Part shown: positions 1 through 64,000 of the stretch, piece after piece | Position numbering within the stretch: the first letter of the stretch is position 1 | How the letters are laid out: every line of letters begins with the position of its first letter | NCBI GenBank assembly: GCA_015059095.1 | Contig: SVBA01000007.1 | Span: forward strand, 1 to 64,000 | Length of the DNA stretch: 64,000 nt | Reading direction: 5' to 3' | From: Erysipelotrichaceae bacterium | Lineage (GTDB): Bacteria > Bacillota_I > Bacilli_A > RFN20 > CAG-449 | Notes under the pieces: model-generated | Database searches by the model: none | What the model was told of the DNA's origin: nothing | The model's input: only the letters and a program-made list of their open reading frames with translations | Position numbers and translations under genes: made by a program

Positions 1-6
1 ATTGTA

Positions 7-70
7 GACCCCATTAGATTCTACAGTTTTTTATTTTGTCGACCCCATAAAACCCCATCAGATTCTACAG
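7..70. repeat. Short degenerate repeats at left edge
   Basis: A 20-bp unit occurs at 7-26 and again, with two differences, at 51-70; a partial copy (GACCCCATAAA) lies at 41-51. The first unit sits in an inverted repeat, TGTAGA (3-8) and TCTACA (20-25), followed by a run of T, so it could also be a weak terminator. The right-hand copy overlaps the last codons and stop of the HTH gene that follows. The array may continue outside the window. What it is cannot be told from here; a transposon end or a small repeat array are both possible. Confidence 0.45.
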
Positions 71-259
71 AACCTTAATTTCGATTTCCTTATCCTTACA
101 TAATTTTATAATTGATAATACAATATCTCCACTTGGAATTGATGTTCCTGCTTCCCATCGATAAACCGATCTAGGAGCACAATCTAGTAATTCACTAAAT
201 TGTTCTGCTGTCATTCCTAATGACGCTCTTGCTTTTAATACAAATATTCTTGTGTTCAT
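65..259 (-). CDS. Small HTH DNA-binding protein (XRE-like)
   Basis: A 64-residue protein made almost only of a helix-turn-helix domain: the stretch TAEQFSELLDCAPRSVYRWE (residues 17-36) fits helices 2 and 3 of a Cro/CI-type fold, with SVYRWE in the recognition helix. A good ribosome site (AAAAGGGG) precedes the ATG. It probably binds DNA as a small repressor or accessory regulator. The C-terminus runs into the repeat at 51-70, so the present stop may have been created by that repeat. It stands alone, about 320 bp downstream of the AlbA_2 gene on the same strand. The target is unknown. Confidence 0.6.
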   Translation of the reverse strand: MNTRIFVLKARASLGMTAEQFSELLDCAPRSVYRWEAGTSIPSGDIVLSIIKLCKDKEIEIKVL

Positions 260-582
260 AATTTTCCCCTTTTCTATATTCTATCCACAACAGAAAAGCG
301 TCATATAAGACGTTAAATCAGTTGTAAATAAAATAAGAAACGTTCAAAGAAAATTTTTGAACATTTTTATTATAACACTATTTTCATTTATTGCAAGTTC
401 TAAAATTTAAGAATTCATTAGATAACATTTTATGATTTTTTGTTACATAATCATCTTTTTTATTACCTTTCCGTTCTTTCATGACTATCATTTTCCAATG
501 CTTAAATATGCTAAAACCATAGAAATGTTAACATCTTTTTCATTGTACTTTTTTATAATTTTTATTTCACAATATATAAAAG
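260..582. other. Intergenic region with palindrome and possible tiny ORF
   Basis: No convincing gene. An inverted repeat GTTCAAA/TTTGAAC (342-348 and 356-362, 7-nt spacer) lies about 85 bp upstream of the HTH gene and could be an operator. Just downstream of it (about 315-345, minus strand) GAACGTTTCTTATTTTATTT resembles part of the leader repeats at 2101 and 2769. A possible 35-codon minus-strand ORF (491-384), Lys/Asn-rich and beginning MIVMKERKG, has only a weak ribosome site and may be chance or a relic. Confidence 0.3.
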
Positions 583-2082
583 CTATAAGAAATCAAAAGA
601 ATTAATAATCCATTTGCCTTTTTTTTGTGAACCCTCACGATAAATAATTCCGTTTTCTCTCATTTTTTTAATACTATATTTTATAGTTCTCTCGCTTTTT
701 TTCAACTTTTTTGATAGTGCTTTTATTGTAATTGATGGATTCATTTTTATTTCATGGACTATTTCTGGTGCAATTTCTGGTGCAATTTCTGGTGCAATTT
801 CTGGTGCAATTTCTGGTGCAATTCTCTCATTCTTTATATAATTAGAATTATATAGAGTGACACTAAAATGTGTTTCATTTGCGTGGAACTCTACATGTTC
901 CTTATCATCATTAAATAAAACGTTTGTTCTATCTCTTATTTTATCTAATCCACTCCCACGTCTATCCATATAATTCATTCTTGCAAAAATATCTGCTAAT
1001 ATTGGATTTCTTCTAAAAGATGGAATTTTAATATTAGGAATAGTATCAATCATCATTCCAGAAACCATACCTCCTGGAGAAGTCACTACAATTCTATCAT
1101 CATAAATATCTACCGTAACTTCAGATCCGACTATAGTATATTGACGATGAATAACCGCATTTACAATCGTTTCACGAATGGCTATATCATCATAATCCGG
1201 CATTTCAATTCTACCCTTAGGCCCCTTTTTCCATTTCTTTTTATTATTTAGTTTTATAAAATTTAACGCAGAATCTAATATCCTTACTATGCTTCCACTA
1301 TATTCCGCATCATTAGATGCCTCTTCTAATGATGTTTTATCAATACCATTCCATCTAGTACAAAAGATTCTATTATGTCTATAAATATTTTGATCTGCCA
1401 TTAATACGCCCGCGTTAGTTAAGTTACCTTCCTTATTCATCAATGAAAACGAAATAAAATCATTTTCTGTAAATCTAGTATGAGTTTCTTCAAGAAATGT
1501 AGCTTCTAAATAAGAAAAAGAATAATCATTCTTCATTTTAGTTGTGATTATTGAATCATATGTTTTACTCTGACCTTTCAAAATTAGCTCCTCTAAAATG
1601 TATCTAGGCGCACTAATACTTTGATTTCCACTTCTATAATATACTTCTCTAATCCCATCAGCACAATAATAATATGGAGTCGATAAACCCGAAAAGACTT
1701 TTAATATTAAAAAAACTAAGTTGTTTTCAATATATGGCTCCAATATATAAGTAGGTACTGGAGAAATTCTAGAATTTATTAATTCAGATATCTTTTCACA
1801 CACATATTGAGGATTACTAATACCTACCAATTCTTTATTATCTGAAACCCCGAAAAATAAAGTACCACCTAATCCGTTACTAAAAGCAGATACTGTTTTA
1901 AGCCAACTTTTTGGCTTTTTAATTTCTAATTGCTCTTTAAAATCGTAATCTGTACATTCTGAGATTAATTTTAATAAAATGCTAGATTTATTAATTAGCA
2001 TATTATTTCCAATGCGTTTCATATATTTTGCATTACTTTCATCCAATTTTTTTATATCTTTTTTGTTATTTTCTTTCACCAC
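583..2082 (-). CDS. AlbA_2/Schlafen-type ATP-binding protein with C-terminal winged helix
   Basis: This is the family often annotated as RecG-like or AAA-4 putative DNA-binding protein. The N-terminal AlbA_2 (Schlafen-like) domain covers about residues 35-165 (FSNGLGGTLFFGVSDN). A GHKL-type HATPase_c_4 segment follows near 300-400, with IRETIVNAVIHRQY and RRGSGLDKI. Residues 421-441 are a perfect five-fold IAPE tandem repeat acting as linker, and the last ~55 residues form a winged helix (TIKALSKKLKKSERTIKYSI). It is probably a transcriptional regulator or nucleotide-sensing DNA-binding protein; it is not a helicase. Translation appears to start at GTG (two GTG codons in a row) 9-10 nt after AAGGAG. 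It follows the RelE-type gene but is separated from it by a terminator and a leader repeat. Confidence 0.75.
   Translation of the reverse strand: MVKENNKKDIKKLDESNAKYMKRIGNNMLINKSSILLKLISECTDYDFKEQLEIKKPKSWLKTVSAFSNGLGGTLFFGVSDNKELVGISNPQYVCEKISELINSRISPVPTYILEPYIENNLVFLILKVFSGLSTPYYYCADGIREVYYRSGNQSISAPRYILEELILKGQSKTYDSIITTKMKNDYSFSYLEATFLEETHTRFTENDFISFSLMNKEGNLTNAGVLMADQNIYRHNRIFCTRWNGIDKTSLEEASNDAEYSGSIVRILDSALNFIKLNNKKKWKKGPKGRIEMPDYDDIAIRETIVNAVIHRQYTIVGSEVTVDIYDDRIVVTSPGGMVSGMMIDTIPNIKIPSFRRNPILADIFARMNYMDRRGSGLDKIRDRTNVLFNDDKEHVEFHANETHFSVTLYNSNYIKNERIAPEIAPEIAPEIAPEIAPEIVHEIKMNPSITIKALSKKLKKSERTIKYSIKKMRENGIIYREGSQKKGKWIINSFDFL
761..820 (-). repeat. Five perfect 12-bp tandem repeats inside a gene
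   Basis: The unit ATTTCTGGTGCA (plus-strand reading) is repeated five times without a mismatch and encodes IAPE on the minus strand. Because the unit is 12 bp, changes in copy number keep the frame and only lengthen or shorten the hinge between the ATPase-like domain and the winged helix. Confidence 0.9.
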
Positions 2083-2100
2083 AAATAAATTCTCCTTACA

Positions 2101-2157
2101 TATAGTTAATACGCAAGAAATAAGAAAAGTTCTGTTTTAAATTTGTTTTTTCGTCAA
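2101..2157 (-). repeat. Leader repeat copy A, upstream of AlbA_2 gene
   Basis: On the minus strand this 57-bp segment carries AGAACTTTTCTTATTT and then CTTGCGTATTAA, ending just before the GGAG ribosome site of the AlbA_2 gene. It matches copy B (2769-2830) over nearly its whole length with a few short gaps. Both copies lie about 42 nt after a stop codon and directly after a terminator hairpin, so the shared piece looks like a promoter/5' leader that was duplicated. Confidence 0.6.
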
Positions 2158-2171
2158 TTTAATTATATGAC

Positions 2172-2196
2172 AAAAAAGTAGCGCTCCCGCACTACT
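2172..2196 (-). terminator. Terminator of the RelBE-type operon
   Basis: On the minus strand AGTAGTGC, GGGA loop, GCGCTACT (one G-U pair) is followed by TTTTTT. It lies 3 nt after the toxin stop. Confidence 0.75.
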
Positions 2197-2198
2197 AA

Positions 2199-2468
2199 TT
2201 ATAAATCATAAATATCTCTTCTATGTCCTATTCTTAATACTAAAACAATTAATTCTTCATTAATAATGTGACATATCAATCTATAATCTCCAATACGATA
2301 TCTCCATGCTCCTTTTAAATCACCTAGTAATGCTTTCCCATGAATAAATGGATTAGTTGTATTTTCTAAATTCTTTTTAATCCATCCTAAAATAAGTGCA
2401 GCAGTAGGTTTATCTAATTTTTCTAATGTTTTCAAAGCTTGTTTAGTAAATCTTACTTTATAAATCAT
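2199..2468 (-). CDS. RelE/ParE-family toxin
   Basis: An 89-residue member of the RelE/ParE superfamily: VRFTKQALKTLEKLD at the N-terminus, GDLKGAWRYRIGDYRLIC in the central beta-sheet, and VLVLRIGHRRDIYDL at the end. RelE-type members cut mRNA in the ribosomal A site; the GAWRYRIGDYRLI and GHRRDIY motifs are those of the RelE/YoeB-like branch and carry the basic/aromatic residues expected at the active site. The ATG overlaps the antitoxin stop (ATGA), which gives translational coupling. A terminator follows immediately. The target (mRNA cleavage or gyrase) cannot be settled from sequence alone, but RelE-type is more likely than ParE. Confidence 0.85.
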   Translation of the reverse strand: MIYKVRFTKQALKTLEKLDKPTAALILGWIKKNLENTTNPFIHGKALLGDLKGAWRYRIGDYRLICHIINEELIVLVLRIGHRRDIYDL

Positions 2469-2683
2469 AATCCTAATTTCTTTTCTACTTCAGATAAAGA
2501 ATAAGTTGTATTATCTTCTTTTAATTGGTTCATCGCATCTTTATAAGCTTTAATATCAAACTCATTCTCAATCTTTTCTAATACTGCTTGTCTTACTAAT
2601 TCAGATATTGATAATCCATTTATTTCAGCATACTTTTTAATTAATAAAGCATCTTGTTCACTTAATCTTAATGATATAGTCAT
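2465..2683 (-). CDS. RelB/DUF6290-type ribbon-helix-helix antitoxin
   Basis: A 72-residue antitoxin. MTISLRLSEQDALLIKKYAE is a typical ribbon-helix-helix start (beta strand then helix), followed by NGLSISELVRQAVLEKIE. The C-terminal half (about 45-72) is acidic and should wrap around the toxin. It is the first gene of a two-gene operon, with a strong AAAGGAGG ribosome site, and probably represses its own promoter through the tandem TTGTAATACA sites just upstream. Confidence 0.82.
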   Translation of the reverse strand: MTISLRLSEQDALLIKKYAEINGLSISELVRQAVLEKIENEFDIKAYKDAMNQLKEDNTTYSLSEVEKKLGL

Positions 2684-2695
2684 ACTTACCTCCTT

Positions 2696-2748
2696 TGTAT
2701 TACAATGTATTACAATATTATTATATGTAATTTTAATTTTATTAACAA
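2696..2748 (-). promoter_or_regulatory. Promoter and tandem operator of the toxin-antitoxin operon
   Basis: On the minus strand a -35 TTGTTA (2743-2748), a 17-bp spacer and a -10 TATAAT (2720-2725) form a strong sigma-A promoter. Two head-to-tail copies of TTGTAATACA (2706-2715 and 2696-2705) cover the predicted start site and run up to the ribosome site, as expected for sites bound by two ribbon-helix-helix dimers. Confidence 0.7.
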
Positions 2749-2768
2749 GTGTATTTTAATTCCTCCTA

Positions 2769-2830
2769 TATATTTAATACGCAAGTAAATAAGAAAAGTT
2801 CTAGTTTATATTTATTTTTTTATATGCCAA
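2769..2830 (-). repeat. Leader repeat copy B, before the toxin-antitoxin promoter
   Basis: Second copy of the segment at 2101-2157. It shares AGAACTTTTCTTATTT and CTTGCGTATTAA, and like copy A it is followed by an intact-looking ribosome site (AGGAGGAATT), but here no reading frame follows before the toxin-antitoxin promoter. This suggests that the relBE module was inserted between a leader and its former gene, or that the leader was duplicated. Confidence 0.55.
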
Positions 2831-2844
2831 ATTTAAGTTTTCAC

Positions 2845-2869
2845 CAAAAAAGTGCATTAATATGCACTT
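2845..2869 (-). terminator. Terminator of the peptidase gene
   Basis: Minus-strand stem AAGTGCAT/ATGCACTT with a four-base loop, followed by TTTTTT. Confidence 0.8.
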
Positions 2870-2872
2870 ATC

Positions 2873-3586
2873 TTAATAACTATAATTTTTAATACTATTA
2901 CAATCTTTAACCATTCCCTCTATTTTATCAATCATAGACTTAAGTTTCTTTAAATTAACATATTCGTTTTCTGAATGCGCACTATAATAACATACTGATA
3001 TATTACATATCGCTTTATTTAAAGAAGGTCCTAAATTTGATACATCAGAAAATGAGCCAACATTATAATCTAAATGATATTCATTTATTAAAAAGTTAAT
3101 AAACTCTTTATTACCACACCCATAAAATACAACTTCATTAAAACCTTTTCTATCTAATCCCATTAGATAAGGAGAGTCTTTAGTAATTTCTATTAATAAA
3201 TCTAAATGATTATCTATTAACTTTCTAACACCTACTCTACCTACTTCTTCTTTTTCAGTAAAGATAATATTAGGTCTATAACCTCTATCTAATAATTCTA
3301 AAATTACTAATACTCCACATCTATCATCTCCACCAATACCAGTTTTACAATAAACAGTATTTAAAAAAGATAATAATTTCTTTTCTTTATGATCAATATT
3401 AATAATAGGATGAATATCCATATGAGAAACTAAAGTAGCTTTATCTTTACCTTTAACTACAATTCCTCCATCTAAAAGATAGATACTATCTAAAGAATAA
3501 TATCTTTGTAATTCACTATATAAATAATTCTTTAATTCTTCTTCAGTTAAAATAACTAAAGATTGTAATCTATCTTTTATTTTCAT
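2873..3586 (-). CDS. M28/M42-like zinc aminopeptidase family protein
   Basis: A 237-residue cytoplasmic protein with the metal-ligand pattern of co-catalytic zinc peptidases: HMD (H55, D57), GGDDR (D87/D88), FTEKEEVG (E113/E114, general base and ligand), SFSDV (D181) and SAHSENE (H204). It lacks a signal peptide and the extra PDZ-like or dimerisation domain of longer M42 and M20 enzymes, so it is a minimal catalytic domain. It probably hydrolyses small peptides or N-acyl amino acids; the substrate is unknown. No clear ribosome site lies before the ATG. It is followed by a terminator and preceded by a lipoprotein gene on the same strand. Confidence 0.7.
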   Translation of the reverse strand: MKIKDRLQSLVILTEEELKNYLYSELQRYYSLDSIYLLDGGIVVKGKDKATLVSHMDIHPIINIDHKEKKLLSFLNTVYCKTGIGGDDRCGVLVILELLDRGYRPNIIFTEKEEVGRVGVRKLIDNHLDLLIEITKDSPYLMGLDRKGFNEVVFYGCGNKEFINFLINEYHLDYNVGSFSDVSNLGPSLNKAICNISVCYYSAHSENEYVNLKKLKSMIDKIEGMVKDCNSIKNYSY

Positions 3587-3650
3587 ATTTTTGTTATACG
3601 CCTTTTTATATTCAATTACACTACTCTAAATAAGCATTCTAAATTAATTA

Positions 3651-4799
3651 TTATCGAGAAACTTTTAAAAAGTTATAAACAATTATAGATTGATCAATAT
3701 TATTTTTCTCGTTTTTATAGTTAATAACCATATCATATGTACCCTCTTCAAAACGATAATTTAAACTCTCATTATATTTATAAGTTCTTTCTATAACTTG
3801 CCCTGTTTCAATAGTAAAATCTGCAACTGCATCCAATTCTCCCCATTGCTCATAAAATATCTCATTCCTTCCATTTTTAAAAATGACAGTTGCTCCATCC
3901 AAATACAACGTAGGATTAGTATAAGAAAAAGTTTTTCCTAAATAAGTCATTTTAACATCAATTGTAAAACAAGGCATCACATAAGCTTTTTCCAACAAAA
4001 CAGGAAAATAAATTGTATTTTCGTTAATAGTAATATCTACACTATATAGTTTACATTCTTTTGTAATATTTTTATTTTCAAATTCATATTTAGAAGTATT
4101 TAAAATTGGTGTATCAAAAAGATTTGTTGCTAAAGAATAATACTTACTATCCAACACACCATTACTTAAATCGTCTTCAATTGGTAAAATACCATCTGCA
4201 TTATAAATACACAGTACACCTTCATTATTCTCTTTAAAATAATTAACATTATCATAATCAGTAGCGGCAATATAAGTTTTTAACTTACTATCATATACTT
4301 TCAAAAACGAAGTACAGTAATAGTAATCCCCTCGATTTTTAAAACAATTTACCGCAGAATAAATTTCAATATGGCCATCATTATTAACATCTGAAATACC
4401 AATATGAGTGATACAATTATTATTTTCTTTACTTAAACTAAAAGGAGAAATTTCATACATTGAATCTTCATATTTTATAAAATAGAAAGAGATAGTTTCA
4501 TATTCCACACTAAACAAATCAATATTAGTCTTTTCCTTATCATCTTTAGAAATATGATTAAATATTTTATATTCACCAAATGTAGAAGAATAATCCAGAG
4601 AAAGACTTTCTAAATATTCTTCATAAGATTTAGTCAATGATTCAGAATTAACCTCTTCTTTTTCACACGGAAAAAAGGCATAATTACTACCTTTATAAAT
4701 ATCTTGATTAATATTATCACTCTGTCCATTATTTATAGGATTACCACATCCAATTAATGAAATAATAAGTGAACCAATTATTAAAATCTTTTTTTGCAT
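3651..4799 (-). CDS. Lipoprotein with EF-hand/VCBS-like loop
   Basis: A 382-residue surface lipoprotein with a short signal peptide and lipobox LIGC (Cys18). After a linker the protein is beta-rich. Residues around 135-145 read SDVNNDGHIEIYSAV, a DxNxDG-type calcium loop like those of VCBS/FG-GAP repeats. The C-terminal ~130 residues may be an Ig-like or beta-sandwich domain. I do not recognise the family. It lies 21 bp downstream of the 246-aa gene, so the two may be co-transcribed. Role unknown. Confidence 0.6.
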   Translation of the reverse strand: MQKKILIIGSLIISLIGCGNPINNGQSDNINQDIYKGSNYAFFPCEKEEVNSESLTKSYEEYLESLSLDYSSTFGEYKIFNHISKDDKEKTNIDLFSVEYETISFYFIKYEDSMYEISPFSLSKENNNCITHIGISDVNNDGHIEIYSAVNCFKNRGDYYYCTSFLKVYDSKLKTYIAATDYDNVNYFKENNEGVLCIYNADGILPIEDDLSNGVLDSKYYSLATNLFDTPILNTSKYEFENKNITKECKLYSVDITINENTIYFPVLLEKAYVMPCFTIDVKMTYLGKTFSYTNPTLYLDGATVIFKNGRNEIFYEQWGELDAVADFTIETGQVIERTYKYNESLNYRFEEGTYDMVINYKNEKNNIDQSIIVYNFLKVSR

Positions 4800-4820
4800 A
4801 TTTACCTCAAATATTAATAT

Positions 4821-5561
4821 CTACCAATCATTTTCTTCTTTTAAAATAAACTTCCATCTAAGTTTCTTAGCTTGAATATATTTATAATCTTTTACTTCAC
4901 TTTCTTTTAATCCATCTTCAGCATCATTTACCCAATAAATATGTTCTTTACCAATAACAACAGTAGAAGTAAAGATTCTATTAGAAGAATAAAAACCAAT
5001 ATTAAGATAAAGTCCATCTTCAAATTCTACTAAAACATCAAAAGGACCTTGAGAAGTAAATCTAATTTGTACTTTTGCACTCTTCCAAGGATCTATTTCA
5101 TCTGATACACCTTTAATCTCTACCCAATATTGATCATGGAATCCACCAGTATGATTCAGCATATTTTCTACATCATCTTCAGTAACAACTTCATTCCATT
5201 TATCTGGATTTATAGTAGAATTCATTTCTATAGCCTTTTTAACAAACTCTTCAGGAACTTCTTTACCTAATTCAATATTTCTTAAATAATCAGGATCTTT
5301 AATAATCCAAGGATAACCAACTAAATGTTCTGCGATTCCCTTTTGTAAAGTTAAATCACATTGAGGAATAAAACCAGACTCACGTTCATCAATTAAACCA
5401 ACTTGTCTATGTCCATAACCATTATCTCCAAATATTGGAACCATATCAAATTTATTATCAATAGGATCATATACTACATAATGATTTCTATAAAAAACCT
5501 CAAAATGTGCAAAAACATAAGAATAATAAGTCTTTCCTTGATATTGAACTCTAGCAATCAT
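4821..5561 (-). CDS. Hypothetical protein, 246 aa
   Basis: Not recognised. Soluble and rich in aromatic and acidic residues, with no signal peptide. The middle contains GGFHDQYW, then an AKVQIRFTSQGPFDVLVEFE beta segment; this FHD-plus-beta-sheet arrangement recalls small immunity-type or DUF domains, but I would not assign one. The start is fixed by CAGGAGG 7 nt before ATG. It precedes the lipoprotein gene by 21 bp. Confidence 0.5.
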   Translation of the reverse strand: MIARVQYQGKTYYSYVFAHFEVFYRNHYVVYDPIDNKFDMVPIFGDNGYGHRQVGLIDERESGFIPQCDLTLQKGIAEHLVGYPWIIKDPDYLRNIELGKEVPEEFVKKAIEMNSTINPDKWNEVVTEDDVENMLNHTGGFHDQYWVEIKGVSDEIDPWKSAKVQIRFTSQGPFDVLVEFEDGLYLNIGFYSSNRIFTSTVVIGKEHIYWVNDAEDGLKESEVKDYKYIQAKKLRWKFILKEENDW

Positions 5562-5640
5562 ACAATTGTCCTCCTGTTATTAAAATCATTATAACATCTA
5601 GAAATAATATTTGTTAATTATTCCAGAAATAATTATTAAA

Positions 5641-5679
5641 GTAAAAGTCCGCAAAAATAATGCTTTTGCGGATTTTTAC
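5641..5679. terminator. Long hairpin, possible terminator
   Basis: A 16-bp stem (5641-5656 with 5664-5679) that has one G-U pair on the plus-strand RNA and one mismatch on the minus-strand RNA. It separates the TnpB relic from the 246-aa gene and could end transcripts coming from the relic, or be part of the element's flank. Confidence 0.5.
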
Positions 5680-5710
5680 TATAAAAATTTACTTTTTACT
5701 CATCTAATTC

Positions 5711-5850
5711 TTGAACCTCTCATATCTAAAGACACAAGATTCTTGCTTCAGAGAATAACTAAGGCTATTCTCTCCACAAGCGTAACTTCGGGTAATTCCT
5801 ACCCTAGATATATTTGATTATTTAATTATGATTTTGTCCATAACGTAAAA
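5711..5850 (-). ncRNA. Putative TnpB omega-RNA and IS200/IS605-type right end
   Basis: On the minus strand, the sequence from the end of the TnpB relic holds three hairpins in a row: GGGTA/TACCC (5790-5804), GAGAATA/TATTCTC (5751-5772), and a weaker stem that closes just before GGTTCAA (5711-5717). Reading GAAGCAAGAA...AGGTTCAA, the last part looks like the end of IS200/IS605-family elements, where the guide begins right after the TTCAA-type end. The presumed guide would be the flank starting at about 5710 and running down. Assignment is by resemblance to known omega-RNAs; the 5' boundary is approximate. Confidence 0.55.
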
Positions 5851-6007
5851 TATTTAAAGATGCATTATAATCTCTATCTATCTTTAAAGAACAATATGGA
5901 CATTGATATATTCTAGAATCTTTTACTTCATAAGTATTATTACATCTAGAACATGTTTTACTTGATGGATAATACCTATCTATTTTATGTATTTGTTTTT
6001 CATACAT
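5822..6007 (-). pseudogene. TnpB (OrfB, IS200/IS605 family) 3' relic
   Basis: The 61 residues are the C-terminal end of a TnpB RNA-guided nuclease: IDRYYPSSKTCSRC with the first CxxC of the zinc ribbon, YQCPYC with the second, then KIDRDYNASLNILRYG, which carries the last RuvC aspartate. A full TnpB has about 370-400 residues, so about 300 (wedge/REC, RuvC-I and II) are missing. The readable TnpB frame can be followed a few codons upstream (IKSKMYEKQ) to the stop of the ATPase gene 8 bp away, so the break lies there. It cannot be an active nuclease. The first Met is internal to the original gene. Confidence 0.85.
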
Positions 6008-6015
6008 CTTTGATT

Positions 6016-7233
6016 TTATTCGTCAATAAAAGGAATCGCTCCAAATCTACCATTCAAATAGTTTTTTCCAAAACTCAAATCATTTCTAATATTTTCTTCT
6101 TTAAAATCATATAAAGAAAAAATACTAGACTTTTGATTAATCTTTTCAACAAACCAAATCTCATCTCTTCTTAAATCGCTTGAATCTAAACAAATTAAGT
6201 TATGTGAAGTAAATACTAGTTGTGCTCCTGTAGAATTAACTGACTTATTCGAATAATTATTAATAATATATCTTAAAATTAAAGGATGCAATTTAGAGTC
6301 CAATTCATCTATAAATAATATTGCTCCTCTAGATAAAGAATCAATCATAAACACGCTGAAAATTAGCATTTTCTTACTACCACAAGACTCTAAATTAAAA
6401 GGTACAGTAATATAGTTACCTTCACTATCATAATGAACAGAATCAATTACATAAGTTTCTTCAAAATTTTTATTTAATTCTTTTCTAATTTCAATTCTGA
6501 CTATAGACGAATCTATATTATGTAGTAAATTACTCACATTTTCTTGCAATGATTTATCTAAATATAATCTCTTAATTACATTTTGCATTTTATTAGAATC
6601 AATATCCCATTCACTCGAATTAGAATAATTCATAACATAACACTTCTCTAGCAAATAAGTATATACAAAAGAGAACATTACATTACCCCTTTTAGAAATA
6701 TTAGTCAAAAGTAATTCCTTGTTAGATGATAATGAATTAACAAATTCTAACTCTTTCTTTTCTTTAGAGTTCAAAATATCAGTCTTAATGTATTCACCAT
6801 TTTCACGGTAGAATAAACACCTTTCTTTCAATTTCCTAGTTTTAGAAAAAACTTTCGAAAAGAGCCATTCCTCTTCAATTTTATCTTTATAAATTACAAA
6901 ACCATATCTATATTCTTTATTGTCATTTTTATCGACTACTGAAATTTCAAATTCAGTAGGGGAATTAACTAAAATAGTATCAAAAATATATGGTTTCGAA
7001 TACATCAAATCATTATATTTACCAATTACCAAATTACGAAAAAAATCAAAAGACTCTATGTAATTAGACTTACCAGATCCATTTGCACCAAAGATTGCAC
7101 ATAAAGGCAATACACTAGTACCATTAACCTCAATTAATGTTGAACCATGTTCTTTAATTGAAGATGCAACCATACTAATTTTCGAATTTTCAACAAATGA
7201 TTTATAGTTTTTAATATTAAATTCTAATAACAT
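6016..7233 (-). CDS. AAA15-family ATPase (AbiLii/OLD-like, SMC-type ABC fold)
   Basis: A 405-residue stand-alone ATPase related to the abortive-infection/RloA-type and OLD ATPases. It has an N-terminal MLLEFNIKNYKSF strand, Walker A GANGSGKS (49-56), a signature-like LESCGSKKML (281-290), Walker B ILFIDELD (305-312) and the switch His of LVFTSHNL (H344). It ends with YLNGRFGAIPFID, as usual for the family, so it is complete. An upstream in-frame ATG (7272) lacks a ribosome site; the chosen ATG has GAAGGTG. It follows the phosphoesterase genes by ~100 bp, with TGTATAAT at 7277-7284 as a possible own promoter. Relatives act in phage defence with an effector gene next door; here the next gene is the TnpB relic. 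Confidence 0.8.
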   Translation of the reverse strand: MLLEFNIKNYKSFVENSKISMVASSIKEHGSTLIEVNGTSVLPLCAIFGANGSGKSNYIESFDFFRNLVIGKYNDLMYSKPYIFDTILVNSPTEFEISVVDKNDNKEYRYGFVIYKDKIEEEWLFSKVFSKTRKLKERCLFYRENGEYIKTDILNSKEKKELEFVNSLSSNKELLLTNISKRGNVMFSFVYTYLLEKCYVMNYSNSSEWDIDSNKMQNVIKRLYLDKSLQENVSNLLHNIDSSIVRIEIRKELNKNFEETYVIDSVHYDSEGNYITVPFNLESCGSKKMLIFSVFMIDSLSRGAILFIDELDSKLHPLILRYIINNYSNKSVNSTGAQLVFTSHNLICLDSSDLRRDEIWFVEKINQKSSIFSLYDFKEENIRNDLSFGKNYLNGRFGAIPFIDE

Positions 7234-7331
7234 AAAACACCTTCTTTCTAATACTAGAATATCACATTTCAAAAAAATTATACATGTTTTTGAGTTTTTT
7301 TCTCATTTTTAGTAATATTTTTTTGATTTTA

Positions 7332-8558
7332 TTAACAATTGAACTTTTCTAATAATTTTCTAATCTTCTCTATATACTCTTCATTTTTAAATACAAAATA
7401 ATTTTGTAATTGAAGAATTCTTTCTAAAAGATAGGTTTCATTTTTGGATGAATTTGTAATTATTTTAACTATGCTTTTATTATCCCACGTGTAGAAATAT
7501 AGATATGTTTCAATTATGTTAGGAATAATTTTATCTAAATCTAAAGGGACGTTTAATATAAACTTTCCTTCATTTCTATCTACATATACATTATTTTCTT
7601 TACTCGCTTTTATGAAATTATTTGAATATACTGTATTCTCAAATCGATCTTTATTGGAAAGATAAATTTGATATCTTAATTTTTGGTGAATATCATAACA
7701 TATCTTTGCCATATTAGGAGCATTTTGACTATATATTCCTGTTGTTGTTCCTAGTGATAATCCATCATATTTTTCTTTAATCTCAGCTAAGATATTTTCA
7801 ATTTCTTTTATCATTTTTTGATCAAATAAATTACCAACTGAAGTTAAATGTGAAAATTGTCCCAAATATATTCTTGTTACAAATTCACTTATTTCATTTA
7901 AAAGTACTAATTCATCATAAGATAAATCTATTTTTATATATTGAGTAGATAAACTTCTTTCTATATCAACATTACCATCTTCATTATATTGAATTCCTTT
8001 ATCTATATAGAAATTATAATATTTTGCATACCATTCTTTTAAAAATTTTTCTTTTCTACTTTTTAATACCTTATTAGCATGTTTAATAATATTTTTTAAA
8101 TTCATTGGAGTATAATTAATTTGATCCATTGATACACAAAAATAATTATCAAGCTTAAGAGTTGATCCATGTAAATGACCATGAATATTAATCAAATATG
8201 GATTATCTAAAGCTTCTTTCAAAGGCTCATGAGATAAAACTATATTATTTTGTAAATAAATAGGGACACTATATACTTCGTCAAATCCAATTCTTTTAAA
8301 ATATTCTTCACCTTTTTGATCATGATTTCCTCTAACTAATATCTTATATCCATTAAGTCTATGTATGATTCTTTGAAAATCTCCTTTACCAAAAAACACA
8401 TCTCCAAGATGATATACTTTGTCTTTTTTAGTAACGACAGAATTCCATTTTTTAATTATAAATTCATCATGTTCTTCAATTGTTTTAAAATCGAATCTTT
8501 CAAAATCTAATACACGTTTATGCCCAAAATGAGTATCACTTAATACGAATATCGCCAT
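7332..8558 (-). CDS. Metallophosphoesterase with unknown C-terminal domain
   Basis: A calcineurin-like phosphoesterase: DTH (D8, H10), GDV (D53), GNHD (N78-H79), VLSHEPL (H110) and IHGHLHG (H126-H130) give the full set of two-metal ligands, within about residues 1-165. The remaining ~240 residues form a separate domain that I do not recognise. The family cleaves phosphodiesters or phosphomonoesters (cyclic nucleotides, RNA ends, nucleotides); the substrate is open. Good ribosome site (GAAGGAGG). It overlaps the preceding phosphoesterase gene by 19 bp, so the two are translated together. Confidence 0.78.
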   Translation of the reverse strand: MAIFVLSDTHFGHKRVLDFERFDFKTIEEHDEFIIKKWNSVVTKKDKVYHLGDVFFGKGDFQRIIHRLNGYKILVRGNHDQKGEEYFKRIGFDEVYSVPIYLQNNIVLSHEPLKEALDNPYLINIHGHLHGSTLKLDNYFCVSMDQINYTPMNLKNIIKHANKVLKSRKEKFLKEWYAKYYNFYIDKGIQYNEDGNVDIERSLSTQYIKIDLSYDELVLLNEISEFVTRIYLGQFSHLTSVGNLFDQKMIKEIENILAEIKEKYDGLSLGTTTGIYSQNAPNMAKICYDIHQKLRYQIYLSNKDRFENTVYSNNFIKASKENNVYVDRNEGKFILNVPLDLDKIIPNIIETYLYFYTWDNKSIVKIITNSSKNETYLLERILQLQNYFVFKNEEYIEKIRKLLEKFNC

Positions 8559-9895
8559 ATTTTTTCCTCCTTCATTTTTTTAATTTCCATTTCTAATAAA
8601 GAATATAATTCATCAGTAGTTTTTTGATAAAATCCCGTTTCTTTTTTAAAAATTTCATCACTTAGATAACTATCCATTACATATTCAGCAGCATTAGGTA
8701 AATACTTTTCTTTTTCATTTACTTTATGAATTAATTCCATAATCTTTTCTTCAATTTCTTTATCATTACTAACTTCTTTAAAAGCATTACTCACCTCTTC
8801 AAAATCCAAATCTTCCTTATGGTAATAATTATAAAAGGCGGCCTTAAAATTTACTTTTTTCTTTAAATAAGTTAGATCAACATTATTATATTTTTCTATT
8901 GCTAATATCATTTCCACAATATCATAACCATCTACATGAATTTTAAATCCGTCATCATATATGATTTTCAAATCATCATCTCTTAAATAATGATTTATCC
9001 ACATATTTGGATAATATTTTATATTTACGATACCTTTAGATGAAATGTATCCCCATCTTTTATGGAATCTACCATGTACATACCATTCTGGTAAATCTTC
9101 CTCAACAATCTTCGTATTATAGTTAAACTTACTATATAAATATGGAGCGTTACTAACATATTTACAATGTCTTATATCTTCTATAAAATATGCTGGACTA
9201 TTATATTTTTTATTTTTATTTCCTCTATATTCTTTTTTTATTTCTAGAATATTATCATAGAAGCATCTTTTCTTATTATCAATTATTCTATCTACATGAT
9301 AATGACCAAAATACCAATACTTGTAATCTACCAATTTATCTATAAAATTTAATTTTGCGTTGCAAATATCTGGTGTATATCCAAATTCATTAGAAACAGT
9401 TTTACTATCACAACAATGTGTTAACACATAATCCACTTTGAAATTAACTTTCTTTAAATTCGAAATTGCATTATTAATATCTTCATCCATTATTTCTTCT
9501 TCTGGCCAATAAGATAAACCTATCTTTCTATATTTTTTGTCTATTGATATTGCTCCACCAATACATAAAAACTTCAAATCATTAATAGTCATTATTTCTC
9601 CACGTAATACGTGATAAACATTATTATCTAAATAATGCATTTTTGCCCCAAATCGTTCTACGATTGGAAAACATTCTAATAAATGAAAATTTTCATGATT
9701 ACCATCGATGTAAATAACAGTTATCCCTAGAAAGTTAAATTTTCTAATATAATCATCTAATGTTTCTCTACTCCAAACTATTCCTGCATCACCTAAAATA
9801 ATTAATACATCTTTTTTAGAATAATAACCTGAATTAAAATAATTTAATTTTTCAAAATCAATCAAACCATGTGTGTCCCCAGTAATATAAATCAT
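8540..9895 (-). CDS. Second metallophosphoesterase with unknown C-terminal domain
   Basis: A 451-residue protein with an N-terminal calcineurin-like domain: GDTHG (D7, H9), LGDAG (D36), DGNHEN (N66-H67), LTHCCD (H160) and FGHYH (H198, H200). All metal ligands are present. Residues ~215-451 are an extension without recognisable family, with HGRFHKRWGYISSKG and long acidic helices. It belongs to a different subfamily from the downstream enzyme, so this is not a simple duplication. It starts 2 bp after the stop of the 342-aa gene, with GAGGGG as ribosome site. Middle gene of a three-gene operon. Confidence 0.75.
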   Translation of the reverse strand: MIYITGDTHGLIDFEKLNYFNSGYYSKKDVLIILGDAGIVWSRETLDDYIRKFNFLGITVIYIDGNHENFHLLECFPIVERFGAKMHYLDNNVYHVLRGEIMTINDLKFLCIGGAISIDKKYRKIGLSYWPEEEIMDEDINNAISNLKKVNFKVDYVLTHCCDSKTVSNEFGYTPDICNAKLNFIDKLVDYKYWYFGHYHVDRIIDNKKRCFYDNILEIKKEYRGNKNKKYNSPAYFIEDIRHCKYVSNAPYLYSKFNYNTKIVEEDLPEWYVHGRFHKRWGYISSKGIVNIKYYPNMWINHYLRDDDLKIIYDDGFKIHVDGYDIVEMILAIEKYNNVDLTYLKKKVNFKAAFYNYYHKEDLDFEEVSNAFKEVSNDKEIEEKIMELIHKVNEKEKYLPNAAEYVMDSYLSDEIFKKETGFYQKTTDELYSLLEMEIKKMKEEKIWRYSY

Positions 9896-9897
9896 TT

Positions 9898-10926
9898 TTA
9901 ACTTCCCCTCTTTAAGATTTTCTTTTCATTAATTATTTTTTTTAATTCATCAACACTTAAATTATTTTTAATTACATAATTCAAATAATAGGTTCTCAAC
10001 TTATCATCTTTCACTTTTAATAATTCTTTATAATGTTCCCATAACAAATCCTTATTTATTGAGTCCCAATTTGGAAAAAATAAGTAAAATCTATGCATCA
10101 ACTTGATGTTCTTCTTTCCAAATCCTCTTCCCATATAATAAATAGCCTCTTTAGCAATTCTAGAATAAATCTCATCGCTACATTTGATATTTAATGTGGC
10201 TCCATTTTCTTCATCTACTCTTTTCCCTAGAAGCCATTTTTGATGTAATAATTCTACTTTAACAAAAGTAGAAACCTCATTTGTAAATATTTTGATTCTT
10301 TCATTTATTTCACTTTCCACTTCCTCAGAGCTCATTATTTGTTTTATCTTTTTTAATATTTTTTTATATTTTATAAGTTTTTTTCTATATTTATATTCGC
10401 CTAAGATATTCAAATAAATATTTAAATACTCTTCAAAATTTTCTTGATTCACATCAAACTCATAAAAAGACCTAAATAATTTGATAAATTTCTTTTTATT
10501 TTTTAATAAACACCCAATATATAATTCTAAAATATACTTCAAACTCATTGCATAGTCGATATCCAAATTTAAAAAATAGTTCCCATCTTCTAGTACCAAT
10601 TTGGAATAATTTAAAATATTAATTTTCCCAGACAAATATCTATCTCTTTTAAATTTTTCATAATCATTTTCATAATAAATTAAAGATAATCTAATATCAT
10701 AAATTTGAGAATACATATTACTTGACTTTAATTGTGAAACGTCATATTCTCTTTTTCCCTTTTTTATCATCCCAGTAACAACACTACCATATACATACCT
10801 TAATCTTTCTTCTTTGGTTTCAAAATACATGTCAATGAAGTTAATTCCACTCCTAATTAAAAATAAAGCATCAAATAATTCTTCGTTCAGAGTATCAATT
10901 TCATCTTTTGTCAATAAAATTTTCAT
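9898..10926 (-). CDS. Hypothetical helical protein, first gene of phosphoesterase operon
   Basis: A 342-residue, Lys/Glu/Tyr-rich, probably all-helical soluble protein; no motif recognised and no membrane segments. No ribosome site is visible before the ATG, and the predicted leader is only ~20 nt. It is divergent from the XRE regulator and sits 2 bp before the first phosphoesterase. As the first gene of the operon it may be the sensor or binding partner of the two enzymes; that is inference from position only. Confidence 0.55.
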   Translation of the reverse strand: MKILLTKDEIDTLNEELFDALFLIRSGINFIDMYFETKEERLRYVYGSVVTGMIKKGKREYDVSQLKSSNMYSQIYDIRLSLIYYENDYEKFKRDRYLSGKINILNYSKLVLEDGNYFLNLDIDYAMSLKYILELYIGCLLKNKKKFIKLFRSFYEFDVNQENFEEYLNIYLNILGEYKYRKKLIKYKKILKKIKQIMSSEEVESEINERIKIFTNEVSTFVKVELLHQKWLLGKRVDEENGATLNIKCSDEIYSRIAKEAIYYMGRGFGKKNIKLMHRFYLFFPNWDSINKDLLWEHYKELLKVKDDKLRTYYLNYVIKNNLSVDELKKIINEKKILKRGS

Positions 10927-10953
10927 TTTAACTATTTTTCATCTTAAATATAT

Positions 10954-10982
10954 ATTATAATTTATTTAGTAATTATTACAAA
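10954..10982 (-). promoter_or_regulatory. Divergent promoter with palindromic operator
   Basis: For the minus-strand operon: -35 TTGTAA (10976-10981), 16-bp spacer, -10 TATAAT (10954-10959). For the plus-strand XRE gene TATAAT also occurs at 10956-10961. A perfect palindrome GTAAT-T-ATTAC (10969-10979) lies between the two start sites, and is well placed to bind the XRE protein and control both directions. Confidence 0.5.
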
Positions 10983-10994
10983 AAGAGGTAAAAT

Positions 10995-11357
10995 ATGAAA
11001 TTTAACGAAACATTAAAAGCATGTAGAGAAGAAAAAAATTTATCAATTAAATCACTAGCAGATAAAATCGGAGTTAAACCTTACACAATTTCAGATTGGG
11101 AGACAGGAAGATCCGAACCTTCAATCAATAATCTAATTAAACTTTCCAATTTTTTTAATGTTAGATTAGATTTTTTAGTTGGCAATACACTACCACAAGA
11201 TGATGAATATGATGAAATTATTAATATAATTAATAATTTTCAAACTCGTGTTTACGATGATGAAATTAATGAATTATTCAGTGGCCTTTCAAATAAGAAT
11301 CGAAAAAAATTAATCAATATATTAACAATTGTAAAACAAGAACTACTCAAAAAATAA
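10995..11357 (+). CDS. XRE-family transcriptional regulator
   Basis: A 120-residue protein with a textbook HTH_3 domain at residues 5-62 (SIKSLADKIGVKPYTISDWE then GRSEPSINNLIKLSNFF) and a short acidic C-terminal dimerisation part. Ribosome site AGAGGT. It is divergent, 68 bp from the 342-aa/phosphoesterase operon, and the palindrome between them is a likely binding site, so it is the predicted controller of that operon. A strong terminator follows. Confidence 0.85.
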   Translation: MKFNETLKACREEKNLSIKSLADKIGVKPYTISDWETGRSEPSINNLIKLSNFFNVRLDFLVGNTLPQDDEYDEIINIINNFQTRVYDDEINELFSGLSNKNRKKLINILTIVKQELLKK

Positions 11358-11368
11358 TAAAAATATTT

Positions 11369-11415
11369 AAGACTTATTCTCCTTTCATCTAAATTATACA
11401 ATAAGTCTTTTTGTT
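11369..11415 (+). terminator. Terminator after XRE gene
   Basis: Ten-bp perfect stem AAGACTTATT (11369-11378) / AATAAGTCTT (11400-11409) with a 21-nt loop, followed by TTTTG. Confidence 0.7.
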
Positions 11416-11569
11416 TGTAAATATTTTTTACTTATTATATATCTACTAGTAATTTTTACTATTTATATTATAACAAATTATTGTATTTTTTACTAACGTT
11501 TCAACTAATTAATTCTTTATAAAATAATTATTTTATATTAAAATAAAACCAAGAAAAGGAGATATTTTT

Positions 11570-14050
11570 ATGAATAAAAATTTTATTAAGTTACTTCTTG
11601 TTACTCTTCTACTAACTTCATGTCAAGTAGAACATTCATCAAGCATTAATAATTCTTCTAATGAACCATCTTCTTCTACTTCTTTTGAAGTAGAAAATAG
11701 TTCTTCTAGTGAAAATAGCTCAAGTAGTTCTTCTAGTGAATCTCATTCATCTAGTGAATCAAGCTCTGAAGCATCAAGCGATAATACTAGTTCAGAAGAA
11801 TCAATTTTTGATTCTTTACCTCCAATTAGTTATGTACAAGTATTTGCTCCTAGTAATTATACTCATGTATATGCATGGATAAATACTAACACAGGCGTCA
11901 ATGAATTATGTTCTAAATGGCCTGGAACAACTCTAAAGAATTATGATTCAGAATGGAAAACATATGACTTCCCTGGTTATACAGAATTAAATGTTATCTT
12001 CAATACTGGTAGTAATCAAGATCAAACCGCAGACTTAACAATTAGTAAAGAAGGTTATTATTGGTATTATGATGGAGGATTACATATGGTACCTCCTGGA
12101 GAAGAAGATTCTAGTGGTGGAACTGGACAAGTACCATCAATCCCATCTTATCAAGCTGACTCATGGAAAGAATTTAAATTCTGGAATGAATATGATTCTT
12201 CTTATTGGAAAACTATTAATAAATATAATGGTTCAAGAAAAGACTTTAGACAAGAATCTATCTATTTTGCAATTACTACTAGATTCTATGATGGAGACTC
12301 TTCAAATAACGTCCATTGTTGGGATGGATCAAATCCAGATTCGGATCCAGCTTGGAGAGGAGACTTCAAAGGGTTAATTGAAAAAATGGATTATATTAAA
12401 GCCTTAGGCTTTACTTCTATTTGGATTACTCCTGTAGTTGAAAACTGCTCTGGTTATGACTACCATGGTTACCACGCATTAAACTTCCAAAAAGTTGACC
12501 CTAGATATCTTTCAGAAGATGTATCTTTCCAAACAGTAATTAACGAAGCTCATAAAAGAGATATGAAAATTATTCTTGACGTAGTATTTAATCATACAGG
12601 AAACTTTGGAGAAGGAAACATCTTCCCAATGTTTGAAAAAGTAGGCGACTTAGGTTCATTTAATTGTGTCAAACTAGTAAAAGAATCACCACTTCCTTCT
12701 AACTACAATAGTTTAGATTCAGGAGAACAATATGACGCTAGAATTGCTGCTATGAAGAATACAAGAAATGATGGTTCAGATCCTAATTATATTTATCATC
12801 ATTATGGCAACTTCTCTTGGGATACATTTGGTGATCAAGTCGCTCAAATCGCTGGAGATTGTGTAGATTTAAATACTGAAAATCCAGTAGTCGCAGAATA
12901 TATTGTAAAATCTTATGGTGAATTTATTAAAATGGGTGTCGATGCATTTAGAATTGATACTATGAAACATATTTCTCGATTAACACTAAATAATTATATC
13001 TTCCCTGCTTTATATGAATTTGCTAATAAATGTGGTAACACTAACTTCTTTATGTTTGGTGAAGTATGTACTAGAGTTAGAGAAGTTTGGAATAGAAACA
13101 TTCCTGCTTTATCTGCTCCTTTCTATACTTGGAAAGAAGAAAAAGAATACCCTTGGGGTGATACTGAAACTAACTTATCAAGCATCGAAAAAGCATATAA
13201 CGACAATAACGAAGTAAATAATGAAAGGACTTCAACAAATGCAAAATTAAATGGTGTTACTTATCATGCTCCAGATTATAGTGCATCTAATGGAGTAGGT
13301 GTCATTGACTTCCCAATGCATTGGAATTTCCAATACGCTAGAGACGCATTCAATTTAGCAAAATCTACAGATCAATATTATAACGATGCTACTTACAACG
13401 TAACTTATGTAGATTCACATGACTATGGTCCAGATGGTATTTCAACAGTAAGATACAATATGGGTACTAGATCATGGGCAGAAAATATGAACTTAATGTT
13501 CACATTTAGAGGAATTCCATGTATCTACTATGGTTCTGAAATCGAATTCCAAAAAGGTAAAGTAATCGACCAAGGTCCAAACTTAAAGTTAAGTGAAACA
13601 GGTAGAGCGTATTATGGTGATCATTTAGAAGGTTCAGTAACTGCTACTGGATTTGGTGATTACTCTGCTTCAGGAACAGTTAATACCACATTAAGTTCAA
13701 CTCTTTCTCAACACTTAATTAAACTAAATAAAATTAGACAAGCAGTACCTGCTTTATCATTAGGTCAATACACTACTAATAATGTAAATGGTGAAATGGC
13801 ATTTATTAGAAGATATACAGATTCCAGTATCGATTCTCTTGCTTTAGTTTCTATATCTAATTCCGCAACATTCTCTAATATTCCAAATGGTAAATATGTC
13901 GATGTTGTTACAGGAGACATTAAAAATGTTTCAAATGGAACATTAAGTGTTAGCTCTATTGGACAAGGAAACTTAAGAGTATATGTATTACAAAATACAA
14001 CAACTGGTACATTAAGTAGAATTGGTGGATCAACTGCTTACTTAAAATAA
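11570..14050 (+). CDS. Extracellular lipoprotein alpha-amylase (GH13) with starch-binding domain
   Basis: An 826-residue cell-surface starch-degrading enzyme. Signal peptide with lipobox LTSC (Cys18); Ser-rich linker (about 22-78); CBM26-like starch-binding module (about 85-170, with VYAWINTNTG and WPGT); GH13 catalytic barrel from about 205 to 720; C-terminal beta domain. Region I is DVVFNHTG, region II GVDAFRIDTMKH (nucleophile D463), region III FMFGEV (acid/base E498), region IV YVDSHD (D618). It should cut alpha-1,4-glucans outside the cell. Single-gene unit with AAAAGGAG ribosome site and its own terminator. The CBM resembles the C-terminal domain of the starch-binding lipoprotein at 30323-32503. 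Confidence 0.92.
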   Translation: MNKNFIKLLLVTLLLTSCQVEHSSSINNSSNEPSSSTSFEVENSSSSENSSSSSSSESHSSSESSSEASSDNTSSEESIFDSLPPISYVQVFAPSNYTHVYAWINTNTGVNELCSKWPGTTLKNYDSEWKTYDFPGYTELNVIFNTGSNQDQTADLTISKEGYYWYYDGGLHMVPPGEEDSSGGTGQVPSIPSYQADSWKEFKFWNEYDSSYWKTINKYNGSRKDFRQESIYFAITTRFYDGDSSNNVHCWDGSNPDSDPAWRGDFKGLIEKMDYIKALGFTSIWITPVVENCSGYDYHGYHALNFQKVDPRYLSEDVSFQTVINEAHKRDMKIILDVVFNHTGNFGEGNIFPMFEKVGDLGSFNCVKLVKESPLPSNYNSLDSGEQYDARIAAMKNTRNDGSDPNYIYHHYGNFSWDTFGDQVAQIAGDCVDLNTENPVVAEYIVKSYGEFIKMGVDAFRIDTMKHISRLTLNNYIFPALYEFANKCGNTNFFMFGEVCTRVREVWNRNIPALSAPFYTWKEEKEYPWGDTETNLSSIEKAYNDNNEVNNERTSTNAKLNGVTYHAPDYSASNGVGVIDFPMHWNFQYARDAFNLAKSTDQYYNDATYNVTYVDSHDYGPDGISTVRYNMGTRSWAENMNLMFTFRGIPCIYYGSEIEFQKGKVIDQGPNLKLSETGRAYYGDHLEGSVTATGFGDYSASGTVNTTLSSTLSQHLIKLNKIRQAVPALSLGQYTTNNVNGEMAFIRRYTDSSIDSLALVSISNSATFSNIPNGKYVDVVTGDIKNVSNGTLSVSSIGQGNLRVYVLQNTTTGTLSRIGGSTAYLK

Positions 14051-14087
14051 CATAGGTTTTTAGTCAAAAACTCAACATATAACCTTA

Positions 14088-14123
14088 AAAGCGTATCTAA
14101 ATATTGATACGCTTTTTTTAATT
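14088..14123 (+). terminator. Terminator of the amylase gene
   Basis: AAAGCGTATC (14088-14097) pairs with GATACGCTTT (14106-14115), followed by a T run. Confidence 0.85.
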
Positions 14124-14156
14124 CAAACATAATAGATAAATTATATATTACTATTA

Positions 14157-14181
14157 AAAAAGAGTAGTTAATAAACTACTC
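14157..14181 (-). terminator. Terminator of the DUF2188 gene
   Basis: Minus-strand stem GAGTAGTT/AACTACTC (14162-14181), followed by TTTTTT; it faces the amylase terminator. Confidence 0.75.
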
Positions 14182-14188
14182 ATAAAAA

Positions 14189-14398
14189 TTAATACTTTCT
14201 AATTTTTCCATCTAAGCCATGTAACATTACATAACTACCATCATTTTTATTTTTGCATAATTGTTTAGCGTATTCTAATGCTTCAGCTTGAGTTGGGAAT
14301 AATTTAATTACTTTTGTAGAACCTTGAATGAATACTTTCCATTCTCTTCCATCGTTTTCCCTTTTAGATACATGATAACAAGTTTTTGCGTCTGCCAT
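14189..14398 (-). CDS. DUF2188 domain protein
   Basis: A 69-residue protein that is a single DUF2188 domain: YHVSKRENDGREWKVFIQGS, KLFPTQAEALEYAKQL, and SYVMLHGLDGKIRK. DUF2188 proteins are small, widespread in Firmicutes, and of unknown function; they often sit near stress genes. Good ribosome site (AAAGGAG). It appears to be a single-gene unit. Confidence 0.8.
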   Translation of the reverse strand: MADAKTCYHVSKRENDGREWKVFIQGSTKVIKLFPTQAEALEYAKQLCKNKNDGSYVMLHGLDGKIRKY

Positions 14399-14475
14399 AT
14401 TATAATTTACTCCTTTACTTCCTTTATCTTTAATATAATTATAAATAAAAAATGAAAAAATGCAAATACCTAAAA

Positions 14476-15216
14476 TTATTCATTACTAACTTTTGTAAAT
14501 AATTGATAATTTCCATTTCTAAAATCTTCATAAGAAACATCAAAAATATTATTATTTAAGAATTCTTCATCAACTTTAACTAATGTATCAATATTATAAT
14601 TATCATTTCCATAATCATTATTTGTTTTAATATTTTGATAAGTAGATGGATCAGAGATAATAAATTGTTGATCATCCTTTTTAAATCCAATTAATAGATC
14701 ATTTTCAAAGATAGCATCTTCTTTAAATAATCCTATTACTTCTCTTCGATAAATAGATAAAACCTTTTTATTATTTTTTTCATATAAACTATATGATATA
14801 TATTCACGAATAATTAAATAATCATTAATAACATATGGATTTTCTTTTATAGTCCAAGAGAATGAATTTTTATTATATCCTCCTGCTAAATCTATATAAT
14901 ATTCCCCTTTTTCAAATGTACAAATATAATACTTAGGATAATTATTACCAGTTTTAACTAATACTCCATATACCTTATTATCTCTAATAACCATATTAGA
15001 ATGATTGATTGTATATTTTTCTACATTTGATCCTTCATCTCTATCACTCATATCAGTTGTATACCAATAATGATATTCATGTAGATAATATTTTTTAACT
15101 TCTTCTATAAAAGATAAATATTCTTTATAAGAATATTCTTTTAATCCTACCTTTAAATTATTATTACATGAAGTTATTAAAACTTCTTTATCTTCTACTA
15201 TAGTATATAATTTCAT
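14476..15216 (-). CDS. Hypothetical protein, 246 aa
   Basis: Not recognised. Soluble, Tyr/Asn/Lys-rich and probably beta-rich, with no signal peptide. The chosen ATG (MKLYTIVEDKEVL) is preceded by AAGGAG at 6 nt; an upstream in-frame start would run into the acetyltransferase gene and lacks a ribosome site. It starts 10 bp after the acetyltransferase stop, so the two form an operon. Confidence 0.5.
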   Translation of the reverse strand: MKLYTIVEDKEVLITSCNNNLKVGLKEYSYKEYLSFIEEVKKYYLHEYHYWYTTDMSDRDEGSNVEKYTINHSNMVIRDNKVYGVLVKTGNNYPKYYICTFEKGEYYIDLAGGYNKNSFSWTIKENPYVINDYLIIREYISYSLYEKNNKKVLSIYRREVIGLFKEDAIFENDLLIGFKKDDQQFIISDPSTYQNIKTNNDYGNDNYNIDTLVKVDEEFLNNNIFDVSYEDFRNGNYQLFTKVSNE

Positions 15217-15226
15217 ACTGTTCTCC

Positions 15227-15754
15227 TTACTTAACGTTGATCCAATATCTTTGATTGATCTTTCCTTTTTCATCTACAAACTCATTTTCTAGAACTCCAC
15301 CATTATTAATAATTGATTTTCTAGAACCGATATTATCTTTATCACAAACCATTAATACTTTTTCAATACCTAGTTTTTCACATTCTTGAAGTGCTAAAGA
15401 AATCATTTTAGTCGCATATCCTTTTCTTCTTTCACTAGGTCTAATTCCATCACCAATATGACCAGCATACTTCAAAAGATAATCATTTAAGTAATGTCTT
15501 ATATTGACTGCCCCTAAAAGAATATTTCTTTCTTCATCTAAAAGAAAGAAAACTGAATCAGGAACTTTCCCTTCTCTAGTTTCTTTGTGTTCAAGATTAT
15601 CTAAATAATAATCAAAGTCCTTATAATCATTTTTAAATATTGCCCAAGGAGAATGATTAGTATTATTTTTCTTAATATCCTCTTTCCATTCATCAATCAT
15701 TTCTTTTAATTGAAGATAATATTCTTTAGTTAATTTAATCAATTTCACTTTCAT
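15227..15754 (-). CDS. GNAT family N-acetyltransferase
   Basis: A 175-residue acetyltransferase: LLGAVNIRHYLN (beta4), GHIGDGIRPSERRKGYATKMISLAL with the acetyl-CoA pyrophosphate loop (R/Q-x-x-G-x-G/A as RRKGYA), and VLMVCDKDNIGSRKSIINNGG typical of the C-terminal half. It resembles the YjcK/RimJ-like small-molecule or protein N-acetyltransferases; the substrate is unknown. ATG with AGGTG at 6 nt is preferred over the GTG three codons upstream. Confidence 0.85.
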   Translation of the reverse strand: MKVKLIKLTKEYYLQLKEMIDEWKEDIKKNNTNHSPWAIFKNDYKDFDYYLDNLEHKETREGKVPDSVFFLLDEERNILLGAVNIRHYLNDYLLKYAGHIGDGIRPSERRKGYATKMISLALQECEKLGIEKVLMVCDKDNIGSRKSIINNGGVLENEFVDEKGKINQRYWINVK

Positions 15755-15848
15755 TTTAAACACCTATTAAAATTATACATAATTAATTATTACAATTTCT
15801 ATCATTTTAATATATTATTAAAGTAATAAGAAAAAGGAGAATGATAAT

Positions 15849-16169
15849 ATGTTAGAAAACCCAATTAATGAAATCCCAGAATTAGATGAATCAGAATTTG
15901 CTGATGATGATATTGTTACACTACTAACTGCAGATGGTGAAGAAATTAGATTTATCGAAATCGCAGGTATTGCACATAAAGGTAATTTCTATGCAATTCT
16001 TCAACCAGAAGAATTAATCGAAGGAATGAACGATGATGAAGCTTTAGTATTTAAAGTATCAAGAGGAGAAAATGGACAAGATAAATTTGAAATCGTATTA
16101 GACGATGAAATTATCGATGCAGTATTTAAAACTTATAATGAATTATTAGATAACGCACAAAAAGACTAA
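15849..16169 (+). CDS. DUF1292 (YrzB-like) protein
   Basis: A 106-residue acidic protein; DDDIVTLLTADGEEIRFIEIAGI and NFYAILQP.E...MNDDEALVFKV are the DUF1292 signature. In Bacillota the family is usually encoded near yrrK/yqgF and mltG, but here it stands alone between convergent and divergent neighbours. Function unknown. Ribosome site AAAAGGAG. Confidence 0.85.
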   Translation: MLENPINEIPELDESEFADDDIVTLLTADGEEIRFIEIAGIAHKGNFYAILQPEELIEGMNDDEALVFKVSRGENGQDKFEIVLDDEIIDAVFKTYNELLDNAQKD

Positions 16170-16177
16170 TAACTAAA

Positions 16178-16214
16178 AATAATGTCTACATCAAATAGAC
16201 ATTATTTTTTTTAT
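16178..16214. terminator. Bidirectional terminator
   Basis: AATAATGTCTA (16178-16188) pairs with TAGACATTATT (16196-16206); T run to the right on the plus strand and A run to the left, so it can serve both the DUF1292 gene and the convergent Sel1 gene. Confidence 0.75.
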
Positions 16215-17474
16215 CTAAGATATCATTTTTTTCAAATCATCATAAACTTTTTGAGCGCTAGGATATTTCTTTTCAATCGCTTTTTGTAAATATAGTAGTG
16301 CTGAAGAATAATTTTTTTCTACACCAATACCGTTTTTATAACAGACTCCTAGATTATAATAACCTACACCTTCACCTTTATCAGCAGCTTGACGATAATA
16401 AGAAACTGCAATAGTTTCATTTTTCTCAACACCATATCCATTTTCATAATAAACACCAATATTACTTAAAGCAACAGCATCACCTAATTTAGCAGCCTTT
16501 AAATACCATTCAAGTGCTAAATTATAGTTTTGAGTAACCCCACTACCCTTTTCATACATATATCCAAGATGAACCATCGCAGTACGATGACCTGCTTCGG
16601 CAGCTTTTCTAAACCAATAAAATGCTTTTTCTAAATTGATGGAAGTTCCAATCCCATCTTTATAGAATAAACCAACATTTCTCATCGCGTATTTGTCCCC
16701 TTTTTCTGCTGCTAGTTCATACCAATACAATGCTTGTTTAAAATCTTGAGCAACACTAATACCACGATCATAGAAGAATCCAACATTAGTCATTGCAGTT
16801 GCCAAGCCTTTATTAGCAGCCTGAAGATAATAATCAAATGCCTTATCAACATTTTTTTCACATCCATAGCCATTTTCATACATAAATCCTAAAGAATTTA
16901 GAGCAACTTTATCTCCATTATTTGCTCCTAATTGATACCAAGAGAGAGCTTGATTATAATCTAACTTAACTCCTCTACCTTTTCTATAGCACAAAGCGAC
17001 ATTAGTAATAGCAGCACTATTTCCTTTTTCTGCTGCTTTTAAATATAATTCAAAAGCATATTCAGGATTTTCTTTACAACCAATACCTCGATCATATAAA
17101 AATGCTAAATTATTTAAAGCAGCATCTACTCCCAAATCACTAGCCTTAGTATACCAAAATAATGCCTGATTTAAATCTTGTTGAATTCCACTACCTTTTT
17201 CATACATTAATCCAAGTTCATACATTGAATAACCATGCCCATTAGTCGCAGCTTTATAAAACCATTCAAAAGAAGAAGATAAATTCTTTTCTACACCTTC
17301 TCCATATTTATATAAATATCCTAATAAGTTTTGATATACAACATTTGCTTTTCTTGCATAAGCATATTCAAATAAATCTTTATATAGCTCATTATCGTTA
17401 AAATATAAAATATCATAACGATAATTTAAGTCTATATAATAGTGTAAAAATTCATCAAGTGTATTAAATTTCAT
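16215..17474 (-). CDS. Sel1-like repeat protein, ten repeats
   Basis: A 419-residue alpha/alpha solenoid of ten consecutive 36-residue Sel1-like repeats starting at about residue 50. Each follows the pattern LGxxYxxGxGVxxNxxxAxxWYxKAAxxGxxxA. No signal peptide, so it is cytoplasmic, and it should act as a protein-protein interaction scaffold. The ~48-residue N-terminus has no repeat. The repeats differ in sequence, so this is old divergence rather than recent expansion. Partner unknown. Confidence 0.88.
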   Translation of the reverse strand: MKFNTLDEFLHYYIDLNYRYDILYFNDNELYKDLFEYAYARKANVVYQNLLGYLYKYGEGVEKNLSSSFEWFYKAATNGHGYSMYELGLMYEKGSGIQQDLNQALFWYTKASDLGVDAALNNLAFLYDRGIGCKENPEYAFELYLKAAEKGNSAAITNVALCYRKGRGVKLDYNQALSWYQLGANNGDKVALNSLGFMYENGYGCEKNVDKAFDYYLQAANKGLATAMTNVGFFYDRGISVAQDFKQALYWYELAAEKGDKYAMRNVGLFYKDGIGTSINLEKAFYWFRKAAEAGHRTAMVHLGYMYEKGSGVTQNYNLALEWYLKAAKLGDAVALSNIGVYYENGYGVEKNETIAVSYYRQAADKGEGVGYYNLGVCYKNGIGVEKNYSSALLYLQKAIEKKYPSAQKVYDDLKKMIS

Positions 17475-17499
17475 AATATTGATCTCCTTTATATTTTAA

Positions 17500-18249
17500 T
17501 TAAACTACATTATTTTTCTTTTTTAAACTAATTAATAAATAAATTCCATAACCTACAGATATTAAAGCAATCACTAAACTTTCAATAATATTAATTTTAA
17601 TATTATTAGTCGATATAGCAAATGCACTTAAAGCATTAAATAATCCATGAGTCACTATACAAACAATTAAACTATCACTTTTTAAATAGATCATTACAAA
17701 CATGAATCCTGCTCCTATAGCATATACAACTTGTAATAGATTATTAATTAAATCCACATTAGATCCATTAAATAAATTAATAATATGACCTATTCCAAAA
17801 GTCACACTAGAAACAATAATCGCAGATACTAACCCACTTTTTTTCATCTCATTAAAAAGTAATCCCCTAAATATAACTTCTTCTAATAAACCAACAATAA
17901 ACATTGATAAAATATAAAATACTGTTTCTAAAATAGTGAAATTTAAAGTGACACCTTTCCACACATTTACACCTAACAAAAAGATTAGTGGAATATAAAA
18001 TAACATGGATTTAATAGAAACATCAGATTTTTTAAATCCATAATATGATAACAACTTATTTTTACCTAAAAAGTCCATTAAAATGAAAGATAAGACTATC
18101 CCAATAGGTAAAGTAATAACCTTTTCTATACCAATAAGAGAAGACAAATAATCACCAAGAGAAAATAAAACACAATATAAAACAATCCATATAACAGTAA
18201 ATAAAATAACACTCTTATCGTATACTCTTTTTAATAATTTATATTTCAT
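17500..18249 (-). CDS. CPBP family intramembrane metalloprotease
   Basis: A 249-residue polytopic membrane protein of the CPBP (CAAX protease/bacteriocin-processing) family. Motif 1 GLLEEVIFRGLLFNEM gives the catalytic EExxxR, motif 2 is FGIGHIINL, and THGLFNALSAF gives the last His/Asn. About eight membrane helices are visible. Bacterial members are linked to bacteriocin self-immunity or surface-protein maturation. The inner ATG has GGGAAGGGA before it; the upstream ATG has no ribosome site. It follows the small lipoprotein gene on the same strand and the two probably share a transcript. Confidence 0.85.
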   Translation of the reverse strand: MKYKLLKRVYDKSVILFTVIWIVLYCVLFSLGDYLSSLIGIEKVITLPIGIVLSFILMDFLGKNKLLSYYGFKKSDVSIKSMLFYIPLIFLLGVNVWKGVTLNFTILETVFYILSMFIVGLLEEVIFRGLLFNEMKKSGLVSAIIVSSVTFGIGHIINLFNGSNVDLINNLLQVVYAIGAGFMFVMIYLKSDSLIVCIVTHGLFNALSAFAISTNNIKINIIESLVIALISVGYGIYLLISLKKKNNVV

Positions 18250-18267
18250 ACTTTCCCTTCCCATTTT

Positions 18268-18678
18268 TTAATTATCTAATTCAACAGAAACTCTACCTCT
18301 ACTATTATCTTCTACTTCAATAATAATATATACTTTTTTTCCACCTTCAACATATCCACCATTACCTTCAATAGTTTCGCCTTTTTTAGCGTGTGCCAAT
18401 TCTTCTTTAACACCATAAATATCGTAATATAAATATATTTCGCCTTCTAAAGCTTCTATATAATAGTGAATATCTCCTTCTCCTTGCTCACTCTTTTTTA
18501 TATTAAATACTATTCTTCCTTTCAAAGAATAAAAACTTGTTTCACAACTATGTGAATCACTCATTCTTACTAAACCTATCGCACTATATGAACTAACATA
18601 TTTTGAACAAGAAAATAATGAAAATGATAGTGATACCATCATTATTAATATAAATAATCTTTTAAATAATTTCTTCAT
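18268..18678 (-). CDS. Small lipoprotein
   Basis: A 136-residue lipoprotein: basic MKKLFKRL, hydrophobic core and lipobox SLFSC (Cys24 of the 136-residue form). The mature part is beta-rich with HYYIEALEGEIYLYYDIYG and YVEGGKKVYIIIEVEDNS, suggesting one small beta-sandwich. The chosen ATG is 7 nt from AAGAGG; the ATG two codons upstream is too close. It precedes the CPBP gene by a few tens of bases. Function unknown. Confidence 0.65.
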   Translation of the reverse strand: MKKLFKRLFILIMMVSLSFSLFSCSKYVSSYSAIGLVRMSDSHSCETSFYSLKGRIVFNIKKSEQGEGDIHYYIEALEGEIYLYYDIYGVKEELAHAKKGETIEGNGGYVEGGKKVYIIIEVEDNSRGRVSVELDN

Positions 18679-18740
18679 AGTCATTCCTCTTAATATTTAA
18701 GTCATAAATATTATAACATGTTATTTAATAAAAAGAAAAA

Positions 18741-18761
18741 GAACTGAAATAAATTCAGTTC
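18741..18761 (-). terminator. Terminator after tRNA-Leu(CAA)
   Basis: GAACTGAA/TTCAGTTC stem, followed on the minus strand by TTTTTC. Confidence 0.7.
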
Positions 18762-18776
18762 AATTAATTAAAAATT

Positions 18777-18861
18777 TGGTGCTCGCGGTCGGACTCGAAC
18801 CGACATGCCTCGCGGCGATGGATTTTGAGTCCATTGCGTCTACCAATTTCACCACGCGAGC
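18777..18861 (-). tRNA. tRNA-Leu (anticodon CAA)
   Basis: Class II tRNA with a perfect GCTCGCG/CGCGAGC acceptor stem, anticodon loop CTCAAAA (anticodon CAA, reads UUG), a long variable arm, a normal TTCGAGT T-loop and an encoded CCA. Own terminator follows. Confidence 0.95.
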
Positions 18862-18944
18862 AATTTCTAAATAAATATATTTTATTTACAATTAAAAGAT
18901 TACCAAATATTAAATAATTTATCAACATTAATTTAAAAAGAAAA

Positions 18945-18960
18945 ATGGGACTAAGCCCAT
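18945..18960 (-). terminator. Terminator of the permease gene
   Basis: Minus-strand stem ATGGG/CCCAT right at the permease stop, followed by TTTTTC. Confidence 0.6.
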
Positions 18961-20351
18961 TAATTCTCTTTAATATCTTTCTTTTTATAGAAGAATAAAC
19001 ATGGTGTCATTAAAACAACAAACAATAACATAAATACACCAAAAGAAATTAAACTATCTACTTTTCCATCAACTACAAGTTGGTATAATCCCGTACCACA
19101 GAAAATAAAGAATAAACTTCCTAATATTCCAATACTAGGCATAATGAATCTTTTGAACACATTATATTCTTTAAAATTCTTCATCATATAAACATACATA
19201 AAGATATATACAGTATAAATTAAGGCACATACAATCTCATCCATACTACCTAAGTAAGCAAATAACCATACTCCATTCATTACTAAATACCATATAAATA
19301 AGAATAATAATGTACATCCTACCCCATAAACACAAGATAATAAGGAAACACTTTGATTTCTACCTAATTTAGAAAAATGTTTAGGAGCAATACCTCTTCC
19401 TCTAATTGACATTGTATACATACCTCTACTAGAAGATATTGATAAACCATTAACTGTACCAAGACACGATATCATAATAAATAAAGTAAAGATTGCTCCA
19501 CCAACCTTACCCATAATAGTTTCAAATACTGCAATTGGTGCATTTGCATCTTGAACGATAGTACCTTCATTACCTAAGAATGCTGATAAAGAAATATAGT
19601 AGATAATATAGAAAGCTAAAATAGCAATTGTTCCTCCAGCTAGGGCTCTAGGAAGATTTTTCTTAGAATCTTTCAATTCAGCATTAATCGAAGTAGCACA
19701 TACCCATCCTTCATACGCAAAGGTAGTTTTCTTAATTGCTTCTCCAAAATTAACTTCATATCCCGAAGCAGCATTACCAAATGCATTAGAAATACCATAA
19801 TCTCCACCAACAATTAAAGAAGCAAATAATCCAAATATAGCGATTAATCCAATAGGAATCAATTTAATTATCGTAGAAGAGATTTGAAATTTACTTGAAA
19901 TCATAGGAGATAAATAATTTAATACTCCCATACCAATAATAACTACAAAAGCAAATAAGAAATTTTGCCAATCTGTTAAACCAATATTTGTCCCAATCAA
20001 TTTAAAGAAATAAGATCCAGCAAACAAAGCGATAATAGATGCTACTAAAGGATAATAAATAGTAGTAAATAACCAAGCCATACCATATCCAACTTTTTCG
20101 TTAGTAGCATGTTCGACATAATCTACTACCCCATTAAACTTTGTAACTTTACTAGCAAATACTGCAAAACAAAACCCAGAAGCAACCATAATAATACCAC
20201 CTATTAACCATGCTAATAGTGATATTTTTAAATCTCCTCCAGATAATGCTAATACTCCACCAGCTTTTAAAAATACTCCAGAACCTATTACAATACCAAT
20301 AACCATTGCAATACCAGTCCATACCCCATATTGTTTTTTTACTTCCCTCAT
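18960..20351 (-). CDS. APC superfamily amino-acid permease
   Basis: A 463-residue transporter with ~12 membrane helices. The first helix contains GIVIGSGVFLKAGG, the unwound substrate-binding motif of APC transporters; TTFAYEGWVCATSINAELKDSKKNLPRAL is the helix 6 region. It resembles the LAT/SteT-like (Ser/Thr or branched amino-acid) group, but the substrate cannot be read from sequence. Ribosome site GAGGT. Flanked by tRNA genes. Confidence 0.88.
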   Translation of the reverse strand: MREVKKQYGVWTGIAMVIGIVIGSGVFLKAGGVLALSGGDLKISLLAWLIGGIIMVASGFCFAVFASKVTKFNGVVDYVEHATNEKVGYGMAWLFTTIYYPLVASIIALFAGSYFFKLIGTNIGLTDWQNFLFAFVVIIGMGVLNYLSPMISSKFQISSTIIKLIPIGLIAIFGLFASLIVGGDYGISNAFGNAASGYEVNFGEAIKKTTFAYEGWVCATSINAELKDSKKNLPRALAGGTIAILAFYIIYYISLSAFLGNEGTIVQDANAPIAVFETIMGKVGGAIFTLFIMISCLGTVNGLSISSSRGMYTMSIRGRGIAPKHFSKLGRNQSVSLLSCVYGVGCTLLFLFIWYLVMNGVWLFAYLGSMDEIVCALIYTVYIFMYVYMMKNFKEYNVFKRFIMPSIGILGSLFFIFCGTGLYQLVVDGKVDSLISFGVFMLLFVVLMTPCLFFYKKKDIKEN

Positions 20352-20441
20352 ATTTTACCTCGTAAATAATATATTAGTTCTATTATACCTATTATTTATA
20401 AAAAATAAATAAACAATGTATATTTATGATAAAAAAAGAAA

Positions 20442-20462
20442 AGAACATCATTAAGATGTTCT
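20442..20462 (-). terminator. Terminator of the tRNA-Arg/tRNA-Leu unit
   Basis: Minus-strand AGAACATC/GATGTTCT stem followed by TTTTCTTTTTTT. Confidence 0.75.
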
Positions 20463-20475
20463 CAATTAATCGAAA

Positions 20476-20558
20476 TGGTGCGGGATAAGAGACTCGAACT
20501 CTTACTCACAGGAACTAGATCCTAAGTCTAGCGCGTCTGCCAATTCCGCCAATCCCGC
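20476..20558 (-). tRNA. tRNA-Leu (anticodon TAG)
   Basis: Class II tRNA: acceptor GCGGGAT/ATCCCGC, anticodon loop CTTAGGA (anticodon TAG, reads CUN), long variable arm, T-loop TTCGAGT, encoded CCA. Co-transcribed downstream of tRNA-Arg(CCG), 20 bp away. Confidence 0.95.
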
Positions 20559-20578
20559 AGTGTATATATAAATCATAT

Positions 20579-20654
20579 TGGAGCGCCCGATACGATTTAA
20601 ACGTACGACCTTAACCTTCGGAAGATTCTGCTCTATCCACTGAGCTACGGGCGC
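20579..20654 (-). tRNA. tRNA-Arg (anticodon CCG) with unusual T-loop
   Basis: 76 nt, acceptor GCGCCCG/CGGGCGC, anticodon loop TTCCGAA (CCG), encoded CCA. The T-loop reads TTTAAAT, so position 56 is T instead of the near-universal C that pairs with G19; the anticodon stem has a G-A mismatch at 27-43 and the discriminator is T. It decodes CGG, which must be very rare in this AT-rich genome, so selection on it may be weak. A TATAAT box at 20664-20669 precedes it. Confidence 0.88.
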
Positions 20655-20716
20655 ATCGTCTAAATTATAGTATCATATTTAAAATAAGAAAAAAAGAAAA
20701 AATTATGAAAAATTAA

Positions 20717-20764
20717 AAACCACCCACAACTAATTAAATTACATTAGTAATCAGGTGATTTTTG
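20717..20764 (-). terminator. Terminator of the ferredoxin gene
   Basis: Minus-strand long stem: AAATCACC at the start pairs with GGTGGTTT at the end, and an inner ACTAAT/ATTAGT pairing lies within; a T run follows. Confidence 0.6.
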
Positions 20765-20779
20765 TTTGTCTTTTGATAA

Positions 20780-20959
20780 TTATTCTGCATCTTCGATTGC
20801 TTCAACTGGACATTGAGCTTGACATGAGCCACAGCCGATACAGCTAGAAGCATCAATTTCGCATTTTCCATCATCTGTGAAGCTAATACATTCAACTGGG
20901 CAAACGCCTTGGCAAGAACCACAACCGATGCAAATATCTGCATTAATTTTCTTAATCAT
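20780..20959 (-). CDS. 2[4Fe-4S] ferredoxin
   Basis: A 59-residue clostridial-type ferredoxin with two CxxCxxCxxxCP motifs (CIGCGSCQGVCP and CIGCGSCQAQCP), each supplying three ligands to one cluster and the last Cys to the other. It carries low-potential electrons, fitting an anaerobic metabolism. The ATG is 7 nt after AGGAGG; a TTG two codons upstream is not needed. Single gene with its own terminator. Confidence 0.95.
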   Translation of the reverse strand: MIKKINADICIGCGSCQGVCPVECISFTDDGKCEIDASSCIGCGSCQAQCPVEAIEDAE

Positions 20960-21048
20960 AGACAATCCTCCTATTTAAAGATTAAAAGTAATTGCTACTA
21001 AAGTCAATAAAATAATGATTATTTACGACTTAATTCTTCATTTTTCTT

Positions 21049-21066
21049 AGTTAGTTTTGACTAACT
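21049..21066. promoter_or_regulatory. Inverted repeat upstream of ferredoxin gene
   Basis: AGTTAGT-TTTG-ACTAACT, perfect 7-bp arms, about 90 bp upstream of the ferredoxin start and away from the DegV terminator. It may be an operator or a leader hairpin; there is no T run on the minus strand. Confidence 0.4.
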
Positions 21067-21102
21067 TTTCTTAAAAAAACAAACTCTCTTAATAAGCAAA
21101 TT

Positions 21103-21123
21103 AAAAGTCCGTTATACGGACTT
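21103..21123 (-). terminator. Terminator of the DegV gene
   Basis: AAGTCCGT-TAT-ACGGACTT (21105-21123), followed by TTTTAAT on the minus strand. Confidence 0.75.
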
Positions 21124-21129
21124 AAATAA

Positions 21130-21993
21130 TTATGCTCTTTCTTTAGCAAAATAGAAGAAAGCAATTGTTCCTGGACCAGAATGAACACCAATAACTGGAT
21201 CAATATAAGTAACTCTATATCCTTTTACTTTAATTCTTTCATCAATTAAACGGATTGCAAATTCAACATCTTTTATACAATCCCCATGTCCAATGTAGAT
21301 TTCTTGATTTTCAGGATCTTCAATAGTTTCTACTAATCTTTCAACCAAACTTAAAATAGCTCTTTTTCTTCCAATTACTTTACCAGTAGCAACTAATCTA
21401 CCTTCATTATCCATATGCATAAGAGGTTTAATATTTATTGCCTTTGCTAAAAGATAAGATGATGGTTTTACTCTCCCCCCTCTATAAAGATAAAATAAAT
21501 CTTCTACAGAGAATAATGCGGTTGCTTTTAATTTATTATCATTTAAATATGAAGCAACTTCTTCAATAGTTTTTCCTTCTTTTTTTAATAATCCTGCTTG
21601 ATAAATTAACATACCTCCACCATAAGAAGCCATTAAACTATCAACACAAACAATTTTTCTATCTGGATATTTTTCTTTTAAATCATTACTAGCCATCACA
21701 CTATTTTGATATGTTGCAGATAATGCACTAGAAAAAGAAACGCTTAATATATCATTACCTTTTTTTAATTCTTCTTCAAAGATATCAATAAATCCTTGAT
21801 AGTTAATACAAGAAGTAGAAGCATTTTCTTTCTTTCTTAATTCATCATAAAATAATTGAATATCATTAGTTGAATTAGATTTATATTCTTCTCCTTTAAT
21901 AATAAATGATAATTGAACTACCTTAACACCACATTCTTTTATTTCTTGATCAGTTAATGAACAGGTAGAATCTGTAATAATAACATATGACAT
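21130..21993 (-). CDS. DegV family fatty-acid-binding protein
   Basis: A 287-residue DegV protein: IITDSTCSLTD at the start, ISVSFSSALSATYQNSVMA (the Ser that helps bind the fatty-acid carboxylate), FSVEDLFYLYRGGRVK and HSGPGTIAFFYF at the end. In Firmicutes the DegV/FakB family presents exogenous fatty acids to the kinase FakA. Full length. One of two DegV proteins in the window (the other is at 32655-33524), only moderately similar, so they may differ in acyl preference as FakB1/FakB2 do. No fakA is in view. Confidence 0.88.
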   Translation of the reverse strand: MSYVIITDSTCSLTDQEIKECGVKVVQLSFIIKGEEYKSNSTNDIQLFYDELRKKENASTSCINYQGFIDIFEEELKKGNDILSVSFSSALSATYQNSVMASNDLKEKYPDRKIVCVDSLMASYGGGMLIYQAGLLKKEGKTIEEVASYLNDNKLKATALFSVEDLFYLYRGGRVKPSSYLLAKAINIKPLMHMDNEGRLVATGKVIGRKRAILSLVERLVETIEDPENQEIYIGHGDCIKDVEFAIRLIDERIKVKGYRVTYIDPVIGVHSGPGTIAFFYFAKERA

Positions 21994-22068
21994 AACTTAG
22001 CCCTCCTGCCTTAATATAAATTAAAAATTGTTAAAATAATATTAAATTCATCTTTTCATAACTCTAAA

Positions 22069-22131
22069 GAAAAAATCCTCAAAGTAGAGTTTGCTTTTAC
22101 AACTCTACCCACAGTAGAAAAGTGGGGTTTT
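22069..22131 (+). ncRNA. Possible three-way-junction RNA structure or terminator
   Basis: Plus-strand reading: an outer stem GAAAAAATCC with GGGGTTTTTGC can enclose two hairpins, GTAGAGTT/AACTCTAC (22084-22108) and CCCAC/GTGGG (22108-22126). The right hairpin plus TTTTT looks like a terminator, yet no gene precedes it on that strand. It lies immediately upstream of the XRE promoter. No known riboswitch class was recognised. Confidence 0.35.
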
Positions 22132-22134
22132 TGC

Positions 22135-22163
22135 TTGACTATGGCACCTATAAATAGTAAAAT
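22135..22163 (+). promoter_or_regulatory. Promoter of the membrane-anchored XRE gene (leaderless)
   Basis: TTGACT (22135-22140), 17-bp spacer, TAAAAT (22158-22163). The ATG begins 7 nt after the -10 box, so the predicted transcript starts at or next to the start codon. Confidence 0.7.
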
Positions 22164-22169
22164 TAGGCC

Positions 22170-22781
22170 ATGGATAAAGAAGAACTATTACGTCGCAACT
22201 TAGCGAGAAATATGATACATTACCGTAGAGAAAGTAACCTTACTCAACTTCAATTAGCTGAAAAGCTAAATTATTCTGATAAGGCTATTTCAAAATGGGA
22301 AAGAGCTGAAAGTGTTCCAGATATTTATATCTTACAATCACTTGCAGATTTTTATCATTGCAAAGTTGATGACCTACTTTCTTCAACAGTTAAGAAAACA
22401 AGATTCTTCTATAAAAATAGATTTATCGTTTCATTAATGGCAGTTGCATTAGTGTGGCTAGTTGCAATCGTCACTTATATGGTTTGGAAGATAATTGGTG
22501 ACTCATTAGAATTAAGTAATGTTCCTTATTGGTTAACTTGGTTCTATGCTCTACTTGCATCATTTATTGTCGCTGTAGTATTCTCTAAAATTTGGGGACG
22601 AAGATGGCAAAGATTTTTCTTTGTTACTGGAATAGTATGGAGTGTAGGATTAATTGTTTTCTCTCATCTATCATTAATACCAATTAAAGGTGCTTGGTTA
22701 GTATGGTGTATATGTGCAGCAGTACAGGTTCTAGTAATCCTTTGGTATTGTTTAAAAAGAAAAGTAAAAGATATCGAATAA
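22170..22781 (+). CDS. XRE regulator with four-helix membrane domain
   Basis: A 203-residue protein: HTH_3 domain at residues 10-65 (LTQLQLAEKLNYSDKAISKWE, SVPDIYILQSLADFYH) followed by four hydrophobic segments (about 85-107, 119-140, 148-168, 172-194). Membrane-bound XRE proteins of this shape are common in Firmicutes and may sense envelope or transport state. There is no ribosome site: the ATG is right at the predicted transcription start, so translation is probably leaderless. Own terminator follows. Confidence 0.82.
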   Translation: MDKEELLRRNLARNMIHYRRESNLTQLQLAEKLNYSDKAISKWERAESVPDIYILQSLADFYHCKVDDLLSSTVKKTRFFYKNRFIVSLMAVALVWLVAIVTYMVWKIIGDSLELSNVPYWLTWFYALLASFIVAVVFSKIWGRRWQRFFFVTGIVWSVGLIVFSHLSLIPIKGAWLVWCICAAVQVLVILWYCLKRKVKDIE

Positions 22782-22808
22782 CTTAGTTTTTAACTAAGTT
22801 ATTTTTTT
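22780..22808 (+). terminator. Terminator of the XRE-membrane gene
   Basis: AACTTAGTT/AACTAAGTT stem beginning at the stop codon, followed by a T run at 22802-22808. Confidence 0.8.
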
Positions 22809-22810
22809 AT

Positions 22811-22835
22811 TAAAAAAGGATGCTAATGCATCCTT
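22811..22835 (-). terminator. Terminator of the ABC exporter gene
   Basis: Minus-strand AAGGATGC/GCATCCTT with a four-base loop, followed by TTTTTT. Confidence 0.8.
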
Positions 22836-22836
22836 A

Positions 22837-24576
22837 TTATCTTTCAAATTGAGCTTTATATAATTTTGAGTATGCTCCATCTTCAATATTAACTAATTCA
22901 TCATGAGGACCATGTTCAACAATTTGACCATCTTCAATAACATAAATTTCATCAGCATTTTTAATTGTAGAAAGGCGATGTGCTACTACTAGAGTAGTTC
23001 TCCCTTTAGTTAAATCATCTAATGCTTTTTGAATTAATATTTCAGTTGCATTATCTAAAGCAGAAGTAGCTTCATCTAGAATTAATATTGATGGATTTTT
23101 TAAGAATACTCTAGCGATACTTAATCTTTGTTTTTGACCGCCAGAAAGTTTAATACCTCTTTCACCAATTTGAGTATCATAGCCATCTTCTAAAGTTAAG
23201 ATATAATCATGAATATTTGCTTTTCTAGCAGCATCATAAACTTCTTCATCACTCGCGTCTAAGTTACCATATAGAATATTTTCTTTAATCGTACCATTAA
23301 AGAGGAATACATCTTGTTGAACTATACCAATATTTTTTCTTAAGCTATGGAAAGTAACATCATTAATATTATGTCCATCAATTAATATTTCTCCTTGATT
23401 AACTTTATAAAAATTAGGAATTAAATGACAGATAGTTGTTTTACCTCCTCCTGAAGGACCAACAAGTGCGATTGTTTTTCCTTCTTGGATATTTAAAGAA
23501 ACATTCTTTAATACCCCTTCATATTCAATATTTTCCTCTTTATTTTCTAAATAAGAGAAAGAAACATTTTTAAATTCAATATTGCCATGTAACTTATCAA
23601 TAGAAATAGCACCTTCATTTACACTTTCTTCATCTTGATCCATAATTTCTAAAAATCTAGAGAAACCAGTAACACCATCTTGATATTGTTCAACAAAGTT
23701 AATTAATGTATTTAAAGGAGAAATAAATAAGTTAACAGAAACAATAAAAGTTGTATAACTTGATAAATCAAATTGATCACTAGTAATAACTAAAATACCA
23801 CCTACTACTAAAATAATTACATTAAATATATCAGTAATAAATGAAGTATATGAATGGAATTGTCCCATCGCTTTATACATTCTTGATCTGGAAGAAATAT
23901 ACTCTACATTGCTTATTTCAAATTTTTCTGATTCTTTTACATCATTAGTAAATGCTTTAGTAACTCTAATTCCAGTGATTGATGATTCAAGTCTAGCATT
24001 AATTGAAGCGACCGCTTTTCTTGTTTCCATTGAAGTATTTTTTAATCTTCTTCTAAAGAAAATAGCAATTACTACTAAAACAGGAACACAAGCAAAGATT
24101 GCTACAGTAAAAATCCAATTGATAGTTAATAAATAAACAAACGATAAAATAATTGTAATGCCACATATAAAAAGATTTTCAGGACCATGGTGAGCTAATT
24201 CACTAACATTTTGTAAGTCATTAGTCATTCTAGACATAATCTTACCTGTTTCATTTTCATCATAATATGAGAAAGGAAGTTTTTGAAGTTTATTAAACAT
24301 ATCTCTTCTCATATCCCCTTGCATCTTGACTCCAATTACGTGTCCATAATATTGAACAAAGTATCTTAATAACATTCTGATGATATAGCAAACTAATAAC
24401 CCTATACCAAAAAGAATAATCCATTCAATTTTACCTTCATGAACAAATTCTTTTGTAATCTTATTGGTCAATATTGGATAAGCCATACCGACTAAAGAAA
24501 TAAGAAGACTTGCTAACATATCTAAAGCAAACATTTTTCTATAAGGCTTATAATAACTAATAAATCTTTTTAACAT
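22837..24576 (-). CDS. ABC exporter, fused membrane and ATPase domains
   Basis: A 579-residue half-transporter of the MsbA/BmrA type. Six membrane helices lie in residues 1-310, with a DENETGKIMSRMTNDLQN coupling region. The nucleotide-binding domain has Walker A GPSGGGKTT, a Q-loop (IGIVQQDVFLFNG), signature LSGGQKQR, Walker B ILILDEATSALD and the H-loop VVAHRLS. It exports lipids, drugs or peptides, probably as a homodimer because no partner gene is adjacent. The inner ATG (MLKRFISYY) is preferred, with GTGGTGA ahead of it; the upstream start adds eight atypical residues. Confidence 0.9.
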   Translation of the reverse strand: MLKRFISYYKPYRKMFALDMLASLLISLVGMAYPILTNKITKEFVHEGKIEWIILFGIGLLVCYIIRMLLRYFVQYYGHVIGVKMQGDMRRDMFNKLQKLPFSYYDENETGKIMSRMTNDLQNVSELAHHGPENLFICGITIILSFVYLLTINWIFTVAIFACVPVLVVIAIFFRRRLKNTSMETRKAVASINARLESSITGIRVTKAFTNDVKESEKFEISNVEYISSRSRMYKAMGQFHSYTSFITDIFNVIILVVGGILVITSDQFDLSSYTTFIVSVNLFISPLNTLINFVEQYQDGVTGFSRFLEIMDQDEESVNEGAISIDKLHGNIEFKNVSFSYLENKEENIEYEGVLKNVSLNIQEGKTIALVGPSGGGKTTICHLIPNFYKVNQGEILIDGHNINDVTFHSLRKNIGIVQQDVFLFNGTIKENILYGNLDASDEEVYDAARKANIHDYILTLEDGYDTQIGERGIKLSGGQKQRLSIARVFLKNPSILILDEATSALDNATEILIQKALDDLTKGRTTLVVAHRLSTIKNADEIYVIEDGQIVEHGPHDELVNIEDGAYSKLYKAQFER

Positions 24577-24704
24577 ATAAATCACCACACTTATGTACAT
24601 TTTATATTAATTAAACTAATTATTCATTAGTTTTGTTTCCGAACTATCTATAATTTGCTATTTACTAAACAAATGTGTTATAGTTGTAAAAGAGGTATTA
24701 TTTT

Positions 24705-25979
24705 ATGAAAAAATTAACATTAGACGAAAGATTACATAATCGAAAATTAAAAAAGGCCCCTTTTGGTTTATATAACTTATTAGGTAGAGTTTGGCAATTA
24801 CTTTTCTTAAAAAAATATCATGTTGATGTAAAATACAATTATGATTTTAGAAAAGAAAAAGGACCACATATCTTAATTTCAAATCACGCTTCAAGAATTG
24901 ACTACGTATTTAATGCTTTATGCTTATTACCAAATAGATATAATTTCGTTGTTGGCTATAATGAATTCTTTAGAGGACACCTTGCCCCTATTTTAAAAAT
25001 GTGTCAATGTGTTCCAAAACAAAACTTTACTCCTGATATTTACACTATTAGAGAAGTAAATAGAATCATTAAACAAGGTGGAAGAATTATCATTTTCCCT
25101 GAAGGAATGTCATCTATTAGTGGAGCAAATCAACCAGTTGCAGTAGGAACTGGTAAATTCATTAAAAAGTATAAATTACCAATTTACTACTCAGTTATTA
25201 AAGGTGGTTATTTAACTTCTCCTAAATATAATCTTCAAGAAAGATTAGGTCATGTAGAAGTAGTATTCGATCGATTATTCACTCCTGAAGATTTAGAAAA
25301 ATTAACTCCAGAACAAATTGAAGATAAAATTAATGAAGCAATTTACCATGATGATTATAAGTGGAATTTAGAAAAAGGATATAAATTCAAACATAATGGA
25401 GAGATTGCAACTAACTTACACCATTTACTATATCATTGTCCTAAATGTCATCAAGATTTAGTAATGAAAGGAAAAGGAAATAAAATTATTTGTACAAATT
25501 GTGGTAATGGAGCAACTCTAGATGATACATATAAAATGCATCCATTAAATGAAGATTGTGTAATTCCAAACACTCAAACTGAATGGTTTAATCTTCAAAG
25601 AGAATTAATTAAAGAAAAGATCAAAGATCCAGAATTTGAATTAATTGAAAAAGTAAAATTAGGGATGTTACCAAAATACAAAAACTTAACTAACCAAAAA
25701 ACTTCAGAAATAGTTGGTGAAGGTATCATCACTTTAAATCATAATGGCTTAACATATAAAGGAACAAAAGATAATGAAGAATACTCTTTCCATCTTCCAT
25801 TAGAACAAATTCCAACTTATGGTATGTGTACAGATGTTTCAAGATTCTACACATTCTATAAAAATCAATTTATGGAATTCTACCCTGAAAGAGAAATTGT
25901 TGAACTATTCTTCTTAGCCACTGAAGAATTACATAGATTACACAATGGAAAGTGGCAAGATTTTAAATTTGAAAAATAA
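24705..25979 (+). CDS. PlsC-like acyltransferase with C-terminal zinc ribbon
   Basis: A 424-residue protein. Residues 1-235 are a 1-acyl-glycerol-3-phosphate acyltransferase domain: the catalytic HX4D is in ISNHASRIDYVF and the substrate motif is IIIFPEGMSS. Residues about 245-270 are a zinc ribbon (HCPKCHQDL, ICTNCGNG), followed by a ~140-residue domain of unknown type. Ordinary PlsC proteins end after the acyltransferase domain. It is probably membrane-associated and acts on a lipid. It is 9 bp from the following SDR gene, so the pair forms an operon. Confidence 0.78.
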   Translation: MKKLTLDERLHNRKLKKAPFGLYNLLGRVWQLLFLKKYHVDVKYNYDFRKEKGPHILISNHASRIDYVFNALCLLPNRYNFVVGYNEFFRGHLAPILKMCQCVPKQNFTPDIYTIREVNRIIKQGGRIIIFPEGMSSISGANQPVAVGTGKFIKKYKLPIYYSVIKGGYLTSPKYNLQERLGHVEVVFDRLFTPEDLEKLTPEQIEDKINEAIYHDDYKWNLEKGYKFKHNGEIATNLHHLLYHCPKCHQDLVMKGKGNKIICTNCGNGATLDDTYKMHPLNEDCVIPNTQTEWFNLQRELIKEKIKDPEFELIEKVKLGMLPKYKNLTNQKTSEIVGEGIITLNHNGLTYKGTKDNEEYSFHLPLEQIPTYGMCTDVSRFYTFYKNQFMEFYPEREIVELFFLATEELHRLHNGKWQDFKFEK

Positions 25980-25988
25980 GGAGTAGCT

Positions 25989-26768
25989 ATGGAAAAATAC
26001 ACATTAATTACTGGCGCCTCTAGTGGACTTGGTAAAGAACTTGCTCTACTATATGCTAAAGACAATAACAATTTATTATTAGTCGCAACAAATGAAACAA
26101 AACTAAAAAAAGTAATTGAAGAAGTTAAAAATACTAATAAAGACGTTAAAGTGGAATACTTATTAGCAGACCTTTCTAAACAAGAAGAAAGAGAAAAAGT
26201 ATATTCTTACACGCTAGAAAAAAATTACTTCATTAATAATCTAGTTAATAACGCAGGATTTGGTGATCAAAAAGACTTTAAAGATATGGATGTCAACTTC
26301 CAACTTAAGATGTTAGAAGTAAACTCAGCAGCAGTCTTATACTTCTCAAGAGTATTTTTAGATAATATGCTTCAACACAATGAAGGACATATTATTAATG
26401 TTTGCTCAATCGCAGGCTTCTTGCCAGGACCATATATGTCAACATACCACGCATCAAAAGGATATGTATTATTACTTGGTGAAGCATTATCGTACGAACT
26501 AAGAAAAACAAATGTTAAATGTTTAACAGTATGTCCAGGACCGTTCATTTCTGACTTTGTAGAAAAAGCACATAATGATTATACTTTCAAAAAGATTAAA
26601 CCTCTTCCAGCTTCTAAAGTAGCTTTACAAACATATAAAAAATCATTAAAAGGAAAATCATTACATATCGTTGGACTAAACAATAAATTAACAATATTCG
26701 CTACTAGATTTGCACCTAGATTATTTGTAACTAAATCAAGTGCAAAAACAACAAAAAAAGAAGATTAA
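25989..26768 (+). CDS. Short-chain dehydrogenase/reductase
   Basis: A 259-residue classical SDR: NAD(P)-binding TGASSGLGKE, NNAG motif (NNAGFGDQ), catalytic Ser in NVCSIAGFLPGP and YxxxK in YHASKGYV. The end is basic, with RFAPRLFV, similar to DltE/YqjQ-like SDRs acting on acyl chains at the membrane. It is encoded just after the acyltransferase and probably acts on the same lipid (inference). Confidence 0.85.
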   Translation: MEKYTLITGASSGLGKELALLYAKDNNNLLLVATNETKLKKVIEEVKNTNKDVKVEYLLADLSKQEEREKVYSYTLEKNYFINNLVNNAGFGDQKDFKDMDVNFQLKMLEVNSAAVLYFSRVFLDNMLQHNEGHIINVCSIAGFLPGPYMSTYHASKGYVLLLGEALSYELRKTNVKCLTVCPGPFISDFVEKAHNDYTFKKIKPLPASKVALQTYKKSLKGKSLHIVGLNNKLTIFATRFAPRLFVTKSSAKTTKKED

Positions 26769-26774
26769 AAAAGA

Positions 26775-26814
26775 AAGTGAACCTCTTGGTTTATGCCAAA
26801 AAGTTCACTTTTTT
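26775..26814. terminator. Bidirectional terminator
   Basis: AAGTGAAC (26775-26782) pairs with GTTCACTT (26803-26810), with an inner TTGG/CCAA, T run to the right and A run to the left; it serves the SDR operon and the convergent RyR gene. Confidence 0.8.
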
Positions 26815-26815
26815 C

Positions 26816-28933
26816 TTATCTTTTAACAATTCTGTAATTGCTATTTTCAAACATTGGTTTAAAACTTTCAACAATCATATGATCATATTTATATGTTTCA
26901 ACTGTATTTAAATTTTCCTCTAAAGTTTTATTGTTTTCTTTAGTTAATAATTCTGCTAATAAACGATGATAATCATCTAAACCTTCATAAGTAGTTAAAC
27001 ATGCATGTAAATTTAATACGCCATCATCTTTATAGAAGGATGGACCATATTCACCATTAGGATCTAAACATTTAATCTTATCTTTTTCAAGTGGTACATA
27101 TCCATTAGCAATATAGAAAGCATTCCATCTTAAATGTTCTTGGTATGCTAAAGAATGTACTGGTTTAAAATTGTTAGTCTTATAGAACAAATAATCTTCA
27201 TAACTCTTCTTAGTAAATTCAACTTTACTTTCTATTTCTTTTAACATTATAGAATTATCTACTACTTTATCTTCTCTAATATAATCATAGCCAAGAAGAT
27301 TTAGTTTTAAACGAATATTCAAACTAGAATATACATTTGAAGCTTGTTTAATAGTTGATAAAGTATACCAAGGAGAATCTTTTAAGCGTTTAGAATGATA
27401 TTTCTTATTAACTAATTTTGCAAGTTCATATAATCTTTCATTAACAATAACATCATGGTTGAAGATTGAATCTATATCACCAATAACATTAACTCTCTTA
27501 TCTTCTAATAATTTAATTGCAGATGGGAATTTTCCTTTTACTTTAACGTAAAGTTCATAGTTCTCATAACCTTGTTCTTTTAATAATGCAGATACCTTAA
27601 TTGCCATATCAATATTATCGATATCTTCCCCATAAGAAATAATAAATCTGTTATATGATTTTTCATTTTTATTCTTTTTAATAATATTTAATATTTCACT
27701 AATAATTGTATACGACTCAATATTTACCACTTGGAAATCTACATTATCAAGTTTATCAATTGATGGGAGATATTTTTTTGTTGAATATTTTTTAGTATTT
27801 TCATCGTAACGTTTAAAGAAGAAAGACATAGTTTTATCTTCATTAGCCTTTTCATCTTTATCAAAAGCATAATAAGAGATATTATATTTTTTCATTACAT
27901 TATCTTCAATAGTAGGAAGATTATCATTCATTAATTGAACTCTATGTAATGTTTTAGCTAGCTTACCAAACCCTAAATAAATTACATTAATTGACATATC
28001 ATGTTCCACAATTCCTAAGTTCTCATTAATAAAACTTGAAGGTAAATGTTCAGTAATAGGATTTCTTTCAATATAATTTAGCGCGAATAATTCATATCTA
28101 GTAAAACAGTCAATAAATGCTGCAATACTTCTATTTTCTAAAATCTTATTTTTAATAGATAATTGATTATTAAAATCAATTTCTACCTTTAAATAACAAT
28201 TTTTATAATCTAATACTTTATCTTTTTTAGTAATATTGCAATTTAAGAAATCTTCAAATTCCTTTATATATCCTAATGAAATTGAACTATTTTGGAAGGA
28301 AATAAAATTTAATTCAATTCCTCTTTTAATATGCCATTTAAAGTTTTTCAATAAAATATTTTTTAAAAATTTTGCTTGAATAACTGGAATCTTTTTAGAA
28401 TAGTATTCATTCATTTTATCTGATTTAAAAGTATCAGTAATAATAATTACGTTTTCACTTCTTTCATAGTAAGTGAAATTATAATCATTTTCCCCAATTA
28501 AAACATCACAATTTTTTCTTAAAGCATATTGAACTCTAACCATATTAGTAATTGTATTAATCGCTAAACTGATTAAAGAAGTATAAACACATGCTACTGA
28601 TAAACCAACTGCAATTCCATAAGCAATTTTAAATATCACATTAACATCCATTAATGCAGAAACATAATCAATCTTTAATTCAAATACTGTCGCAGAAATA
28701 ACACTCTTACAAATTCCCATGTAATCAACAATACCTAAAGTCGTATTATTAATTGAGGCTGCATAATTTGCACCTAAAGTATATAACGCAAATAAAATCA
28801 CGCTTGTTGGAACAAAATAAATAATTGTACCTTTAGAAATAAATTTTTGAGTTTTAATCGCATAAAAAACATAAAATCCTATTAGTAAGATTTCAACGAC
28901 TAAAATGATTATTGGTAATACTGTATAAATCAT
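26816..28933 (-). CDS. Membrane protein with TrkA-N-like Rossmann and RyR domains
   Basis: A 705-residue protein. The N-terminal ~150 residues hold three or four membrane segments (residues 3-26, 35-60, 88-118). A Rossmann-type region follows with INVIYLGFGKLAKTL near 310, typical of TrkA-N NAD-binding domains of potassium channels, and a second alpha/beta part. Near 585-670 is a RyR domain (EHLRWNAFYIANGYVP). RyR domains are found in eukaryotic ryanodine receptors and in bacterial proteins predicted to belong to nucleotide-sensing conflict or signalling systems. It is most likely a ligand-gated channel or signalling receptor. Single gene between terminators, with a good ribosome site. Confidence 0.68.
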   Translation of the reverse strand: MIYTVLPIIILVVEILLIGFYVFYAIKTQKFISKGTIIYFVPTSVILFALYTLGANYAASINNTTLGIVDYMGICKSVISATVFELKIDYVSALMDVNVIFKIAYGIAVGLSVACVYTSLISLAINTITNMVRVQYALRKNCDVLIGENDYNFTYYERSENVIIITDTFKSDKMNEYYSKKIPVIQAKFLKNILLKNFKWHIKRGIELNFISFQNSSISLGYIKEFEDFLNCNITKKDKVLDYKNCYLKVEIDFNNQLSIKNKILENRSIAAFIDCFTRYELFALNYIERNPITEHLPSSFINENLGIVEHDMSINVIYLGFGKLAKTLHRVQLMNDNLPTIEDNVMKKYNISYYAFDKDEKANEDKTMSFFFKRYDENTKKYSTKKYLPSIDKLDNVDFQVVNIESYTIISEILNIIKKNKNEKSYNRFIISYGEDIDNIDMAIKVSALLKEQGYENYELYVKVKGKFPSAIKLLEDKRVNVIGDIDSIFNHDVIVNERLYELAKLVNKKYHSKRLKDSPWYTLSTIKQASNVYSSLNIRLKLNLLGYDYIREDKVVDNSIMLKEIESKVEFTKKSYEDYLFYKTNNFKPVHSLAYQEHLRWNAFYIANGYVPLEKDKIKCLDPNGEYGPSFYKDDGVLNLHACLTTYEGLDDYHRLLAELLTKENNKTLEENLNTVETYKYDHMIVESFKPMFENSNYRIVKR

Positions 28934-29010
28934 AACAATTCTCCTACTCTTAATATATTCTCATTTTACTATGAGAATAAAGTTTTTTAAAGATAAATTA
29001 GCCAAAATAA

Positions 29011-29034
29011 AAGGTGTCTTGTTTTAGACACCTT
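29011..29034 (-). terminator. Terminator of the phosphatase operon
   Basis: AAGGTGTCT/AGACACCTT stem, followed by TTTT on the minus strand. Confidence 0.8.
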
Positions 29035-29038
29035 AATT

Positions 29039-30310
29039 TTAATCATTTAAATAAGTTGAACAAAGTTTAAATACATCAGTATTATCCCAATATGGAATTC
29101 CTTCTAAAGTAGAAAAATGTTCTCCATACTTACTTACATATTCACTAATATCACCATATACTGCAATATCAACTCTTGTTCTAGAATGATTCATCGATAA
29201 CCATTTAATATCATCAATGATAGTTTCTTGAGTTGCTTTATCTCTATCATAATACAGTCCACCTGTTTCATGATCTGCAGTAACGACGATTAATGTATCG
29301 TCTCTACTATCTGCCCATTCAGTTGCAGCCTCAACAGCATTATTAAAGCCAATCAATTCATTCATCATTAATTTAGTTTCATTAGAATGAGATTTCTTAT
29401 CAATATTAGAACCTTCAACCATTAGGAAGAAACCTTCTTCATTATCTAAATAATCTAAAGCATATATCGTTAATTCTTCTAAAGTTGGAACTCTTGGATC
29501 TTCTTTAGATGCTACTAAATCAAATAAGCCTAATTGGCGAGAAGCTTCTTTATTTAAAGCTTCTTTATTATATGCTATATCAAATCCTTTGGATTTAAAT
29601 AAAGATTCATAACTAGCTTTATTATCTTTAAAATCGCTGACATTTTGCGTTAAAACTAAATCTACTGGAGAATTTGCAACACCTTTAATTATTTCATCTG
29701 CTAAATGCCTTTCACCAACATGAACTAGGAAATCAGAAGGAGTTGCCCCTACTATATTATCTGAAGTAACTACCCCAGTTTTCTTTCCTAAACCTGAAGC
29801 AATCTCAACTAGATTTTCTATTGGATCACCATTAATATCCATACCAATTCTAGAATTAGTCACTTTTACTCCACAAGCTAATGCTGTTCCTCCAGCCGCA
29901 CTATCAGTATAAGTAGTAATATTACCACCCGTTCCTAAAGTTCCTCCATAAGGAGAAGGAGTTCCATCATATAATGAAGGATTTAATTCTGGTCTTAATA
30001 AGGATTTAGTTGTATCTAAAGTAAATCCTTCAGAAGTCAATGAATCAGTATTTGAATAAGCGTGATATGTCCATTTATCATTAGTTACATCAAAACATAA
30101 AGGTTCACCTAAATAAATACCACCCGCATCAACATGATTTGGTCCCATACCATCACCAATAAACATAATGATATTTTTGTATTTTTTATTTAAAGAAGGG
30201 GCAATAGTTTGTGAAGAAACATTATTTGATTCTACTTTCTTAATCGAAATAGAAGCATTTGAACAGCCCACTAGAAATACAACACCTAAAATTACTAATA
30301 ACTTTTTCAT
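29039..30310 (-). CDS. Alkaline phosphatase (PhoA family) lipoprotein
   Basis: A 423-residue surface enzyme. Lipobox LVGC (Cys16). MFIGDGMGPNHV carries metal Asp53, TDSAAGG the nucleophile Ser137, and VTADHETGG the second metal site; the SHSNET-type segment (KKSHSNE) supplies further ligands. It removes phosphate from extracellular phosphomonoesters. The ATG is preferred over the GTG three codons upstream; AGGAGG lies 8 nt away. It starts a few bases after the stop of the starch-binding lipoprotein, so both are in one operon. Confidence 0.9.
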   Translation of the reverse strand: MKKLLVILGVVFLVGCSNASISIKKVESNNVSSQTIAPSLNKKYKNIIMFIGDGMGPNHVDAGGIYLGEPLCFDVTNDKWTYHAYSNTDSLTSEGFTLDTTKSLLRPELNPSLYDGTPSPYGGTLGTGGNITTYTDSAAGGTALACGVKVTNSRIGMDINGDPIENLVEIASGLGKKTGVVTSDNIVGATPSDFLVHVGERHLADEIIKGVANSPVDLVLTQNVSDFKDNKASYESLFKSKGFDIAYNKEALNKEASRQLGLFDLVASKEDPRVPTLEELTIYALDYLDNEEGFFLMVEGSNIDKKSHSNETKLMMNELIGFNNAVEAATEWADSRDDTLIVVTADHETGGLYYDRDKATQETIIDDIKWLSMNHSRTRVDIAVYGDISEYVSKYGEHFSTLEGIPYWDNTDVFKLCSTYLND

Positions 30311-30322
30311 ATCCTTCACCTC

Positions 30323-32503
30323 CTATTCACTATAAGTCCAAGTACCAACTGGATACTTGCCTTGAGAATTTTTACCATCACTAACATAATAACCTTGATT
30401 ATTTCCTACACCAACTAAAGAAATATCTACGGTTTGTTGATTACCATTATTTACAGAGAAAATAATTGAATCGTATTTTGATAAATCTACATCTATTGTA
30501 TAAATACTTTGACCATAACTATTTGTATGAGAATATTTCATTGCTTCTCCTGGCCAATTGGATTTAATAGAATCAGTAGACTCATTCCAAATATAAGCAT
30601 AAGGAGTATAAGTTTTCCAAGAATCTCTACTATTAGTAAAATAAATTGTAATTGTTTTAACAATTTCACTAACATATACATGTCTAGAACTTCCTTGATT
30701 TGTCCATAATTTATCTTCTGAAAAATAAATAGAGTATTCTGCTTCTTTAGAAATAGTAAATGTTTCATAAACTATCTTCTTATCTAAAGATACAATCTTA
30801 TAAGTTCCGCTTTTCAAATTAATATTTTTTAATTCATATTCATAGAAATCATAATTATCATAATTCCAAATTAATCCATCAATTACAGTGTTACTACTAT
30901 TTATTAAGTAGTAATAATCTCTAGTATAAATGTCACTAGGATAATTCCATTTTGGATAGAATACCACATTTTCATTAACTGTATATGGGAATGTAACCTT
31001 ATTTTTAAGTCCTGGTTCTAAATACCATCCACCAAAAGTTCTTATTCCATCACCTTCTAAAGTAATAGAATTGATTTTACTTCCTTTTTCTACTTTAGTA
31101 GAACCTTGGCTAGATTCTAAAAAATAAACATACGCATATCTATCTTCTTCATTTTCTTCAAGTACATAATTAATATTAGCTTTAGGAATACTCCAAGAAG
31201 ATTTTATTCCATTTTCATAAACACTTCTAACTGAAATATGACTAGATTTATTAAGTGTAATTGAATTAGAACTAGTTTCAACAACATTTCCATTATCTAT
31301 AACTACTTCATACTTAATCGCATTATTATCTTTTTCCCAAGTTGCAGTATTTGAAGTATTATCAATATTTACTATAGGAGTTTTAATATTATTACTATTT
31401 TGTAATCTATTTAAATAAGATAAACCAGTATTAGTAGATTGAACAGTTAATCCATGAACATTTTCTGAATATTGATGCTCTAACGAGAAATAAATCTTAT
31501 ATGTTCCATCAGATTTAATTTTAAAATCTTCTCCATTATTCTTCCAATATGTTCTACCTGGATTATCATCAAATCCATCCATAATCAAAAAGTATGCTGG
31601 ATCAGCTTCACTTGCTCCACTAACCGTAACAGTAGTATAAAATTCTTTAAAACTTGATTGTCCTTCATTAACCTTTAAAGGAATAAATCTCCAACCAGAA
31701 CTAGAAGTAGTACTACTAATTATTGAACTAGATATTTTTGGAGATGCTTTAACCCAGAAATAAGTATCTTTAATTAAATTATTAGGAATATAGTTTGCAT
31801 AAATAACAGTTTTTCCTTCAATAGGTTTAGAAAAGTCAAACTTATTTTGATAGAAAGGATCTTCATACCAATCATCAAAAGTATAATTTTCTTTACTAGG
31901 ATTACTTGGTTTAGTAACTGTATTTCCAGTTTTAATAGTAACACTATTTAAATTTGTATTATGGAAATATACTTTTACATCTTTTTCTTCTTTAATTACT
32001 ATGTCACTAGTATCATAATAAGTTAACGCTTTAGAAAACTCACTACAAGAACTATCATTAGTAGATTGAACACTAACATTTTCTTTATCTTTTAATTGGA
32101 TAGTGGTTGAACTAGTAGTCAATACTTCACCATCATTAATAATATAGTTGTATGCTATCGCGCCATCAACTTCATCCCAAGATACAACACCAGTTTCTTC
32201 ATTGATTTGAACTATTGGTGTATCTAATTTAATAATTTCTTCTTCACTACTAGAGGAACTATCTTCAAAAGAAGCTCCACTTGAAATCTCTTCATTAGAA
32301 CTACCATTTGAAGAAGAATCTTCACTTGAGCTCTCTTCATTAGAACTACCGTTTGAAGAAGAATCTTCACTTATAAAATCGTTGCTACTTTCAACTAAAC
32401 TACTAGATGAACTATTTTCACTGGAATTTAATTCGCTAGAAGGATTAGAACATCCAATTAATAAAAAAGTCAACAAAACACCAATTATTGCAGTTTTTTT
32501 CAT
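30323..32503 (-). CDS. Surface lipoprotein with InlB-type and starch-binding domains
   Basis: A 726-residue lipoprotein with lipobox LIGC (Cys18) and a long Ser/Glu-rich linker (about 22-90) that lifts the domains off the cell. It has two InlB/List-Bact beta-grasp repeats (GYTFDDWYEDP-like near 205-250 and FGGWYLEPG near 480-520), a beta-sandwich region between them, and a C-terminal CBM26-like module (about 615-726: TPYAYIWNES, NWPGEAM, GYYVSDG). No catalytic motif. It probably captures starch or another alpha-glucan at the surface and works with the amylase at 11570-14050. First gene of the operon with alkaline phosphatase. Confidence 0.78.
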   Translation of the reverse strand: MKKTAIIGVLLTFLLIGCSNPSSELNSSENSSSSSLVESSNDFISEDSSSNGSSNEESSSEDSSSNGSSNEEISSGASFEDSSSSSEEEIIKLDTPIVQINEETGVVSWDEVDGAIAYNYIINDGEVLTTSSTTIQLKDKENVSVQSTNDSSCSEFSKALTYYDTSDIVIKEEKDVKVYFHNTNLNSVTIKTGNTVTKPSNPSKENYTFDDWYEDPFYQNKFDFSKPIEGKTVIYANYIPNNLIKDTYFWVKASPKISSSIISSTTSSSGWRFIPLKVNEGQSSFKEFYTTVTVSGASEADPAYFLIMDGFDDNPGRTYWKNNGEDFKIKSDGTYKIYFSLEHQYSENVHGLTVQSTNTGLSYLNRLQNSNNIKTPIVNIDNTSNTATWEKDNNAIKYEVVIDNGNVVETSSNSITLNKSSHISVRSVYENGIKSSWSIPKANINYVLEENEEDRYAYVYFLESSQGSTKVEKGSKINSITLEGDGIRTFGGWYLEPGLKNKVTFPYTVNENVVFYPKWNYPSDIYTRDYYYLINSSNTVIDGLIWNYDNYDFYEYELKNINLKSGTYKIVSLDKKIVYETFTISKEAEYSIYFSEDKLWTNQGSSRHVYVSEIVKTITIYFTNSRDSWKTYTPYAYIWNESTDSIKSNWPGEAMKYSHTNSYGQSIYTIDVDLSKYDSIIFSVNNGNQQTVDISLVGVGNNQGYYVSDGKNSQGKYPVGTWTYSE

Positions 32504-32517
32504 ATTTTCACCTTCTT

Positions 32518-32576
32518 ATACTACGTGTAGTATAACATATTTATATAATGATGCAAATAGTAGACTTTTGTCTACT
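32518..32576 (-). promoter_or_regulatory. Promoter and two palindromes of the starch-binding/phosphatase operon
   Basis: Minus strand: -35 TTTGCA (32552-32557), 17-bp spacer, extended -10 TGTTATACT (32529-32534 is TATACT). A palindrome ATACTAC-GT-GTAGTAT (32518-32533) overlaps the -10 box and start site, and a second, AGTAGAC-TTTT-GTCTACT (32559-32576), lies just upstream of -35. The first is placed as a repressor site; both share GTAGT/AGTAG half-sites. Confidence 0.6.
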
Positions 32577-32654
32577 CCAAAAAAATAAGTATAAATTTAT
32601 TTGTTTTCATATATTTATGTCTTATAATTTTTACTATAGAAAGGAAGTGCTACT

Positions 32655-33524
32655 ATGTTAGTTTTATTTACTGATACTGATACTGATTTAACTCCAGAAG
32701 AAGCCATATATTATGGATACAAGATGATTTCTATGCCATACATTGTAAAAGGAAAAGAAATAAAACCATATGTTGATTTTAAAACATTCGATTCTCATAG
32801 TTTCTATAACTCTTTAAGAGAAGGCCTTTTACCTACCACATGCGCATTAAATTCAGAAGAATACAAAAAATATTTTGAAGAAGAATTCAAAAAAGGTAAT
32901 GATATTCTATATGTCCACTTTTCAAAAGCAATGACTTGTACTTTTGATTCAATGAATATCGCTTTAGAAGAATTAAAAACAATGTATCCAGAAAGAAAAT
33001 TTTATACAATTGATACAAAAGCAATAACAATTGCCAGTTTAAATATTGTAAAAGAAGTAGGCGATATGTATAAACAAGGAAAAACAATTGAAGAAATTTT
33101 ATCATGGGCAGAAACAGAAGTAGATCATTTTGCTCAATATTTCTACGCCGACAATTTAAAATTTTTTAAACGTAGTGGAAGAGTCTCAAATATCGCAGGT
33201 GTTATGGGAGATTTAATTGGTATTAAACCAATCATTCATATGTCAAGCGAAGGCAAGATGGTAAATGTAGCAAAAGTCAAAGGAAGAATAAAGGCTCTAC
33301 AAGCTATTATTTCTTACATGGAAGAACTTGGTGATGATATAGAAAATCATCGAATCATTATTGGACATACTGATGCTTTAGAACTTGCAAATAAATTAGA
33401 GGAAATGATCATCGATAAATTTGGAAATAACTTAAAAATTGAATATGCCGTTGTTAATCCAACCGCTGGATCACATTGTGGACCTGATGGAGTTGGTGTT
33501 TCCTTCCACGCAAAACATAGATAA
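32655..33524 (+). CDS. DegV family fatty-acid-binding protein (second)
   Basis: A 289-residue DegV protein starting VLFTDTDTDLTPEEA, with ILYVHFSKAMTCTFDSM (ligand-carboxylate loop), FFKRSGRVSN and SHCGPDGVGVSFH. Domain order and length equal the family norm. Like the DegV at 21130, it likely binds fatty acids for FakA. The Asp-Thr-Asp start differs from the usual DST, so the binding loop is not identical to that of its paralogue. Single gene with its own terminator. Confidence 0.87.
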   Translation: MLVLFTDTDTDLTPEEAIYYGYKMISMPYIVKGKEIKPYVDFKTFDSHSFYNSLREGLLPTTCALNSEEYKKYFEEEFKKGNDILYVHFSKAMTCTFDSMNIALEELKTMYPERKFYTIDTKAITIASLNIVKEVGDMYKQGKTIEEILSWAETEVDHFAQYFYADNLKFFKRSGRVSNIAGVMGDLIGIKPIIHMSSEGKMVNVAKVKGRIKALQAIISYMEELGDDIENHRIIIGHTDALELANKLEEMIIDKFGNNLKIEYAVVNPTAGSHCGPDGVGVSFHAKHR

Positions 33525-33546
33525 GAGGAGATAGCTCCTCTTTTTA
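33524..33546 (+). terminator. Terminator of the second DegV gene
   Basis: AGAGGAG-ATAG-CTCCTCT followed by TTTTT. Confidence 0.8.
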
Positions 33547-33584
33547 TTTTCTTTTTATATATTTGGTATTTTATCTCCAAAAAA

Positions 33585-33607
33585 TAAAAAGATGGGTTGT
33601 ACCCATC
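33585..33607 (-). terminator. Terminator of rtcB
   Basis: Minus-strand GATGGGTACAACCCATC followed by TTTTTATTTTTT, next to the rtcB stop. Confidence 0.75.
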
Positions 33608-34825
33608 CTAGTCGCAGCATTTATAGTTATATACAGGTTTAATTATTTTTACTACTTCTACAGTATCTTGAATATTATCAAGTATAGATTCTATTGGTTT
33701 ATAAGCAAATGGTGATTCATCGATTGTAGAATAGTTTACTGAAGTTGTATAAATACCTTCCATTGACTTTTCATAATCTTCTAAATCAATTGCCACTTTC
33801 GCATCAGCTCGAGATAATAAACGTCCTGCTCCATGTGGTGCAGAATAGTTATATTCTTCATTACCTTTTCCTTTACAAATTAAACATCCATCACGCATAT
33901 TAATTGGTATTAAAACTAATTGATCTTTATAGGCTGCTATCGCACCTTTACGTAAAATCATATCTTTCATATTTATATAGTTATGAACTGTTTCAAATCC
34001 ATCTAAAGAAGCGTAGTTTAAGCCTAAAAAGTTAACTATTTTTTTAGCAATTATCTCACGGTTTTTTTCTGCAAATTTTTGACAGATGTCCATATCAAAT
34101 ATATAATCGTCAAACAATTTTCCTTCAACATAACATAAATCAGAAGGTATAGGTAATTTAATAGTCATCGCATCAATTTCTTTTAATTTTTGTTCGATAT
34201 ATTTAGATTTACCTTCCTTTTTGTATTGTTTAATAACATTTTGTTTTTCTTCAAATTTATTATAGACCTTATCTTGATGATACATCTTTGCAGCGCGTTG
34301 ATAAAATTTTGCTACTTGATTACCCAAGTTACGTGATCCAGTATGAATTATTAAATATAAATTTCCTTCATCGTCTTTATCAACTTCAATAAAATGATTT
34401 CCTCCACCTAAAGTACCTAATGATTTCTTTAAATAAGTTGTTTTCTTTAAATATTGAAAACATTTTAATTTAGTTATGTCAATTGAATGGTCTACGATAT
34501 GCTCGTTTACATTCATTCCAGAAGGGATGTTATCTTTAATAAAGTTATCTAATTTTTCATAGTCTATATCAATTTTGCCAAGATTAACTAATTTCATTCC
34601 ACAACCGATATCGACACCGACTAAATTAGGAACAACTTTATCCTTTATAGTAATTGTAGTTCCAATTACACATCCTACTCCTGCATGACAATCAGGCATA
34701 ATACGTACTTTAGCACCTTTAATAAATTCTTGATTTAATAATTCTATTACTTGAGAAATAGTATTTTCACCTATGATATCTGCATATATAGTAGCTGCGT
34801 TATATTTTCCTTGTACTTCAATCAT
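33608..34825 (-). CDS. rtcB: RtcB RNA-splicing ligase
   Basis: A 405-residue 3'-phosphate RNA ligase. Metal ligands are in PDCHAG, VGVDIGCGM and GGGNHFIE; the His that takes GMP is in SAPHGAGRLLSR. It joins 2',3'-cyclic phosphate (or 3'-phosphate) RNA ends to 5'-OH ends using GTP and Mn2+, and in bacteria serves RNA repair. The length fits the short bacterial RtcB branch. No archease or RtcR gene is adjacent, so its trigger is unknown. Confidence 0.93.
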   Translation of the reverse strand: MIEVQGKYNAATIYADIIGENTISQVIELLNQEFIKGAKVRIMPDCHAGVGCVIGTTITIKDKVVPNLVGVDIGCGMKLVNLGKIDIDYEKLDNFIKDNIPSGMNVNEHIVDHSIDITKLKCFQYLKKTTYLKKSLGTLGGGNHFIEVDKDDEGNLYLIIHTGSRNLGNQVAKFYQRAAKMYHQDKVYNKFEEKQNVIKQYKKEGKSKYIEQKLKEIDAMTIKLPIPSDLCYVEGKLFDDYIFDMDICQKFAEKNREIIAKKIVNFLGLNYASLDGFETVHNYINMKDMILRKGAIAAYKDQLVLIPINMRDGCLICKGKGNEEYNYSAPHGAGRLLSRADAKVAIDLEDYEKSMEGIYTTSVNYSTIDESPFAYKPIESILDNIQDTVEVVKIIKPVYNYKCCD

Positions 34826-34912
34826 ACTTTTTCCCTCCTTACACCTATATTATCTTATACTTTTTAATGAAAATAAATGTGCAATATAAATTATTTTTTG
34901 GACCCCGGCCAT

Positions 34913-34941
34913 TTGACTAGTTAAAAATAATAGTATATAAT
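34913..34941 (+). promoter_or_regulatory. Promoter of the WYL/HAD operon
   Basis: TTGACT (34913-34918), 17-bp spacer, TATAAT (34936-34941): near-consensus sigma-A promoter. The short leader can fold ACCCC/AGGGT just upstream of the TGAGGT ribosome site. Confidence 0.8.
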
Positions 34942-34982
34942 GATTAAAAAAGACCCCTTTTTAGGGTATATGAGGTATATTT

Positions 34983-35987
34983 ATGGAAGAAAAAATTAAA
35001 ATTCATCTTTCAAAAGATGTCTATGATGTATTAATTAAAGATTGTGAAGCATTTGAATTTTATAAAACTAATGGTCAAATAAATAAAAATGCTTTTTTAA
35101 CTAAACTCATCAATAATTATTACAAATCTTATCAAGAAAAAGAAAACATTTTAATTAGCCTAATAGAAAAAGAATTAAAAGAAGAATTATCTACTTATAA
35201 AGAATTAACTTTGAGAATAGTAAATAAATTAAACAAACTTTCTTCTTCACCTAATAAAGAAAAATTTTCTTCTTTAATATCTTTAAAACCTACTAAAGAA
35301 ACTCAAATGGCACTTTCTTATATAGAAAAATATCTACTAAATCAAACAGGCATATCTGAATTCTTTAGAAATATGTTCACTTCTTATGCCTCTTTACCTC
35401 AAGATCAAAGAGAAAAAATCATTTTTAAAACTCAATATGAAACATTGATTAAAGCAATTAAAGAAAATAAAAAAGTGTTCTTTACTACTAAAGCTGGAAG
35501 AGGTCAAACTCATGAATCTTCACCATTTAGTATAACAACATCAAAAGAAGAACTTCATTGTTACTTATTAACTAAATATAAAGAACAATGTAAAACATAT
35601 CGATTAAATAGAATTGAAGAAGTAACAATTATTAATGAAGAAAGAGAATTTAATCAATCAGACATTGAACAATTTAACAAAATGATTGAACATGGTCCTC
35701 AATTCACTTATGAAGAAAATGAAGAAATAACAATTGTCAAACTAAATGAAAGAGGTAAGGCACTATATAAAGCCCACTATGTTCATCGCCCTAATGTAGA
35801 TTTTATCGAAGGAGACTATTATTATTTTTCTTGTTCTCATTCTCATATTAAAACTTATTTTAGAAGATTTGGTAAAAACGCTTATATAGTTTCACCTTAT
35901 TCCCTTCAAAAAGATTTTATTAAATTTTATAAGCAAGCTCATGAATCTTATATAGAAAACGGAAGACTCAAAAAAGGAGAAAAATAA
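34983..35987 (+). CDS. WYL-domain protein with ribbon-helix-helix-like N-terminus
   Basis: A 334-residue protein. The N-terminus (KIHLSKDVYDVLIKDCEAFEFYK...NAFLTKLINNYY) looks like a ribbon-helix-helix or similar DNA-binding start. The C-terminal half contains a WYL domain: a strand/loop with LHCYLLTKYKEQCKTYRLNRIEEV. WYL proteins bind nucleic acids or nucleotides and regulate DNA-damage or defence genes. It is not in a defence cluster here; it is one base ahead of a HAD phosphatase gene, in one operon. Confidence 0.65.
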   Translation: MEEKIKIHLSKDVYDVLIKDCEAFEFYKTNGQINKNAFLTKLINNYYKSYQEKENILISLIEKELKEELSTYKELTLRIVNKLNKLSSSPNKEKFSSLISLKPTKETQMALSYIEKYLLNQTGISEFFRNMFTSYASLPQDQREKIIFKTQYETLIKAIKENKKVFFTTKAGRGQTHESSPFSITTSKEELHCYLLTKYKEQCKTYRLNRIEEVTIINEEREFNQSDIEQFNKMIEHGPQFTYEENEEITIVKLNERGKALYKAHYVHRPNVDFIEGDYYYFSCSHSHIKTYFRRFGKNAYIVSPYSLQKDFIKFYKQAHESYIENGRLKKGEK

Positions 35988-35988
35988 A

Positions 35989-36696
35989 ATGTTAAAAGCA
36001 GTACTATTTGATTTAGATGGAACTTTGCTTCCAATGAATGAAGAAACATTTATCCCTAAATATTTAGATTTACTTTCCACTCGTATGGAATCTAAAGGAT
36101 ATAACAAAGAAACCTTTATTAAGGTCTTATGGTCAGGAACAAAAAAGATGTATTTAAACGATGGAACAAAAACAAATGAGGAGGTTTTTTGGGGAGAATT
36201 TGCATCTTACTTTGGTAATGATGCATTAAAAGATAAAAATTATATTGATGAATTTTATACAAATGAATTTCTTCAAACTAAATCTGAATGTCAAGACAAT
36301 CCACTAGCAAAACAAATAGTTAAATTTGTTAAAGAGAATAATTTGCTTTGTATTTTATCTACTAATCCTTTATTCCCTCGAGTCGCGACTAAATCTAGAA
36401 TGGGATTTGTAAATTTACAAGAAACAGATTTTGATTATTATTCATATTATGAAAACTCGAAATATACAAAACCTAATCCATTATATTTTCAAGACATCTT
36501 AGATAGATATAATTTAAAACCAAAAGAAGTTATTCTATTTGGCAATAACACTTATGAAGATGGAGAATGTGCCTATCAATTAGGAATGAAAACATACTTA
36601 GTTAAAGGTTATATTATTTATAATTCTAAAGCCGTTCATACATTCCAAGAAATCGAAATGGAAGAAGTAATCTCTACAATAAAAAATCATTTATAG
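35989..36696 (+). CDS. HAD superfamily hydrolase
   Basis: A 235-residue HAD phosphatase: motif I FDLDGTLLP (D8, D10), motif II LSTNP, motif III Lys in KYTKPNPLYF and motif IV LFGNNTYED. The alpha-helical cap lies between motifs I and II. Probably a phosphoglycolate- or nucleotide-type phosphatase; substrate unknown. Second gene of the WYL operon, GGAG ribosome site inside the upstream gene end. Confidence 0.85.
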   Translation: MLKAVLFDLDGTLLPMNEETFIPKYLDLLSTRMESKGYNKETFIKVLWSGTKKMYLNDGTKTNEEVFWGEFASYFGNDALKDKNYIDEFYTNEFLQTKSECQDNPLAKQIVKFVKENNLLCILSTNPLFPRVATKSRMGFVNLQETDFDYYSYYENSKYTKPNPLYFQDILDRYNLKPKEVILFGNNTYEDGECAYQLGMKTYLVKGYIIYNSKAVHTFQEIEMEEVISTIKNHL

Positions 36697-36716
36697 AAGA
36701 ATAATTCTTCTATTTT
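36694..36716 (+). terminator. Terminator of the WYL/HAD operon
   Basis: TAGAAGAAT-A-ATTCTTCTA palindrome at the stop codon, followed by TTTTAT. Confidence 0.65.
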
Positions 36717-36778
36717 ATATAATTTCGACTCTATTTATTTTTTAAAAATTTTTTTATTAAAAATTAGAAAACTTTTAC

Positions 36779-36808
36779 TTGTATAATATTTCTTGACTAT
36801 GCTAGAAT
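36779..36808 (+). promoter_or_regulatory. Promoter of the pyr operon
   Basis: Extended -10 TGCTAGAAT (36800-36808) with TTGTAT (36779-36784) at 18 bp as a possible -35; TTGACT also occurs at 36794. The leader is only ~65 nt and shows no PyrR-binding anti-antiterminator or terminator, so attenuation of the B. subtilis type is not visible. Confidence 0.5.
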
Positions 36809-36876
36809 ATTGCAAGGTTAGGTATTAACTAATCATTATTATATTAATATATAAAAGAATTTAGGAGGTTAGAGTT

Positions 36877-37755
36877 ATGAAACTAAAAGGTCTACTAACA
36901 CTAAAAGATTTATCTACAAAATCCATTATGGATATAATTTCCTATTCTTTAGATATCAAAAACGGGTTGAGTGTCTCTTATTCAAACAAGAGATTCGCAA
37001 CCCTTTTTTTTGAGAACTCTACAAGAACTCATTATTCATTCATTATGGCATTAAAAAAATTAGGAATCGATGTAATTGATTGTAATGTAGGAGTTTCTTC
37101 CGTTCAAAAAGGAGAATCGCTATATGATACAATTAAAACTTTTGAATCTATTGGAGTTGATGGAGTAGTTGTTAGACACACTAAAGATGAATATTTTAAA
37201 GAATTAGAAGGAATCAATATTCCAGTTTTTAATGGCGGAGATGGAAAATCAAATCATCCTACTCAATCATTACTAGATTTAATGACCATCTATGAAGAAT
37301 ATGGAAAATTTGAAGGATTAAAATGTTGTATTATTGGTGATATATCGCATTCAAGAGTTGCCCATACAAATATCGAAGTTATGGAAAGACTAGGAATGGA
37401 AGTATATATTTCTGGACCAGAAGAATTTAACGATGGATCTGCTAAATACTTAGATTTAGATACTGCAATTGAAGAAATGGATGTCATTATGCTACTAAGA
37501 GTACAATTTGAAAGACATACAGAATCAATGTCAATGACCAAAGAAGAATATCATTCTCGTTATGGACTAACTATGGATAAAGTAGAAAAAATGAAAGAAA
37601 ATGCAATCATTCTACACCCTGCACCATTTAATAGAGAAGTTGAAATTGCTTCTAGTGTTGTTGAATGTAGTAAATCAAGAATATTTAAACAAATGACAAA
37701 TGGAGTTTATGTCCGTATGGCATCGATCTCTATGGTATTGGATGGTAAGTTATGA
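36877..37755 (+). CDS. pyrB: Aspartate carbamoyltransferase catalytic chain
   Basis: 292 residues; condenses carbamoyl phosphate and aspartate to N-carbamoyl-aspartate. Carbamoyl-phosphate loop FENSTRTHYSF, mobile-loop Ser/Lys in SSVQKGESLYDT, VVRHT, DGKSNHPTQSLLDL, GDISHSRVAH and LLRVQFERH are all intact. A regulatory PyrI is absent, as in other Bacillota. First gene of an eight-gene operon, with TTAGGAGG ribosome site; its TGA stop overlaps the pyrC ATG. Confidence 0.95.
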   Translation: MKLKGLLTLKDLSTKSIMDIISYSLDIKNGLSVSYSNKRFATLFFENSTRTHYSFIMALKKLGIDVIDCNVGVSSVQKGESLYDTIKTFESIGVDGVVVRHTKDEYFKELEGINIPVFNGGDGKSNHPTQSLLDLMTIYEEYGKFEGLKCCIIGDISHSRVAHTNIEVMERLGMEVYISGPEEFNDGSAKYLDLDTAIEEMDVIMLLRVQFERHTESMSMTKEEYHSRYGLTMDKVEKMKENAIILHPAPFNREVEIASSVVECSKSRIFKQMTNGVYVRMASISMVLDGKL

Positions 37756-38951
37756 TTTTAAGAAACGGTTATATTTTATTAGACAATAAATTAGTAAGAA
37801 AAGATATTGAAATTACTAATGGAATAATCACTAAAATTGAAGATTCTATTGATTGTAAAGAATATATCGATTGTAAAGAGGGTTGGATAATTGAAGGAGC
37901 AGTTGATGTTCACGTTCATTTAAGAGAGCCAGGATTCACTCATAAAGAAACAATTCTTTCAGGAACAAAAGCAAGTGCAAAAGGCGGAGTTACAACTATT
38001 ATGTCGATGCCTAATCTTAAACCATGCCCTGATTCAATTGAAAATTTAAAAGTACAAGAAGATATCATTGCTAGAGATGCTCAAGTTCACGTTTATCCTT
38101 ATGCTGCAGTTACTAAAGGTCAATTAGGACAAGAAAATTCTGATTTAGAATCTTTATGTAAAAAAGTTAAAGCAATTACAGATGATGGAGTTGGAGTAAA
38201 TAACATTGACTTATTAATTAAAGCGATGGAATATGCAAAAAAATACAATATTGTAATCGCAAGTCATGCTGAAGACTTAGTAGATTCAAAATTACCTCAA
38301 GGGGAATATGTAGCAGTCAGAAGAGAAATCGAACTAGCAAAACAAATTGGTTGTAAATATCACTTCTGTCATATGTCCACTAAAGAATCATTCGATGCTA
38401 TTAGACAAGCACATAAAGAAGGATACACAAATATTACTTGTGAAGTTTCACCTCATCATCTTTTACTAAATGAAAATATGATTAAAGATGCAAATTGGAA
38501 AATGAATCCTCCTTTAAGAAGTGAAGAAAATAGAAAAGAAACTATTAAGGCCCTATTAGATGGAACTGCTCTTATGATTGCTTCAGATCATGCTCCACAT
38601 GCAAAAGAAGAAAAAGAACAAGAATATTCTAAAGCTCCAAATGGAATTATTGGAATAGAAACTATGCTTCCACTTATCTATACTCACTTTGTAGATAAAG
38701 GAATCGCTACTCATTCAGATTTTTTAAACTGGTTTGTTTATAATCCAATTAAAGTATTCTCTCTTCCTGAAAGAAAACTAGAAGTAGGCTATCCAGGAGA
38801 TTTAACAGTTTTAGATATAAATACACTAAGAAAATATACAAAAGAAGAAATTCTTTCATTAAGTACAAACTCTCCATATATCGATATGGAAATGAAAGGA
38901 TTCCCTCTATTAACATTAGTAAATGGAAAAATTGTTTGGGAGGTTAAATAA
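37752..38951 (+). CDS. pyrC: Dihydroorotase (class I)
   Basis: 399 residues; cyclises carbamoyl-aspartate to dihydroorotate. Metal ligands in DVHVHLREPG, SHAEDL, HFCHMST and the catalytic Asp in ASDHAPHAKEEK. The length fits the Bacillus class I enzyme. The start overlaps the pyrB stop by 4 nt (ATGA) and carA starts immediately after its stop. Confidence 0.95.
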   Translation: MILRNGYILLDNKLVRKDIEITNGIITKIEDSIDCKEYIDCKEGWIIEGAVDVHVHLREPGFTHKETILSGTKASAKGGVTTIMSMPNLKPCPDSIENLKVQEDIIARDAQVHVYPYAAVTKGQLGQENSDLESLCKKVKAITDDGVGVNNIDLLIKAMEYAKKYNIVIASHAEDLVDSKLPQGEYVAVRREIELAKQIGCKYHFCHMSTKESFDAIRQAHKEGYTNITCEVSPHHLLLNENMIKDANWKMNPPLRSEENRKETIKALLDGTALMIASDHAPHAKEEKEQEYSKAPNGIIGIETMLPLIYTHFVDKGIATHSDFLNWFVYNPIKVFSLPERKLEVGYPGDLTVLDINTLRKYTKEEILSLSTNSPYIDMEMKGFPLLTLVNGKIVWEVK

Positions 38952-40001
38952 ATGAAATTAATTTTGGAAAATGGAAAAGTATATTCCGGTCTAAATTTCG
39001 GATCAAATGAAAAGAAAATAGGTGAATTATGCTTTGTAACTTCAATGGTAGGTTATCAAGATATATTATCTGATCCTTCATACTATGGAAAAATTGTTTG
39101 TATGTCATATCCTCTAATTGGTAACTATGGTTTATCTGATGATGATTATGATTTCAAAAACATTCATGTCAGAGGTTATGTAGTAAAAGAAAATAATGAT
39201 TTACCTTCTAACTTTAGATCAACTAGAACTCTATCCGAAGCAATGGAAGAAAATCATGTAACAGGTATTCAAGGTATTGACACTAGAGAGTTAGTAAAAT
39301 TGCTAAGAGATCAAGGTTTACAAAAGGCGATGATCACTTCTGATGAAGATGATTTAGAATCTTGTTTAAAAGAATTAAAAGAATATCAAGAAGTAGAAAA
39401 TCAAGTAGAACAAGTTTCTTGTAAAAAGATTTGGTATAGTAGAACAACTAATCCAATTAAAACTCTTGTAATTGTTGATTTAGGTATTAAAACATCTTTA
39501 GTAAAATATCTAAATAGTTATGGATTGAATATTATTGTTGTTCCATATAACACAACTTTAGAACAAATAAAAAGATTAAAACCAAATGGAATTATTATTT
39601 CAAATGGTCCTGGTAATCCTAACTACTATAAAGAAATTATCTCATTAATTAATGAGATAAAAGGTACTTATCCTCTATTAGGATTAGGTTTAGGATCACA
39701 ATTAATCGCATTAAGTTATGGTGCAGAAGTCACAAAAATGAAACATGGACATCAAGGAAGTAACTTCCCAATTAGAAATGTTTCCCTAGATAAAATAGAA
39801 ATCGGTTCACAAAATCATTTCTATTCAATTAAATTAAACAATATTAAAGAATTACAAATAACTCATGAAAATGTTTTAGATAGAGATGTTGAAGGATTTA
39901 TCGACCCCAAAAATGAAGTAATAGGAATTCAATACTTAATCCAAGAAACATTAAATAAAGACGAAGATGTAGTCTCTAACTTCATCAAATTATTAAAATA
40001 G
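38952..40001 (+). CDS. carA: Carbamoyl-phosphate synthase small subunit, glutaminase triad lost
   Basis: 349 residues and clearly CarA: an intact N-terminal domain (VTSMVGYQDILSDPSYYGKIV, GIDTREL) and a class I glutaminase fold (SNGPGNP, GHQGSNFP, SQNH). But the nucleophile elbow, normally GICLGHQ, reads GLGLGSQ, so Cys is Gly246; and the C-terminal QYHPEA reads QYLIQE, so the catalytic His and Glu are Leu329 and Gln331. The subunit cannot hydrolyse glutamine and probably only supports CarB, which would then use free ammonia. Codons checked directly (39687-39689 GGT; 39936-39938 TTA). It lies between pyrC and carB with tight spacing. Confidence 0.93.
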   Translation: MKLILENGKVYSGLNFGSNEKKIGELCFVTSMVGYQDILSDPSYYGKIVCMSYPLIGNYGLSDDDYDFKNIHVRGYVVKENNDLPSNFRSTRTLSEAMEENHVTGIQGIDTRELVKLLRDQGLQKAMITSDEDDLESCLKELKEYQEVENQVEQVSCKKIWYSRTTNPIKTLVIVDLGIKTSLVKYLNSYGLNIIVVPYNTTLEQIKRLKPNGIIISNGPGNPNYYKEIISLINEIKGTYPLLGLGLGSQLIALSYGAEVTKMKHGHQGSNFPIRNVSLDKIEIGSQNHFYSIKLNNIKELQITHENVLDRDVEGFIDPKNEVIGIQYLIQETLNKDEDVVSNFIKLLK

Positions 40002-40012
40002 GAGGAATCAAT

Positions 40013-43000
40013 ATGCCAAGAAGAACAGACATTAAAAAAATCATGGTAATTGGTTCAGGTCCTATTATCATTGGTCAAGCAGCAGAATTTGATTATGCTG
40101 GTACTCAAGCTTGTCTAGCATTAAAAGAAGAAGGATATAAAGTAATTTTAGTAAACTCTAATCCTGCGACAATTATGACTGACACAAAAATTGCAGATAA
40201 AATCTACATGGAACCATTAGATTTGGAACATGTCGCAAAAATTATTCGTTATGAAAGACCTGATGGATTAATTTGTTCAATGGGTGGACAAACTGGTCTT
40301 AATTTAGGTATGCAACTACATACAAAAGGTATTTTAGAAGAATGTCATGTAGAATTATTAGGAACATCATTTGATGCAATTAATAAAGCAGAAGACAGAG
40401 AAGCATTTAAAGATTTATGTTTAGAAATTGGAGAACCAATAATCGAATCAGAAATTGCTACTACATTAGAAGAAACAATCGCAGCAGCAGAAAAAATTGG
40501 TTATCCTATCATCTTAAGACCAGCATTTACTTTAGGTGGTACTGGTGGAGGTTTTGCAGACAACCTTGAAGAATTAATTCCACTTGCTAAAAACGCATTA
40601 AAGTTATCACCAGTAAGCCAAGTATTAGTAGAAAAATCAATTAAAGGCTATAAAGAAATCGAATTTGAAGTAATTAGAGATAAAAACGATACTGCTCTAG
40701 CAGTATGCTCAATGGAAAATGTCGATCCAGTCGGCATCCATACTGGTGATAGTATCGTAGTTGCTCCTTCTCAAACATTAAATACCAAAGAATATTCAAT
40801 GTTAAGAAATGCAGCCTTAAAAATCATTAAAGCATTAAAAATTGAAGGTGGATGTAATGTTCAATTCTCTTTAGATCCTCTTTCATTTAAATATTATGTT
40901 ATCGAAGTTAACCCTAGAGTTTCTAGATCATCTGCTTTAGCTTCTAAAGCAAGTGGTTTTCCTATCGCTCGAGTAAGTGCAAAAATTGCATGTGGATTAA
41001 GACTTGATGAAATTAAAATTTCCTCTACTTATGCATGTTTTGAACCAACTATTGACTATATAGTTGCTAAACTTCCTAGATTCCCATTTGATAAATTTGC
41101 TGATGCAAATAGAAGTTTATCTACTCAAATGAAAGCAACTGGCGAAGTAATGGCAATTGGTCGTACTTTCGAAGAAGCTCTATTAAAAGGCGTTAGATCA
41201 TTAGAAAATAAAGTTGACCATTTAGAAATTCCTCACTTTAAAAATAAAACAGTAGAAGAATTATTAAATATCATTTCTGAACACACTGATGAAAGACTAT
41301 ATGCTATTGCAGAAGCATTAAGACTAGGTGCAACAGTAGATGAAATTTATGACTTAACAAAGATTGATAGATTCTTCTTAGATAAGATTGTAAATATATT
41401 AAATATTGAAAATGAAGTTAAAGAAAATCATTGGGATTTAAAAATATTTAAAAAGGCTAAAGCTAATGGCTTTAGTGATTCATATTTAGCGAAAATCTAT
41501 GGTGTAACTCCTGTTGAAATCTATAATTTTAGAAAAGAAAATAACATCTATCCAGTATATAAATTTATTGATACATGTGCAGGAGAATTTGATTCATATG
41601 TTCCTTATTTTTATTCAACATATGAAAATCAAAATGAATCTATTAGAACAGATAAAAAGAAAATTGTTGTACTAGGTTCAGGACCAATTAGAATTGGCCA
41701 AGGTGTTGAATTTGATTACACTACTGTACATGCTATTTGGGGAATTAGTGAAAAAGGTTATGAAGCTATCATCATTAATAATAACCCAGAAACTGTTTCT
41801 ACAGACTATACGGTTTCAGATAAATTATACTTTGAACCATTAACATTTGAAGATGTAATGAATGTTATCGATTTCGAAAAGCCAGAAGGTGTTGTAGTTG
41901 CTTTAGGTGGTCAAACTGCGATTAACTTAGCATCTAAACTAGATAAAGCAGGAATTAAAATTTTTGGTTCTTCATCTCAATCAATTGACCTAGCAGAAGA
42001 TAGAGACTTATTTGAAAAAGCTATGGAAGAAATTAATATTCCAATGCCAAAAGGTTATGGAGTCTATACATTAGAAGAAGCATTAAATGCCGCTAGAGAA
42101 ATTACTTACCCTGTTCTAGTAAGACCTTCATTTGTATTAGGCGGAAGAATGATGCACATTGTTTATGATGAAGAAGATTTAAGAATCAAAGTTCAAGAAG
42201 CTCTAAACTTTGATAATGAACACCCTATCTTAATAGATAAATACATCTCCGGACAAGAATGTGAAGTAGATGCGATTTGTGATGGAGAAAATGTATTTAT
42301 TCCAGGTATTATGGAACATATCGAAAAAACAGGCGTTCACTCAGGTGACTCAATGAGTGTCTACCCTCCATATTCACTATCTCAAAAAGTTATCGATACA
42401 ATTATTGACTATACAACTAGAATCGGTATTAAACTTCAAATGATTGGTTTATTTAATATTCAATTCATTGTAGATAGTAAAGACAATGTTTACATTATTG
42501 AAGTAAATCCTCGTTCTTCAAGAACTGTGCCATTCTTAGGTAAATCAACAGGATACCCTATTGCAAATATTGCTACTAAAGTAATGCTTGGGGATAAATT
42601 AAAAGATTTAGGTTACGTAGGATTAGGTGAAAAACGTAAAAGATGGTATGTTAAGTCGCCTACTTTCTCATTCTCAAAGATTCATGGAATGGATGTAGTA
42701 TTATCTCCAGAAATGAAATCAACTGGTGAAGCAATTGGTTATGATTATTCTTTAAATAGAGCTTTATATAAATCTTTAAGAGCATCTGGACTAAGAGTAT
42801 CTAACTATGGAACAATTTTTGTAAGTGTTTCGAATAAAGAAAAAGAAAATATTCTACCAATTGTTAGAAGATTCTATGATTTAGGTTTCAATATTGAAGC
42901 GACTAAAGGAACTGCTAACTTCTTAAAAGAAAATGGTATCAAAACTAGAATTAAAAAGAAAATCTCTGAAGGATCAGACGAAATCTTGGAATCAATTAAA

Positions 43001-43186
43001 AAAGGATATGTTACTTACGTAATTAATTCTCCAACAACTAATGATTCAGTAAATGATGGAAAATTAATTAGAAGAGCTGCAATTGACAATAACGTTCCTG
43101 TATTCACTTGCTTAGATACAGTTAGAGTATTATTAGATGTATTAGAAGAAATCACTATGAAGATTTCAGTCATTGATGAGGAGTAA
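40013..43186 (+). CDS. carB: Carbamoyl-phosphate synthase large subunit
   Basis: 1057 residues with the two-fold ATP-grasp architecture: the N-terminal carboxyphosphate half (MVIGSGPIIIGQAAEFDYAG, MGGQTGLNL), oligomerisation region (~400-550), and the carbamate-phosphorylating half beginning VVLGSGPIRIGQGVEFDY, followed by the allosteric MGS-like domain (~935-1057). Both halves look intact. It makes carbamoyl phosphate from bicarbonate, 2 ATP and ammonia. As the partner CarA has lost its glutaminase triad, ammonia should come directly from the cytoplasm. Confidence 0.96.
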   Translation: MPRRTDIKKIMVIGSGPIIIGQAAEFDYAGTQACLALKEEGYKVILVNSNPATIMTDTKIADKIYMEPLDLEHVAKIIRYERPDGLICSMGGQTGLNLGMQLHTKGILEECHVELLGTSFDAINKAEDREAFKDLCLEIGEPIIESEIATTLEETIAAAEKIGYPIILRPAFTLGGTGGGFADNLEELIPLAKNALKLSPVSQVLVEKSIKGYKEIEFEVIRDKNDTALAVCSMENVDPVGIHTGDSIVVAPSQTLNTKEYSMLRNAALKIIKALKIEGGCNVQFSLDPLSFKYYVIEVNPRVSRSSALASKASGFPIARVSAKIACGLRLDEIKISSTYACFEPTIDYIVAKLPRFPFDKFADANRSLSTQMKATGEVMAIGRTFEEALLKGVRSLENKVDHLEIPHFKNKTVEELLNIISEHTDERLYAIAEALRLGATVDEIYDLTKIDRFFLDKIVNILNIENEVKENHWDLKIFKKAKANGFSDSYLAKIYGVTPVEIYNFRKENNIYPVYKFIDTCAGEFDSYVPYFYSTYENQNESIRTDKKKIVVLGSGPIRIGQGVEFDYTTVHAIWGISEKGYEAIIINNNPETVSTDYTVSDKLYFEPLTFEDVMNVIDFEKPEGVVVALGGQTAINLASKLDKAGIKIFGSSSQSIDLAEDRDLFEKAMEEINIPMPKGYGVYTLEEALNAAREITYPVLVRPSFVLGGRMMHIVYDEEDLRIKVQEALNFDNEHPILIDKYISGQECEVDAICDGENVFIPGIMEHIEKTGVHSGDSMSVYPPYSLSQKVIDTIIDYTTRIGIKLQMIGLFNIQFIVDSKDNVYIIEVNPRSSRTVPFLGKSTGYPIANIATKVMLGDKLKDLGYVGLGEKRKRWYVKSPTFSFSKIHGMDVVLSPEMKSTGEAIGYDYSLNRALYKSLRASGLRVSNYGTIFVSVSNKEKENILPIVRRFYDLGFNIEATKGTANFLKENGIKTRIKKKISEGSDEILESIKKGYVTYVINSPTTNDSVNDGKLIRRAAIDNNVPVFTCLDTVRVLLDVLEEITMKISVIDEE

Positions 43187-43189
43187 GCT

Positions 43190-43918
43190 ATGGAAAAAGT
43201 TATATTACAAATTTCATCTAACACTCAAGTTGGAAAAGATGTCTATTTAATGCGACTTGAAGGAGACCTTTCATCAATTAAAAATCCAGGTGAATTTGTC
43301 GAAGTAAAACTAGACAAGTATTATTTAAGAAGACCTATATCAGTATGTGATTATTCTTCAACTCATTTATCTTTATTATATAAAGTTTTAGGAAGAGGAA
43401 CTAAAGATATGTCATCCTTAGAAGTAGGAACTATGTTAGATGTAATCGTAAATTTAGGGAATGGATTCGATACTAGTTTATCGCAAAATCCCCTACTAAT
43501 TGCAGGAGGAATTGGTATTGCTCCAATGATAGGTTTAGCTAAGGAATTCAACTCTAAAGGAATAAAACCTACCCTAATATATGGAGCAGCCAAAAAAGAA
43601 GATATCGTATTACTAAATGAATTAAATAAAATTAGTAATGTAATCATTTGTACAGATGATGGTTCATTAGGATATAAAGGCAATACTGTATCTTACTTAA
43701 AAGAACACAAACTAAATTATGATAAATATTATGCTTGTGGACCTCAAATAATGTTAAAATATCTTGCTCTATTTGATACAAACGGTTATGTGTCTTTAGA
43801 AGCAAGAATGGGTTGTGGTTTTGGAGCATGTATGGGTTGTTCAATAGAAACGACAAATGGTCCAAAAAGAGTTTGTAAAGAAGGACCAGTATTTGAAGCA
43901 AGTGAGGTGATTTTCTAA
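43190..43918 (+). CDS. pyrK: Dihydroorotate dehydrogenase electron-transfer subunit
   Basis: 242 residues: FAD-binding RRPISVCDY, NAD-binding IAGGIGIAPM, and a C-terminal 2Fe-2S site in EARMGCGFGACMGCSIET with a later Cys in RVCKEGPVF. It passes electrons from PyrD to NAD+ and so pairs with the class 1B PyrD encoded next, whose ATG lies at its stop codon. Confidence 0.95.
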   Translation: MEKVILQISSNTQVGKDVYLMRLEGDLSSIKNPGEFVEVKLDKYYLRRPISVCDYSSTHLSLLYKVLGRGTKDMSSLEVGTMLDVIVNLGNGFDTSLSQNPLLIAGGIGIAPMIGLAKEFNSKGIKPTLIYGAAKKEDIVLLNELNKISNVIICTDDGSLGYKGNTVSYLKEHKLNYDKYYACGPQIMLKYLALFDTNGYVSLEARMGCGFGACMGCSIETTNGPKRVCKEGPVFEASEVIF

Positions 43919-44826
43919 TGAGTTTGGAAGTTAAGTTTTTAGGAAAGACATTTAAAAATCCAATTATCCCTGCTTCAGGAACATTTGGATTTGGTTATGA
44001 ATTTGCTTCATTCTATGATATTAATATTTTAGGAAGTATATCATTAAAAGGGACTACTTTAGAACCTAGATATGGTAATCCATTACCTAGAATTGCAGAA
44101 TGTCCTTCTGGATTAGTAAATGCAATTGGATTACAAAATCCAGGAGTTGATAAAGTAGTAAATGAAGAACTACATAAATTAAAAGAAGTCTATTCTGATT
44201 TAGTAATCGCTAATGTTGGTGGACATAGTGTTACTGAATATGTAGAAACATGTAAAAAATTCAATGACGCTGAAACTGTGTTTGCAGTTGAATTAAATAT
44301 TTCTTGCCCTAATGTTAAAGGTGGCGGTATGGCTTTTGGTACAGATCCTGAAGTAGCATCACAATTAGTAAAAGAAGTAAAAAAAGTTTTAAAAAAGCCA
44401 CTTATTGTAAAACTTTCACCAAATGTAACAGACATTGTAAAAATGGCAAAAGCTGTTGAAGAAGCTGGTGCAGATGCAATCAGTTTAATTAACACTTTAG
44501 TTGGTATGAGAATCAACTTAAAAACAGGAGAACCAATCATCTCAATTAAAAAAGGTGGTTATAGTGGACCAGGTATCTTCCCTGTCGCATTAAGAATGGT
44601 ATATGAAGTAAGTCATGCCGTTTCAATTCCAGTAATTGGAATGGGTGGGATTTCAAATGCTTATGATGTACTTGAAATGATGTATGCAGGAGCAAGTTTA
44701 GTCATGGTTGGTGCAGAAAATTTAATTAATCCTTACGCATGTAAAGAGATTATAGATAACTTACCAAAAGTTATGAAAGAATATGGTATTAAAAATTTAC
44801 AAGATATTATAGGGAGGACAAAATAA
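43918..44826 (+). CDS. pyrD: Dihydroorotate dehydrogenase, class 1B catalytic subunit
   Basis: 302 residues; FMN-dependent TIM barrel oxidising dihydroorotate to orotate. Substrate loop NAIGLQNPGVD and catalytic Cys in ELNISCPNVKGGG identify class 1B (Cys base, NAD+ acceptor through PyrK). Overlaps pyrK and pyrF by one base each. Confidence 0.95.
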   Translation: MSLEVKFLGKTFKNPIIPASGTFGFGYEFASFYDINILGSISLKGTTLEPRYGNPLPRIAECPSGLVNAIGLQNPGVDKVVNEELHKLKEVYSDLVIANVGGHSVTEYVETCKKFNDAETVFAVELNISCPNVKGGGMAFGTDPEVASQLVKEVKKVLKKPLIVKLSPNVTDIVKMAKAVEEAGADAISLINTLVGMRINLKTGEPIISIKKGGYSGPGIFPVALRMVYEVSHAVSIPVIGMGGISNAYDVLEMMYAGASLVMVGAENLINPYACKEIIDNLPKVMKEYGIKNLQDIIGRTK

Positions 44827-45515
44827 TGGGAAAAGATGTAATTATTGCTTGTGATTTCAAAAATAAAGAAGAATTATTAAACTTCTTAAAACCTTTCCAA
44901 GGTTTAAATCCATTTTTAAAAATCGGAATGGAAATCTTCTATAAAGAAGGACCACAACTTGTTAGAGAATTAAAAGAACAAGGATGTAAAATCTTCTTAG
45001 ATTTAAAATTACACGATATTCCAAACACAGTAGAAAAAGCTATGCGTAATTTATCTGAATTAGGTGTAGAAATTGTTAACTGTCATGCTGCTGGTGGAAT
45101 TGAAATGATGAAAGCTGCAAGACGTGGTTTAGATGCTACTGAACAAGGCAAAAAATCAGAATTAATCGCGGTTACTCAATTAACTTCAATTTCTCAAGAA
45201 AAATTAGAAAAAGAATTATTAATTGAAAAACCACTACCAGAAGTAGTTAAAACTTATGCATTAAATGCTAAAGCGGCTGGTCTTCAAGGCGTAGTATGTT
45301 CTCCATTAGAAGCGCCAATTATTAAAGAATTAGGATTAATCTCAGTAACTCCAGGAATTAGATTTGCTGATGGTTCTAAAGATGATCAAGTTAGAATCGC
45401 TACTCCAGACTACGCTAAAGAACTAGGTTCTACTTATATTGTAGTTGGAAGAGCTATTACAGGCGCTACTGATCCAGTAGCAGCATACAAACGTTGTGTA
45501 AAGGAGTTTTGTTAA
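44826..45515 (+). CDS. pyrF: Orotidine-5'-phosphate decarboxylase
   Basis: 229 residues; last step to UMP. The catalytic Lys-Asp array is in IFLDLKLHDIPNT, and PGIRFADGSKDDQ and YIVVGRAIT form the phosphate site. Bacterial group 1 enzyme of normal length. Good ribosome site GGGAGG inside the end of pyrD. Confidence 0.95.
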   Translation: MGKDVIIACDFKNKEELLNFLKPFQGLNPFLKIGMEIFYKEGPQLVRELKEQGCKIFLDLKLHDIPNTVEKAMRNLSELGVEIVNCHAAGGIEMMKAARRGLDATEQGKKSELIAVTQLTSISQEKLEKELLIEKPLPEVVKTYALNAKAAGLQGVVCSPLEAPIIKELGLISVTPGIRFADGSKDDQVRIATPDYAKELGSTYIVVGRAITGATDPVAAYKRCVKEFC

Positions 45516-45516
45516 T

Positions 45517-46155
45517 ATGAAAAGTTTAGAAGTAAAAGTAGCAGAAAATTTATTAAAAATTAAAGCGGTTTTCTTAAGACCAAATGAACCATTCACTTGG
45601 GCATCTGGAATTAAATCACCAATCTATTGCGATAATAGATTAACACTATCTTATCCAGAAACTAGAAAAGTAGTTGAAGAAGGGTTAGTTGAAGTAATTA
45701 AAACTTACTACCCTACTTGTGAAGTAATTATGGGTACATCAACTGCAGGTATTCCTCATGCAGCATACGTATCAGCGATCTTAGACTTACCAATGGGTTA
45801 TGTTAGAGGTGGCGCAAAAGATCATGGTAGAGGAAACCAAATTGAAGGTGTTGTTCCAGTTGGCAAAAATGTTGTAGTAATTGAAGACTTAATTTCAACA
45901 GCAGGTTCATCAATTGAAGTAGTAAATATCTTAAGAGAAGCAGGATGTAACGTATTAGGTATTGCATCAATCTTCACATATGGATTAACAAAAGGTACTA
46001 CTCGTTTAGCTGAAGCTAATGTAGAAAATCATTCATTATCTAATTTCGAAGTATTAGCTAAAGTTGCTGCAGAAAACAATTATATTGCAGAAAAAGATTT
46101 AGCTAAAGTATTAAAATTCCAAAAGAATCCTTCTGATCCAAGTTGGATGGAATAA
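45517..46155 (+). CDS. pyrE: Orotate phosphoribosyltransferase
   Basis: 212 residues; adds PRPP to orotate. PRPP motif VVVIEDLISTAGSSIEVV, flexible loop VRGGAKDHGRGNQIEG, and IMGTSTAGIPHAA. Last gene of the operon, after pyrF by one base and before a strong terminator. Confidence 0.95.
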   Translation: MKSLEVKVAENLLKIKAVFLRPNEPFTWASGIKSPIYCDNRLTLSYPETRKVVEEGLVEVIKTYYPTCEVIMGTSTAGIPHAAYVSAILDLPMGYVRGGAKDHGRGNQIEGVVPVGKNVVVIEDLISTAGSSIEVVNILREAGCNVLGIASIFTYGLTKGTTRLAEANVENHSLSNFEVLAKVAAENNYIAEKDLAKVLKFQKNPSDPSWME

Positions 46156-46169
46156 TTGATTGTATAGTA

Positions 46170-46192
46170 AAAGGCTGAAATTCAGCCTTTTT
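46170..46192 (+). terminator. Terminator of the pyr operon
   Basis: AAAGGCTGAA/TTCAGCCTTT with a one-base centre, followed by TT. Confidence 0.8.
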
Positions 46193-46198
46193 ATATTG

Positions 46199-46230
46199 AA
46201 GTACAGTGTTGCATTTGCAACATTTTATTT
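46199..46230. repeat. 32-bp direct repeat, left copy, bounding ART module
   Basis: Identical over 32 bp to 47587-47618. It contains the palindrome TGTTGCATTTGCAACA (46207-46222) and overlaps the stop codon of the 151-aa gene. It starts 7 bp after the pyr terminator stem. Confidence 0.9.
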
Positions 46231-46680
46231 CAAAATGTTTTTATAATTATCTCTTATCAAATCCAATTGGGATTGTTGAGGTTTGATTCTTTTATGCTCA
46301 TATATTCTTTGAATAGCATTTTCTGGATCCAAAGTATGATATGGACCATACAATGAAACTATTTCACTTCCTGGAATAATTTTATAAATATTTTTAGAAG
46401 AAAGATTATATGTATACGCCCAATATCTATATATGTAACCAACCCAATATAAAATATCTTCAGATATTTTAATTCCCTTATTTCCACAATTATTTATTTC
46501 ATCAAAAACATCATCTTTTTCAAATAAATAAGTCATATTATCCAGTTTATTACAGAAAGTAGAATTCATATATCTACGTATAAATAATAAACTACTCCCT
46601 TTAATTTTATTTGTACTTTCTGCAAAAATTTGTCCTTGAATTTTGCATAATTCTAACGCTTGTTCATTAAACTTTCTCAT
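46225..46680 (-). CDS. Putative antitoxin or partner of the ART-like protein, 151 aa
   Basis: A mostly helical 151-residue protein; I do not recognise a domain. Residues such as GIKISEDILYWVGYIYRYWAYTYN, spread over the centre, suggest a compact helical domain with aromatic patches. Partner genes of DUF3990 proteins are usually small helical proteins (DUF3791 and relatives), and this one has the same place: its start overlaps the toxin stop by 14 bp, with GAGGA 9 nt before the chosen ATG. The ATG 17 codons upstream lies inside the toxin gene without a ribosome site. Proposed role: antitoxin or co-effector (inference). Confidence 0.55.
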   Translation of the reverse strand: MRKFNEQALELCKIQGQIFAESTNKIKGSSLLFIRRYMNSTFCNKLDNMTYLFEKDDVFDEINNCGNKGIKISEDILYWVGYIYRYWAYTYNLSSKNIYKIIPGSEIVSLYGPYHTLDPENAIQRIYEHKRIKPQQSQLDLIRDNYKNILK

Positions 46681-47533
46681 AAAATATTTCCTCAATATAT
46701 TTTCCTTTTCCTGCAAATTCACGTTTTGCAATTTTTACTTTTTGTATTCCTGTGATATTTTCTTTATTTTTTTGGTCTAAATAATATTGTTTTTCTTCAG
46801 AACATAAATAGCAATGTTCTAATAATTCTAAGTTCTTCAAAGAATTATCATTTAAAAAAACGTATTGCTTTCCTAGATTAGTAGCACTTAATGCGTGTTT
46901 TGTTTGCTCATCTGTTAAATTACCAAATAGGAAATCATCAATTATTTGGTACATTTGATTATCTGCAATTGGTGCAATCACTATATCACTTGATTCCACT
47001 TTTTCCTTTATTTTTAAAATAATTGGATGATTAGCATATTGTTCCAACTTTTTTCTATAATAGGCGATAGCAAGCATCCATTCTTGATCAACATAAAACT
47101 CTGTGATCTTCAATTTGGGATTATGTTTATATTTATAAATATATAAACTAGAGTCATCATAAGAACTAACAAATGAAGCAGACTGAAATAAACTTTCCCC
47201 TACATAAAAACCACGACCAAAATCATTATTTTCACGTCCAACTTTTGAACTTAATGGTCCTTTAATCGAATTTTTAGCTCCATGAAATAGAAGTTTTTCA
47301 TTTTCCTTACAATATTCATTATACAATTGCGATTTTAAATTATTTAAGTAAATACCCTGTTCATATATATAATTATAGAAAATCTCTAAATAATTTTTTG
47401 AAATTTTACTTTCACTTTTTTTCCATCTATATAAAGTGCTTCTTGGAACATTTAAAGATTTTGATAATTCGCTTTCATTAATGCTCAATATACTTTTAAT
47501 ATTTTCAATATCAATGTCAACTCTATAACTCAT
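46667..47533 (-). CDS. HTH plus DUF3990 (ART-like) putative toxin
   Basis: 288 residues. The N-terminal ~60 are an XRE-like helix-turn-helix (SELSKSLNVPRSTLYRWKKS). The rest is a DUF3990 domain, a distant ADP-ribosyltransferase fold: LLFHGAKN (H84), DFGRGFYVGESLFQSASF (105-122) and the C-terminal DIVIAPIADNQMYQII...GKQYVFLND. The fusion means the putative toxin could bind DNA, most likely the TGTTGCATTTGCAACA sites just upstream. It is predicted to modify a cellular target using NAD+, although activity is not shown. Ribosome site AAAGGAG. Operon with the 151-aa gene, whole module between 32-bp direct repeats. Confidence 0.72.
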   Translation of the reverse strand: MSYRVDIDIENIKSILSINESELSKSLNVPRSTLYRWKKSESKISKNYLEIFYNYIYEQGIYLNNLKSQLYNEYCKENEKLLFHGAKNSIKGPLSSKVGRENNDFGRGFYVGESLFQSASFVSSYDDSSLYIYKYKHNPKLKITEFYVDQEWMLAIAYYRKKLEQYANHPIILKIKEKVESSDIVIAPIADNQMYQIIDDFLFGNLTDEQTKHALSATNLGKQYVFLNDNSLKNLELLEHCYLCSEEKQYYLDQKNKENITGIQKVKIAKREFAGKGKYIEEIFYEKV

Positions 47534-47586
47534 AAAGATACGTCTCCTTTACAAAATTATATTAACATATCTAATTATAATTTGTA

Positions 47587-47618
47587 AAGTACAGTGTTGC
47601 ATTTGCAACATTTTATTT
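47587..47618. repeat. 32-bp direct repeat, right copy
   Basis: Perfect match to 46199-46230, in the same orientation, ~55 bp upstream of the ART gene. Confidence 0.9.
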
Positions 47619-47633
47619 GTTGCATTTGCAACA
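47595..47633. promoter_or_regulatory. Two TGTTGCATTTGCAACA palindromes upstream of ART operon
   Basis: Perfect 16-bp palindromes (7-bp arms, 2-bp centre) at 47595-47610 and 47618-47633, 23 bp apart centre to centre, about two helical turns. They are candidate operators for the toxin's own HTH domain. A third copy lies after the operon at 46207-46222. Confidence 0.65.
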
Positions 47634-47658
47634 CCCTACTTTTTTAATAATAAAAAAA

Positions 47659-47735
47659 TGGCGTCCTAGACACGAGTCGAACGTGCGACCTGCCGCTTAG
47701 GAGGCGACTGCTCTATCCATCTGAGCTACTAGGAC
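47659..47735 (-). tRNA. tRNA-Arg (anticodon CCT)
   Basis: Acceptor GTCCTAG/CTAGGAC, anticodon loop CTCCTAA (CCT, reads AGG), T-loop TTCGACT and encoded CCA with discriminator G. Close to the boundary of the ART module. Confidence 0.95.
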
Positions 47736-47775
47736 AACATCAATAAAATTATAACGCTGTCCCAATAAAAATTCA

Positions 47776-48222
47776 TTAATTATTAAATAGATTTAACGTG
47801 TAATCTTTGAATTTTAAAACTATATAACTCAATTCTCTAATAATCTTTTTAATTACCATCTTAATATTATCTGTAAAACTATCTTGACAATTATATAATA
47901 ATTCAAACAATTTAAATTCTTCCGTCTTTAAAAAATACATCATCTCCATACAAAAAGAAAAATCATCTTTTTGTCTTACATTCATTTTTTCAATAATTAA
48001 TTTAAACTCTTGAGATTTCTTTAATTCAATATCTAAAAATATTTTCGAATTTAGAATCTCTTTTTTTAATTCATTATATCTTTCTGTAATAATGATTTTC
48101 GCTTCATTCATCATCCCTTTTAATAACTCTGTACTAATCGCCTCACTATATACATCTAATAATTGATTCATCATTAATACTAAGGAAGTTAATTCCTTTA
48201 AATTCTTATTTATTTTATTCAT
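47776..48222 (-). CDS. Hypothetical helical protein, 148 aa
   Basis: Not recognised. Predicted as several long amphipathic helices (Leu/Ile/Lys/Glu-rich, for example LTSLVLMMNQLLDVYSEA), possibly a helical bundle or coiled coil; no membrane segment and no Cys pairs. ATG with ATAGGTG ribosome site. Single gene just upstream of tRNA-Arg on the same strand. Confidence 0.5.
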   Translation of the reverse strand: MNKINKNLKELTSLVLMMNQLLDVYSEAISTELLKGMMNEAKIIITERYNELKKEILNSKIFLDIELKKSQEFKLIIEKMNVRQKDDFSFCMEMMYFLKTEEFKLFELLYNCQDSFTDNIKMVIKKIIRELSYIVLKFKDYTLNLFNN

Positions 48223-48286
48223 TATTTTTCACCTATTATAAGTATGCTTCAAAAAATAAAATGTAAACAAATAAATAAAAATAATC

Positions 48287-48306
48287 GAGTTTTTAGCAAA
48301 AAACTC
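48287..48306. terminator. GAGTTTTT hairpin
   Basis: GAGTTTTT-AGC-A-AAAAACTC; similar GAGTTTTT/AAAACTC hairpins occur at 54250-54286 and, in part, at 58424. It lies between the methyltransferase terminator and the 148-aa gene and may block read-through. Confidence 0.4.
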
Positions 48307-48310
48307 AAAT

Positions 48311-48334
48311 AAAAAGACCATATTTCTATGGTCT
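48311..48334 (-). terminator. Terminator of the COG0523/methyltransferase operon
   Basis: Minus-strand AGACCATA/TATGGTCT stem at the stop codon, followed by TTTTT. Confidence 0.75.
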
Positions 48335-49145
48335 ATCTAGCTTTTCTTAAAATAACAACATATGTGTGATTTAAATTAGCATAGAAGATTTTTGGATAAC
48401 CTTGAGATAATAATCCTCTTTGATCATTATGGTCATAAATAATACAATCTTGATATAAGAATCCAGCATCTTTACCAACTCTTGCTATATCACTATGTAG
48501 TTCCACATATGGTTCATCATATTTAATATTACGATAATCTGTAACTACAAACGCTACATATCCACCCATTTTAGTAACTCTATATAATTCATTCATTACA
48601 TATGACATTCTTTCTAAATATGGATCATAAGGCAATTTATCAAATTCACCATTATAGTCATCTACATATTTATTAGATGGAATAGAAGGAGAAGTAATCG
48701 TTAATTGAATCGATTCATCTTCAATAGAGTTTAATCCCTGAACACAATCAACATTCCTAATTACATATCCTCCATTAACTAATAAGTTTAAAGAGTTTTC
48801 TATATTATCACTAGCAATCTTATGAACTTTAGAATCAATTTCAAAGCCATAACAAAATCTATTATTTCTAATCGCAGAAATAACAGTAGTTCCACTACCC
48901 ATAAATGGATCTAAGATTTTATCTTCTTCTTTAGAATAAATATTTACAATTCTATCTATTAATTCAACAGGTAAAATAACCATTCTTTTTAATCTTGAAT
49001 CTTCTTTTAAAGTAGGAAGATCTTTCCATACACTTCTTGAATGTTTAGCCCATTCAGATGCACTCATTCCATTAAATGATTGATTTCTTTGTTCTTTCAA
49101 TTTTTCATATTCTTCATGATTTAATAAATAATCACGATTCTTCAT
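48333..49145 (-). CDS. DNA methyltransferase-like protein with altered catalytic motif
   Basis: 270 residues with the N6/N4 amino-methyltransferase fold: SAM-binding motif I ILDPFMGSGTT preceded by LPVELIDRIVNIYS, and a following VDCVQGL segment. The catalytic motif IV, expected as (S/T)SPPY, reads TSPSI (in LTITSPSIPSNKYV), so both the second Pro and the aromatic residue are replaced. Motif I comes before motif IV. It may be inactive or act on another substrate. The inner ATG has AGGAG 9 nt away; ATG two codons upstream is also possible. Last gene of an operon with two COG0523 GTPases, where a DNA methyltransferase is unexpected. Confidence 0.7.
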   Translation of the reverse strand: MKNRDYLLNHEEYEKLKEQRNQSFNGMSASEWAKHSRSVWKDLPTLKEDSRLKRMVILPVELIDRIVNIYSKEEDKILDPFMGSGTTVISAIRNNRFCYGFEIDSKVHKIASDNIENSLNLLVNGGYVIRNVDCVQGLNSIEDESIQLTITSPSIPSNKYVDDYNGEFDKLPYDPYLERMSYVMNELYRVTKMGGYVAFVVTDYRNIKYDEPYVELHSDIARVGKDAGFLYQDCIIYDHNDQRGLLSQGYPKIFYANLNHTYVVILRKAR

Positions 49146-49162
49146 TAACATCAACTCCTAAC

Positions 49163-50101
49163 TTACTTTGTTAAGTCTAATACTTTTTCTTTTGGTTCAC
49201 TAATTCTATCAATACTAATTGGTTTTAATACCAATTCTTCTTCGTTGTATTCTTCGCTCCACTCATAATTAATCTCAGCTTTTAAATGAATCCATTCACG
49301 ATCTTTTAAATTCATTCCTAAAGTAGAATCTGCTAAAAAACCAAATAATTGAATATCATCTGCACAGCAATTCATAATAAAGCGACCTGCAATAAATGAA
49401 TTAAAAGGAAGTTTATCACTTAATACTACCATTGTATCATATTCTACAATTTTACCTTCATATCTTTCTTTATGATCGAATGTATCAATATAGAAAGTTC
49501 CATAATCTCTTTCTTCAATTTTAATAACATCTGCTTCTATATCATATGGTAATGGTTCTTCAAAAGCATCTTGCGCTCTTAAATTTTCATCCATTAACAT
49601 ATATTCACAATTATTATTAATTAATTTTAATGCTGTTTGATATGGTGCTAAAGATTCTGATGTTTCAACTTTAGTAAAACAAACAATATGACTCTTTTTA
49701 ATGATATCATTAAATTTTTGACGCATATTATTAAAATAAATGTTGAATGTGCTTCCATCAATAAAAGTAATAACTTGTACAATTTCTAATACGCGAGGAA
49801 ATTGTAATTTAGATAATTCCCACATACCATTCATTTCAATTACTACTCTATCTGGTTTTTCATTTTTTATTAACTTATCAATAAATTTATAATCGAATTC
49901 TTCAATAGAATCAAATACATGCTTATATGTATTTGTTTCTTTTAATAATTCTTCACTATATTCGACTTCACCTTCTTCACATACTAAAAGTAAAGTTTTC
50001 GCTTTTCTTTCTTTGTTATCATTTGTTAATGTATCAATAATGAATGTAGTCTTTCCAGAATCCAACATTCCATTGATAAAAAATACTGGGATCTTCTTCA
50101 T
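49163..50101 (-). CDS. COG0523 GTPase fused to a YcgQ-like C-terminal domain
   Basis: 312 residues. The N-terminal G3E GTPase has the P-loop GMLDSGKTTF, but the CxCC metal motif typical of COG0523 is absent; the segment at that place reads VCEEGEVEYSEELL. The C-terminal part, FIAGRFIMNCCADDIQLFGFLA, resembles the end of TIGR03943/YcgQ membrane proteins of zinc-regulated operons (FVxxCCxADA). So this is an unusual GTPase with a metal-associated C-terminal domain. 4 bp from the upstream COG0523 gene, weak ribosome site (AAAAAGG), probably coupled. Confidence 0.65.
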   Translation of the reverse strand: MKKIPVFFINGMLDSGKTTFIIDTLTNDNKERKAKTLLLVCEEGEVEYSEELLKETNTYKHVFDSIEEFDYKFIDKLIKNEKPDRVVIEMNGMWELSKLQFPRVLEIVQVITFIDGSTFNIYFNNMRQKFNDIIKKSHIVCFTKVETSESLAPYQTALKLINNNCEYMLMDENLRAQDAFEEPLPYDIEADVIKIEERDYGTFYIDTFDHKERYEGKIVEYDTMVVLSDKLPFNSFIAGRFIMNCCADDIQLFGFLADSTLGMNLKDREWIHLKAEINYEWSEEYNEEELVLKPISIDRISEPKEKVLDLTK

Positions 50102-50105
50102 ACTA

Positions 50106-51350
50106 TTATGCCTTTTTATTAAATAAATTTTCTATTTTATTTGTATCTAATTTAGAACCAATAACAACAATTCTACCTGTATAATCTGGTTCACCTAATC
50201 TAATTTCATAATCACCAGCAACTAAATCAAAATAATACCATTTTTCATTATCGCTTGCTTTTAAAATACCTTTACTTCTTAATACCATTCCTAAAGAAGA
50301 ATCTTCTTCACATAGTATTTTTAAGAAAGAATCAAGTTCTTCGTAAGTAAATGATCTAGGAGTTTCAATCCCCCAAGAAACAAATACTTCATCGGCATCA
50401 TGGTGATGATGTCCACAAGAACATTCTCCTTCATGATGATGGTGTTCATGATGATGTCCACAACAGCATTCATGTTCTTCACCTTCATGATGGTGGTGAT
50501 GATGGTGTTCACAACATCCTTCTTCATGTTTGTGATGTTCCTCATTACAACAGCATTCATGTTTTTCATCATGATGATGTCCACAACACTCATGTTCTTC
50601 ATCTTCATGATGATGGTGTTTATGATGTTCTTCATGACAGCAGCAATCTTCTTTATGTTCATGTTCATGATGATGTCCACAACAACATCCTTCTTCGTGT
50701 TTATGATGATGGTGATGTTCATGTTCAACTTCTTCAATTAATTTTTCTCTTAAAGAGGCTTTTTCTTCTAAATAAGATACTAACTTATCTCCATCAAATG
50801 AAGAAATTGTTGTAGTAATAATATTAGCATCTTTATTAACTCCTTTAATTAATTCTACAGCTTCAACTAATTTATCTTCTTTAACTTTATCAACTTTAGC
50901 GATAACTATTGTATCTGCTGCTTCAACTTGATTATTAAAGAATTCACCAAAGTTCTTTAAATAAATTTTAGTTTTACCTGCATCTACTACAGTCGCTAAA
51001 ATATTAAGTTGTAAATCAGCATCAACCTTTTTTACTGCATCAATAATATCTGATAATTTTCCTACGCCAGAAGGTTCAATAACAATTCTTGTTGGTTCAA
51101 ATTTTGTTATTACTTCTTTCATCGATGTTTCAAAATCACCAACTAAAGAACAACAAATACATCCAGAGTTAATTTCTTTAATTTCTACTCCTGCTTCTTT
51201 TAAGAAAAATCCATCGATACCAATTTCACCAAATTCATTTTCAATTAAAACAACTTTATCATTTTTATAAGCTTGCGATTCAAATAATTTTTTAATTAAT
51301 GTTGTTTTTCCTGCTCCTAAGAAACCAGAAATTACATCTACTTTAATCAT
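50106..51350 (-). CDS. COG0523 GTPase (CobW/ZNG1 type) with His/Cys-rich tract
   Basis: 414 residues. G1 motif GFLGAGKTTL (8-18), the metal motif GCICC (C64, C66, C67), and the base motif AKVD; the C-terminal CobW-C domain follows from about 325. Residues 209-318 are an insertion of about 46 His and 18 Cys in 110 residues by hand count, arranged as clusters of HHH and CC(C). This is a GTPase that hands metals (usually Zn2+, in other members Ni or Co) to target proteins; the tract should buffer many metal ions. It starts the operon with GGAGG. Zinc-limitation control is expected but no Zur box was found by eye. Confidence 0.88.
   Translation of the reverse strand: MIKVDVISGFLGAGKTTLIKKLFESQAYKNDKVVLIENEFGEIGIDGFFLKEAGVEIKEINSGCICCSLVGDFETSMKEVITKFEPTRIVIEPSGVGKLSDIIDAVKKVDADLQLNILATVVDAGKTKIYLKNFGEFFNNQVEAADTIVIAKVDKVKEDKLVEAVELIKGVNKDANIITTTISSFDGDKLVSYLEEKASLREKLIEEVEHEHHHHHKHEEGCCCGHHHEHEHKEDCCCHEEHHKHHHHEDEEHECCGHHHDEKHECCCNEEHHKHEEGCCEHHHHHHHEGEEHECCCGHHHEHHHHEGECSCGHHHHDADEVFVSWGIETPRSFTYEELDSFLKILCEEDSSLGMVLRSKGILKASDNEKWYYFDLVAGDYEIRLGEPDYTGRIVVIGSKLDTNKIENLFNKKA
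50397..50726 (-). repeat. Low-complexity His/Cys-coding tract
   Basis: 330 bp coding for the His/Cys-rich part of the COG0523 protein; imperfect repeats of a CCxGHHH.. theme of 12-20 residues. The opposite strand is consequently Met-rich in another frame, an artefact. Confidence 0.85.
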
Positions 51351-51518
51351 AATTAGTTACCTCCTTTATTAGTTAACTACTATTCATCTATTATTTTATA
51401 CAAAATAAAGATGAAATTAAATTAATTATAATATTTTTTTAATATTCTAACAAATTATTTAATAATATTTTTTAATATGGTAAAGTATTTATAAATTTAA
51501 AAAAAGGAGATAATTATT

Positions 51519-52913
51519 ATGATTTCAAAAAAATTAGCTATTGAAGTCTTAAATCTTGCTACTGCGACAGGAGCAGATTTTGCAGAAATCTACCTAGAAG
51601 AAGATAAAACAATCTCTATCAACATCGATAATTGTAAAGTTGAAGGTTGTTCAGACGCTCTTACTTATGGAGCAGGTATTAGATTATTAAAAGGACTTCA
51701 AAGTGTATATGGTTACACAAATGATATTTCTAGAAAAGGATTATCAAAATTAGCTACTTCACTATCAGCATCATTTAATGATAAAAGATGTGTTGAAGTT
51801 AATTCAATTTCTAAAGTTAGAGTTTCAAAACATCATCGTCCACAAATTGAATACTCTACATATCCAAAAGATAAAATTATAGGAATGTTAACTGATGCTA
51901 GTAAAGTAGTATTAGAATATGATCCACGTATTGTAAGATGTAACGCTATGTTCCAATGCAATTATAAAGAAGTAGAAATCTTTAACTCTGAAGGAAAACA
52001 ATTTAATGATGTTCGTTCAAGAGGTAGAGCGTTCCTAATTGCAGTTGCAGCAAAACCTGGTTCAATTGAAACAGGCTCAGCAGGTCCAGGTGCTCAACAA
52101 GGCATGGAATTCTTCCTAGATGAAATTTCTTTAGTTGATCAAGCTAAAGAAGTAGCAAAAACAGCATTAACTATGTTAGATGCTAAAGAATGTCCTAGTG
52201 GAAAAATGCCAGTAATCATTGGTAATGGTTTTGGTGGAGTTATTTTCCACGAAGCTTGTGGTCACTCATTAGAAGCTACAAGTGTTGCAAAAGGATTATC
52301 AGTATTCTCAGGCAAAAAAGGAACAAAAATTGCTTCAAGTATTGTTTCCGCAGTTGATGATGGAACAATCTTAGGTGGTTGGGGATCAGGCAATATTGAT
52401 GATGAAGGTAATAAAACTCAAAGAAACTTATTAATTAAAAATGGTATCTTAAATTCTTACTTAGTTGATAACTTTAATGGTAGAAGAATGGGTGAAAAAG
52501 GAAATGGCGCTACTAGAAGACAATCTTATAAATTTGAACCAACTTCTCGTATGTCAAATACTTTCATTCTACCAGGAAAATCTACTCCAGAAGAAATTAT
52601 TGCCGCTACTAAATTTGGTTTATATGCTAAATCAATGGGTGGTGGTTCAGTTAATCCAGCAACTGGTGAATTTAACTTCGCAGTTAATGAAGGATATATT
52701 ATTGAAGATGGAAAAATTGCTTACCCTGTTAAAGGCGCAACTTTAATTGGTTCAGGCAAAGATACATTATTAAAAATTGATATGGTTGGTAACGATTTAA
52801 AACGTGCTCAAGGTATGTGTGGTTCTTCTTCAGGTTCCATTCCAGCAGACGTAGGTCAACCAACAATTAGAGTCAGTGAAATGACAGTAGGTGGAAGAGG
52901 AGGTGCTATCTAA
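51519..52913 (+). CDS. tldD: TldD metalloprotease subunit
   Basis: 464 residues; the catalytic zinc motif is HEACGH (in VIFHEACGHSLEA) and the late MCGSSSGS holds the third ligand Cys. Works as a heterodimer with TldE (PmbA) to hydrolyse small unfolded peptides and, in other bacteria, to process modified peptides such as microcins. Ribosome site AAAAAGGAG. Followed by tldE with a one-base overlap. Confidence 0.93.
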   Translation: MISKKLAIEVLNLATATGADFAEIYLEEDKTISINIDNCKVEGCSDALTYGAGIRLLKGLQSVYGYTNDISRKGLSKLATSLSASFNDKRCVEVNSISKVRVSKHHRPQIEYSTYPKDKIIGMLTDASKVVLEYDPRIVRCNAMFQCNYKEVEIFNSEGKQFNDVRSRGRAFLIAVAAKPGSIETGSAGPGAQQGMEFFLDEISLVDQAKEVAKTALTMLDAKECPSGKMPVIIGNGFGGVIFHEACGHSLEATSVAKGLSVFSGKKGTKIASSIVSAVDDGTILGGWGSGNIDDEGNKTQRNLLIKNGILNSYLVDNFNGRRMGEKGNGATRRQSYKFEPTSRMSNTFILPGKSTPEEIIAATKFGLYAKSMGGGSVNPATGEFNFAVNEGYIIEDGKIAYPVKGATLIGSGKDTLLKIDMVGNDLKRAQGMCGSSSGSIPADVGQPTIRVSEMTVGGRGGAI

Positions 52914-54235
52914 TGAATTACAATAAATTCTTTACTAAAGCAAAAGAAGAAGGTTTAGAAGCTTTAGAATTATATATCACAAAATCTAACCAATTATCAT
53001 TCTCATTATTTAAAAATGAAATTGATTCATACTCTATTTCTGATTCATTTGTATTATCTGCTAGAGGTATTTACAATGGTAAAATAGGATACGCTACTAG
53101 TGAAAAATTAGATGCTTCAACTATTGATTATGTTATAAATAACATAAAAGCAAACGCAAGCGTCATTACTAGTGAAGACAAACAATTCATTTTCCCAGGA
53201 AGTGAAAAATACTCTAAAAAGAATGTTTATAATAGAGCATTAGCAGAAACTTCTCCACAAGAAAAAATTGCTCTTGCTAAAGAACTAGATGCAAAAGTTA
53301 AATCTTTAGATTCTAGAATTCAAGAAGTAGAAACTTCTTACCAAGAAGAAACAGAAGAAGTAATGATGTTAAATTCATATGGATTAAAATTATCTAGTAA
53401 ACAAAACTATGCAGTTATTTATTCTTCTGCAGTAGCAACTGATGAAACAGGAGAAACTAAAAATGGTTACGACATGAAAATCTTAACAGATTTAAATGAA
53501 TTAGACATTGAAAAAGTTGCTAAAAAAGTAGTAGAAAAAACTATTTCTCAATTTAATTCTGGTCCATGTGCATCAGGTAAATATAAAGTTGTTTTAGATC
53601 CTCATTGTACTAGTGCATTACTATCATTCTTCATTGGTGGTTTATCAAGTGAAGAAGTTCAAAAGAAATCTTCTCTACTTGCAGATAAACTAAACCAACA
53701 AGTATGTTCTAAAAAATTAACTATTCTAGAATCACCATTAACTAAAAACGTCTTCTTTAGATATTTCGATGATGAGGGTGTTGCTACAACAAACAAAACA
53801 TTAATTAAAAATGGTGTTTTACAAACTTACTTATACAATTTAAGAACTGCACATAAAGATGGTGTCTCAACTACTGGTAATGGATATAAAGGTAGAACTG
53901 GTATTGGAATTAGAGCAGTCAATGTTTCAATTAAACCAGGTAAACTTTCTGAAGAACAATTATTAGAAAAAGTTCATGATGGTTTATATATCACTTCAAT
54001 GCAAGGTATGCATTCAGGATTAAATCCTCAATCAGGTAACTTCTCTTTAATCGCTCAAGGCTTTATGATTAAAGAAGGAAAACTTGCAGAACCTGTATCT
54101 TTAATTACAGTCGCAGGTAACTTATATACATTATTTAATGACGTAAAAGAAGTCGCTTCAAACATTGAATTACAAACTAATTCATATTCAGTACCTTCTA
54201 TTTATGTAAAAGAATTACAAGTTTCTGGTAAATAG
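52913..54235 (+). CDS. tldE: TldE/PmbA protease subunit
   Basis: 440 residues, the non-metal partner of TldD: TGNGYKGRTGIGIRAVNVSIKPG and the segment GMHSGLNPQSGNFSL are family hallmarks; the HExxxH motif is absent as expected. No RiPP precursor is seen nearby, so a housekeeping peptide-turnover role is most likely. Confidence 0.92.
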   Translation: MNYNKFFTKAKEEGLEALELYITKSNQLSFSLFKNEIDSYSISDSFVLSARGIYNGKIGYATSEKLDASTIDYVINNIKANASVITSEDKQFIFPGSEKYSKKNVYNRALAETSPQEKIALAKELDAKVKSLDSRIQEVETSYQEETEEVMMLNSYGLKLSSKQNYAVIYSSAVATDETGETKNGYDMKILTDLNELDIEKVAKKVVEKTISQFNSGPCASGKYKVVLDPHCTSALLSFFIGGLSSEEVQKKSSLLADKLNQQVCSKKLTILESPLTKNVFFRYFDDEGVATTNKTLIKNGVLQTYLYNLRTAHKDGVSTTGNGYKGRTGIGIRAVNVSIKPGKLSEEQLLEKVHDGLYITSMQGMHSGLNPQSGNFSLIAQGFMIKEGKLAEPVSLITVAGNLYTLFNDVKEVASNIELQTNSYSVPSIYVKELQVSGK

Positions 54236-54249
54236 TATTTAGATATTAT

Positions 54250-54290
54250 AAAACTCGAGTTTTACGCTAAAAACTCGAGTTTTTTTGTTA
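54250..54290 (+). terminator. Terminator of tldDE
   Basis: AAAACTCGAGTTTT twice (54250-54263 and 54270-54283); the two 14-mers are also self-complementary, so a long stem with a T run forms. Confidence 0.8.
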
Positions 54291-54301
54291 AATAAATATT
54301 A

Positions 54302-56644
54302 CTAATCAACTTTATCAAAGAAATAAATTCTTGATTCCATATCTTTAACAAGTTTTGTTTTATCATTCCAACCGGTTCCATTAAATGATTGATATACTTC
54401 ATATCCTTTAGATACTAAGATATCTCCATTAACAACTTGGTCTTCTCCTCTTTCTTTCATCTTAATTACTTTAGCAATCAGTCTATGTAAGAAAGAACCA
54501 TTTTTAATATGAATAGGTGAAATTTGATTTACAAGTCCACCAAATAATCTAATATCATGATAATACGTTTTACTATGAACCCTATATTTATAGTCTCTAT
54601 TTAGTCCACTTAATGGAAGAATATCTGTCATATGACCTACATCTGCTCTTTCATAGAAAAGAATTACACAAGCATGTTCTTTATCTTTAGAAACTTGAGA
54701 TATGATATGCACTCCATCTTTAGGATCATAACGATAATAATCTGAGTCTAAGAAATACTTACGATAATGTTTAAACTCTTCAACTTGTGTTTTAATAATT
54801 TTTCTTTCTTCTTTTGGCATTTCTCCTAGATTACATTCATAACCTAGTAACCCAGTAAATGCTACATTATATCTAGTATCAACGGAAGAAGTTCTTAAAG
54901 TTTGATGATTTGGAATATCTGATACATGACATCCTAAAGTAGATAAAGGATAACCATAACTATACCCTCTTTGAATCATTATTCTACTCATTGCATCACT
55001 ATTATCACTCGCCCAAATTTGAGGCATGTAAGATAAAATACCTAAGTCAAATCTATTTCCTCCACCTGAACATCCTTCAAATAAAACATGAGGGAAAGCT
55101 TTAACTAATCTATCCATCAATTGATATAAACCTAGAACATAACGATGAGACAATTCATTCATCTTCTCTTCTTCTAAAGATGAAGAAAAGTATTCTGAGA
55201 AAATTCTATTCATATCCCATTTTACATATTTACAATTACTTCTAGTAAAAACATCTTTCATCGATTCAAATAAATAATCTACTACATCTTGATTTGACAA
55301 ATCTAAAATGTATTGATGTCTACCTAGAGATTGAACTCTATTAGGAGTTTTAATAACCCATTCAGGATGTGCTTTATATAAATTAGATTTTTCATTTACC
55401 ATTTCAGGTTCTACCCAAATTCCAAAATCCATACCTAATTTATTAATTCTTTTAGATAGTCTTTCTAGTCCACCAGGTAATTTCTTTTTATTTACATACC
55501 AATCTCCTAGACCTTCAAAATCTGAATTTCTAGTTCCAAACCATCCATCATCTAAAACGAATAATTCCATTCCAGCCTTACTAGCCTTTTTCGCCATCTT
55601 TAATAATTTTCTTTCATTAAAGCGAAAGTACGCTGCTTCCCATGAGTTATTTAAAATAGGCCTGGGCAAATCTTGATATGTCCCTCTTACGATATGATTT
55701 CTTACAAAATCATGCATAGAGTGAGACATTTTTCTTAATCCACAAGACGAATAAGTCATAATAGATTCTGGAGTTTCAAAAACTTCACCATTTTTCAAAG
55801 TATAATCAAATGTTGCAGGATTAATTCCACTCATCACTCTAATATGAGAGAACGTATCAGTTTCTACTGATTCTAGATGATTACCAGAATATACTAAATT
55901 AAATCCATACACTTCACCATTTTCTTCACTTACATCTTTATGTCCTAACATCACAAATGGATTACTTCTAGAAGAAGATACACCACATAAAGATTCAGAA
56001 TTAATAGTTCCAATTACACAAGGTTGATCATATCTTTTCATTTCTCTAGCCCAACCACCATGGAAAGAAATAAATTTATAATCTTTATTAATTAAATCTA
56101 AATGTAAAGACATTGCCTTTAAGATTTTAATATCCTCTTGATTATCATTAATAATTTCTACTCTTCTAGAAATAACATCACATTCTTCATAAACACTATA
56201 AATGATATTTAATCGAATATTGTTTTCTTCATCTTTTAGATGAACTACTAATTCTTCAATTTCCTTATCTTTAGAATGAGAAGTAGGCAAAGTTTTCATT
56301 TCTGTATGTTTTCTTATCTCATAAGAATCATAAACAAAATCTAAATCTCTAGAACCATTAGGAAGTCTAATATCAATAGATGGATTTCTAATATCACCAC
56401 TACCTCTAGAAGATATTTCAAGTAACATAGTTTCTAAACAAGCATTTTGTTTGTCTTCTCTATATGCCACAGAGTTTCCAATTGTAAATTCACTTCTTTG
56501 CTTTAAAGAAGATACTGTATTCTCATCTACTTTAATTCTATTTCCATAGTGTAAATGTTCTAAATGATTAATATCATTGACATAAAAAATATAAGAAGTT
56601 GTTTTTGTATGTAATTCAAAAACATTATTATTGACTAAAATCAT
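54302..56644 (-). CDS. Alpha-galactosidase (GH36)
   Basis: 780 residues: an N-terminal beta-supersandwich (1-330), a TIM barrel with nucleophile D477 in KWDMNR, and acid/base candidate D547 in WASDNSDAMSR; the C-terminal beta-domain closes the protein. LDDGWFG and FEGCSGGGNRFDLG are GH36 signatures. No signal peptide, so it is intracellular and splits alpha-galactosides such as melibiose or raffinose imported by other proteins. Divergent from the GH13 gene, sharing a 105-bp control region. Confidence 0.93.
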   Translation of the reverse strand: MILVNNNVFELHTKTTSYIFYVNDINHLEHLHYGNRIKVDENTVSSLKQRSEFTIGNSVAYREDKQNACLETMLLEISSRGSGDIRNPSIDIRLPNGSRDLDFVYDSYEIRKHTEMKTLPTSHSKDKEIEELVVHLKDEENNIRLNIIYSVYEECDVISRRVEIINDNQEDIKILKAMSLHLDLINKDYKFISFHGGWAREMKRYDQPCVIGTINSESLCGVSSSRSNPFVMLGHKDVSEENGEVYGFNLVYSGNHLESVETDTFSHIRVMSGINPATFDYTLKNGEVFETPESIMTYSSCGLRKMSHSMHDFVRNHIVRGTYQDLPRPILNNSWEAAYFRFNERKLLKMAKKASKAGMELFVLDDGWFGTRNSDFEGLGDWYVNKKKLPGGLERLSKRINKLGMDFGIWVEPEMVNEKSNLYKAHPEWVIKTPNRVQSLGRHQYILDLSNQDVVDYLFESMKDVFTRSNCKYVKWDMNRIFSEYFSSSLEEEKMNELSHRYVLGLYQLMDRLVKAFPHVLFEGCSGGGNRFDLGILSYMPQIWASDNSDAMSRIMIQRGYSYGYPLSTLGCHVSDIPNHQTLRTSSVDTRYNVAFTGLLGYECNLGEMPKEERKIIKTQVEEFKHYRKYFLDSDYYRYDPKDGVHIISQVSKDKEHACVILFYERADVGHMTDILPLSGLNRDYKYRVHSKTYYHDIRLFGGLVNQISPIHIKNGSFLHRLIAKVIKMKERGEDQVVNGDILVSKGYEVYQSFNGTGWNDKTKLVKDMESRIYFFDKVD

Positions 56645-56707
56645 AAATTTATTCTCCTTTGTAAATTTATTATAACATTAATAAAAATATTTTGTATCTT
56701 CTAATTA

Positions 56708-56719
56708 ATCTAATTAGAT
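56708..56719. promoter_or_regulatory. Palindrome between divergent glycosidase genes
   Basis: ATCTAATTAGAT, a perfect 12-bp palindrome, lies between the starts of the GH36 and GH13 genes; candidate operator of a sugar regulator. Confidence 0.35.
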
Positions 56720-56749
56720 GTTAAAATTAAATAGATAGGAGATTTACAT

Positions 56750-58423
56750 ATGAAAAATACAAAATGGTATGAAAATGCGATAATTTATCAAATTTATCCT
56801 CGTTCATTTATGGACTCAAATAATGATGGACTTGGTGATATTCCTGGAATTATCTCAAAATTAGATTATTTAAAAGAACTAGGAGTCAACTGTGTTTGGC
56901 TCTCACCAGTCTATGACTCACCTCAACAAGATAATGGCTACGACATTAAAAACTATGTTGACATTTATCCTCCATTTGGTAATTTAGATGATTTTAAATT
57001 AATGCTAGATGAAATGCATAAAAGAGGTATTAGATTAATTATGGACTTAGTAGTCAATCATACTTCTGATGAACATAAATGGTTTATAGAAGCCAAAAAA
57101 TCAAAAGACAATCCTTATAGAGATTATTACATTTGGAAAAAAGGAAAAGGAAAGAAAAACAAAAGACCTAATAACTGGTTAGGTTTCTTTGGTGCACCTG
57201 CTTGGGAATATGATAAAACTACTGATGAATACTATCTTCACTTATTTGATAAAAAACAACCTGATTTAAACTGGGAAAATCCAAAAATTATTGAAGAAGT
57301 TAAATCATTAATGAAATTTTGGTTAGATATGGGAGTTGATGGATTTAGATGTGATGTAATTAACTTAATTTCTAAAGATCAAAGATTTAAATCCTCATTA
57401 CAAATTCCTGCAGGAGCAAAATATTATGTAAATGGCCCTAGACTTCATGAATTTTTACACGAAATTAATAAAGATGTATTATCTAATTATGATTGTATGA
57501 CAGTTGGCGAAACAGCATTTACAACATTAGAAGATGCTAGATTATTAACTGCACCGGAAAGACAAGAATTAAATACTATCTTCAATTTTGATCATACTAG
57601 CTCTGATAATTTCATGGGTATTAAATGGCTATATAGAAAATTCTCTCTTCCACGAATGAAAAAATCATTTAAGAAATGGCAAGTTGGTAATATTTGGGGA
57701 TGGAATACATTGTTTATAGAAAATCATGATCAAAGAAGATGTGTAGGAAGATTTAATACTAACGATAAAGAATTAAGAGTTGAATCTAGTAAAATGCTTG
57801 GAACAATGTGTTACTTCCAAAAAGGAACCCCATATATTTATCAAGGTCAAGAAATTGGTATGACTAATGCTTACTTTAAAGATTTAAATCAATACCAAGA
57901 TACAGAAGTATTCACTATTCATAAGTTATTAACTAAACTTCACCTTCCTAAAAAATTTATCGACTTCACTATTCCAAATGGCGCGAGAGATAACGCTAGA
58001 ACACCAATGCAATGGGATGATAGTGAATATGCAGGATTTAGTAAATCTAAACCTTGGTTAAGTGTTAATGAAAATAAATCTTATATCAATGTGGAAGAAG
58101 CTAAAAAAGATCCTAATTCTATTCTTAATTACTATAAAAAATTAATTCAAGTACATAAAGAGCAAAAAGAAATCATCAATAAAGGAGATTATGTAGATTT
58201 ATGTATCAACCATAAAAAAATCTATGCATACACTAGAACTTACAATAATGAAACATTATTATGTATTTCTAATTTTTCTAATAAAGAAACAAAATACAAA
58301 CTCCCAAAACATTTACTAAACAAAGAAAAAGAATTATTACTTAATAATTATGAAGTTAGTAATATTAACGAAGAAACATTAATTTTAAAACCTTATGAAA
58401 CTAGATTATATAAATTAAAATAA
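56750..58423 (+). CDS. Intracellular GH13 alpha-glucosidase (oligo-1,6-glucosidase/trehalose-6-P hydrolase type)
   Basis: 557 residues; catalytic residues D202 (GVDGFRCDVINL), E254 (VGETAF) and D327 (ENHDQ). WYENAIIYQIYPRSFMDSNNDGLGD is the subfamily-31 start. Positions match Bacillus oligo-1,6-glucosidase; the VINLISK motif is also usual in TreC, so the substrate (isomaltose, maltose or trehalose-6-phosphate) stays open. No signal peptide. Good ribosome site AGGAGA. Confidence 0.9.
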   Translation: MKNTKWYENAIIYQIYPRSFMDSNNDGLGDIPGIISKLDYLKELGVNCVWLSPVYDSPQQDNGYDIKNYVDIYPPFGNLDDFKLMLDEMHKRGIRLIMDLVVNHTSDEHKWFIEAKKSKDNPYRDYYIWKKGKGKKNKRPNNWLGFFGAPAWEYDKTTDEYYLHLFDKKQPDLNWENPKIIEEVKSLMKFWLDMGVDGFRCDVINLISKDQRFKSSLQIPAGAKYYVNGPRLHEFLHEINKDVLSNYDCMTVGETAFTTLEDARLLTAPERQELNTIFNFDHTSSDNFMGIKWLYRKFSLPRMKKSFKKWQVGNIWGWNTLFIENHDQRRCVGRFNTNDKELRVESSKMLGTMCYFQKGTPYIYQGQEIGMTNAYFKDLNQYQDTEVFTIHKLLTKLHLPKKFIDFTIPNGARDNARTPMQWDDSEYAGFSKSKPWLSVNENKSYINVEEAKKDPNSILNYYKKLIQVHKEQKEIINKGDYVDLCINHKKIYAYTRTYNNETLLCISNFSNKETKYKLPKHLLNKEKELLLNNYEVSNINEETLILKPYETRLYKLK

Positions 58424-58443
58424 TTGAGTTTTTCGCAACAAAT

Positions 58444-58476
58444 AAAGACTAGAGTTATTTATCCTCTAGTCTTTTT
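58444..58476. terminator. Bidirectional terminator
   Basis: AAAGACTAGAG/CTCTAGTCTTT stem with T run; it serves the GH13 gene and the convergent small gene. Confidence 0.8.
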
Positions 58477-58477
58477 A

Positions 58478-58840
58478 TTATTCTTTAGTCAAGGTTATAT
58501 TAGTATATTTTTTTATAAATTCTTCTATCAACTTCCATTCTTTAGGAAACTTATTTAGTCCTTCATAGATATATTCTTTTCCATCAACTAACAAAGATAT
58601 CATCCAATAATTTTCACTAATCGGTTTGTCTTTATTTATATATTTTCCATTCCAATTCTCAAATGATATTTTCTTTAAATCTTTAAGACATTCTTCTTTA
58701 GTAAAAGTAACAGAACTTTCATTCCATCCATTATGTTTAATTACTAAATTTTCTTCATTAAACAAAATCAATACTTTTTTGATTCCTCCAAAAGAATTTC
58801 CCATTTTAAATTCAAATCTATCAATATTCTTTAATGACAT
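58478..58840 (-). CDS. Hypothetical protein, 120 aa
   Basis: Not recognised. A soluble small domain with WNGKYINKDKPISENYW, LLVDGKEYIYEGLNKFPKEW and an amphipathic C-terminal helix. It starts 9 bp after the DUF4097 gene and probably ends the PadR operon. Ribosome site GTAGGT. Confidence 0.5.
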   Translation of the reverse strand: MSLKNIDRFEFKMGNSFGGIKKVLILFNEENLVIKHNGWNESSVTFTKEECLKDLKKISFENWNGKYINKDKPISENYWMISLLVDGKEYIYEGLNKFPKEWKLIEEFIKKYTNITLTKE

Positions 58841-58849
58841 ATCATTTAC

Positions 58850-59809
58850 CTACTTTTCAATTTGAATCACTATATCACCAGTATCAGTTGTTATTTCACA
58901 CTTTCCACCACTAGTTGATTGAGGATAAACTTTCTTTCCAGTATTTGTTTCAATAAAGAAAATTTTATCTGAACATAATGTTCCACTAACCCTTCCTGTA
59001 CTTGTTTTAATGCAAATTTCTTGAGCATCCATCTTAACAAAAATTACATCTCCAGTATTTCTTTTAATATTAATTTTTTCTTCAACAATATAATTATTAA
59101 TATATAAATCACCAGTACTACCACTTGAAGTAAAATTTTTACTTTTACTGTCATTTAATGTGACTTTACCTGTACTTACTTTAATAAATAAATTTTCTTT
59201 ACAATCTAATTCTTCACCTTCTACTGTACCAGTTGATACTTCTATATCTATATTATTAGAAGCAATATTTTCTAAAGTTATATCTCCTGTTGATAGATCA
59301 ATATCTAATGAATTAATTTTACATGAACTAATTTTTAAATCACCAGTTGAAGCCTCAATATCCATACAATTAAAAGTAAATTCTTCTACAATATTAATAT
59401 CTCCTGTTGATTCATCTATTGTTAGTGAGTTAAATTCTGTATCTACTAAATATAAAGTTATTGAGTAATTACCTATAGTAAATAAATTTTCATACCATTT
59501 ACTTGTATTATGAGTGATTATTTTTAATGTTCTATTTTCTAAAGTTACTTGATGAATCAATTTTTCCGGACCTTTACAAACCACTTTATTAATTCCATCA
59601 TTAGACTTACTTATTTTAATATCAGAAGTATCTGAATCAATTAAAATATCATTAATATCATCATTAAAGTCAAAAGTTGTTTCTACTAATCTAGAATTCA
59701 ATGATTCAAAACTCCAATTATTATCTCCTAGTGCTTTAATAAAAATAATTGATCCTACAATAACTAATACAACCCCAATAAGAGTAAATATTTTACCTAT
59801 TTTTTTCAT
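58850..59809 (-). CDS. DUF4097 family protein with N-terminal membrane anchor
   Basis: 319 residues; residues 5-27 form one membrane helix, then a right-handed beta-helix of short repeats such as STGDI.L and STGTVEG (DUF4097, LiaG/YvlB-like). In Bacillota such proteins lie outside the membrane and belong to envelope-stress operons with PadR and DUF1700. One base after the DUF1700 gene, coupled. Ribosome site AAGGAGG. Confidence 0.82.
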   Translation of the reverse strand: MKKIGKIFTLIGVVLVIVGSIIFIKALGDNNWSFESLNSRLVETTFDFNDDINDILIDSDTSDIKISKSNDGINKVVCKGPEKLIHQVTLENRTLKIITHNTSKWYENLFTIGNYSITLYLVDTEFNSLTIDESTGDINIVEEFTFNCMDIEASTGDLKISSCKINSLDIDLSTGDITLENIASNNIDIEVSTGTVEGEELDCKENLFIKVSTGKVTLNDSKSKNFTSSGSTGDLYINNYIVEEKINIKRNTGDVIFVKMDAQEICIKTSTGRVSGTLCSDKIFFIETNTGKKVYPQSTSGGKCEITTDTGDIVIQIEK

Positions 59810-59810
59810 T

Positions 59811-60398
59811 TTATTTTACCTCCTTAAGAAATAAATTCTTAATCCAAACAACGATATTTTTACTAAATACCATAAATAGCTTTGTTAGTTCTTTACATCC
59901 AAAGAACAATAATATTCCTAATCCTAAACAAATTATACTTCCTCCTAAAAGAAGAGCTCCTGATCCTTGAAAAATATAAATAACTCCTAAAACTATTCCT
60001 CCAAGTCCTCCAGCCACTAATGCTATAAATACTGCCCATAAACTTATTAATAAAGATGCTAATACTACATATAAGGAAAATAATACTACTATTACTGCAA
60101 TTAATAAGCTTAACCAAATTGGAGATCCTAATACTAATAAGATAATTGTAGCGATATTAATTTTCTTTTTAGGAGTTACTTTTTCTTTAATTAATTTCTT
60201 TAATGGATAATTAGCAATTACTTGTCTAGAAACTTCATCTAGTGTCCCAATATCATTAATCGCCTCTTCTTCTTTAAAACCATCTTCAATTCGATCATCA
60301 ATCATTTCACTATAAAAATTAATTCTTTCCTCTAAATCTTCTTTAGGTAAATTGGATAATTTAATTCTTAATTTATTTAAAAATTCTTCTTTTTTCAT
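59811..60398 (-). CDS. DUF1700 (HAAS) membrane protein
   Basis: 195 residues; the N-terminal ~70 are the HAAS signalling domain (MKKEEFLNKLRIKLSNLPKE... RIEDGFKEEEAINDIGTLDEVSRQVI), followed by two or three hydrophobic segments. HAAS domains typically receive a PadR-linked signal. The start overlaps the PadR stop by 4 nt. Confidence 0.82.
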   Translation of the reverse strand: MKKEEFLNKLRIKLSNLPKEDLEERINFYSEMIDDRIEDGFKEEEAINDIGTLDEVSRQVIANYPLKKLIKEKVTPKKKINIATIILLVLGSPIWLSLLIAVIVVLFSLYVVLASLLISLWAVFIALVAGGLGGIVLGVIYIFQGSGALLLGGSIICLGLGILLFFGCKELTKLFMVFSKNIVVWIKNLFLKEVK

Positions 60399-60712
60399 CG
60401 TCTTTCATCTCCTTTAACAACAAATTGATATATTGATAAGATCTCAAACCAATCTTTTTTAAATTCTTCAATTTTCTCTAATCCTAATTTCGTAATATGA
60501 TAATACTTTCTTAATCTTCCATCATGTTCAGAAGTTTTAACCGTTAACATATTCGCAAGCTCTAGTCTTTTTAAAATTGTATATAAAGTAGATTCCGACA
60601 TTTCTATGTATGGTTTCATATCTTTTATTATCTTATAACCATATGAAGGCTCATTTTTAATCGCCCTCAATACACATACATCTAATAGTCCTCTTTTTAA
60701 TTGTATGTCCAT
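60395..60712 (-). CDS. PadR-family transcriptional regulator
   Basis: 105 residues of a PadR winged helix: LKRGLLDVCVLRAIKNEPSYGYKI, SESTLYTILKRLE and a short helical tail. First gene of the PadR-DUF1700-DUF4097 operon and presumably its repressor, responding to an envelope signal. Confidence 0.9.
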   Translation of the reverse strand: MDIQLKRGLLDVCVLRAIKNEPSYGYKIIKDMKPYIEMSESTLYTILKRLELANMLTVKTSEHDGRLRKYYHITKLGLEKIEEFKKDWFEILSIYQFVVKGDERR

Positions 60713-60735
60713 AAATACTTCTCCTTACGTAATAC

Positions 60736-60764
60736 ATCGTATCACGAGGTATATAATAATGCAA
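60736..60764 (-). promoter_or_regulatory. Promoter of the PadR operon
   Basis: Minus strand TTGCAT (60759-60764), 17-bp spacer, TACGAT (60736-60741). The region contains GATAC/GTATT-type half-sites around the start that could be bound by PadR. Confidence 0.5.
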
Positions 60765-60876
60765 TAAAAATTTATACACTTAATCTATATTTTATTAAAA
60801 ATTAATTTAATTAATCTTCCATCTATACATACAATAATCTTAATTAAAACATTTTAAATCACTTTTCAAAAGAAAA

Positions 60877-60896
60877 ACGAGTAGTAAACTACTCGT
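60877..60896 (-). terminator. Terminator of the amino-acid ABC operon
   Basis: Minus-strand ACGAGTAG/CTACTCGT at the stop codon, followed by TTTTT. Confidence 0.8.
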
Positions 60897-61627
60897 TAAT
60901 CATTAAATCTTCTTAAGAATTCTTTTGTTCTTTCTTCTTTTGTATGTTCAAATACTTCACTAGGAGTACCACTTTCAAGAATAATACCTTTATCTAAGAA
61001 TAATACTCTAGTTGATACATCTTTAGCAAACTTCATTTCATGAGTTACGATAATTAAAGTCATACCTTCTTTAGATAATTCTTTAATAACATCAAGAACT
61101 TCTCCTACCATTTCTGGATCTAAAGCTGAAGTTGGTTCATCAAACAACAATACTTCTGGGTTCATACATAGTGCTCTAGCAATAGCAACTCTTTGTTTTT
61201 GACCTCCAGATAAAGAAGTTGATTTAGCATAACTGAAATCATCCATTCCTACTTTCTTTAAGTACTTATGAGCGATTTCTTCCGCTTCTTTTTTACTTCT
61301 TTTTAATACTTTCATTTGTGCTAAAGTACAATTATCAATAACATTTTTATTATTGAATAAATTAAATGATTGGAAAACCATACCAATATGTGTTCTTACT
61401 TCATTAATATCAGTATCCTTATTCAATAAAGGAATTCCTTTGAATAAGATTTCTCCACTAGTAGGTTCTTCTAATAAATTTAAACATCTTAATAAAGTAG
61501 ATTTTCCACTACCAGAAGATCCAATAATTGAAATTACTTCTCCTTCATTAATATCTAAACTAATTCCATTTAATACTTGTAACTCATCAAAAGATTTATA
61601 AACGTTTTTTACTTCAATAATCGCCAT
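60896..61627 (-). CDS. Polar amino-acid ABC transporter ATPase (GlnQ type)
   Basis: 243 residues: Walker [11 protein letters not shown]-loop VFQSFNLF, signature LSGGQKQR, Walker [16 protein letters not shown]-loop VTHEM. Third gene of a substrate-binding protein, permease and ATPase operon under the lysine riboswitch, so lysine or another cationic amino acid is the likely cargo. Ribosome site GGAGG, 2 bp after the permease. Confidence 0.92.
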
Positions 61628-61629
61628 AA

Positions 61630-62478
61630 TTATAACCTCCTACTTTCTGTTTGAGATTCTTTTTTATAACCTTTATGAATATATTCATTATTTGCAAAAC
61701 CTTCTGGAGTAGTAACTGATACTGGCTTAGAAATGTAAGACTTAACATTCATTTTCTTTTCTATTAACTTTAATAAATTAGTAAATGATATAGTTAAAAT
61801 TAAATATAGAATACAAACTATAAAGTAAATTGGGAATTGTTTATACCAAATAACGTTAATCTTTTGTGCACTATAGAACAAATCCGATACCATAATTGCA
61901 CTCAATACAGAAGTATCTTTAATATTAACAACTAATTCATTACCAATCGCTGGAATAACGTTTTTAATTGCTTGAGGTAAAACTACGTTAAACATTGTTT
62001 GACCTTGACTCATACCTAAAGATCTACTTGCTTCAATTTGACCTTTATCAATCGCATTAATACCAGAACGGATAATTTCTGCCATATAAGCAGCAGTATT
62101 TAAAGAAACGACAATTATCCCTGCTACAGTTGTAGGCCAACCTCTACCTATAACATAAGATACACCATAGAAAATACAAATTGCTTGAACCATCATTGGA
62201 GTTCCTCTAAAAAACTCAATATAGCCATAAGCAAAGCCTTTACCAATTTTCTTTAACACTCTAACAAACTTAGAATCCGTTTTATCTTCTTCCATTTTTC
62301 TTAAATATGCTAATCCTAGTCCTAAAGCAAAACCAAAGATTGTACCTAAAATAGATAAAAGCAAAGTAATTCCAATACCACCTAAAAATTGGAGCCAATA
62401 ATATCTAAAGAAAAACCATACTTGAGGAAAGAAACCTTCAGGTAAAACATCAGGTATTTCCGCTAAAAACCAAATCAT
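61630..62478 (-). CDS. Polar amino-acid ABC transporter permease
   Basis: 282 residues with the HEAT/HisM-type motif [13 protein letters not shown] and coupling EAA loop [25 protein letters not shown]; about five membrane helices. Probably works as a homodimer, as no second permease gene is present. It overlaps the end of the substrate-binding gene by one base. The C-terminus carries ~35 extra polar residues. Confidence 0.9.
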
Positions 62479-63320
62479 TATTCAGTTGCTCCAGGTGCAG
62501 AAGCAATAGCTTCTTGCATCCATTGTTGTCTTTGTTCTTCACTAATACCAGCTAAGAATTCATTAATTTTAGTTTGTAATGAACTATCATTTTTTCTAAC
62601 ACCTACAGAAATAGAAACAACGAAATCATCATTACCTTCTAATACTGTATCTAAATATCCAGTTGGATGAGATGCTAAGAATTGTTCAGCTTCTGGAGCT
62701 TCACAAATTACTGCATCACAAGCATTGCTTTCTAAAGCCATAAATGCTTCTGGATAAGTTTTAGTATGTGTACCTGCAACAATACCTGCATATGATTCAG
62801 AAGTAGAGTCACCTAAAGAATCAATTAAATCAGCTTGAACGGTACCTAATTGAGCGATAAATTTTAATCCAGCAAAATCATCAATTGAATCAAAAGATTT
62901 ATATTCTTCAACATCCTTAGTAATAATAACCATTTGTGAATGATAATATTCATTACTAAATGAAATAGAGTTTCTTCTTTTTGGAGTATCTGTCATACCT
63001 GCTACAATTGCATCAATTGTATTTGATTCTAAAGCAGGAATTAATCCATCCCAAGAAATAGCTTTAATTTCTAAAGTGACATCTAAGTATTCTGCTAATT
63101 CTTTAGCAACGATAACATCGTAGCCATAAGCATAACCTTGACCATCTGTAATTTTTACATTATCTTCACTTTGACTTGTTTCTGTCCAGTTATATGGAGG
63201 ATAAGCACATTCCATACCAATTGTTAAGACTCCATCTTCTAGTGAATCTTGTGCACCACCACATCCTGAACAAACTAATAATGCAGTTAATGCTAATGTT
63301 AATAAATTTCTTTTTTTCAT
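62478..63320 (-). CDS. Amino-acid substrate-binding lipoprotein
   Basis: 280 residues; signal MKKRNLLTLALTALLVCSGC with the lipid-modified Cys probably being the second one; then family 3 (SBP_bac_3) ECAYPPYNWTET, AISWDGLIPALESNTIDAIVAGMTDTPKRR, FIAQLGTVQADLID. It captures a polar or cationic amino acid outside the cell. The chosen ATG has GAGGAG 6 nt away; a longer frame upstream overlaps the riboswitch region and lacks a ribosome site. First gene of the operon. Confidence 0.9.
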   Translation of the reverse strand: MKKRNLLTLALTALLVCSGCGGAQDSLEDGVLTIGMECAYPPYNWTETSQSEDNVKITDGQGYAYGYDVIVAKELAEYLDVTLEIKAISWDGLIPALESNTIDAIVAGMTDTPKRRNSISFSNEYYHSQMVIITKDVEEYKSFDSIDDFAGLKFIAQLGTVQADLIDSLGDSTSESYAGIVAGTHTKTYPEAFMALESNACDAVICEAPEAEQFLASHPTGYLDTVLEGNDDFVVSISVGVRKNDSSLQTKINEFLAGISEEQRQQWMQEAIASAPGATE

Positions 63321-63358
63321 ATTTTTCTCCTCTTCCATCATATACTCACGGTAGGAAA

Positions 63359-63390
63359 TTAAAAAAGCAATGATCCGGAAACCATTGCTT
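63359..63390 (-). terminator. Riboswitch expression-platform terminator
   Basis: Minus-strand AAGCAATGGT/ATCATTGCTT hairpin (63365-63390), followed by TTTTTT (63359-63364), ~40 bp before the ATG. It should form when lysine is bound, stopping transcription of the transporter. Confidence 0.8.
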
Positions 63391-63404
63391 AATAACATAG
63401 TTCA

Positions 63405-63600
63405 CGCACAAAGCGCCATAATATATGTCATCACTCAATAGCTCTCCACTTTTTTCAAAGTGACAGTCAATGACATATTCTGTCATTGCCCAAGAATAGA
63501 TTTAGCAGTCTATCCTTTCGGCCTCTATTCCTTTTTTAAGTAATCATTATCTTTGCTAGATTCATACTTAATACTCTTAATAGAAGCGCCTCTACACGGT
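63405..63600 (-). promoter_or_regulatory. Lysine riboswitch (L-box) aptamer
   Basis: On the minus strand the L-box landmarks appear in order: GTAGAGGCGC, AAGAGTA, GGCCGAAAGGATAG, a hairpin with CTGCTAAATCTATTC, TTGGGCAATGACAG...GTCATTGACTGTCAC, and GGAGAGCTATTG at the 3' side. Boundaries are approximate. With the downstream terminator it makes a transcriptional OFF switch for the ABC transporter. Confidence 0.82.
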
Positions 63601-63623
63601 GAAAATATACGATTTATGTGATT

Positions 63624-63652
63624 ATTAAATCACTTATTAATTAATTTGTAAA
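63624..63652 (-). promoter_or_regulatory. Promoter of the lysine-riboswitch operon
   Basis: Minus strand TTTACA (63647-63652), 17-bp spacer, TTTAAT (63624-63629), ~25 bp upstream of the aptamer. Confidence 0.45.
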
Positions 63653-63712
63653 TAGAAAGAATACTATTTAATGCTTTTCTTAATTAAATAGCGCTTACAT
63701 TATTTAAAATAA

Positions 63713-64000
63713 TTAAACAATTGGAATTAAAGATTCATCTATATTTGTGTTAGAAAATGCATCACTACCAATACTTTCTAAAGTAGATGGAAAATTAATT
63801 TCTTTTAAGTTAGTACAGTTATAAAATGCTTGACTACCAATAGTAGTTAAACCTTCTGATAAAGTAATCTTAGTAATACTCGAACAATTTCTAAATGCTT
63901 TATCCGGAATAGAAGTAACATAAGGAAGATTAATCTCTCTTAAAGTTGAAGGGATATTATTCTCATTAAATAAATAATATATAGTAGTTTCATTTCTATA
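63713..64000 (-). CDS. BspA-type leucine-rich repeat protein, C-terminal part (cut by window edge)
   Basis: An open frame enters from the right edge and ends at 63713 with TAA. The 95 residues contain LRR_5 repeats: PYVTSIPDKAFRNCSSITKI, LSEGLTTIGSQAFYNCTNL, FPSTLESIGSDAFSNT, ending SLIPIV. BspA-type repeats are typical of surface or secreted adhesins. Start and length lie outside the window. Confidence 0.85.
   Translation of the reverse strand, partial: YRNETTIYYLFNENNIPSTLREINLPYVTSIPDKAFRNCSSITKITLSEGLTTIGSQAFYNCTNLKEINFPSTLESIGSDAFSNTNIDESLIPIV

Follow-up and report, generated by a model that had tools for sequence, protein, structure and literature searches.

What does a channel-like bacterial membrane protein sense through a C-terminal RyR domain, and to what end? 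The question is raised by one gene of the window, that is, the whole stretch of 64,000 nucleotides analyzed here, known as contig C32 in a draft genome of 1.76 Mb. A first-pass annotation, made from the sequence alone, had proposed that this gene encodes a nucleotide- or NAD-gated channel.

Gene and domain architecture

The open reading frame lies where the first-pass annotation had put it, at 26816-28933 on the minus strand; it is intact in one frame, opens with ATG, and encodes 705 amino acids, the stop codon being counted in the coordinates. Single-sequence scans of the protein returned no significant Pfam, NCBIfam, or PADLOC match, and its matches to Radical_SAM (E 0.04) and DUF3801 (E 0.2) were dismissed as chance. 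Searches of PDB sequences with phmmer and with profiles of two family alignments (A1, 18 rows; A2, 22 family C-termini) gave chance-level rows only, among them RyR3 at E 0.6. The gene and its parts are as follows, with the evidence for each in parentheses.

26816..28933, minus strand, whole gene, membrane / tandem-RCK / RyR protein (ORF, family searches, AlphaFold model)
28850..28930, minus strand, membrane helix 1, residues 2-28 (AlphaFold helix and hydropathy up to 2.6)
28751..28834, minus strand, membrane helix 2, residues 34-61, in outer-helix position (AlphaFold model and hydropathy)
28661..28723, minus strand, pore-helix-like segment and the loop after it, residues 71-91, without a K+ filter motif (AlphaFold, hydropathy)
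28523..28639, minus strand, membrane helix 3, an inner helix continuing into the cytosolic part, residues 99-137 (AlphaFold, hydropathy)
28064..28513, minus strand, RCK-like Rossmann domain 1, about residues 141-290 (fold matches to GsuK, Z 14.3, and TrkA, Z 13.7)
27434..27994, minus strand, RCK/TrkA-N-like Rossmann domain 2, about residues 314-500, with GxG (G321) and D437..N440 (alignment A1 and fold matches)
26819..27394, minus strand, C-terminal domain with divergent RyR domain, residues 514-705, pocket H600, W603, H643, D684 (hhalign, AlphaFold, Foldseek, VIA-align)

The full-length protein was modeled as a monomer by templateless AlphaFold from alignment A1, with a mean pLDDT of 83.6 and a pTM of 0.78. 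Helices at residues 2-28, 34-61, 71-82 (short), and 99-137 precede the Rossmann part in this model, and those at 2-28, 34-61, and 99-137 are wholly or partly hydrophobic by hydropathy; the three to four N-terminal membrane helices claimed earlier are accordingly three, plus a short pore-helix-like one. The model matches the folds of GsuK (Z 14.3, 346 residues, rmsd 9.2, model residues 28-503), MtDMI1 (Z 14.1, 329 residues, rmsd 5.3), TrkA (Z 13.7, 262 residues, rmsd 4.6, model residues 144-504), CASTOR (Z 13.0, 323 residues, rmsd 4.7), and Slo1 (Z about 10), at sequence identities of just 7-11%, and TrkA, CASTOR, and GsuK also ranked first when the full model was searched with Foldseek (E 1e-4 to 3e-4). 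By these matches, the window protein carries tandem RCK Rossmann domains. The TrkA-N-like region announced by the first-pass annotation is therefore present, but as two RCK/TrkA-N-like domains instead of one, and the motif that it quoted belongs to the second, where G321, D437, and N440 are invariant in 18/18 rows of A1. A K+ selectivity filter of the form T[VIMLT]G[YFL]G was found in none of 33 family rows. In the predicted structure, the two RCK domains follow the N-terminal membrane part, and their arrangement agrees with that of GsuK, TrkA, CASTOR, and Slo1.

The C-terminal domain is a divergent RyR domain

Neither hmmscan with PF02026 nor a search of the window's own genome with this family reported the window protein, and we thus speak of a divergent RyR-like domain and not of a Pfam member. 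Profile-profile comparison was performed between A2 and A3, an alignment of eight bacterial RyR domains found by Pfam, one of which comes from a distant relative in genome G334; the A3 profile itself matches animal ryanodine receptors with E values down to 1e-61. Aligned with hhalign, A2 and A3 gave a probability of 92.8 and a score of 45.0, compared with a best score of 20.8 among 200 column-shuffled controls. The C-terminal 192 residues, modeled separately by AlphaFold (pLDDT 90.2), retrieved RyR repeats at all of ranks 1-21 in a Foldseek search of the PDB, if at modest E values (best E 0.075, prob 0.97), and in rows 1-27 with VIA-align (Z 6.3 to 2.8; best row Z 6.3 over 123 residues, rmsd 5.0), the first unrelated row having a Z of 2.3. 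Some homologues bridge the gap to canonical domains: Pfam itself sees RyR in the second copy of G094 (E 4e-6) and in G581 (E 4e-4), and in the G334 relative a single chain combines TrkA_N (E 2e-15) with a pair of RyR domains (E 1e-38), an architecture of which only the RyR part was found elsewhere in a search of 382 genomes of the phylum.

Profile-profile alignment, fold, and bridging proteins are three independent lines that show the homology of the C-terminal domain to RyR domains. The domain named by the first-pass annotation is real, too divergent as it is for PF02026; RyR and Rossmann matches appear at the profile-profile level, where single-sequence Pfam scans are empty. The architecture proposed earlier, in which a channel-like membrane protein combines Rossmann domains of NAD/nucleotide type with a RyR domain, is likewise supported.

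Conservation of a candidate ligand pocket

Residues H75, W78, H100, and D117 of the phage protein RyDEP bind the cADPR product, according to a 2026 preprint (PMC13232231). The counterparts in the window protein are H600, W603, H643, and D684, the RyDEP numbering having been transferred through a shared EH..W / His / Y-D motif; hhalign, unprompted, paired the family's EH..W, second His, and Y-D with those of canonical RyR domains. Throughout the 22 rows of A2, the Trp, the second His, and the YD are invariant, while the first His is His in 18 rows and Lys in 4. RyDEP uses a His and an Asp as catalytic pair, and since both are present in 18/22 A2 members, hydrolysis by the family is possible. 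RyR3 repeat structures with AMP-PCP or ADP stand among the PDB fold matches, as judged from entry titles; RyR domains bind adenine nucleotides too, which makes ATP or ADP a possible ligand.

The wider pocket comparison covered 33 members, including one cut by a contig end (G060) and one misaligned second copy (G094), and here exceptions occur. The YD is missing from second copies in G042, G357, and G482 and from a relative in G003, Asn-Asp takes its place in G581, and G243 has Asn at the position of the second His. In three genomes of one genus (G264, G265, and G268), an Asp replaces the second His and the YD is absent. These belong to a one-genus subfamily at loci L026, L027, L028, and L029 (G268, G264, G265, and G267), whose four genomes lack any TIR_2 domain; the three full copies compared have lost both the YD and the second His of the pocket, and at the three loci with a visible upstream side the gene is paired with one for a 434-437-aa protein with a hydrophobic C-terminus. 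TIR and pocket seem to have been lost together here, though in no more than a single lineage.

Relatives are sparse

All genomes searched were draft assemblies. Relatives were found in 2/18 genomes of the family, the window's own included, with none in the 7 other genomes of the genus; in 16/279 genomes of the order by single-sequence search; in 26/395 sampled genomes of the class with profile A1, weak partial matches counted; and in 14/392 sampled genomes of the phylum. An Erysipelotrichaceae MAG holds a relative of 38% identity. No relative of the window protein was found in the phage and plasmid collections or in scans of viral_contigs. In a tree of 33 members, the window copy and that of G546 are sisters (45% identity, support 100/99), with G357 as the next branch (100/99). 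Defective copies also occur, namely an N-terminally truncated one of 408 aa in G217 (L024:769-1995), a fragment of 212 aa in G570 (L076:8362-9000), and one interrupted by a stop in G180 (L030:8676-10777), which indicates that the gene decays in some genomes.

Relatives are coupled to TIR genes

We searched 34 genomes for TIR_2 domains and set the matches against the positions of family members; 29 of these genomes hold a strong member. A TIR_2 domain lies within 2 kb of a strong member in 9/29 genomes (0.22 expected), within 3.5 kb in 10/29, and within 10 kb in 11/29 (0.65 expected), the latter giving a P of about 4e-12 under a coverage model that is an upper bound and takes no account of relatedness. 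As the control we used the ordinary TrkA_N genes in these genomes, and a TIR domain was found within 2 kb of 0/46 and within 10 kb of 1/46 of them (Fisher P 8e-5 at 2 kb and 6e-5 at 10 kb against the relatives). In 18/29 genomes with a strong relative there is no TIR_2 within 10 kb, some contigs being short, and in 7/29 there is none anywhere. Both nearest branches to the window copy, G546 and G357, are TIR-linked.

The 11 listed pairs (8 from strong members, 3 from weaker relatives) are all codirectional, with gaps of -32 to +12 bp in 10 and of 383 bp in one. The start codon of the TIR gene in G546 falls within the last bases of the channel gene (overlap of 8 bp), and in G488 the channel gene and a TIR+methyltransferase gene abut with zero bases between them. 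In the pair proteins that were scanned, the TIR assignment is borne out by Pfam, and one shared column holds Glu in 15/15 aligned TIR domains (13 neighbors and 2 from the window's genome), which we take to be the catalytic Glu. Two further members (G123 and G581) adjoin DUF4062, described in part of a published text (PMC13174449) as a TIR-like NADase family. The link to nucleotide-centered conflict systems drawn by the first-pass annotation consequently stands by way of NAD-consuming TIR genes; for the nucleotide cyclases it suggested looking for, no cyclase or CD-NTase was recognized by eye among the neighboring ORFs of the relatives examined.

These neighborhoods hold other recurrent genes. 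Many of the TIR partners also carry a SAM-methyltransferase domain (L020, L021, L070, L073, and L077/L078), with five such fusions counted (G060, of weak methyltransferase score, G125, G575, G488, and G003). A protein of roughly 720-790 aa with a canonical RyR domain and, by eye, a SLOG-like C-terminal stretch recurs near members in G004 (L018:4394-6655), G580 (L072:3441-5594), and G488 (L073 near 11294-11998). A P-loop protein that is kinase-like and ends in a deoxyribosyltransferase/TIR-like C-terminus, reported by PADLOC as 'Effector TIR' (E about 1e-13), is encoded in three genomes either just upstream of a member or flanked by two cluster genes (L001:5009-6106, L072:2225-3346, and L074:6709-7806). 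G546 (L067:7704-14610) and G488 (L073:4804-11294) share a four-gene module of a TIR protein, a protein of about 690 aa, a ParA-like ATPase, and a large protein, and in G546 the RyR channel gene is immediately upstream of it. Finally, G357 encodes a free-standing, canonical RyR protein of 99 aa (E 6e-34), its gene (L001:11731-12030) being placed between the two channel genes and a TIR gene; a role as signal sponge or as immunity-type regulator is conceivable.

The window copy has no TIR neighbor

Contig C32 has no TIR_2 match. Terminator-like sites number 3 against 0.3 expected, and two of them frame the gene.

29011..29034, both strands, terminator-like hairpin between the upstream gene 29039-30319 and the channel gene
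26774..26811, minus strand, terminator-like hairpin right after the stop codon

The window copy is a solo transcription unit with hairpins on both sides, and 'stand-alone', as it was called at first, holds for this copy but not for the family, whose relatives are TIR-coupled. The alkaline-phosphatase-like lipoprotein gene upstream (29039-30319) was considered as an operon partner and dropped because of the hairpin in between and because no such gene was seen beside the relatives whose neighbors were examined. In two other species of the genus (G012 and G016), the same neighboring short-chain dehydrogenase gene is followed by ABC-transporter genes instead, and the channel gene is therefore dispensable.

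As a solo unit, the gene would require a TIR in trans or a nucleotide of phage or host origin. Other contigs of the window's genome carry two TIR genes, encoding 1201 and 692 aa; a TIR domain on contig C27 (L110:686-2764) is joined to an SspH-like C-terminus (PADLOC SspH, E 2e-44). The TIR protein of the sister G546 gave no match in the whole window genome, in a search run without a positive control, and a homologue of that protein acting in trans is unsupported.

A probable effector of TIR signaling, and its alternatives

Known TIR enzymes make ADP-ribose signals. The channel-like build, the RyR domain, and the position of relatives beside TIR genes together suggest that the protein forms a pore opened by a signal in a bacterial immune pathway, and we consider it probable that it acts as a membrane effector of TIR-type ADP-ribose immune signaling. 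From the fold, the conserved pocket, and the TIR coupling observed in relatives, we infer the ligand, the gating, the ion flux, and the role in defense. By analogy, a TIR enzyme activated by infection would turn NAD+ into an ADP-ribose-type signal, for example a cADPR isomer, which the C-terminal RyR domain would bind in the pocket H600/W603/H643/D684, a site identified by homology and conservation. Binding may then shift the gating ring predicted from the tandem RCK domains, presumably in an oligomer, so that the N-terminal pore would open, the membrane become depolarized or leaky, and the growth of the infected cell stop. A pairing of cADPR with animal ryanodine receptors has long been suspected. 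Somewhat more tentatively, at a little under an even chance, we propose that cyclic ADP-ribose made by a TIR enzyme binds the RyR domain and thereby directly opens an immune channel of bacteria, here on an RCK-gated pore unrelated to that of the animal receptors; RyR would then be a general ADP-ribose-sensing channel module, shared by the bacterial RCK type, oomycete PKDRR, and animal RyR.

The same architecture might instead belong to a housekeeping channel, which would respond to ATP/ADP or NAD(H) through its RCK ring and its RyR domain and tune ion flux to the energy state with no part in immunity. RCK channels and TrkA are nucleotide-regulated, the fold matches include, by their titles, GsuK with ADP or NAD and TrkA with ATPgammaS beside the RyR3 repeats with AMP-PCP or ADP, and no TIR gene adjoins the window copy. 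We nevertheless find this unlikely, given a distribution as patchy as 16/279 genomes of the order and none of the 7 others of the genus, a variable genomic site, and a TIR coupling far over chance that is not seen for TrkA_N genes. Another alternative keeps the TIR signal but reverses the role of the protein, which would be a membrane-tethered sink that hydrolyzes or sequesters the signal like RyDEP, anchored by its RCK and membrane part, dampening the response instead of executing it. A solo gene without a TIR would suit a guard against the signal of another system, and the catalytic His and Asp are both kept in 18/22 members; however, a pore-like N-terminus and two RCK domains are superfluous for a sink, the gene order and overlap in the TIR pairs resemble those of a signal maker and its effector, and the catalytic His is Lys in 4/22 members, two of which (L021 and L070) are still TIR-linked. 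A sink of this kind is, in our judgment, distinctly unlikely.

Two readings would deprive the window protein of a function or of a pore. It is improbable that the gene is the orphan remnant of a former two-gene TIR system, now solo and decaying or functionless in this genome: its sister copies are indeed TIR-linked, the window has no TIR, and truncated or split copies exist elsewhere (G217, G570, and G180), but the window copy is full length, keeps its pocket, RCK, and membrane elements intact, and has its own hairpins. The absence of a K+ filter motif from all 33 rows, a monomeric model, and fold matches mostly from the soluble RCK ring would fit a membrane-bound scaffold that passes the signal by oligomerization without a pore. 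Against such a scaffold, which seems very improbable, the outer helix, short helix, inner helix, and RCK-RCK follow one another in the order of RCK channels, and the GsuK alignment begins as early as model residue 28.

Comparison with known systems and implications

Searches of open-licence PMC papers brought up no fusion of RCK/TrkA-N and RyR in bacteria and no RCK-RyR effector of TIR systems. If the reading as an immune effector is true, TIR immunity gains an ion-channel effector, and a small, tractable bacterial protein becomes available for testing whether RyR domains sense ADP-ribose cyclics and gate pores; the presence of RyR-domain sponges and hydrolases in phages would also be explained, as the receptors of their hosts may be built on this fold. 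Yirmiya et al. reportedly catalogued TIR systems in 2025.

The closest comparisons concern parts of the protein. RyDEP and other PF02026 proteins have in common with it the RyR repeat fold and, as aligned by profile, the four pocket residues. However, RyDEP, a phage protein, is small and soluble and either destroys the signal or acts as a sponge for it (PMC13232231), whereas the window's RyR domain forms part of an RCK membrane protein and its family is bacterial, with TIR genes next to relatives. In the main text of the preprint (PMC13232231), the words membrane, transmembrane, and TrkA are absent, and the preprint calls for studies on ADP-ribose sensing and gating by RyR domains, a question still open for animal ryanodine receptors. 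The likeness to Thoeris, judged from sequence, is a TIR gene coupled, here in relatives, to an effector that may read an ADP-ribose signal. In contrast to ThsA effectors, which are of SIR2-SLOG or macro type according to part of a published text (PMC11204291), the effector of the window family is an RCK-RyR-membrane protein. Pfam and PADLOC found no SIR2-SLOG or macro-domain ThsA match in the window protein, and for want of both a TIR neighbor and a ThsA-type domain we have not filed the window copy under Thoeris.

Tandem RCK domains are common to the window protein and to GsuK, CASTOR/DMI1, Slo1, and TrkH-TrkA, and GsuK also shares with it the order of membrane helices followed by RCK-RCK within one chain, while the window protein differs from RCK-gated channels by an extra C-terminal RyR domain, an extra N-terminal helix, and the lack of a TVGYG filter. 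Animal ryanodine receptors and oomycete PKDRR carry a RyR domain on a channel, as here, on pore types unrelated to the RCK type, PKDRR being described in part of a published text (PMC4820453) as a channel-RyR fusion on another pore type. With such oomycete fusions known, the RyR domain looks like a reusable ligand sensor for channels.

Follow-up and report, generated by a model that had tools for sequence, protein, structure and literature searches.

Reviews describe bacterial carbamoyl-phosphate synthase (CPS) as an enzyme that uses glutamine, and one of them names glutamine as the physiological nitrogen donor in E. coli. The E. coli enzyme CarAB (CPS II) consists of two subunits, and its small subunit CarA carries the catalytic triad Cys269/His353/Glu355. 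In work of Rubino, Nyunoya and Lusty from 1986, site-directed mutagenesis of Cys269 in E. coli CarA reportedly left the nucleophile dead and the use of ammonia by CarB preserved. The E. coli enzyme requires both Cys269 and His353 to hydrolyze glutamine; it favors glutamine as substrate and turns to ammonia only at very high levels, which were judged likely to be physiologically irrelevant (PMC6245113). The formation of carbamoyl phosphate from NH3 by E. coli CarB in vivo is stated in a later paper that cites Rubino 1987 for it (PMC3017870), and external ammonia sustains normal activity of an E. coli CPS whose tunnel is blocked (PMC4655335). Among the animal enzymes, vertebrate mitochondrial CPS I (human CPS1, PDB 5dot/6uel) has a glutaminase-like fold without the catalytic Cys and must take free ammonia (PMC4655335). 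Convergently with the transition from CPS III to CPS I, the CPS III of Alcolapia shifted from glutamine to ammonia via a damaged glutamine site (PMC7657897). No earlier report of a natural triad loss in bacterial CarA was found in the open-access literature, and priority is uncertain.

Here, we analyzed a carA gene in a stretch of 64,000 nucleotides (the window) from an Erysipelotrichaceae bacterium. The gene (38952–40001, forward strand) encodes 349 amino acids from ATG to TAG without an internal stop, and it is part of a forward-strand operon with the order pyrB-pyrC-carA-carB-pyrK-pyrD-pyrF-pyrE and gaps of −4 to 11 nt. The first gene, pyrB (36877–37755), encodes the aspartate carbamoyltransferase that uses up carbamoyl phosphate (TIGR00670 and NF002032 above cut-off) and overlaps by 4 nt with pyrC (37752–38951), a 399-aa dihydroorotase ORF named by sequence motifs, gene order and homologous operons. 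The distance is 0 nt from pyrC to carA and 11 nt from carA to carB (40013–43186), which encodes the large synthase subunit, and a Shine-Dalgarno-like GGAGG precedes both carA and carB. Downstream follow pyrK (43190–43918), the electron-transfer subunit of dihydroorotate dehydrogenase (PF10418 and PF00175 above cut-off), and three genes whose order matches homologous operons: pyrD (43918–44826; dihydroorotate dehydrogenase, 302 aa), pyrF (44826–45515; orotidine-5'-phosphate decarboxylase, 229 aa) and pyrE (45517–46155; orotate phosphoribosyltransferase, 212 aa). The remaining pyr genes of the operon are full length, and their translations contain motifs which, by eye, we take to be of the active-site type.

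The encoded protein has the domain composition of a CarA, with an N-terminal CPSase small chain domain (38958–39335; PF00988, residues 3–128, 158.8 bits) followed by a class-I glutamine amidotransferase (GATase) domain (39468–39935; PF00117, residues 173–328, 108.4 bits), and it passes the cut-offs of both NCBIfam CarA models (NF009475 and TIGR01368). As judged by gene adjacency, its putative partner is the CarB encoded immediately downstream, which is complete and retains its catalytic residues. The two-subunit composition and the domain order are those of E. coli CarAB (PDB 1c30, 1jdb), with 31% identity in CarA (structural match) and 1053 bits to 1bxr_A for CarB. The Cys-His-Glu triad that characterizes the glutamine-hydrolyzing CPS II is missing. 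In the alignment with CarA from E. coli and from two other species of the genus, among them G007 with its intact triad, the nucleophile elbow GICLGHQ has become GLGLGSQ (39681–39701), with Gly246 in place of the Cys (codon GGT at 39687–39689, read from the DNA) and Ser249 in place of the following His, and the tail QYHPES has become QYLIQE (QYLIQ at 39930–39944), with Leu329 replacing the His and Gln331 the Glu. Ser249 corresponds to the position of E. coli His272, off the elbow tip, and inspection of the sequence near the elbow revealed no Cys or His. Outside the triad, the pocket residues SNGPG, Gln250 and SQNH are still present. The tail did not arise by a frameshift, as neither alternative frame of carA encodes the HPE motif there and the C-terminal helix is in register. 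Family profile searches, on which all statements on gene presence and absence in this genome are based, detected no second carA (PF00988) in the 1.76 Mb, 95%-complete and fragmented genome assembly. The replacement of the whole triad, the clean reading frame and the tight operon spacing had all been read from the DNA in an initial annotation, and they stood up to the alignments and to the search for a second gene copy proposed there.

An AlphaFold2 model of the window CarA (pLDDT 89, pTM 0.90) had its top structural matches in E. coli CarA (TM 0.92, including the C269S structure 1c30) and human CPS1 (TM 0.87), and the protein is predicted to fold well. CarB (NF003671/TIGR01369) shares with 1bxr_A the catalytic arginines and glutamates as well as the ammonia gate, whose residues are named in PMC4655335 and correspond to C232, A251 and A314 in the E. 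coli numbering counted in this analysis. With a topology fixed according to the operon minus carA, separate branch lengths were estimated for the two CarA domains (N-terminal and GATase) and for CarB. The ratio of the GATase to the CarB branch was 6.1 in the window, 4.6 in another species of its genus (G005) and 7.6 in a Clostridiales CarA (L039) that kept the Cys, lost the tail motif and shares its genome with another, intact carA, as compared to 0.6–2.1 in 13 rows with intact triads. The N-terminal domain was mildly accelerated (2.5–3.1 in the triad-damaged rows versus 0.3–2.9 in the intact ones), whereas the CarB branches were ordinary (0.22 for the window, inside the range of the intact rows). 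Hence, the relaxation is mainly confined to the GATase domain of triad-damaged CarA. In this domain, dN and dS of the window were 0.52 and 1.05 relative to G005 and 0.53 and 2.3 relative to G007, and the identity with G007 was 0.70 at the second and 0.41 at the third codon positions. No stop occurs in its 182 codons, where 108 of the 1638 possible single-base changes would create one. The excess of dS over dN and the better conservation of second than of third codon positions indicate that constraint on the GATase domain is relaxed, but not gone. The locus had initially been described as intact apart from the triad; this applies to CarB, the pyr operon and the predicted fold, but not to the GATase domain, which evolved about six times faster than CarB.

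The comparison with CPS I drawn in the initial annotation holds, as the window CarA likewise appears to have an inactive glutaminase-like domain without nucleophile. The similarity would concern the way of working only, as suggested by the residues and the work on E. coli, and membership is not claimed. CPS I is a fusion in one chain of some 1500 residues, has a separate origin, requires N-acetylglutamate, serves the urea cycle and has a Ser in place of the Cys, whereas the window CPS has separate carA and carB genes in a pyrimidine operon and replacements at three triad positions. The crystallized E. coli CarA C269S complex is a laboratory point mutant; the window shows a natural loss, along with which the entire domain has drifted. 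Alcolapia CPS III, which the window CPS would resemble in its convergent change of nitrogen source, is an animal enzyme that kept its triad and lost a glutamine-binding residue.

Within the genus, carA was found in 3 of 8 genomes, and in the order in 19 of 279, so that de novo pyrimidine synthesis appears patchy at both levels. The CarA of G007 has an intact triad (GICLGHQ, VQYHPES). In G005, the triad is lost as well, with other residues (GVGIGQE, CQYNPSEN) and in an equally complete pyr operon. GuaA and PyrG of G005 have intact triads, so that the loss in this genome is restricted to CarA; a general loss of amidotransferases was thereby ruled out as an explanation for it. The window and G005 joined in the CarA tree in one sampling and were apart in another, while intact rows fell between them in the CarB and operon trees, and an AU test did not reject a joint clade (p = 0.27–0.28). 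A single and a double loss in the genus both fit the trees. Neither a CTP synthase (PyrG, PF06418) nor a GMP synthase-type GATase (GuaA) was matched in the 95%-complete assembly of the window genome, which could reflect an assembly gap or a true dependence on salvage; CTP synthase was likewise unmatched in G006, and G005 has both enzymes.

Triad-less bacterial CarA had been considered unusual, and this view has to be revised, as Cys-less CarA recur in the class of the window, in the Rikenellaceae and in Porphyromonas. Among the 97 other CarA first collected, Cys-less sequences occurred in Alistipes (Ser, Ala), Tidjanibacter (Gly) and the named and cultured Porphyromonas canoris COT-108 OH2762 (L100; Ser, plus a His to Cys change). 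In these organisms, carA adjoins carB in a pyr operon and no other carA was found in the genome; more generally, it was the sole carA in each Cys-less genome examined (G005/G279, G282, G283, G284, G285). The Alistipes family Rikenellaceae was sampled with 150 genomes, 121 of which were tabulated and 120 classifiable (all but G330). Here, 80 genomes had an intact CarA, 36 had only Cys-less CarA, and in four the Cys was kept without the HPE motif. Entire Cys-less clades in the CarA tree span many Rikenellaceae species. The Cys replacements in this sample were Gly (18), Ser (12), Asp (6), and one each of Ala, Asn and Arg. Gly is thus the commonest substitute in this sample and not exceptional, although it had initially been highlighted as more radical than the Ser of CPS I. 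A DNA pattern for Gly/Ala elbows, applied to a phylum sample of 392 genomes that contained the class of the window only, revealed Cys-less CarA in five further genera of this class, all in complete or nearly complete pyr operons. The CarA tree implies seven changes of the Cys state (6–8 in bootstraps), at least four of which are forced by well-supported branches. The CarB tree, which is free of the CarA acceleration, likewise implies seven, with at least four forced. As regain of a lost catalytic Cys is unlikely, most of these changes would be independent losses, and horizontal co-transfer of carA and carB possibly contributes to the pattern.

Some of the surveyed genomes encode other unusual forms. 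In a member of the genus Porphyromonas (G297, L133), CarA and CarB appear to be fused in one frame of 1455 aa, with a GVGMGHQ elbow (Cys to Gly) and a retained HPE motif, an architecture nearer to CPS I than the two-subunit CPS of the window. Three sequences from the Alistipes family (L240, L250 and L251 from G380, G406 and G397) represent the other Bacteroidales CarA type; they kept the Cys and have QFQID instead of QFHPE, which, as the motifs read, is a second route to triad loss. A CarA-like subgroup from the same family (L198, L202, L208, L209, L210, L212) has GVCGGDK-type elbows and SHRG or PHRG instead of GHRG, and may be another non-canonical CarA lineage.

The triad loss in the window CarA is real and not an assembly error. 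Although the majority of the genomes are uncultured assemblies, in which sequencing or binning could have produced a chimeric or erroneous carA, the divergence is in frame over the whole GATase domain, and the same class of change occurs in the second species of the genus (L005/L037), in the P. canoris strain and in dozens more assemblies, so that we regard an artefact as extremely improbable. We consider it likely that the window carA encodes a pseudo-glutaminase subunit of an ammonia-dependent CPS for pyrimidine synthesis, in which CarA is retained as a structural partner. Given that Cys269 and His353 are essential in E. coli, no release of ammonia from glutamine is expected of the window CarA. 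CarB would then perform all of the chemistry, making carbamoyl phosphate from free ammonia, bicarbonate and two ATP, with NH3 presumably bypassing the old glutaminase site and passing the conserved ammonia gate to the carboxyphosphate site. The continuing constraint on CarA suggests that CarB depends on its small subunit for assembly, stability or coupling. This change, which vertebrate CPS I underwent too, would have arisen several times in host-associated anaerobes. Dependence on free ammonia, as already proposed in the initial annotation, is the best inference that the triad loss, the predicted fold, the operon and the single carA permit. The ammonia requirement of E. coli CPS being likely unphysiological, cells of the window type should have either high NH3 or an enzyme of improved affinity. 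This requirement counts against the interpretation, and so do three further points: related genomes from similar hosts keep the triad, a glutamine synthetase III-like ORF indicates that the organism probably makes glutamine, and a second carA could possibly lie outside the fragmented 95%-complete assembly.

If glutamine were still the donor, another class-I amidotransferase would have to act in trans with CarB, or CarA would need an alternative nucleophile. One other PF00117 protein of the genome (L118) has its Cys/His/Glu-like triad intact, and CarA still has Gln250 and parts of the pocket; however, L118 is encoded on a different contig and has its best NCBIfam matches, below cut-off, in gamma-glutamyl hydrolase types, the elbow offers neither Cys nor His nearby and has Ser249 away from its tip, and G005 and the Bacteroidales cases are Cys-less with no substitute in common, which makes continued use of glutamine very improbable. 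It is unlikely, too, that CarA is a roleless, decaying remnant of a pathway on its way out, with the GATase domain as the first part to go. The patchy distribution of carA and the strong acceleration of the GATase domain would fit such decay, but CarB is not accelerated, no pyr gene is interrupted or truncated, the GATase domain has neither stop nor frameshift and a dN below dS, and Cys-less clades persist across many Rikenellaceae species; moreover, decay of the glutaminase is compatible with a CarA retained for structural reasons. The remaining constraint on the GATase domain and the persistence of SNGPG, Gln250 and SQNH could also point to a repurposed CarA, for example with an allosteric or nitrogen-sensing role, that binds glutamine or another ligand without hydrolysis. 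As this domain evolves fast, no new conserved motif was seen to be common to the dead lineages and the pocket residues vary between them, we deem repurposing highly doubtful.

As for physiological links of the triad loss, searches for glutamine synthetase gave no match in either G005 or P. canoris, but the window genome (GSIII-like) and three Rikenellaceae Cys-less cases did have matches, and its loss was therefore rejected as a general correlate. The ammonium transporter AmtB was not found in any of an initial set of eight Cys-less genomes, and the intact G007 encodes it. In the Rikenellaceae, it occurred in 19 of 80 intact and 0 of 36 lost genomes (Fisher p = 0.0007), the lone AmtB-positive row listed as lost being the unclassifiable G330. 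Among the Rikenellaceae with only the pyr-operon CarA type, AmtB was found in 1 of 27 triad-intact genomes and is nearly always absent from intact and lost genomes alike. The association thus disappeared when the CarA type was held constant, and a link between the losses of AmtB and the triad was rejected as lineage confounding. An adaptation to an ammonia-rich gut, as initially suggested, is compatible with our data and a plausible background of the triad loss, but intact and lost Rikenellaceae genomes of one CarA type cannot be told apart by AmtB, and only some of the Cys-less genomes lack glutamine synthetase.

The window CPS would be a bacterial form of a known type, the ammonia-dependent CPS that carries a pseudo-glutaminase domain, and the triad loss is distributed more widely than initially supposed. 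Dozens of bacterial genomes, including that of a named Porphyromonas strain, would encode a CPS without glutaminase, and an ammonia-only CPS, if true, is a counter-example to the glutamine rule for the bacterial enzyme. Automatic annotation conceals the triad loss, because the window CarA scores above the threshold of a "glutamine-hydrolyzing" NCBIfam model, and metabolic models of gut bacteria would consequently assign the wrong nitrogen source. The triad-less CarA also form a set of natural experiments on the roles of CarA beyond the supply of ammonia and on the requirements of CarB for the use of free ammonia. A broader proposal, which in our estimation could equally well prove right or wrong, is that host-associated Bacilli and Bacteroidales arrived more than once at a CPS that is mostly heterodimeric and uses only ammonia, a convergent counterpart of CPS I, with CarA as a non-catalytic scaffold and CarB tuned to the ammonia levels of gut or mouth.

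Elsewhere in the window, the reverse strand contains a strong lysine riboswitch (63431–63602; Rfam RF00168, 115.7 bits) and a 726-aa lipoprotein-like ORF (30323–32503). The product of this ORF is very rich in Ser and Glu along an N-terminal stretch, contains repeat-like segments and is perhaps a secreted carbohydrate-binding protein.
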